Shown piece by piece: positions 1 to 19,653 of a stretch of DNA of 19,653 bases. Position 1 is the first letter of the stretch. The number at the start of each line of letters is the position of its first letter. Under the pieces are notes generated by a model. That model was not told the origin of the DNA, did no database searches, and was given only the letters and a program-made list of their open reading frames with translations. Position numbers and translations under genes: made by a program. This stretch comes from Candidatus Eiseniibacteriota bacterium (GTDB lineage Bacteria; JAFGKV01): the NCBI GenBank assembly GCA_025453925.1, contig JALOPK010000053.1, forward strand, positions 1 to 19,653, in the 5' to 3' direction.

Positions 1-297
1 CGTGTCAGCCTCCACGATGTTGCAGATCAGACAGAGGGTCGTCACCGAAGGGAAGGGGTCGACGAAGGCGGTGGACAGATCGGGAATCAAGGCCATGTCA
101 CCCGACTCAACCGTGCGAAACCCCGGGACGCTCCCGCTGTCGAAGCCGACACCCTTCTCCATCAGCTCCTCGGTTGCGGCCCTCGCCGGTATGGTGATGT
201 GATGCCAGGTTCCCAGCAGATCGACGAAGCGGAGATCGATGGCCTGGATTTCCTCTGACTTGACGTATTGCTGGAGTTCTTCGAGTGACGAGAACAT
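1..297 (-). CDS. glnA: Glutamine synthetase, N-terminal part (runs off left edge)
   Basis: Reading the minus strand from an ATG at 297-295 gives 99 open codons to the window edge, so only the N-terminus is present. Residues 1-99 look like the beta-grasp domain of class I glutamine synthetase. An early segment reads AIDLRFVDLLGTWHHITIPA, then a GVGFDSGSVPGF block (family form GxxFDGSSIxGF), then a DMALIPDLSTAFVDPF block and LICNIVEADT. The enzyme makes glutamine from glutamate, ammonia and ATP in the cytosol. The catalytic C-terminal domain lies outside the window, so activity cannot be judged. An AAGGAG Shine-Dalgarno lies 5 nt upstream of the ATG. The FDSGSVPGF block departs slightly from FDGSSIRGF, so a GlnA-like paralogue (for example a gamma-glutamyl-polyamine synthetase relative) is possible, although the DLRFVD and STAFVDPF blocks favour true GlnA. 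I saw no sigma-54 site upstream. Confidence 0.88.
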   Translation of the reverse strand, partial: MFSSLEELQQYVKSEEIQAIDLRFVDLLGTWHHITIPARAATEELMEKGVGFDSGSVPGFRTVESGDMALIPDLSTAFVDPFPSVTTLCLICNIVEADT

Positions 298-496
298 GCT
301 GGCTCCTTCGTCGCGCGCACCGCGCGAGGTCGCACTGCAAACGGCATATGGCAAAAGGGGAGGACAAGGTAGCCGTGTCGGGCCGCAACGTCAAAGCCAT
401 GCCGCGCGCCGGATGAGCACTACCGCCGTGAGTCTATCCCCGCTCGTTCGGCGAAGCGGTTGCCTGCATCAGCCGGTTCGCCTTGGTCCGGCGCAC

Positions 497-526
497 TTGA
501 CCCGGACCCATGCCCAGTCGTACCAT
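497..526 (+). promoter_or_regulatory. Probable sigma70-type promoter of the porin gene
   Basis: TTGACC (497-502) and TACCAT (521-526) are separated by 18 bp, matching the -35 consensus at 5/6 and the -10 at 4/6. Transcription would start near 533, giving a leader of about 35 nt to the ATG at 568. The same -10 hexamer, TACCAT, recurs in the probable pgk promoter, which supports the call. The remainder of the 298-567 divergent spacer shows no other feature I can support. Confidence 0.45.
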
Positions 527-567
527 CGGACTCCGCTGTCATGGTCCTCAGCCACAGGAGTCCATTC

Positions 568-1839
568 ATGCTGGTCCACATTCCCCTCTTCCTTGCGTTG
601 CTCGGGCTGCTCAGCGCCCCCTGTTCTTCGGATGTGTGCGCATCGGACCTGGCATTCGGCGGCGAGCTGAGACTGCGAGCCGAGGGGTTCGACAACGCGC
701 TCGACCTCGAGGATACTGGCGCCGACTCAACGGCCCCCCCCCGCAACGACGCCTACGAGTATCTCCGTCTGCGCTCGCGGATATGGATGAAGGCGTCGCC
801 CCACGCGTGGCTCACCATGTTCTTCCGTTTGGGCAACGAATTCCGTTTTGGGCGGGGCCCGAATGCCTCGGGCGTGAAGGACGCGGAAAGCAAGATGTCG
901 CTGGACAACGGTTGGGCGCAGATCGCGCTTGGCCCGACATCGCTGGCATTCGGTCGCATGGATCTCCAATACGGGGAGGGTTTTCTGTTGTTTGATGGCA
1001 CGCCCGCCGACGGTTCGTCCTCGTCATGGTTCGACGCGGTCAAGTTATCCATCGTGCGGCCCATGGGTCATGTTGACCTCCTGTTCGCCCAGATCGACGA
1101 GGAAGGCTTCGGAGGTGCGGGGAGGGATGAGGCGTGCTTCGGCGTCTATGGCGTGCGCGGCGCCATGGAAACATACGTGCTGCGGCGCACGAAGGGACAG
1201 AGCACCACCACCCTCTCAGGGACGGTGCATCCACGGGGAAACACCACTGCCATTGGTGCCCGCGTGTCCCGATCACCGGTTTCCGGCATCACGTACGCAG
1301 TGGAGGGAGCGTACCAGCGTGGCATCGCCGACGGAGCTGACCGTGAGGGGTACGGAGGATACTGCCGGCTGGCGTGGCGAGGAGGGGGGGCCGTCTCCCC
1401 GGGAGTCGAGCTGGGTGCGGTGTATCTCACGGGTGATGACCCCGAGACCGATGGGTACGAGGGTTGGGACGGGTTCTACGCCGAATGGCCCAAGTACTCA
1501 GACCTACTGGTGTACACCCTGTATGACAATACCACCCGCATCACACCCAACGAGCCCGGCACGTGGACCAACCTGGTCGGGGGCTGGGTGGAACTGGGTG
1601 CCGCGATCCCGCATGGCCGGTTGGCGATACGGTGCACGCCCCTCGGCGCTGCGGTGGCGGACAACGGCCCGGGATCGGGTTCACGCCGCGGTCTGCTCCT
1701 CGCCGCACGGGCGGACTTGGATCTCGGCGACGGCGTCCAGAGCCAGCTCCTGGGGGAGTACTTCGACCCCGGAGACTTCTACGCATCGAGTGCGGATCTC
1801 GCTCTCTACGGGCGTTGGCAGCTCACGGCGCGTTTTTGA
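568..1839 (+). CDS. Outer-membrane porin-like beta-barrel, alginate-export family type
   Basis: A 423-residue protein beginning at ATG 568, chosen because AGGAG (556-560) lies 7 nt upstream and because the first residues form a signal peptide (MLVHIPLFLALLGLLSA, likely cut after the Ala of DVCA, near residue 25). The open frame extends upstream to 460, but that extension has no signal character. The mature part begins GGELRLRAEGFDNA, then LRLRSRIWMKASPHAWLTMF and a LGNEFRF block. This is the pattern I associate with alginate-export/porin-like barrels (PF13372 type). Alternating hydrophobic strands with Gly/Asp turns run to the end, and the last residue is Phe, typical for barrels inserted by the Bam complex. 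It probably passes small solutes across the outer membrane. The adjacent permease suggests an organic acid, but the substrate cannot be read from the sequence. A plain DcaP/OprB-like porin is the alternative. Confidence 0.72.
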   Translation: MLVHIPLFLALLGLLSAPCSSDVCASDLAFGGELRLRAEGFDNALDLEDTGADSTAPPRNDAYEYLRLRSRIWMKASPHAWLTMFFRLGNEFRFGRGPNASGVKDAESKMSLDNGWAQIALGPTSLAFGRMDLQYGEGFLLFDGTPADGSSSSWFDAVKLSIVRPMGHVDLLFAQIDEEGFGGAGRDEACFGVYGVRGAMETYVLRRTKGQSTTTLSGTVHPRGNTTAIGARVSRSPVSGITYAVEGAYQRGIADGADREGYGGYCRLAWRGGGAVSPGVELGAVYLTGDDPETDGYEGWDGFYAEWPKYSDLLVYTLYDNTTRITPNEPGTWTNLVGGWVELGAAIPHGRLAIRCTPLGAAVADNGPGSGSRRGLLLAARADLDLGDGVQSQLLGEYFDPGDFYASSADLALYGRWQLTARF

Positions 1840-1857
1840 GTTCTCGTTCCGCCCATC

Positions 1858-1875
1858 CTGATGATTCGCCATCAG
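1858..1875. repeat. Small perfect hairpin between porin and permease genes
   Basis: CTGATG (1858-1863) and CATCAG (1870-1875) form a 6-bp perfect stem with a 6-nt loop, 18 nt after the porin stop. There is no T-run on the plus strand, so it is a weak candidate for an attenuator or mRNA-stability hairpin rather than a full terminator. The permease Shine-Dalgarno AGGAGG begins about 11 nt later. Confidence 0.3.
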
Positions 1876-1895
1876 AGTAGCCGGCAGGAGGAAGA

Positions 1896-3482
1896 ATGAG
1901 CGGTTTCTCGGTGTTCATGGCCACGACCCCCGTGATCGTCATCCTGCTTCTCTTGTTGCTGCGCAAGACCCCCGCCCACACGGCCGGTCTCATCGGCTGG
2001 GCAGTGACCGTGGGCGTGGCGTGCTTGCTCTTCCGAACGGCGCTACCCGTTGCAATGGCGGCGTCACTTGCAGGAGTCGTCGCGTCCTTCCCCATCAGCC
2101 TCATGGTCGCCGCCAGCATCTTCCAGATGACATTCATGATCGAGACCGGCGCCGTACGCCGCATCGTGGTGGCCATGAAGTCTGTTTCGCCTCACGACAA
2201 GGTCGCGCAGATCCTCATGATCAACGTCGGTTTCGGCACGCTAGTGACGGCATTGGGCGCTACTCCCGTCTCGATCCTGCCTCCCATCATGATCGCACTC
2301 GGCTACTCGTCGTTCGTTGCCATAGCGTTGCCCGCCATCGGCTACGACAGCCTCTGCACCTATGCCTTGCTCTCGATTCCCGCGGTGGTGTACACGGACG
2401 TGCTCGGTCCCCTTGCCAGGGACGCGGGAGTCACGCTCACCCTCAAGGATGCAGGATTCCTCTTTGCCCGGTACATACCCATCGTCACCACCGCCATCGC
2501 CCTGGGAATGTTCTGGATCGTCGGTCGGGCGGGAATGATGGCGCGGGGCTTCATTCCCGCACTGCTCACCGGGGCTGTCGCGGGACTTGTCTGTCACGGG
2601 ATGGCGTCCATCGACCTCGTCCCCCTCACTGGCGTCGTGGCCGGGATCGCCATCGTCGCCCTCATGGCGCTCATGCTTGTGGTGCGCCGTAGACCGGTTT
2701 TCGATGAACGGGCACTGAGCCCGGAGGACATCGCGGAAAAGTCGGAGCGGAAGCTCGTGACCGCCATGAGTCCCTGGATTCTCCTCCTCTGCTTTGCCAC
2801 CTTGGTCAACCTCAAGGCGCTGCCGTTCTTCGATCTCTTATTCAGGAAGATCCCCCTGGCCGTGTCTATTATCCCCGGGAAGCCGATCGCCACGCGGGCC
2901 CTCTGGCAGGCGTACACATGGGTCGTAGTCTCAACGCTGCTGGCCGCCGTCTTTCTCAGGCCGACCGCGGCGCAATGGCAATCGGTGGGACGCAAGACGA
3001 TCCGCCGGGCTCCGCGCCCCGTGCTGGCGGCAGCCGTCTATTTTGCCATCGCCTACGTGATCGACCACTCGGGAAAGGCGGCCGACTGGGTGCCGGTCGA
3101 CGGCTCGAGCAACATGGTGCAGATCGTCGCATCCGCATCGGCAGCGGGATTCGGCTCGCTTTACGGGTTGATCGCTCCCTACCTGGGGCTCCTGGCCGGA
3201 TTCGTCGCCGGCTCCGAAACCAGCGCCATTGCGATGCTCAGCCGTTTCCACATCGAGACGGCCTCCGCGCTTGGCAAGCCATTCCACATCGGGTTGCTCC
3301 TCGCCGCGGCCAGCGGCATCGGCGGGGGACTGGCGTCCGTGATCTCGCCTGCCAAGCTTCAGAATGCGGCGGCAATCATTGATCGTATCGGCGAAGAGGG
3401 ACGAGTGCTCCGCACTACCGTGGTGATCAGCCTGGCCATTACGCTGCTGGTGGCGATCGCCACGCTGATCTGGTGCGGATAG
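1896..3482 (+). CDS. L-lactate permease family transporter (LctP/LldP)
   Basis: A 528-residue polytopic membrane protein, close to the usual 530-560 of the LctP family (PF02652). ATG 1896 follows a strong AGGAGG. Hydrophobic segments run from residue ~8 to the C-terminus, about a dozen in all. Family-like stretches include a SLMVAASIFQMTFMIETGA block, LITALG-like LVTALGATPVSILPPIM, the ATRALWQAYTWVVV block near 330, and C-terminal GLIAPYLGLLAGFVAGSETSA followed by ISPAKLQNAAA. Members import lactate (some glycolate) with protons across the inner membrane. The gene lies 56 bp downstream of the porin on the same strand, so the two may form an outer/inner membrane uptake pair. No lactate dehydrogenase or regulator is visible nearby; acetate kinase lies 3.4 kb downstream. 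The exact substrate is an inference. Confidence 0.85.
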   Translation: MSGFSVFMATTPVIVILLLLLLRKTPAHTAGLIGWAVTVGVACLLFRTALPVAMAASLAGVVASFPISLMVAASIFQMTFMIETGAVRRIVVAMKSVSPHDKVAQILMINVGFGTLVTALGATPVSILPPIMIALGYSSFVAIALPAIGYDSLCTYALLSIPAVVYTDVLGPLARDAGVTLTLKDAGFLFARYIPIVTTAIALGMFWIVGRAGMMARGFIPALLTGAVAGLVCHGMASIDLVPLTGVVAGIAIVALMALMLVVRRRPVFDERALSPEDIAEKSERKLVTAMSPWILLLCFATLVNLKALPFFDLLFRKIPLAVSIIPGKPIATRALWQAYTWVVVSTLLAAVFLRPTAAQWQSVGRKTIRRAPRPVLAAAVYFAIAYVIDHSGKAADWVPVDGSSNMVQIVASASAAGFGSLYGLIAPYLGLLAGFVAGSETSAIAMLSRFHIETASALGKPFHIGLLLAAASGIGGGLASVISPAKLQNAAAIIDRIGEEGRVLRTTVVISLAITLLVAIATLIWCG

Positions 3483-3552
3483 GGGCCGACCGTGAACGGT
3501 GCGCGCCTTCCCGCGCTCCCCTTCGGCCGGATGCTTCCGCGCGCCCAATGCC

Positions 3553-3581
3553 TTGACACCGCCGGCCAGGGTATCTACCAT
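3553..3581 (+). promoter_or_regulatory. Probable sigma70-type promoter of pgk-tpiA-secG
   Basis: TTGACA (3553-3558) matches the -35 consensus perfectly. A 17-bp spacer leads to TACCAT (3576-3581), which matches the -10 at 4/6. The predicted start is near 3588, about 29 nt before the GTG start codon and just ahead of the Shine-Dalgarno AGGAGG (3602-3607). A second -10-like TACAAT at 3586-3591 lacks a suitably spaced -35. This is the best promoter match I see in the window. Confidence 0.6.
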
Positions 3582-3616
3582 CGCGTACAATCCCATCGTA
3601 CAGGAGGAGAGTAAAG

Positions 3617-4819
3617 GTGGAACTGCAACGAAAGACGGTCCGCGATATCGAGCTCCGGGGACAGCGAGTAGTCGCGCGAGTGGACTACAATGTCCCCCTG
3701 GACGCAGAAGGTCGAGTGGGCGATGACCTTCGGATTCGCGAGACACTCCCGACGCTGCGGCACATAGTTGACCATGGGGCCGCTCTCGTGCTGATGGCGC
3801 ATCTCGGCCGACCCAAGGGCAAGGTCCTCCCGGGCATGAGCCTGAAGCCCGTGGCCGGCCGACTCTCCGAGCTCTTGGGCAGGCCGGTCATCATGGCGCC
3901 CGATTGCGTCGGCGCCGAGACGGAGCGCATGGCCGCTCACCTCAATCCGGGCGAGATCCTGCTTCTTGAGAACCTCCGCTTTCACAAGGAAGAGGAGGCG
4001 AATGACCCTGAGTTCGCCCGGCAGCTCGCTGCCATGGGCGAGGTCTATGTCAACGACGCCTTCGGTACCGCCCACAGGGCCCATGCGTCCACGGAGGGCA
4101 TCACCCGGTACATGAAGACCTCGGTTGCGGGCTTCCTGATGGAGAAGGAACTGAACGCCTTCCACACGCTGCTGGCAGCCCCGCGGCGCCCCGTCTTGGC
4201 GGTGCTGGGCGGCGCCAAGGTGAGCGACAAGATCGGCGTCCTGAAGAGCCTACTGCGCGTTGCGGATTCGATCTTCGTCGGGGGCGCAATGGCCAATACC
4301 TTTCTCCTGGCCAAAGGCCTCTCGGTGGGCCTCTCGCTGGCCGAACCCGGATCGGTGAACACCGCTCGTGAAGCCATGGCAGAAGCATCCCGGCTTGGAA
4401 AGGAACTGCTGTTACCCGTGGATGTCGTCACGGCCAGGGATCTGATTCCTGGGAGTCCGACGGCGGCGGTCCCGGTCGAGGCCATCCCGGCGGACGCGAA
4501 GATCTTTGACATAGGGCCGCGCTCCCGGGAGTTGGTCTACTCGGCATGTGCGAAGGCGGGTACCGTTTTTTGGAATGGCCCCATGGGCGTGTTCGAGGTC
4601 CCCCCGTTCGATGAGGGGACCACCGCTACCGCCCGCGCCCTGGCCGCCGCTACCTCGGCTGGAGCGGTCACCGTCGTTGGTGGTGGCGATTCAGGCGCCG
4701 CCATTGAGAAGGCGGGCCTTGCCAAGGCGGTGAGCCACCTGTCGACGGGCGGCGGCGCGAGTCTGGAGCTGGTGGAGGGAAGGGCCCTCCCCGGCGTTGA
4801 TGCTCTGGAGGCACGATGA
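3617..4819 (+). CDS. pgk: Phosphoglycerate kinase
   Basis: A 400-residue protein of standard family length with GTG start at 3617, supported by AGGAGG 9 nt upstream. It transfers the acyl phosphate of 1,3-bisphosphoglycerate to ADP in glycolysis, and runs in reverse in gluconeogenesis or carbon fixation. Visible motifs in order: RVDYNVPLD (residues 21-29, substrate Asp/Asn; the family usually has F where this has Y), AHLGRPKGK (61-69), LLLENLRFHKEEE, VNDAFGTAHRAHAS, AVLGGAKVSDKI, GGAMANTFL, FWNGPMGVFE and the nucleotide-binding VVGGGDS near the C-terminus. It appears complete and intact. The stop codon overlaps the tpiA start (ATGA, 4816-4819), implying coupled translation. It is the first gene of the pgk-tpiA-secG-tRNA-Leu unit. 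Confidence 0.97.
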   Translation: MELQRKTVRDIELRGQRVVARVDYNVPLDAEGRVGDDLRIRETLPTLRHIVDHGAALVLMAHLGRPKGKVLPGMSLKPVAGRLSELLGRPVIMAPDCVGAETERMAAHLNPGEILLLENLRFHKEEEANDPEFARQLAAMGEVYVNDAFGTAHRAHASTEGITRYMKTSVAGFLMEKELNAFHTLLAAPRRPVLAVLGGAKVSDKIGVLKSLLRVADSIFVGGAMANTFLLAKGLSVGLSLAEPGSVNTAREAMAEASRLGKELLLPVDVVTARDLIPGSPTAAVPVEAIPADAKIFDIGPRSRELVYSACAKAGTVFWNGPMGVFEVPPFDEGTTATARALAAATSAGAVTVVGGGDSGAAIEKAGLAKAVSHLSTGGGASLELVEGRALPGVDALEAR

Positions 4820-5589
4820 AGGACAGACGCCCGCTGGTGGTCGGCAATTGGAAGATGCATCTCGATGGCGCCGGCGCGGAACGCCTGGCGGGCGAGATCC
4901 GCGATGGCCTTCCCCCCGGTGCATCGGTGGACGTCGGCGTATGCCCCCCCTTTCCCTATCTGTGCCGGGTCTCCCCCGTTCTGAAGGGGAGCGCCGTCGC
5001 CCTGGGAGCACAGGACGGGCACTGGGAGCAACAGGGGCCTTTCACTGGATGGGTCTCCATGGCAATGCTGGTTGACGTGGGCTGCTCCAGTGTGATAATT
5101 GGTCACTCCGAACGAAGGCAGTTCGGCCGTGAGACGGATGACGAGATCGGTCGGAAAGTAAGGGCAGGCCTTGACCAAGGCCTTGGAGTCATCCTGTGCG
5201 TCGGCGAAACCGGCCCCGAACGCGATGCCGGAGTCACGGAGGCCATCGTGGCGCGGCAGCTCTCCGGAGCACTGGAAGGGCTTGCCAGCCGCGGCATCCG
5301 GGGCCTCGTTGTCGCCTATGAGCCCGTGTGGGCGATAGGCACCGGGAAGACCGCGACTCCCGCCCTCGCGCAGGAGGCGCATCAGTTCATCAGACAATGG
5401 ATCCTTGGAAGATTGGGGAGCGATGTCGCCCAGCAGGTCAGAATCCTATACGGCGGCAGCGTCAAGCCCGACAACATGCGTGCCCTAGCCGAGATGCCCG
5501 ACATCGACGGTGCGTTGGTGGGAGGGGCGAGTCTCCAGGCTTCGGGTTTTCTGGACATCGTCCGGCAGGCAGCTGCCGGGAAGGGGTAG
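4816..5589 (+). CDS. tpiA: Triosephosphate isomerase
   Basis: A 257-residue TIM barrel interconverting dihydroxyacetone phosphate and glyceraldehyde 3-phosphate. The ATG shares the ATGA overlap with pgk; GGAGG (4807-4811) serves as its Shine-Dalgarno. Catalytic residues are all visible: N11 and K13 in NWKMH, H97 and E99 in IIGHSERR, E169 in AYEPVWAIGTGKTA (loop 6 follows), and the phosphate-binding YGGSVKP (212-218). Length is normal. One oddity is the loop-3 dimer-interface block, which reads PFTGWVSMAML (75-85) where the family nearly always has FTGE[VI]S; W79 (TGG at 5050-5052) replaces the conserved Glu. The active site is otherwise intact, so I expect a functional enzyme. secG begins 3 nt after the stop. 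Confidence 0.97.
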   Translation: MKDRRPLVVGNWKMHLDGAGAERLAGEIRDGLPPGASVDVGVCPPFPYLCRVSPVLKGSAVALGAQDGHWEQQGPFTGWVSMAMLVDVGCSSVIIGHSERRQFGRETDDEIGRKVRAGLDQGLGVILCVGETGPERDAGVTEAIVARQLSGALEGLASRGIRGLVVAYEPVWAIGTGKTATPALAQEAHQFIRQWILGRLGSDVAQQVRILYGGSVKPDNMRALAEMPDIDGALVGGASLQASGFLDIVRQAAAGKG

Positions 5590-5592
5590 CTG

Positions 5593-6030
5593 ATGTACGC
5601 GATTTTGCTGGTGCTCTTTGTTGCGACATCCGTCGTCCTTATGCTGGTGGTCCTGATCCAATCCAGCAAAGGCGGCGGTCTTGGCGGCGCCTTCGGGAGC
5701 GGGGGAGGGAGCCAGGCGCTCTTTGGAGGAAGAGGCGCGGCCCCATTCCTGATCAAGGCCACCACATATCTGGGCGGGGCGTACTTTCTCCTGGCACTCC
5801 TCCTGGGTGTCGTTTCGGCTCGACAGCGGAGGGACCGTAGCGCCATCGAACGCGAACTGGCGGGGGTCGCGGGTGAATTACGCAGATGTGCCGAGGTGGT
5901 GAAACATGGTAGACACGCCATCTTGAGGGGGTGGTGGGCCTTGCCCGTGCGGGTTCAAGTCCCGCCCTCGGCACCAGACGACAGGGGCCCTTGCGTGCTC
6001 CCCCGAGCATGCGGGGCCCCTTCCGACTAG
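5593..6030 (+). CDS. secG: Preprotein translocase subunit SecG; open frame continues through a tRNA gene
   Basis: ATG 5593 lies 3 nt after the tpiA stop, with AAGGGG upstream. SecG-like features: TM1 (residues ~2-23), the cytoplasmic IQSSKGGGLGGAFG motif (family: QxxKGGGLxxxFG), a Gly-rich loop with SQALFGGRGAA, then TM2 (~54-74, ATTYLGGAYFLLALLLGVV). Residues ~75-99 form a charged tail. The protein stabilises the SecYEG channel. The frame has no stop before the tRNA-Leu gene, which starts exactly at codon 100. The first in-frame stop is TAG 6028-6030, so the nominal 145-residue product would include a tRNA-encoded tail (AEVVKHGRHAILRGWW and on). A one-base indel would expose a TAG at 5838 or TGA at 5874. 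The true C-terminus is therefore uncertain; the functional SecG is residues ~1-80. Confidence 0.85.
   Translation: MYAILLVLFVATSVVLMLVVLIQSSKGGGLGGAFGSGGGSQALFGGRGAAPFLIKATTYLGGAYFLLALLLGVVSARQRRDRSAIERELAGVAGELRRCAEVVKHGRHAILRGWWALPVRVQVPPSAPDDRGPCVLPRACGAPSD
5890..5976 (+). tRNA. tRNA-Leu (anticodon GAG), CCA encoded
   Basis: A class II tRNA of 87 nt. Acceptor stem GCCGAGG (5890-5896) pairs with CCTCGGC (5966-5972), followed by discriminator A and encoded CCA (5974-5976). The anticodon stem is CCATC (5918-5922)/GGTGG (5930-5934), with one T-G pair, and the loop TTGAGGG carries anticodon GAG (5925-5927), reading CUC/CUU. The long variable arm forms GGGC (5936-5939)/GCCC (5943-5946). The T arm GCGGG/CCCGC is perfect with loop TTCAAGT. 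secG followed by tRNA-Leu(GAG) is also the order in E. coli (secG-leuU), so the neighbourhood is conserved; unusually, here the tRNA lies inside the open secG frame. Confidence 0.97.
5983..6021 (+). terminator. Strong hairpin after tRNA-Leu, probable terminator
   Basis: AGGGGCCC (5983-5990) pairs with GGGCCCCT (6014-6021). Inside it, across a TT/G internal loop, GCGTGCTC (5993-6000) pairs with GAGCATGC (6005-6012) with one G-T, around a CCCC loop. That is 16 bp of mostly G-C stem, 6 nt after the CCA end of the tRNA. There is no T-run, so it may act as a factor-assisted terminator or as a 3' processing/stability structure. It spans the region just before the in-frame secG stop. Confidence 0.65.
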
Positions 6031-6143
6031 TCAGGGTGCGGCGGTCTACCCTTCGAGTGACGCCGGGCACTCCGTTCCGCCGCGGTCGCCTGGCTTGATG
6101 AGAGAGCCCATCGATCCGTATGGCTCCTGCTGAGAGGTGTAGC

Positions 6144-6743
6144 GTGATTGCACGAATGGACGGCGGCTGCGACGATGGGCACACGCGTGTCTATGACCGC
6201 ATCGAGGAGGAGTTCCTGCGCACCAGAAGGGTGTTCCTCTGGGGTGCGGTGGATGACGAACTGTCGGAGGAGGTGATCCGGCGGTTGCTCTACCTGGAGA
6301 GCCTCGATGCCACCTCCCCCATCACGCTTCTCCTGAACAGTCCCGGAGGAGCCATCACCTCGGGGTTTGCAATCTATGACACCATGCGGGGCATCGCACC
6401 ACCGGTGCACACGGTATGCCTGGGCCTCGCTGCCAGCTTCGGCGCGGTCCTACTCGCCGCGGGCGAGAAGGGCCACCGGTGCGCGTGGCCACACGCGCGC
6501 ATCCTCATTCATCAGCCCTTGATCCCCGGGCAGGTCATCGGGGCGGCTTCCGACCTTGAGATACAGGCGAAGGAGATGCTGCGGATGCGGGAGCGTCTCA
6601 ATGAAGTGCTTGCCCATCATTCGGGTCAGTCCCTCGAGAGGATCCGCCAGGACACCGACAGGGACTTCTACATGAGTGCTGAAGAGGCCCAGGGATACGG
6701 CCTTATCGACCAGGTCATGAACTACGGCAAACGAGCCCTCTAG
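6144..6743 (+). CDS. clpP: ClpP-family ATP-dependent protease catalytic subunit
   Basis: I place the start at GTG 6144 because GAGAGG (6132-6137) is 6 nt upstream. The frame also has ATG 6120 and ATG 6156, which have poorer sites. The 199-residue product carries the serine protease triad: Ser98 in GLAASFGA, His123 in ILIHQPL, and Asp174 in TDRDFYMSAEEA; also LLNSPGG (oxyanion strand) and a handle helix DLEIQAKEMLRMRERLNEVL. It would form the tetradecameric barrel fed by ClpX/ClpA in the cytosol. Departures from textbook ClpP: no [LV]VPMVIE-type N-terminal axial loop, AASFG instead of AASMG, and a QPLIPGQVIGAAS connection instead of QPLGGxxGQAxD. No tig or clpX is adjacent. It is likely an active ClpP, possibly a second paralogue of the genome. 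Confidence 0.88.
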   Translation: MIARMDGGCDDGHTRVYDRIEEEFLRTRRVFLWGAVDDELSEEVIRRLLYLESLDATSPITLLLNSPGGAITSGFAIYDTMRGIAPPVHTVCLGLAASFGAVLLAAGEKGHRCAWPHARILIHQPLIPGQVIGAASDLEIQAKEMLRMRERLNEVLAHHSGQSLERIRQDTDRDFYMSAEEAQGYGLIDQVMNYGKRAL

Positions 6744-6749
6744 AGGCGG

Positions 6750-6764
6750 TTGCCGGACCGGCAA
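6750..6764. repeat. Perfect 15-bp palindrome downstream of clpP
   Basis: TTGCCGG-A-CCGGCAA is a perfect 7-bp inverted repeat around one base, starting 7 nt after the clpP stop. As RNA it would form a 6-bp stem with a 3-nt loop and no T-run, so it is a weak terminator candidate. As DNA it has the symmetry of a dimeric operator in the 121-bp clpP-ackA spacer. No clear promoter was found in this spacer, so the role is open. Confidence 0.35.
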
Positions 6765-6864
6765 GGAAGAAGTCGCGGATGGGATCTTCCGGGGTTGCTC
6801 CCTGCAGCTTGTTGAGTCTCCCCGTCACATACAGCGGAAGACATTGTGGGAAGGACGGTAGCGC

Positions 6865-8067
6865 ATGTACATCCTGGTGCTGAACTGCGGCAGCTCTTCG
6901 GTGAAGTTCCAGCTTGTCGACGGGCGGGACCAGGGTTGCATGGCGCGTGGGCTCGTTGAACGGATTGGCCTGCCGGCCCCCAGGCTCGTGTACCGTCTTC
7001 GAGATGGGGCCCCCCTGAAGAAGGAACTGAGCATCACCGACCACGCCGGAGCCATCGCAGTTGCTCTGGACATGCTCACCGACCCAGTGTACGGGGTAAT
7101 GAAGGACAAGGCAGAGGTTGTCGGCGTGGGGCACCGCGTGGTGCATGGAGGAGAACGGTTCTCAGACTCCGTGCGCATCACCAAGGAAGTGCTCGGCGAG
7201 ATAAAGGCTTGTGAGCGTTTCGCCCCCCTCCACAATCCCCACAACCTGCGAGGGATTCTGGTGTGCCAGGAGCTTCTGCCCGGCGCGCCGCAAGTCGCGG
7301 TGTTCGACACCGCCTTCCATCAGACCATGCCTCCCGAGGCCTATCTTTACGCCATTCCCATGGCGCTTTACGCCAAGCTCAAGATCCGCAAGTACGGGTT
7401 TCACGGCACTTCCCACAAGTACGTGAGCGAGCAGGCCGCCCGGGTGCTCGGCCGCCCGCTGGATGACCTGAAGATCATTACCTGTCACCTGGGCAACGGC
7501 GCCAGCATGGCTGCCGTCCAGGGCGGCAAGTCAGTGGACACCAGCATGGGTTTCACCCCGCTGGAAGGGCTCGTGATGGGAACCCGCTGCGGCGATATCG
7601 ACCCTGCCTGCGTCACCCACATCATGTACGAGGAGAAGCTCTCGCCCACCCAGGTTGATGACCTTCTGAACAAGAAGAGCGGGATGCTGGGCCTGTGCGA
7701 GGCCACCAGCGACATGCGCGACATCGAGAATCACGCGATGGAGGGCTTGGAGAAGTTCCGACTGGCGCTGGACATCTACTGCCGTCGAATCCGGAAGTAC
7801 GTGGGGGCTTATGCCGCCGTGCTCGGGGGTGTCGACGCCCTCGTGTTCACTGCGGGAGTCGGGGAGAACTCCCCGATCGTGCGCCGAATGGTGTGCGAGG
7901 ATCTCGGGTTCCTTGGCGTACGGCTGGACGAAGCGAAGAATGAGCGTTCGGAACTGATCATCAGCACCGGTTCCGTCGCGGTTCTGGTCATCCCGACCAA
8001 CGAGGAACTGGCGATCGCCCGAGACACGATCGCCGTCATAGGGGACGGGTCACCGAACATCGCGTGA
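6865..8067 (+). CDS. ackA: Acetate kinase
   Basis: A 400-residue ASKHA-fold kinase of normal length that interconverts acetate + ATP and acetyl phosphate + ADP. ATG 6865 follows GGAAGGA with 9 nt spacing. Motifs in order: LNCGSSSVKF with N7, S10 and S12; GHRVVHGGE with Arg91; FDTAFHQTMP with catalytic Asp148; KYGFHGTSHKYV with His180; CHLGNGAS (207-214); MGTRCGDIDP with Arg241; TAGVGENS (329-336); and PTNEELAIA with a Glu near 380. These positions agree almost residue for residue with the Methanosarcina enzyme numbering as I remember it. No phosphotransacetylase gene is adjacent. Together with the lactate permease it suggests lactate or pyruvate conversion to acetate with ATP gain, but that pathway is inferred. 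It converges with metH 145 bp downstream. Confidence 0.96.
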   Translation: MYILVLNCGSSSVKFQLVDGRDQGCMARGLVERIGLPAPRLVYRLRDGAPLKKELSITDHAGAIAVALDMLTDPVYGVMKDKAEVVGVGHRVVHGGERFSDSVRITKEVLGEIKACERFAPLHNPHNLRGILVCQELLPGAPQVAVFDTAFHQTMPPEAYLYAIPMALYAKLKIRKYGFHGTSHKYVSEQAARVLGRPLDDLKIITCHLGNGASMAAVQGGKSVDTSMGFTPLEGLVMGTRCGDIDPACVTHIMYEEKLSPTQVDDLLNKKSGMLGLCEATSDMRDIENHAMEGLEKFRLALDIYCRRIRKYVGAYAAVLGGVDALVFTAGVGENSPIVRRMVCEDLGFLGVRLDEAKNERSELIISTGSVAVLVIPTNEELAIARDTIAVIGDGSPNIA

Positions 8068-8095
8068 CGGCGACGCCGGACCGCCCTCCTGGTCA

Positions 8096-8130
8096 CGGTC
8101 CTCCACCCTGTCGTCGCGCGCGGAGGACCG
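8096..8130. terminator. Inverted repeat between convergent ackA and metH
   Basis: CGGTCCTCC (8096-8104) pairs perfectly with GGAGGACCG (8122-8130) across a 17-nt loop, in the 145-bp space between two convergent stop codons. It has no T-run on either strand, so a bidirectional terminator is plausible but unproven. The rest of the 8068-8212 spacer is GC-rich with no gene I can support. Confidence 0.4.
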
Positions 8131-8212
8131 CCGATTCGATCGTCTCCACACGCCGCCGCATCTTCGGGCCTTTGAACTTCGCGGCGGCCGCTGAGCGAGC
8201 CGCTGACTCTCC

Positions 8213-11200
8213 CTACCGGGCATCGCCGCCGATCGCGAAGTACTCTGCTTCGGGGTGGTGGAGTATGAGCCCCGACGCCGAGCACTCGGGCACGAGCTGC
8301 CACGACTCAGTGTGGGAGATACCGATACGCTCGGGTCCCAGGAGGGCGAACAGCTGTTCATGGGAGGCGAGAGAGGGAAACGCCGGCATTCCAGGGGCGT
8401 AGATCTTCCCACCGGTTCCCAACCCCCACTCACGGACGATGTCGGACCGAACCATCTCGGCCAGTGCTTCCGTGAGCGCCATCGTCAAGCCGTGGAGGAG
8501 GAAGTACCTGGAGTAGAGGCCATCGCGTCTGGCCTCTTCCGCGGCGGCCAGCCCGCGACCTCCCATGGTCACCATGAAGAGGGCAAGGGCATCACCCACC
8601 GGGGCGATGTAATCCTGCAGCGAGCGCCCCTCCCCCTTTTCGCGTCCCACCGGGATCACCAGCTCCATCCCGCTCGGGGAGGCACTCACCTCGATGCCAT
8701 CGGTGCCGTGGGGGCGCGCGTCCCAGTATCCCCACACGGCTGCACCCGTCAGACACCACTTCTCGATCTCGGGGACCATCTTGGCAAGGTACTGCAGTCC
8801 CAGATCCTCGTCGCGAAGCCGCCAGAACCGTCGGATAAGGCCGTGCTGATTGAGGAAGGGCCACAGTTCTCCGACGGGGATCAGTGAGCGGGTTCTGGTG
8901 CCCAGGAATGGCGGTCGCGGGGGCGTGACCCGCGACCGCGGCGTTCTCCGGGGCGGGATGTGGGCCGGCGCGCGGCACTCGGGAAGCGCCGGGATGTCTC
9001 CCTGGGCGAGGCGTTGGACGATCTCGAGCCCCTGGAGTGCATCACGGCCGAAGAAGACCAGACCCGGATATCGGGGCGCGAGTTCCCTCGCCGCATAGGC
9101 CTCGGAAAGCGCCGCACCTCCCACGAGGATGGGGGGAAACGGCTGACCCAGCGAGGCAATCTGCTCCATGCCTCTGACCATGACGTCGACGGATTGGACG
9201 AGGAGACCCGACAGTCCGAGCGCCAGGGCCCCGCGTTCCACGGTTTCCCGGAAGGCGGCGGCCATCGGCACACGGGTACCGAGATCCACCACGTTGAAGC
9301 CGTTATTCGCGAGGATGATGCCTACCAGGTTCTTCCCTATGTCGTGCACGTCGCCCTCGACGGTGGCGAGGACGACGGTTCCGCGGTCCGAGCAGGCCGA
9401 CGTGGGAAGGTGGGGCCCGAGCAGTCGTGTGCCCTCACGAATCACCTCGGCGGATCCGAGCACGAAGGGCAGCTGCAACTCCCCTGCCTTGAACAGCTCG
9501 CCGACCCTGGCCATGCCGCGCAGGAGACCCTCCTCCAGCAGGGTGCGGGCGGGGTAGGCGAGGAGCCCTTCCTCGATGATGGTCACCAAGGAGGAGCGAT
9601 CCCCCCTAATGACCGCGGCCTCCAGGGCACCAAGAGGGTCCTTGGGCGTCGCCGGAGGATCGCCGCCGGGCTCCTCGGCCGATGTGAAGCGCTCAAGAAA
9701 CGCAAGGAGCCGGGTGCGCGGCGCTCCGTTGAGCAGCAGTTCTTCAGCCGCGGCTCTCGTCTCATGGGGGAGGAGGTGGAGCGGCTGAATCTGCCCCGCG
9801 TGGACGATGGCGGCGGCCAGACCGCGCTCCGCAGCCAGCTGAAGCATGACCGAGTTGAGCACTCCGCGGACTTTCGCGTCCAAACCATGGGACACATTGG
9901 AGATTCCCGCGATGGTCGGCATCCATGGGAGGACGCTCCGGAGCTCGTCCAGCGCCCCAAGGGTCTCGGCTGCGGCCCTCTCCAGGTCCGGCTGGCCGCT
10001 CCCAATGGGGAGGACCAGCGGATCGAAGAAGATCGCGTCTTCCGGCAGGCTCATCGCTCGCCTCACCTGATCGGCGCGGAGGGCGATTCGCACCTTGTGG
10101 GCACTCGTGTACGCCTGGCCGTCCTCGTCAATGGCCAAAACCACCATGGCACATCCCGTTTCGAGACAGGCGCGGGCGACCTGTCGCACGTCGCCATCTC
10201 CGTTCGCGAAAGAGACCGAGTTCAGGATGCTGCAGCCCGGCATTACCCTGGCCGCAGCGACGAGTGCGCCGGGAGTCGCCGAATCCAGGACCAGCGGCAT
10301 GGTGCACCGCGCACGCAACGCGCCGGCCAGGTCGGTCAGCCGCTGAGTCGGATCCTCGCCTGCCAGGTCGACGCACAGATCCACGGCGTGGGCTCCCTCA
10401 TCGGCCTGGGCCAGGGTAACGGCGGCTGCGGCATCCACATCGCCACTCTCGACGAGTTTCCTGAACCGGCGGGATCCGTTGACATTGCTGCGTTCGCCGA
10501 CGATGAGGACCGAATCCTCCTGGCGGTAGGTGACACGATGATAGAGGCTGCTGAGGGAAGGGAGCCATGTGCCGGCGGGTTGCATCGGGCGGCGGCGACC
10601 AATGCGTGATGCCAGTGCCAGGATGTGGGCGGGCGTCGTGCCGCAGCACCCTCCGGCGATACCCACGGGATATCTGGCAACCAGCGCCTCAATCGAGAGG
10701 GCGAACTCTTCGGGCTGTAGCGGGAACACTACGCGGTCGTCTTCCCTCACCGGGAGACCCGCATTCGGCTTGAGCCACAAGGGTATCTGGGCGAGGGATG
10801 ACATGACGGCGAGAGCCGCCCCCAGTTCCTTTGGACCGAGTCCGCAGTTCAGGCCGATTGCATCCGGCCGGAACGGAAGGACCGAGGCCATGGCTGCCTC
10901 GACCGTCGTGCCCAGAAGCATGGTGCCGGCCTCGGTCAGGGTCAGGGAGACCACCACGAACGATCCCTCGCCAGGCGATGGACAGCCCTCCCGGACGGCC
11001 GAGAGTGCCGCCTTGGCCTGCAGTGGATCCTGACAGGTCTCTACCACGAACCCATCTACCCCGCCCGCCAGGAGGCTCCGCACCTGCACAAGGTACGCTG
11101 CTCTGAGTTCGTCGAAGGTTGACTGCCCCAGGCTGGGCAGCAGCGAGCCCGGCCCGAGAGACCCGAGCACCCAGCCCTTCCTGTGTCGTCTCATCGCGGC

Positions 11201-11506
11201 CTTCGCCAAGACCGCGGCTTCGCGGTTGAGCTTCCCCGAAACCTCAGCCAGATCGTACGCCGCGAGGCTGAGGGGGTTTGCGCCGAACGTATTCGTCAGG
11301 ATGATGTCGGCGCCGGCGTCGAGGTAATTGTCGTGCAGACGATTGACCACGTGCGGGCGCGACAGCGTGAGCCCATCAGGGCAGCCCTCGGGGAAATGCG
11401 TCTCCCCCGTCTGTTCCCGCAAGAGATTCTCCAGTGCGACCCCCGTTGAGCCATCAGACAGGAGGACTCGCTCACGGAGCGCGGCGCGCAGGTCGGACTC
11501 AGGCAC
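8213..11506 (-). CDS. metH: Cobalamin-dependent methionine synthase, all five domains
   Basis: 1,097 residues from GTG 11506, preferred because GAGG lies 6 nt upstream; the frame also opens at TTG 11551, which has no Shine-Dalgarno. Domains (my numbering): homocysteine-binding barrel ~10-305, with zinc ligands Cys221 (LNCGLG) and Cys287-Cys288 (GGCCGT); pterin barrel ~330-600 (VGERSNVNGSRRFR, ILNSVSF, GISNVSHGL); B12 cap ~625-700 (VGELFKAGELQLPFVLGSA); B12 Rossmann domain ~705-845 (EGDVHDIGKN with cobalt-ligand His721, LSGLLVQS, LVGGAALS); reactivation domain ~870-1097. It methylates homocysteine with methyltetrahydrofolate through methylcobalamin. It is compact (E. coli 1,227). The AdoMet-binding RxxxGY block of the last domain reads IYAPGM, lacking both the Arg and the Tyr. 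A Pro/Arg-rich linker (PRRTPRSRVTPPRPP) joins B12 and reactivation domains. Confidence 0.95.
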   Translation of the reverse strand: MPESDLRAALRERVLLSDGSTGVALENLLREQTGETHFPEGCPDGLTLSRPHVVNRLHDNYLDAGADIILTNTFGANPLSLAAYDLAEVSGKLNREAAVLAKAAMRRHRKGWVLGSLGPGSLLPSLGQSTFDELRAAYLVQVRSLLAGGVDGFVVETCQDPLQAKAALSAVREGCPSPGEGSFVVVSLTLTEAGTMLLGTTVEAAMASVLPFRPDAIGLNCGLGPKELGAALAVMSSLAQIPLWLKPNAGLPVREDDRVVFPLQPEEFALSIEALVARYPVGIAGGCCGTTPAHILALASRIGRRRPMQPAGTWLPSLSSLYHRVTYRQEDSVLIVGERSNVNGSRRFRKLVESGDVDAAAAVTLAQADEGAHAVDLCVDLAGEDPTQRLTDLAGALRARCTMPLVLDSATPGALVAAARVMPGCSILNSVSFANGDGDVRQVARACLETGCAMVVLAIDEDGQAYTSAHKVRIALRADQVRRAMSLPEDAIFFDPLVLPIGSGQPDLERAAAETLGALDELRSVLPWMPTIAGISNVSHGLDAKVRGVLNSVMLQLAAERGLAAAIVHAGQIQPLHLLPHETRAAAEELLLNGAPRTRLLAFLERFTSAEEPGGDPPATPKDPLGALEAAVIRGDRSSLVTIIEEGLLAYPARTLLEEGLLRGMARVGELFKAGELQLPFVLGSAEVIREGTRLLGPHLPTSACSDRGTVVLATVEGDVHDIGKNLVGIILANNGFNVVDLGTRVPMAAAFRETVERGALALGLSGLLVQSVDVMVRGMEQIASLGQPFPPILVGGAALSEAYAARELAPRYPGLVFFGRDALQGLEIVQRLAQGDIPALPECRAPAHIPPRRTPRSRVTPPRPPFLGTRTRSLIPVGELWPFLNQHGLIRRFWRLRDEDLGLQYLAKMVPEIEKWCLTGAAVWGYWDARPHGTDGIEVSASPSGMELVIPVGREKGEGRSLQDYIAPVGDALALFMVTMGGRGLAAAEEARRDGLYSRYFLLHGLTMALTEALAEMVRSDIVREWGLGTGGKIYAPGMPAFPSLASHEQLFALLGPERIGISHTESWQLVPECSASGLILHHPEAEYFAIGGDAR

Positions 11507-11623
11507 AGGGCACCTCGGCAGGATGGGGGGAACGAACACCCTTCGAATCAACAGACTTGCGAGACCGGTGAAAAGGGTGAGCAGGGCGCAATGCCCTCAA
11601 CGGCGTTCACAGTCTGACAACGA

Positions 11624-11658
11624 ACACGGGGTGGAAGGAACTCCCTCCCACCCCGTGT
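11624..11658 (-). terminator. Hairpin terminator of the lipoprotein gene
   Basis: ACACGGGGTGG (11624-11634) pairs perfectly with CCACCCCGTGT (11648-11658). After one A/C mismatch the stem adds AGG (11636-11638)/CCT (11644-11646) around a 5-nt loop. It begins 16 nt after the lipoprotein stop on the minus strand and is followed there by a mildly T-rich TCGTTGT. The rest of the 11507-11674 spacer, upstream of metH, shows no clear promoter. Confidence 0.65.
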
Positions 11659-11674
11659 GACGGGAAAGACTCGA

Positions 11675-12439
11675 CTAGCCCCAGTTCACCGTATTGCCGG
11701 TGACATGGTTGGTGTACCAGCCCGAGCCATTCGAATTCCAGTGTGCCTCGAAGATCAAGTCCCACTCGCTGTTCGCATCGTCCCAGTCGTACACGTAGAG
11801 CTCGCCCGATCCATCCGTGTCCTCGGTGACCACGATTCGCGATTCGCTGGGGGCGGTCAGCGTGGTCGTCTGGGAGGTGGCATCGGCAGTCCACATGCTC
11901 TGCAGGACCAGCGCCCCTCCCGCATTGAAGTCGCCCGAGTACCAATCGGCGTTGCCCGAGGAGGCGTCACCCGACCAGGTGGCGCTGGCCAGGACCGCGC
12001 CCGTGCCGCACTCCAGGAACTTCCACCACCCCGAGTTGCCGTCGGTGCTGGTGAAGCCCATGGCGCGGGCGCAGTTGGAGTAGATGCCGCCGTCGATGGT
12101 GTAGGTGAAGTACCATCCGTCACCTTTGAACTCGCAGAACACGCGGAAGGTGTGGATGCCATCCGAGTAGGTCCACGTCCAGACGCCATCGTCATACTGG
12201 ACCTCGGTGCCAACGGTGAGCAGCAGATCGTTCATGTAGCCGTACATACCGCTAGTCATCGCGTTGGCGCTGGTGACGTACGCCTGTGCCGGGGCAGCGT
12301 TGGGATCTGAAGTGGTCGGCCCCGTGAACGTCATCGAGGGCTCGACAATCTCGGGCGGCTGCGTGGTGGGCGAGGAACCGTCATCGCCGCACGCAATGAG
12401 GAGACCGAAGACGAGAAGGAAAGTAAGCCGCTGGAGCAT
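11675..12439 (-). CDS. Secreted lipoprotein of unknown function
   Basis: 254 residues from ATG 12439, chosen because AAGGAGG is just upstream and the N-terminus is a lipoprotein signal: MLQRLTFLLVFGLLIAC, lipobox LIAC with lipidated Cys17, followed by GDDGSS (Asp at +3; in E. coli it is Asp at +2 that causes inner-membrane retention, so destination is open). The open frame continues upstream to 12931 but that part lacks coding character. The mature protein is rich in Trp, Tyr, Gly, Asp and Ser with short alternating strands, for example YDDGVWTWTYSDGIHTFRVF, GDGWYFTYTIDGG, and YDWDDANSEWDLIFEAHW. Three further Cys sit at 102, 123 and 144. This suggests a beta-rich, surface-exposed fold. I do not recognise the family. 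It is monocistronic between its own hairpin terminator and a structured leader; metH downstream is probably separate. Confidence 0.82.
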   Translation of the reverse strand: MLQRLTFLLVFGLLIACGDDGSSPTTQPPEIVEPSMTFTGPTTSDPNAAPAQAYVTSANAMTSGMYGYMNDLLLTVGTEVQYDDGVWTWTYSDGIHTFRVFCEFKGDGWYFTYTIDGGIYSNCARAMGFTSTDGNSGWWKFLECGTGAVLASATWSGDASSGNADWYSGDFNAGGALVLQSMWTADATSQTTTLTAPSESRIVVTEDTDGSGELYVYDWDDANSEWDLIFEAHWNSNGSGWYTNHVTGNTVNWG

Positions 12440-12960
12440 GAAGACTCCCTCCTTGTTGGTTCCAGCCTGCCGGAGGCTGGATGAAAACCGAACTACCAAG
12501 GACTGCCTCGGCGCATCGCCCGCGGTCTCCGCTTCTGGCTCCCCGAAGGGGCCGCACGAGCCGCACTGATGGGGAAGGACGGCCCACCGCCGCGCCGGTT
12601 TACAGAGTCGGTGCCGTCTCGCCATCTCGGGAGTCGGTCCTGGAAGCCGACAGTTCGTGAGGGTCAGCGTCCGCGGCGGCTCCGTATGCGAGGTGAGCCA
12701 TGCGGGAGAACTCCTCACCCGCATGCTCGTTCTACCCGCCCCGGGGAACCGGGGATCCCTCCCAGGGAAGGCGGCGACCGGCTCGATCCTCACCATCCCG
12801 TGCTGGCGCGGTGTTCTGGAACTCCGCGGGCCCGGCCGCTGTATACTGGAGTTATGCAGGCTGCTTCGCAGTCCTGCGCGGGGTGATCGAGAGCTCTTGG
12901 GGCTGGAATCTTCCGCCATAGCCTGCTGCACACGTACTGCCTGAAGACCGGGAGGATGCG
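12440..12960. promoter_or_regulatory. 521-bp divergent spacer with several inverted repeats
   Basis: No gene is supported here between the divergent lipoprotein and moxR starts. It holds several stems: 12462-12480 (7-bp perfect CCAGCCT/AGGCTGG, 22 nt upstream of the lipoprotein ATG); 12537-12553 (on the minus strand GGCCCC-TTCG-GGG-A-GCC, a UUCG-capped hairpin with one bulge); 12578-12618 (GACGGC-CC-ACCG with CGGTGCCGTC); 12695-12728 (CATGCGGG/CCCGCATG, 11-nt loop, extendable by GAG/CTC); and 12739-12754 (CCCCGG-GGAA-CCGGGG, GNRA loop on plus). TATACT at 12842-12847 resembles a -10 for moxR but has no good -35. The clustering suggests a structured leader RNA or multiple operators; I matched it to no known riboswitch. 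Confidence 0.4.
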
Positions 12961-13953
12961 ATGGACGTTGATATTCGAAAGACCGGCGATTTGGTCAAGG
13001 AGCGCATCGAACTCCTCAGCAGGATTCGAGCGAACGTCTCTTCGGTGATCGTTGGGCAGGCGAAGCTTATCGACGGGCTCCTCATCGGGCTCCTCACCCG
13101 GGGGCATCTGCTGCTGGAGGGTGTCCCCGGCCTGGCGAAGACCCTCACGGTCAGCACGCTGGCCAGCAGTATTGATGTCAAGTTCCAACGCATCCAGTTC
13201 ACGCCGGACATGCTGCCGGCCGACATCGTCGGCACCACGGTTTTCGATCCCAAGGAAGGCGTCTTCTACCCTCGCAAGGGGCCCATCTTCGCCAACCTGA
13301 TTCTCGCCGATGAGATCAACCGAGCACCGGCCAAGGTGCACAGCGCCTTGCTGGAGGCGATGCAGGAACGCGCGGTGACCATCCAGGATCAGACGTTTCT
13401 GCTCGAAGAGCCGTTCCTGGTACTGGCCACACAGAACCCCATCGAACAGGAGGGAACCTACCCACTTCCCGAGGCGCAGGTCGACCGGTTCATGCTGAAG
13501 CTGGGCGTGGGCTACCCCGGGAAGGACGAGGAGAAGGAGATCCTGAAGCGCATGGGCATGGTGAAGCCCGATGTCTCGGTGCGACCGGTGGCCACCAAGG
13601 ATGAGATCCTCGAAGCGCGGGACGTGCTGGACATGGTCTACGTGGACGAAAAGGTCATGGGCTATGTGGTCGACGTGGTGTCGGCCACCCGCGATCCCGC
13701 GAAGTACGGTCTCAAGGACATGGCGGGGCTGATCCGGTATGGCGCCTCTCCCCGGGCGGGGATCCACCTCCTGCTTGCCGCGAAGGGCCACGCCGTGCTG
13801 GCCGGCCGCGGCTACGTCACGCCCGCCGACGTCAAGGCCATGGCCATGGACGCCTTGCGCCACCGCGTTATCCCGACCTATGAAGCCGAAGCCGAGGAAC
13901 TGACCTCCGAGCACCTCGTCCAGAAGGTCTTGGACAATGTAGCGGTGCCCTAG
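12961..13953 (+). CDS. MoxR-type AAA+ ATPase
   Basis: 330 residues from ATG 12961, with GGGAGG about 6 nt upstream. Features: Walker A EGVPGLAKT (53-61), Walker B LILADEINRAPAK (113-125, D117 E118), sensor 1 LATQNPIEQEGTYPLPEAQVDRF (N159, Arg176), and the C-terminal lid (ATRDPAKYGLKDMAGLIRYGASPRAGIHL). These are the hallmarks of the MoxR (AAA_3) family, cytosolic ring chaperone-type ATPases that act with von Willebrand A domain proteins on metal loading, envelope or stress functions. The genes after it (DUF58, BatD-like, two vWA membrane proteins, TPR protein) form the usual partner set. Unlike the tight spacing further down, 731 bp separate it from DUF58, explained by an inserted cassette. 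The substrate of the system cannot be inferred. Confidence 0.95.
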   Translation: MDVDIRKTGDLVKERIELLSRIRANVSSVIVGQAKLIDGLLIGLLTRGHLLLEGVPGLAKTLTVSTLASSIDVKFQRIQFTPDMLPADIVGTTVFDPKEGVFYPRKGPIFANLILADEINRAPAKVHSALLEAMQERAVTIQDQTFLLEEPFLVLATQNPIEQEGTYPLPEAQVDRFMLKLGVGYPGKDEEKEILKRMGMVKPDVSVRPVATKDEILEARDVLDMVYVDEKVMGYVVDVVSATRDPAKYGLKDMAGLIRYGASPRAGIHLLLAAKGHAVLAGRGYVTPADVKAMAMDALRHRVIPTYEAEAEELTSEHLVQKVLDNVAVP

Positions 13954-13962
13954 TGGTACGGC

Positions 13963-13997
13963 GTTCACAGTGAACGGTTCACGGTTCACAGTGGAAC
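13963..13997. repeat. Left heptamer array / terminal inverted repeat
   Basis: Five 7-bp units in register, starting 9 nt after the moxR stop: GTTCACA, GTGAACG, GTTCACG, GTTCACA and a degenerate GTGGAAC. Units occur in both orientations, so the first two form a perfect GTTCAC-A-GTGAAC palindrome. In reverse complement, 13992-13963 matches the right terminal array at 27 of 30 positions. Confidence 0.85.
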
Positions 13998-14114
13998 GAG
14001 GCAGACCACGGGTGGAATGCAGAATCGAAGCGATCAGTGGTGGTGGAATCCGCCGAGCGCTCATCGCAGCCCGCGCAGAACTCTACCGCCGTTTTCTCTG
14101 AAGCGGGAGTGGGC

Positions 14115-14531
14115 ATGCAGGATTTTCGGAGACTTCGAGTTTGGCAGCGAAGTCATGAGTTGGCGGTTGACATCTATCGATCAAGCTCCTCGTTCCCCAA
14201 ACATGAGGCGTTCGGGCTGACCTCTCAGATCAGGAGAGCCGGCGCCTCGATACCGACCAATATCGCCGAGGGAGCGGGACGTTCGGGGAGCGCGGAGTTC
14301 ATGCGGTTCCTGCACATCGCGATGGGCTCGGCATGCGAGCTCGAGTATCAACTCCTGCTGGCGAAGGACCTGGGCTACATCGAGAGTGCCGATCACCAGC
14401 GGCTGGAGGCTCACGCGATTGATGTCAAGCAGATGCTGTCAGCCCTTCAGAAGAAAGTCACGGACGCCGGCTCTCACCGCCAACACGCCGCCGGAGTTCG
14501 CGAGGACTCCTTCCAGTGGGATGTTGAGTGA
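14115..14531 (+). CDS. Four-helix-bundle protein, S23/23S-rRNA-IVS (bAvd-like) family
   Basis: 138 residues from ATG 14115, with GGGAG 5 nt upstream; the frame is open further upstream (ATG 14037) but that part does not fit the family. The N-terminus MQDFRRLRVWQRSHELAVDIY, then FPKHEAFGLTSQIRRAGASIPTNIAEG, EFMRFLHIAMGSACELEYQLLLAKDLGYI and a last helix ending VKQMLSALQKKV match the four-helix-bundle family (TIGR02436/PF05635). Its relatives are encoded in intervening sequences of 23S rRNA genes or serve as Avd in diversity-generating retroelements; the cellular role of stand-alone members is unclear. Residues ~121-138 are an unconserved tail. The gene is the only cargo of the TIR-bounded cassette and is co-directional with the interrupted operon. 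No reverse transcriptase or template repeat is present, so a DGR is not supported. Confidence 0.9.
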   Translation: MQDFRRLRVWQRSHELAVDIYRSSSSFPKHEAFGLTSQIRRAGASIPTNIAEGAGRSGSAEFMRFLHIAMGSACELEYQLLLAKDLGYIESADHQRLEAHAIDVKQMLSALQKKVTDAGSHRQHAAGVREDSFQWDVE

Positions 14532-14596
14532 CCGCCGGGCTGGCCACATGCGGAACTCAGGAATCGGATCAACTTGCACAGCAGAAGCCGGTTGCA

Positions 14597-14610
14597 GACC
14601 CTCGGGGGTC
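14597..14610. repeat. Short perfect hairpin after the four-helix-bundle gene
   Basis: GACCC (14597-14601) and GGGTC (14606-14610) form a 5-bp stem capped by TCGG, 66 nt past the four-helix-bundle stop and inside the cassette. It is followed by TCATTC rather than a T-run. It could be a weak terminator that still allows read-through to the downstream operon. Confidence 0.3.
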
Positions 14611-14632
14611 TCATTCGACGCGCTGATGGGGT

Positions 14633-14660
14633 TTGAACCGTGAACGGTGAACGGTGAACG
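14633..14660 (+). repeat. Inner right heptamer array
   Basis: A TTGAACC unit (14633-14639) followed by three identical GTGAACG units (14640-14660), all in one orientation. It is preceded by GGTTTGAAC starting at 14630, the same 9-mer that begins the outer right array 45 nt later (14675), so the two right arrays look like degenerate direct copies separated by a 14-15 nt unrelated spacer. Confidence 0.85.
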
Positions 14661-14677
14661 AATCGTCCGCATGAGGT

Positions 14678-14712
14678 TTGAACTGTGAACCGTGAACCGT
14701 CAACCGTGAACT
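14678..14712 (+). repeat. Outer right heptamer array / terminal inverted repeat
   Basis: Five units in register: TTGAACT, GTGAACC, GTGAACC, GTCAACC, GTGAACT. Positions 14682-14711 are the inverted match (27/30) of the left array. The GTG of the second unit (14685) is the best start codon of the DUF58 gene, so this repeat is translated into the first nine residues of that protein. Confidence 0.85.
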
Positions 14713-15584
14713 TGCCCTCCGATCTTCTCAAACGCGTCAGGCAGATACAGATACGGGCGCGCAAGCCGGTGGCCGAACTGCTGGCGGGCGAGTTTCGCTC
14801 CGTGTTCCGCGGCACGGGGGTGGAATTCGACGAGCTGCGCGAGTATGTCCCGGGCGACGACATCCGTGCCATCGATTGGAACGTCACCGCACGCATGGGG
14901 CGGCCCTTCGTCAAGAAGTACATGGAGGAGCGGGAGCTCACCATCATGCTGCTTGTCGACCTCTCCGGGTCCATGAGTTTCGGCACCGGCCACTCCCTCA
15001 AGCGCGAGCGGGCGGCCGAACTGGCGGCACTACTCGCCTTCAGCGCAGCGCAGAACCGTGACAAAGTGGGACTCATCTCGTTTACCGATAAGGTGGAGCA
15101 GTTCATTCCTCCCAAGAAGGGAACTCGCCACGTGTTGCGGCTGATCCGCGAACTCCTGTACTTCACTCCGCTGGGGTCCGGGACGGATATCGCCGGTGCG
15201 TTGCACTACCTGAACCTTGTTCAGCACCGCAAGGCGGTGGTGTTCGTGATCTCGGATTTCCTCGGGGAAGGTTTTCGGCACGACCTGCGGCTCTCTGCTC
15301 GTCGTCACGATCTCATCACCGTGCTGCTTCGGGACGAGAAGGAAGCCGTCCTGCCCTCGCTGGGCGTGGCAGTGTTCACCGACCCGGAGACGGGCACTCA
15401 GGTGGTGATAGATACGGCTGTGCGGGCGACGCGTGAGCAGCTGGCCGCCCGGGCAACCGAGAGCGCGTCGTGGCTCGCTCGCGAGACCGCGGCGTCTGGG
15501 GCCGATCTGCTGGAGATCGGCAGCTCAGAGGACTACGTGACCAAGCTGCATCGGTTCTTCCGACGCAGGGAGCGCGCTCGCTGA
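14685..15584 (+). CDS. DUF58 protein with degenerate vWA fold
   Basis: 299 residues from GTG 14685; GAGG (14673-14676) is 8 nt upstream. A later GTG at 14706 has no Shine-Dalgarno but would give the more usual N-terminus (LPSDLLKRVRQ). The first residues MNREPSTVN are encoded by the heptamer repeat. The conserved DUF58 core follows: GEFRSVFRGTGVEFDELREY, PGDDIRAIDWNVTAR (57-70), then a vWA domain with MIDAS-like DLSGSMS (D92, S94, S96), GSGTDI (T167) and ISDF (D191). No membrane segment is visible, so it should be cytosolic, as for many DUF58 proteins that partner MoxR. The stop overlaps the next ATG (TGATG, 15582-15586), so translation is probably coupled. If the cassette insertion displaced the native leader, expression of this gene may depend on the repeat-borne start. 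Confidence 0.92.
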   Translation: MNREPSTVNLPSDLLKRVRQIQIRARKPVAELLAGEFRSVFRGTGVEFDELREYVPGDDIRAIDWNVTARMGRPFVKKYMEERELTIMLLVDLSGSMSFGTGHSLKRERAAELAALLAFSAAQNRDKVGLISFTDKVEQFIPPKKGTRHVLRLIRELLYFTPLGSGTDIAGALHYLNLVQHRKAVVFVISDFLGEGFRHDLRLSARRHDLITVLLRDEKEAVLPSLGVAVFTDPETGTQVVIDTAVRATREQLAARATESASWLARETAASGADLLEIGSSEDYVTKLHRFFRRRERAR

Positions 15585-16552
15585 TGCACAGGGGATTCGT
15601 CATCCCGGTCCTCTTTCTCGCCTGCGCCGGAGGCAAGGGCGGCCAGGAGGAGATAGTCTGGAAACGCTCGTTCACCTACGGTTCGCCGCCCGTTCAAGTG
15701 ACGGTGAACCTGGAGAGTGATTCACTGACCGCGGCGTCGACAGTGCACGTGGAGCTGATCGTGGAGGCGGGTGCTGCGATCCGCGCTGGGCTGCCTGATT
15801 CGGTGCCGCTGGAAGGCCTCCTGGTGCGCTCCTCGTCGGCGAGCCCTCCCGAGCCCATGACGGGAGGAGGGCATCGGGAACGGGCGCGCCTGGTGCTGGA
15901 ACCCATGCTGCCCGGTATGGCGTCGATCGGACCCATTGTCGTGCCCTTCGAGCAGCAGGAAGGTGATCAATGGATCGGGCACCGTCTGCAAACGGCCCGC
16001 ATCGACGTTGCGGTGGCCTCTCTAGGAGTGCCGGAGCAGGGACCAATCGAGTTCAAGGCGCCTCGCGGGCCGGCATGGCCTCGCACCGACATGCTGCCCT
16101 ACGTCGTCGCAGGGATAACGGCTCTGGCAGCTGTGTTCGGGCTTGTCTACTGGCTGACCGTCCGGCGTGCGCGCAAGGCCGTAGCGCTCGTCCCACCCGA
16201 CCGCCTCGCCCTCCGGGAGTTGAGTGACCTCGAGCGCCGCGATCTCATCCGCCGGGGTGAACTGCGGCGTTTCTACGGTGAGCTGACCGATATTGTCCGG
16301 AGCTACCTTGATCGCGGGTTTGGCATCCCCGCCCCCGATCTCACCACGGATGAGGTGGCGCAGCAGCTTCGGACGATCGAACGCTTCACCGTTGAACAAA
16401 TCCTGCAGACGCGGACACTGTTGGACGAGGCGGATCTGGTGAAGTTCGCGAAGTTCGAGCCGGGCCGTGACACCGCGGAAGATCGTCTGTTGGGCGCCAA
16501 GGCATTCGTCCGTGCGACCGCACCAGGTGAGGAGCCAGGCCGTGCAGTTTGA
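15584..16552 (+). CDS. BatD/DUF4381-like membrane protein of the MoxR operon
   Basis: 322 residues from ATG 15584, overlapping the DUF58 stop. The N-terminus MHRGFVIPVLFLACAGG is a short export signal; FLAC at 11-14 is a poor lipobox, so Cys14 lipidation is possible but not certain. Residues ~25-165 form a beta-rich extracytoplasmic part (QVTVNLESDSLTAASTVHVELIV, then GMASIGPIVVPF), as in BatD-type proteins. A single membrane span lies at ~170-194 (MLPYVVAGITALAAVFGLVYWL) with RRARK as a cytoplasmic stop. The C-terminal cytosolic part (RRFYGELTDIVRSYLDRGFGIPAPDLTTDEVAQQL, then LLDEADLVKFAKFEPG) matches the DUF4381-like region. It probably links envelope events to the MoxR/vWA proteins. The stop lies 11 nt inside the next gene. 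Confidence 0.8.
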   Translation: MHRGFVIPVLFLACAGGKGGQEEIVWKRSFTYGSPPVQVTVNLESDSLTAASTVHVELIVEAGAAIRAGLPDSVPLEGLLVRSSSASPPEPMTGGGHRERARLVLEPMLPGMASIGPIVVPFEQQEGDQWIGHRLQTARIDVAVASLGVPEQGPIEFKAPRGPAWPRTDMLPYVVAGITALAAVFGLVYWLTVRRARKAVALVPPDRLALRELSDLERRDLIRRGELRRFYGELTDIVRSYLDRGFGIPAPDLTTDEVAQQLRTIERFTVEQILQTRTLLDEADLVKFAKFEPGRDTAEDRLLGAKAFVRATAPGEEPGRAV

Positions 16553-17570
16553 ACCCATGTCGCTCAGGGCCGCGGTCATTTTGGCTGCCATCGTGCTGCC
16601 GCTGGTTGCCTGGCGGATGTTCAACCGGCGACGGGCGGCGGTCACCCTCTCTACGGCGCCGCTACTGGCCTCGGGGCCCAGGGGCCTGCGGAGCCGGCTA
16701 TACCGACTGCCCGATGCGCTCCGGTTTCTGGCGCTGATTTCGCTGCTTGTCGCATTGGCCCGGCCCCGGCAGGGTGAAGAGAGCGTGCACGTGAGCAGTG
16801 AAGGCGTCGCAATCATGATGCTGGTCGACCGGTCGACCTCCATGGGTCGGCCCATGCAGATTGTTCAGGGAGACACGCTCTCCCGGCTCGACACGGTGAA
16901 GCGAGTGTTCAAGGCCTTCGTGTTGGGGGGTGATGGCCTTCCCGGCCGGCCCAATGACCTGGTGGGCCTCTCCACCTTCGCCATGTTCGGCGAGCAGAAC
17001 TGCCCACTGACCCTGGATCGAGACGGGCTGGCGTTGTTCATCGACGGGATCACCCTTGCGACTCAGGTGGAAAATCTAACCGCCATCGGCGATGGTCTGC
17101 GCCACGCCGCGCTCAGTCTTGTTGCGGCAACTGCCCGCACCCCGACGAAGAGCAAGTTCGTCATTCTCCTGAGCGATGGAGAGCAGAACGCCGGGGAATT
17201 GACTCCTGCCGAAGGCGCCCGGCTCGCTGCTTCGTATGGGATCAAGGTCCATTGCATCTTCGTGTCCTCGCCGATGGGCGCTCAGCAGTATGTCGATTTC
17301 TTCGGCAGAGTAGTGTTAGTCCCCACCGAAGTGCCGACCGGGGATGAGCTCAAGGAGGTGGCGTCCCTCACCGGAGGCACCTTCTCCGAGGCGACCGACG
17401 GCGAGTCGCTCGTCGAAATCACCCGACGCATCGATCAGGAGGAGAAGACTGAGATCAGACAGAAGGTCGTGCGCTATCGGGAGCGCTTCGGGCTTCCCCT
17501 TGTCATCGGCATCACCTTGCTGGGTGTCGAGCTTCTCCTCCGCGCCACCGTGTTCCTCCGCATTCCATAG
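16542..17570 (+). CDS. vWA-domain membrane protein, BatA-like
   Basis: 342 residues from GTG 16542, chosen over ATG 16557 because GAGGAG lies 7 nt upstream; it overlaps the preceding gene by 11 nt. Membrane spans: ~7-24 (LRAAVILAAIVLPLVAW), ~56-74 (LPDALRFLALISLLVALA) and a C-terminal one ~317-339 (LPLVIGITLLGVELLLRATVF). Between them sits a vWA domain with an intact MIDAS: DRSTSMG (D96, S98, S100), LTAIGDGL (T180), LLSDGEQN (D212). Two N-terminal spans, vWA, then one C-terminal span is the BatA arrangement. It is expected to display the metal-dependent adhesion domain at the membrane and work with MoxR. The interval from DUF58 to the second vWA gene has no gaps larger than 8 nt, supporting one transcript. 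Confidence 0.9.
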   Translation: MQFEPMSLRAAVILAAIVLPLVAWRMFNRRRAAVTLSTAPLLASGPRGLRSRLYRLPDALRFLALISLLVALARPRQGEESVHVSSEGVAIMMLVDRSTSMGRPMQIVQGDTLSRLDTVKRVFKAFVLGGDGLPGRPNDLVGLSTFAMFGEQNCPLTLDRDGLALFIDGITLATQVENLTAIGDGLRHAALSLVAATARTPTKSKFVILLSDGEQNAGELTPAEGARLAASYGIKVHCIFVSSPMGAQQYVDFFGRVVLVPTEVPTGDELKEVASLTGGTFSEATDGESLVEITRRIDQEEKTEIRQKVVRYRERFGLPLVIGITLLGVELLLRATVFLRIP

Positions 17571-17578
17571 AGGCCGCA

Positions 17579-18589
17579 ATGGAAGCGTTCTTCAGATTCC
17601 TGCGCCCGGGACTGGCGGCGCTGTTGTTCTGTGTGCCGGCATACGTCGCGCTACGCGTCTGGGCCGCCCGCAGGACCGTTCGACGAGTCGAGCTGTTGGC
17701 TTCCATCCAGACCAGGTGGCGCATCGCGCCGCGCATGTCACCCGGGAGGCGTTTCACGGCTGTTCTGCTCCTCGCCATGGCCACCACCATGCTGGCGGCT
17801 GCTGCCATGCGCCCCCAAGGCGATCCGAGCAGACTGGAAGTATTGTCCAAAGGGCGTGACCTGGTGTTCCTCGTGGACGTGTCGAGGAGCATGCTCGCCC
17901 AGGATTTGCGGCCCAGCCGCCTGGAGCGATCGGTCCTCGCCATCAAGGAGCTCATCCCCTCACTCAAGGGCGACCGGGTGGCGTTGGTGGTGTTCGCGGG
18001 GAACGCCGCCCTGAAGTCCCCGCTCACCCTCGACTACACCTTCCTGCGTTCCATTCTCGACGAGCTGGGGCCCAGCGACGTGAGCCAGGGCGGGACCAGC
18101 GTGGGGGACGCGTTGCGGATCACGGCGGATCGGGTTCTCAAGGCGGAAGAGGCGGCCTACCAGGACATCATCCTGATTTCAGATGGTGAGGATCAGGATT
18201 CCTTCGCGTTGGAAGCTGCCAAGGAGTTGGCGGTGCGCGGTGTGCGGATCCATGCGGTGGGCGTCGGAAGCCTGGAAGGCACACGCATTCCGGACCCTGA
18301 TAGTCCCGGCGCCTATCTGACCTACCAGGGAGAAACGGTGCACTCTGCGCTGAACGAGGAACTGCTTCGCCGCATCGCCGAAGTGACGCCCGGGGGGAGC
18401 TACTTGCCGGCACGCGCGGGCAATCTGGAGCTTGTCTCGCTCTACCGTGATGTGATCTCCCAGGAGGAGGAGCGGACCGTGCAGACCGGCATGCGTCTGC
18501 AGTGGCGCGAGTGGTTCCAGGCGCCGCTGTTGCTGGGAATCCTCCTCCTCGCAGGTGAAGCCATTGTGCGGGGGACTTGGAATGCCTGA
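17579..18589 (+). CDS. vWA-domain membrane protein, BatB-like
   Basis: 336 residues from ATG 17579, 8 nt after the previous stop, with AGAGG 5 nt upstream. Layout parallels its neighbour: span at ~9-28 (RPGLAALLFCVPAYVALRVW), second span ~59-76 (FTAVLLLAMATTMLAAAA), vWA domain, C-terminal span ~314-330. The MIDAS is complete: VDVSRSM (D100, S102, S104), GGTSVGDAL (T173), ISDGEDQD (D202). The segment RPSRLERSVLAIKELIPSLKGDRVALVVFAG is typical of BatB/BatA proteins. Two paralogous vWA membrane proteins in a row are usual for this operon type; they may pair through their domains. Its last codons overlap an ATG at 18582, but the following gene more likely starts 262 nt after this stop (see the TPR entry). 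Confidence 0.92.
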   Translation: MEAFFRFLRPGLAALLFCVPAYVALRVWAARRTVRRVELLASIQTRWRIAPRMSPGRRFTAVLLLAMATTMLAAAAMRPQGDPSRLEVLSKGRDLVFLVDVSRSMLAQDLRPSRLERSVLAIKELIPSLKGDRVALVVFAGNAALKSPLTLDYTFLRSILDELGPSDVSQGGTSVGDALRITADRVLKAEEAAYQDIILISDGEDQDSFALEAAKELAVRGVRIHAVGVGSLEGTRIPDPDSPGAYLTYQGETVHSALNEELLRRIAEVTPGGSYLPARAGNLELVSLYRDVISQEEERTVQTGMRLQWREWFQAPLLLGILLLAGEAIVRGTWNA

Positions 18590-18660
18590 CCTCAACAACG
18601 CGACAACACCAGACGCGCAGGGCGATGCGTTCCATTCTGCAGATTCGACTACGCGGCATC

Positions 18661-18733
18661 GTCATTCCGGGCACGTGAAACGCGACCCGGAATCCAGGAG
18701 GGCCGGCCGGATTCCCGCCTCCGCAGGAGTGAC
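18661..18733. repeat. REPIN/dRS3-like palindromic repeat
   Basis: A 73-bp element beginning GTCATTCC and ending GGAGTGAC. Its left half contains a perfect ATTCCGGG (18664-18671)/CCCGGAAT (18686-18693) stem with a 14-nt loop. GGAATCC on the left is matched by GGATTCC on the right, so two REP-like arms lie in inverted order around AGGAGGGCCGGCC. The right half (ATTCCCGCCTCCGCAGGAGTGAC type, split here) has the look of the common ATTCCC-N8-GGGAAT repeats found at high copy in many bacteria. It lies in the 262-bp space between the BatB-like and TPR genes. A further small palindrome, GCCGGT-C-ACCGGC, is at 18818-18830. Confidence 0.7.
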
Positions 18734-18851
18734 ACGGGACGGATCTCTGGTGAAGTGTGGAGGGTTGCCTTTCAGTGCCGGTGGTTCCGCGAGGGTAGGA
18801 ACAGGTCGTCCTGAGACGCCGGTCACCGGCAGCCCCGCGTCATTGGCGAGA

Positions 18852-19653
18852 ATGGGAAGTGGCCATCGAACCATCGGCTCGACGTTGGTCCTGCGGGCGG
18901 TGGCGGTAGTCTGGTTGACCGCAGGCGCGGCATTCGGCACCACGGTGGAAGAGGCCCTGCGGATCAGAGACCGCGAGGGACCGGACAAGGCCGCCGTGAT
19001 TCTGGAAGAGCTGTGGCATAAGGCCCCGGGGAACCCTGAGGCCGGCTACAACCTGGGATTGTGCTTGCTGGAATCCGGTGCGACCGACAGCGCCGCAACC
19101 GTGCTCGATGCCGTCGCGCAGCTCAAGGACATTCACCCTGCCATGCGCCGTGACGCGCTCTACAACCTTGGGCTGGCACGGGCGTTGGGCGCCCAGCAGG
19201 TACAGCAGATTCGGCCCGCCCAGGCCAAAGAGCTTTATGGCCAAGCGATTCGGAGCTTCCGTGATGCACTTTCCGGCCCTGCTGACGCTGGCCTCACCAC
19301 CGATGCCGGGTACAATATCGAGGCCGCATGGCGGCTCCTGGCACAACTGGAGCAGCAGCTGCAGCAGCAGTCGTCATCGGGCATGGACTCATTGGCGCAG
19401 CAGCTGCAGGATTTGGCCTCCCGGCAAGAGGACCTGCAGGAGCAGACGCAGGAGAGCTCGAACCCGCGGGAGCTTCAGGACGAGCAACAGGATCTTCAGC
19501 AACAGGCGCAGGATCTCGCGGAACAGATGCAGCGCAAGGGCCATGAGAAGCCGGCGGAAGACGTGCAGCAGGCGCAGCAGGCCCAGGGAATAGCCGCGGA
19601 GAAGCTCTCCCAGAGTGATGCCCAGGAGGCGGCCGAGCAGCAGGACCAGGCAC
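18852..19653 (+). CDS. Exported TPR / Gln-Glu-rich coiled-coil protein (runs off right edge)
   Basis: 267 codons are present and the frame leaves the window open. I start at ATG 18852 because a signal peptide follows directly (MGSGHRTIGSTLVLRAVAVV then WLTAGAAFG, residues 1-29). The Shine-Dalgarno is weak (GGCGAG). The same frame is open back to ATG 18582 inside the previous gene, but those 90 residues run through the REPIN-like repeat (IPASAGVT) and have no protein character. Residues ~44-78 and ~100-142 are TPR-like helical pairs (AGYNLGLCLLESG, DALYNLGLARALG). From ~163 to the edge the sequence is dominated by Gln, Glu and Asp (LAQQLQDLASRQEDLQEQTQ), a long charged coiled coil. Position and architecture match the TPR protein (BatC/BatE-like) that closes MoxR-vWA operons, probably periplasmic. 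Confidence 0.82.
   Translation, partial: MGSGHRTIGSTLVLRAVAVVWLTAGAAFGTTVEEALRIRDREGPDKAAVILEELWHKAPGNPEAGYNLGLCLLESGATDSAATVLDAVAQLKDIHPAMRRDALYNLGLARALGAQQVQQIRPAQAKELYGQAIRSFRDALSGPADAGLTTDAGYNIEAAWRLLAQLEQQLQQQSSSGMDSLAQQLQDLASRQEDLQEQTQESSNPRELQDEQQDLQQQAQDLAEQMQRKGHEKPAEDVQQAQQAQGIAAEKLSQSDAQEAAEQQDQA

Follow-up and report, generated by a model that had tools for sequence, protein, structure and literature searches.

A stand-alone S23 gene between inverted heptamer arrays in a moxR operon: a probable mobile cassette resembling the intervening sequence of 23S rRNA

An S23 gene that lies between moxR and a DUF58 gene is enclosed there by inverted arrays of heptamers. It was found in 19,653 nucleotides of DNA from a Candidatus Eiseniibacteriota bacterium (the whole stretch analysed, referred to below as the window). 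The feature is probably a mobile cassette akin to the intervening sequence (IVS) of 23S rRNA, and consists of one S23 gene between inverted arrays of ~4-5 short tandem repeats. Genes of this family appear to lie at the heart of a type of mobile element that has so far gone unnoticed, and the cassette joins three questions: the role of the widespread S23 genes, the source of scattered heptanucleotide repeats, and the origin and movement of the 23S rRNA IVS. All three are directly testable, gene and arrays together measuring ~420-750 bp and filled plasmids having close empty counterparts.

The cassette and its junction in related genomes

Table 1. Parts of the cassette and of its target operon in the window
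Feature	Positions	Strand	Particulars
Whole cassette	13963..14711	+	749 bp from the left to the outer right array, at the moxR-DUF58 junction
Left heptamer array (left inverted arm)	13963..13992	+	GTTCACA GTGAACG GTTCACG GTTCACA
S23 (four-helix-bundle) gene	14115..14531	+	ATG to TGA; 138 aa, MQDFRRLRVW...; PF05635 and TIGR02436 matches
Inner right heptamer array	14634..14660	+	TGAACGG x3.9 (Tandem Repeats Finder)
Outer right heptamer array	14679..14711	+	TGAACCG x4.7; right inverted arm at 14682-14711
moxR-type AAA ATPase gene (upstream, target operon)	12961..13953	+	PF07726, E=6.7e-64
DUF58 gene (downstream, target operon)	14685..15584	+	PF01882, E=5e-79; comparison with L034 and L108

An earlier note on this DNA had described an S23-type gene flanked by inverted ends made of heptamers, placed at a gene junction of the moxR operon and accompanied by no transposase, and all of this is borne out. 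The two arms, 30 nt each, pair at 27 of 30 positions (90% complementary) across 689 nt. Two additions come from Tandem Repeats Finder, which reports three period-7 arrays, one on the left (13963-13989) and two on the right: the third array itself and the irregularity of the left one, the poorest of the three (75% matches) and with one of its units inverted. In the predicted fold of the cassette RNA the outermost stem is formed by the two arms; taken as a whole, the folding of this RNA is not unusual (z -1.5).

The start of the S23 gene was placed by its ATG and by alignment with a genome of the same genus (G001, below). Its product belongs to the family by both profiles, scoring 135 bits against PF05635 (E=1.4e-39; curated cut-off 33.8) and 131 bits against TIGR02436 (E=1.5e-38; curated cut-off 24). 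Pfam and NCBIfam scans of the cassette returned these two alone, with no recognisable transposase and no Y1 (HUH) tyrosine transposase domain, and no catalytic domain is recognisable in the S23 protein. An origin from phage was rejected, tblastn against a phage collection having given no match. The closest solved structure is that of the homologue XCC0516 (2GSC), which is a homopentamer forming a ring (PMC4990558).

At the junction, the DUF58 start lies inside the right array or just past its end; the candidate starts, GTG 14685 and GTG 14706, both fall within the array. The start codon of DUF58 thus appears to be array-derived (the GTG of GTGAAC, 14685-14711); the same-genus and sister-genus genomes have an ATG at that place, which the window lacks. 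Elsewhere in the window, the minus strand of 8213-11551 holds a 1112-aa ORF whose product resembles a cobalamin-dependent methionine synthase.

PF05635 finds three matches in the source genome (3.9 Mb in 502 contigs, 82% complete). One of the other two is a fragment; the second full S23 gene is likewise enclosed by inverted heptamer arrays, as the earlier note had asked of other S23 genes in this genome, and they are built of a different word, GCGGAAC instead of GTGAACS. Array counts in this genome rest on pattern searches, in which GTGAACSGTGAACSGTGAAC with up to 3 mismatches gives 36 matches, several inside the window cassette and the others dispersed over other contigs, against 0 for a reversed control, a difference that excludes a chance origin of the arrays. 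GTGAACS arrays without an S23 gene occur on many other contigs, and there is also a gene-less inverted pair (C256:4357-4513) with ~105 bp between its arrays.

The comparison of the moxR-DUF58 junction in relatives that the note had proposed finds an empty site in the sister genus, represented by one genome (G002), where the moxR stop and the DUF58 ATG are separated by 20 bp; moxR directly beside DUF58 is the usual arrangement. The two checks put forward in the note thus both favour its reading. G001, of the same genus as the source, also has an S23 gene at this junction, but with different array words, GCTRTCR on the left and GAGCCGA on the right. The two S23 proteins are identical at 71 of 130 positions (55%), the MoxR proteins at 279 of 291 (96%) and the DUF58 proteins at 88%; in the S23 tree the two fall within one seven-member clade, in which they are not sisters. 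GCTRTCR arrays are very abundant in G001, with 321 pattern matches, far above either of the other two genomes, a number to be taken as a guide only, the control pattern being similar in sequence.

Packaging of S23 genes across Bacteria

Terminal inverted arrays are a general property of these loci, but the earlier reading of a unit bounded by one fixed family of terminal inverted repeats does not stand: the repeat word is specific to each locus, although common to the two ends of any one locus, and units of 6, 8 or 9 nt are possible. Searching for further copies of the same 30-nt ends was therefore rejected as a test of mobility, as it would miss almost all relatives; with words that differ by locus, periodicity and the matching of left to right flanks are what should be scored. 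Packaging was measured as the best ungapped match between the left flank and the inverted right flank, with a threshold of 14. In a domain-wide PF05635 sample, 73% of 63 genes reach that value, as against 1% for left flanks paired with the right flanks of other loci and 0% for 30 ParE genes taken from these genomes. A named set of 73 loci, picked for their likeness to the window protein and drawn from Chloroflexi, Bacteroidota, Planctomycetes, Acidobacteria and other groups, gives 48%, against 0.7% for mismatched pairs and 0.8% for 263 positions shifted within these loci. Period 7 on either flank is found for 42 of the 63 and 39 of the 73 genes, compared with 2 of 30 and 9 of 129 in the controls. 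The negative ParE control also disposes of the idea that arrays are a general trait of small isolated genes. The surveyed loci are partly non-independent, the genomes are partly incomplete and detection of repeats is bound to its threshold: in many loci below it visual inspection picks out degenerate heptamers on each side, and at some S23 genes (L053, L061, L063) arrays are not detectable.

Of 262 arrays found at 164 genes, 208 have a unit of 7 nt, 34 of 8 nt, 13 of 9 nt and seven of 6 nt. The copy number of heptamer arrays (median 4.9) peaks at 4-5, to which the detection threshold may contribute. Arrays lie close to the S23 domain, at a median distance of 37 bp on its upstream side and 49 bp on its downstream side. 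When units are aligned by rotation a common fuzzy core, YRG-N-T-N-T, emerges. The named set shows it clearly (with information of 3.48 and 2.90 against control maxima of 2.06 and 1.97), the domain-wide set marginally (2.17 against 2.09, and 2.13 against 1.95). Arrays of the same words lacking an S23 gene are scattered in tens to hundreds of copies. Where cassettes lie between codirectional genes they are strongly biased to the sense direction (86 sense, 8 antisense; P=1e-17).

One genome and one locus have oddities of their own. The genome G010 has 19 partial PF05635 matches, in opposite-strand pairs that overlap or lie a few hundred bp apart, some near heptamer-like arrays; these pairs are perhaps palindromic degenerate copies. 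L054 has two tandem S23 genes and 34-nt arrays, identical or nearly so, at 144, 1420 and 2595.

Filled and empty sites

On cyanobacterial plasmids, seven sites of insertion can be compared with alleles that are empty, the flanks being roughly 85-98% identical. Trichormus plasmid C is filled and several plasmids of ~97% identity are empty; Picosynechococcus 7003 is filled between cmr2 and cmr3 and 7002 is empty; Nostoc edaphicum is filled between nrdB and nrdA and Calothrix is empty; the further sites are in Calothrix, Nostoc C052, Nostoc 53789 and Aulosira. The empty alleles lack both arrays as well as the S23 gene. Moreover, Trichormus and Aulosira have one and the same cassette of 416 bp (82% identical, ungapped, from array to array) at two unrelated sites. 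These alleles, filled and cleanly empty, together with the shared cassette, show by comparison that the S23 cassette is a mobile unit, as the earlier note had proposed.

A target duplication is clear only at the Trichormus site (L144), where it measures 5 bp (GTAAT); the other plasmid sites have small target deletions or no duplication. Thus, of what would be expected of a classical transposon with terminal inverted repeats, the repeats are present, but neither a recognisable transposase nor a target duplication of constant length is, a duplication having been found at one site in seven, and a transposon of that type was rejected. In relatives the Trichormus site holds a gene-less inverted pair (Brasilonema) or a decayed copy (Nostoc C052). 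The gene-less pair of L238 has the 20-bp AACCCGCCCACGGCGCTGCC between its arrays (1360-1440); the reverse complement of this sequence adjoins another array near 2290, and it is perhaps a second small repeat nested in the arrays. Two of the plasmid cassettes (L146, L150) lie in CRISPR loci, at cas6/cas4 and cmr2/cmr3.

The junctions that Flavobacterial cassettes occupy, going by their translated ends, are presumably groES-groEL, hemF-hemB, fadB-fadA, and leu and arg genes. In the S23 tree the cassettes of one junction tend to group (three at groESL, two at hemFB, two at leu), a pattern that, with support weak for most groups, suggests long vertical persistence in Flavobacteriia and not frequent jumping. 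The cassettes so grouped carry differing repeat words, and it seems, therefore, that a cassette can persist in place for long while both of its arrays change together. In the Nostoc trnL intron, one heptamer class has been described as repeatedly replaced wholesale by another (PMC4476775).

Mechanism, alternatives and known relatives

The cassette would have entered the moxR-DUF58 junction, in the sense direction, after the source genus split from its sister genus. S23, if it forms a homopentameric ring as its solved homologue does, may recognise the arrays as single-stranded RNA or DNA, at about one repeat per subunit, and it may drive insertion with enzymes borrowed from the host. In transcripts the arrays could form a stem cleavable by RNase III, as in the 23S rRNA IVS, so that damage to the host operon would be limited, and S23 might spread gene-less arrays in trans, as has been proposed for RAYT proteins and REPINs. 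Most likely, in our view, S23 is the protein by which an IVS-like mobile element recognises its arrays, working together with host enzymes, and the arrays serve also as an RNase III-type stem in transcripts. We infer the recognition from a gene that stays constant while its arrays change, from the pentamer and from the 4-5 units. Repeat-guided dispersal, the mechanism suggested in the earlier note, is at this stage a hypothesis. A wider proposal, which we put forward tentatively and rate at somewhat under an even chance, is that S23/TIGR02436 genes are kingdom-wide transposable elements without a known transposase, whose pentameric ring recognises degenerate heptamers and whose ends switch words in concert and in place, the 23S rRNA IVSs and many dispersed heptanucleotide repeats being members or remnants.

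It is unlikely, we think, that the arrays serve expression only, whether S23 binds mRNA repeats ahead of its own start in a TRAP-like autoregulation or the stem steers RNase III processing, with mobility incidental. The nearness of the arrays to the gene, the correspondence between ~4-5 units and a pentameric ring, the common YRG core, the strong sense bias in operons and the stem predicted for the window RNA would all suit such a role, but autoregulation leaves unexplained the downstream inverted copy, the joint insertion of both arrays with the gene, and the gene-less inverted pairs. The numerous scattered arrays that lack the gene are what one would expect if heptamer arrays were independent dispersed repeats and S23 a passenger brought in by homologous recombination between arrays that happened to flank it. 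We hold this to be quite improbable: other genes are not so packaged (0 of 30 ParE genes; of 263 shifted positions, 0.8%), S23 loci of different phyla are packaged alike with repeat words that are unrelated, and the empty sites, having no array at all, offered no prior homology at the target.

A retroelement route, in which S23 with a reverse transcriptase would copy the cassette RNA into its target, draws on the sense bias and on kinship: Avd of the diversity-generating retroelements has a four-helix-bundle fold related to S23. Avd, however, works with a reverse transcriptase and a template repeat, and the window cassette has neither. PF00078 was not found in the source genome (82% complete) or in ten others (G003, G010, G018, G020, G042, G056, G061, G063, G066, G096), of which G061 is a single contig rated 100% complete; its absence from most S23-rich genomes argues that reverse transcriptase is not needed, and we regard this route as very unlikely and have rejected it. 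Finally, the moxR-DUF58 insert might be old and lost in the sister genus, its arrays being functionless products of slippage. The single sister-genus genome compared and the long persistence of Flavobacteriia inserts leave some room for great age, but adjacent moxR and DUF58 genes are the common arrangement, and slippage makes neither two inverted arrays of the same word nor one array-to-array unit at two sites; we give this explanation hardly any credence.

The nearest known relative of the mobile cassette is the S23-encoding IVS of 23S rRNA, found with its ORF in Leptospira and Coxiella (PMC4990558). The Coxiella IVS has 3-4 tandem heptamers (GACAGAT), variable in number between strains, directly upstream of the S23p start; it is excised by RNase III, it has been called selfish or mobile, and horizontal transfer has been proposed for it (PMC4990558). 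Both units place an ORF of the same family between stem-forming inverted repeats; the IVS lies inside a 23S rRNA helix, whereas the window unit lies between moxR and DUF58 in a protein-coding operon. The IVS description contains no account of locus-specific inverted arrays in general, of empty plasmid sites or of kingdom-wide spread. The earlier note knew of no formal description of such a unit: the IVS layout and the Coxiella heptamers were in fact already reported (PMC4990558), but a link between heptamer arrays and stand-alone S23 genes was not found described in the literature covered, which was available in part and excluded most subscription papers and all preprints.

REPINs and RAYTs offer another likeness: the gene stands between repeats that recur elsewhere in the genome, inverted pairs occur without it, and mobility has been proposed (PMC3116915). 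RAYT, however, is a Y1 (HUH) transposase and REPs are palindromes of fixed sequence (PMC3116915), whereas S23 matches PF05635 only and its arrays are degenerate, short and tandem, and change between loci. Dispersed heptanucleotide repeats, for their part, have been described as 186 GGGAATC arrays in Xanthomonas, mostly of four units and 70 of them in inverted pairs (PMC4692102), as four- and five-unit GGGACCG and MTYCTGA elements in Geobacter (PMC2700814), as TAACTGA in Beggiatoaceae (PMC4679880) and as repeats of the Nostoc trnL intron (PMC4476775). The passages covered take them for regulatory sites, G-quadruplexes or intron stems, or give their origin as unknown, and make no link to an S23 gene. 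They resemble the S23 arrays in their 7-nt unit, often in 4-5 copies, in their inverted pairs and in their intergenic position, and the reverse strands of TAACTGA and MTYCTGA fit the YRG-N-T-N-T core. XCC0516, the solved homologue, comes from Xanthomonas, the genus of the GGGAATC arrays.
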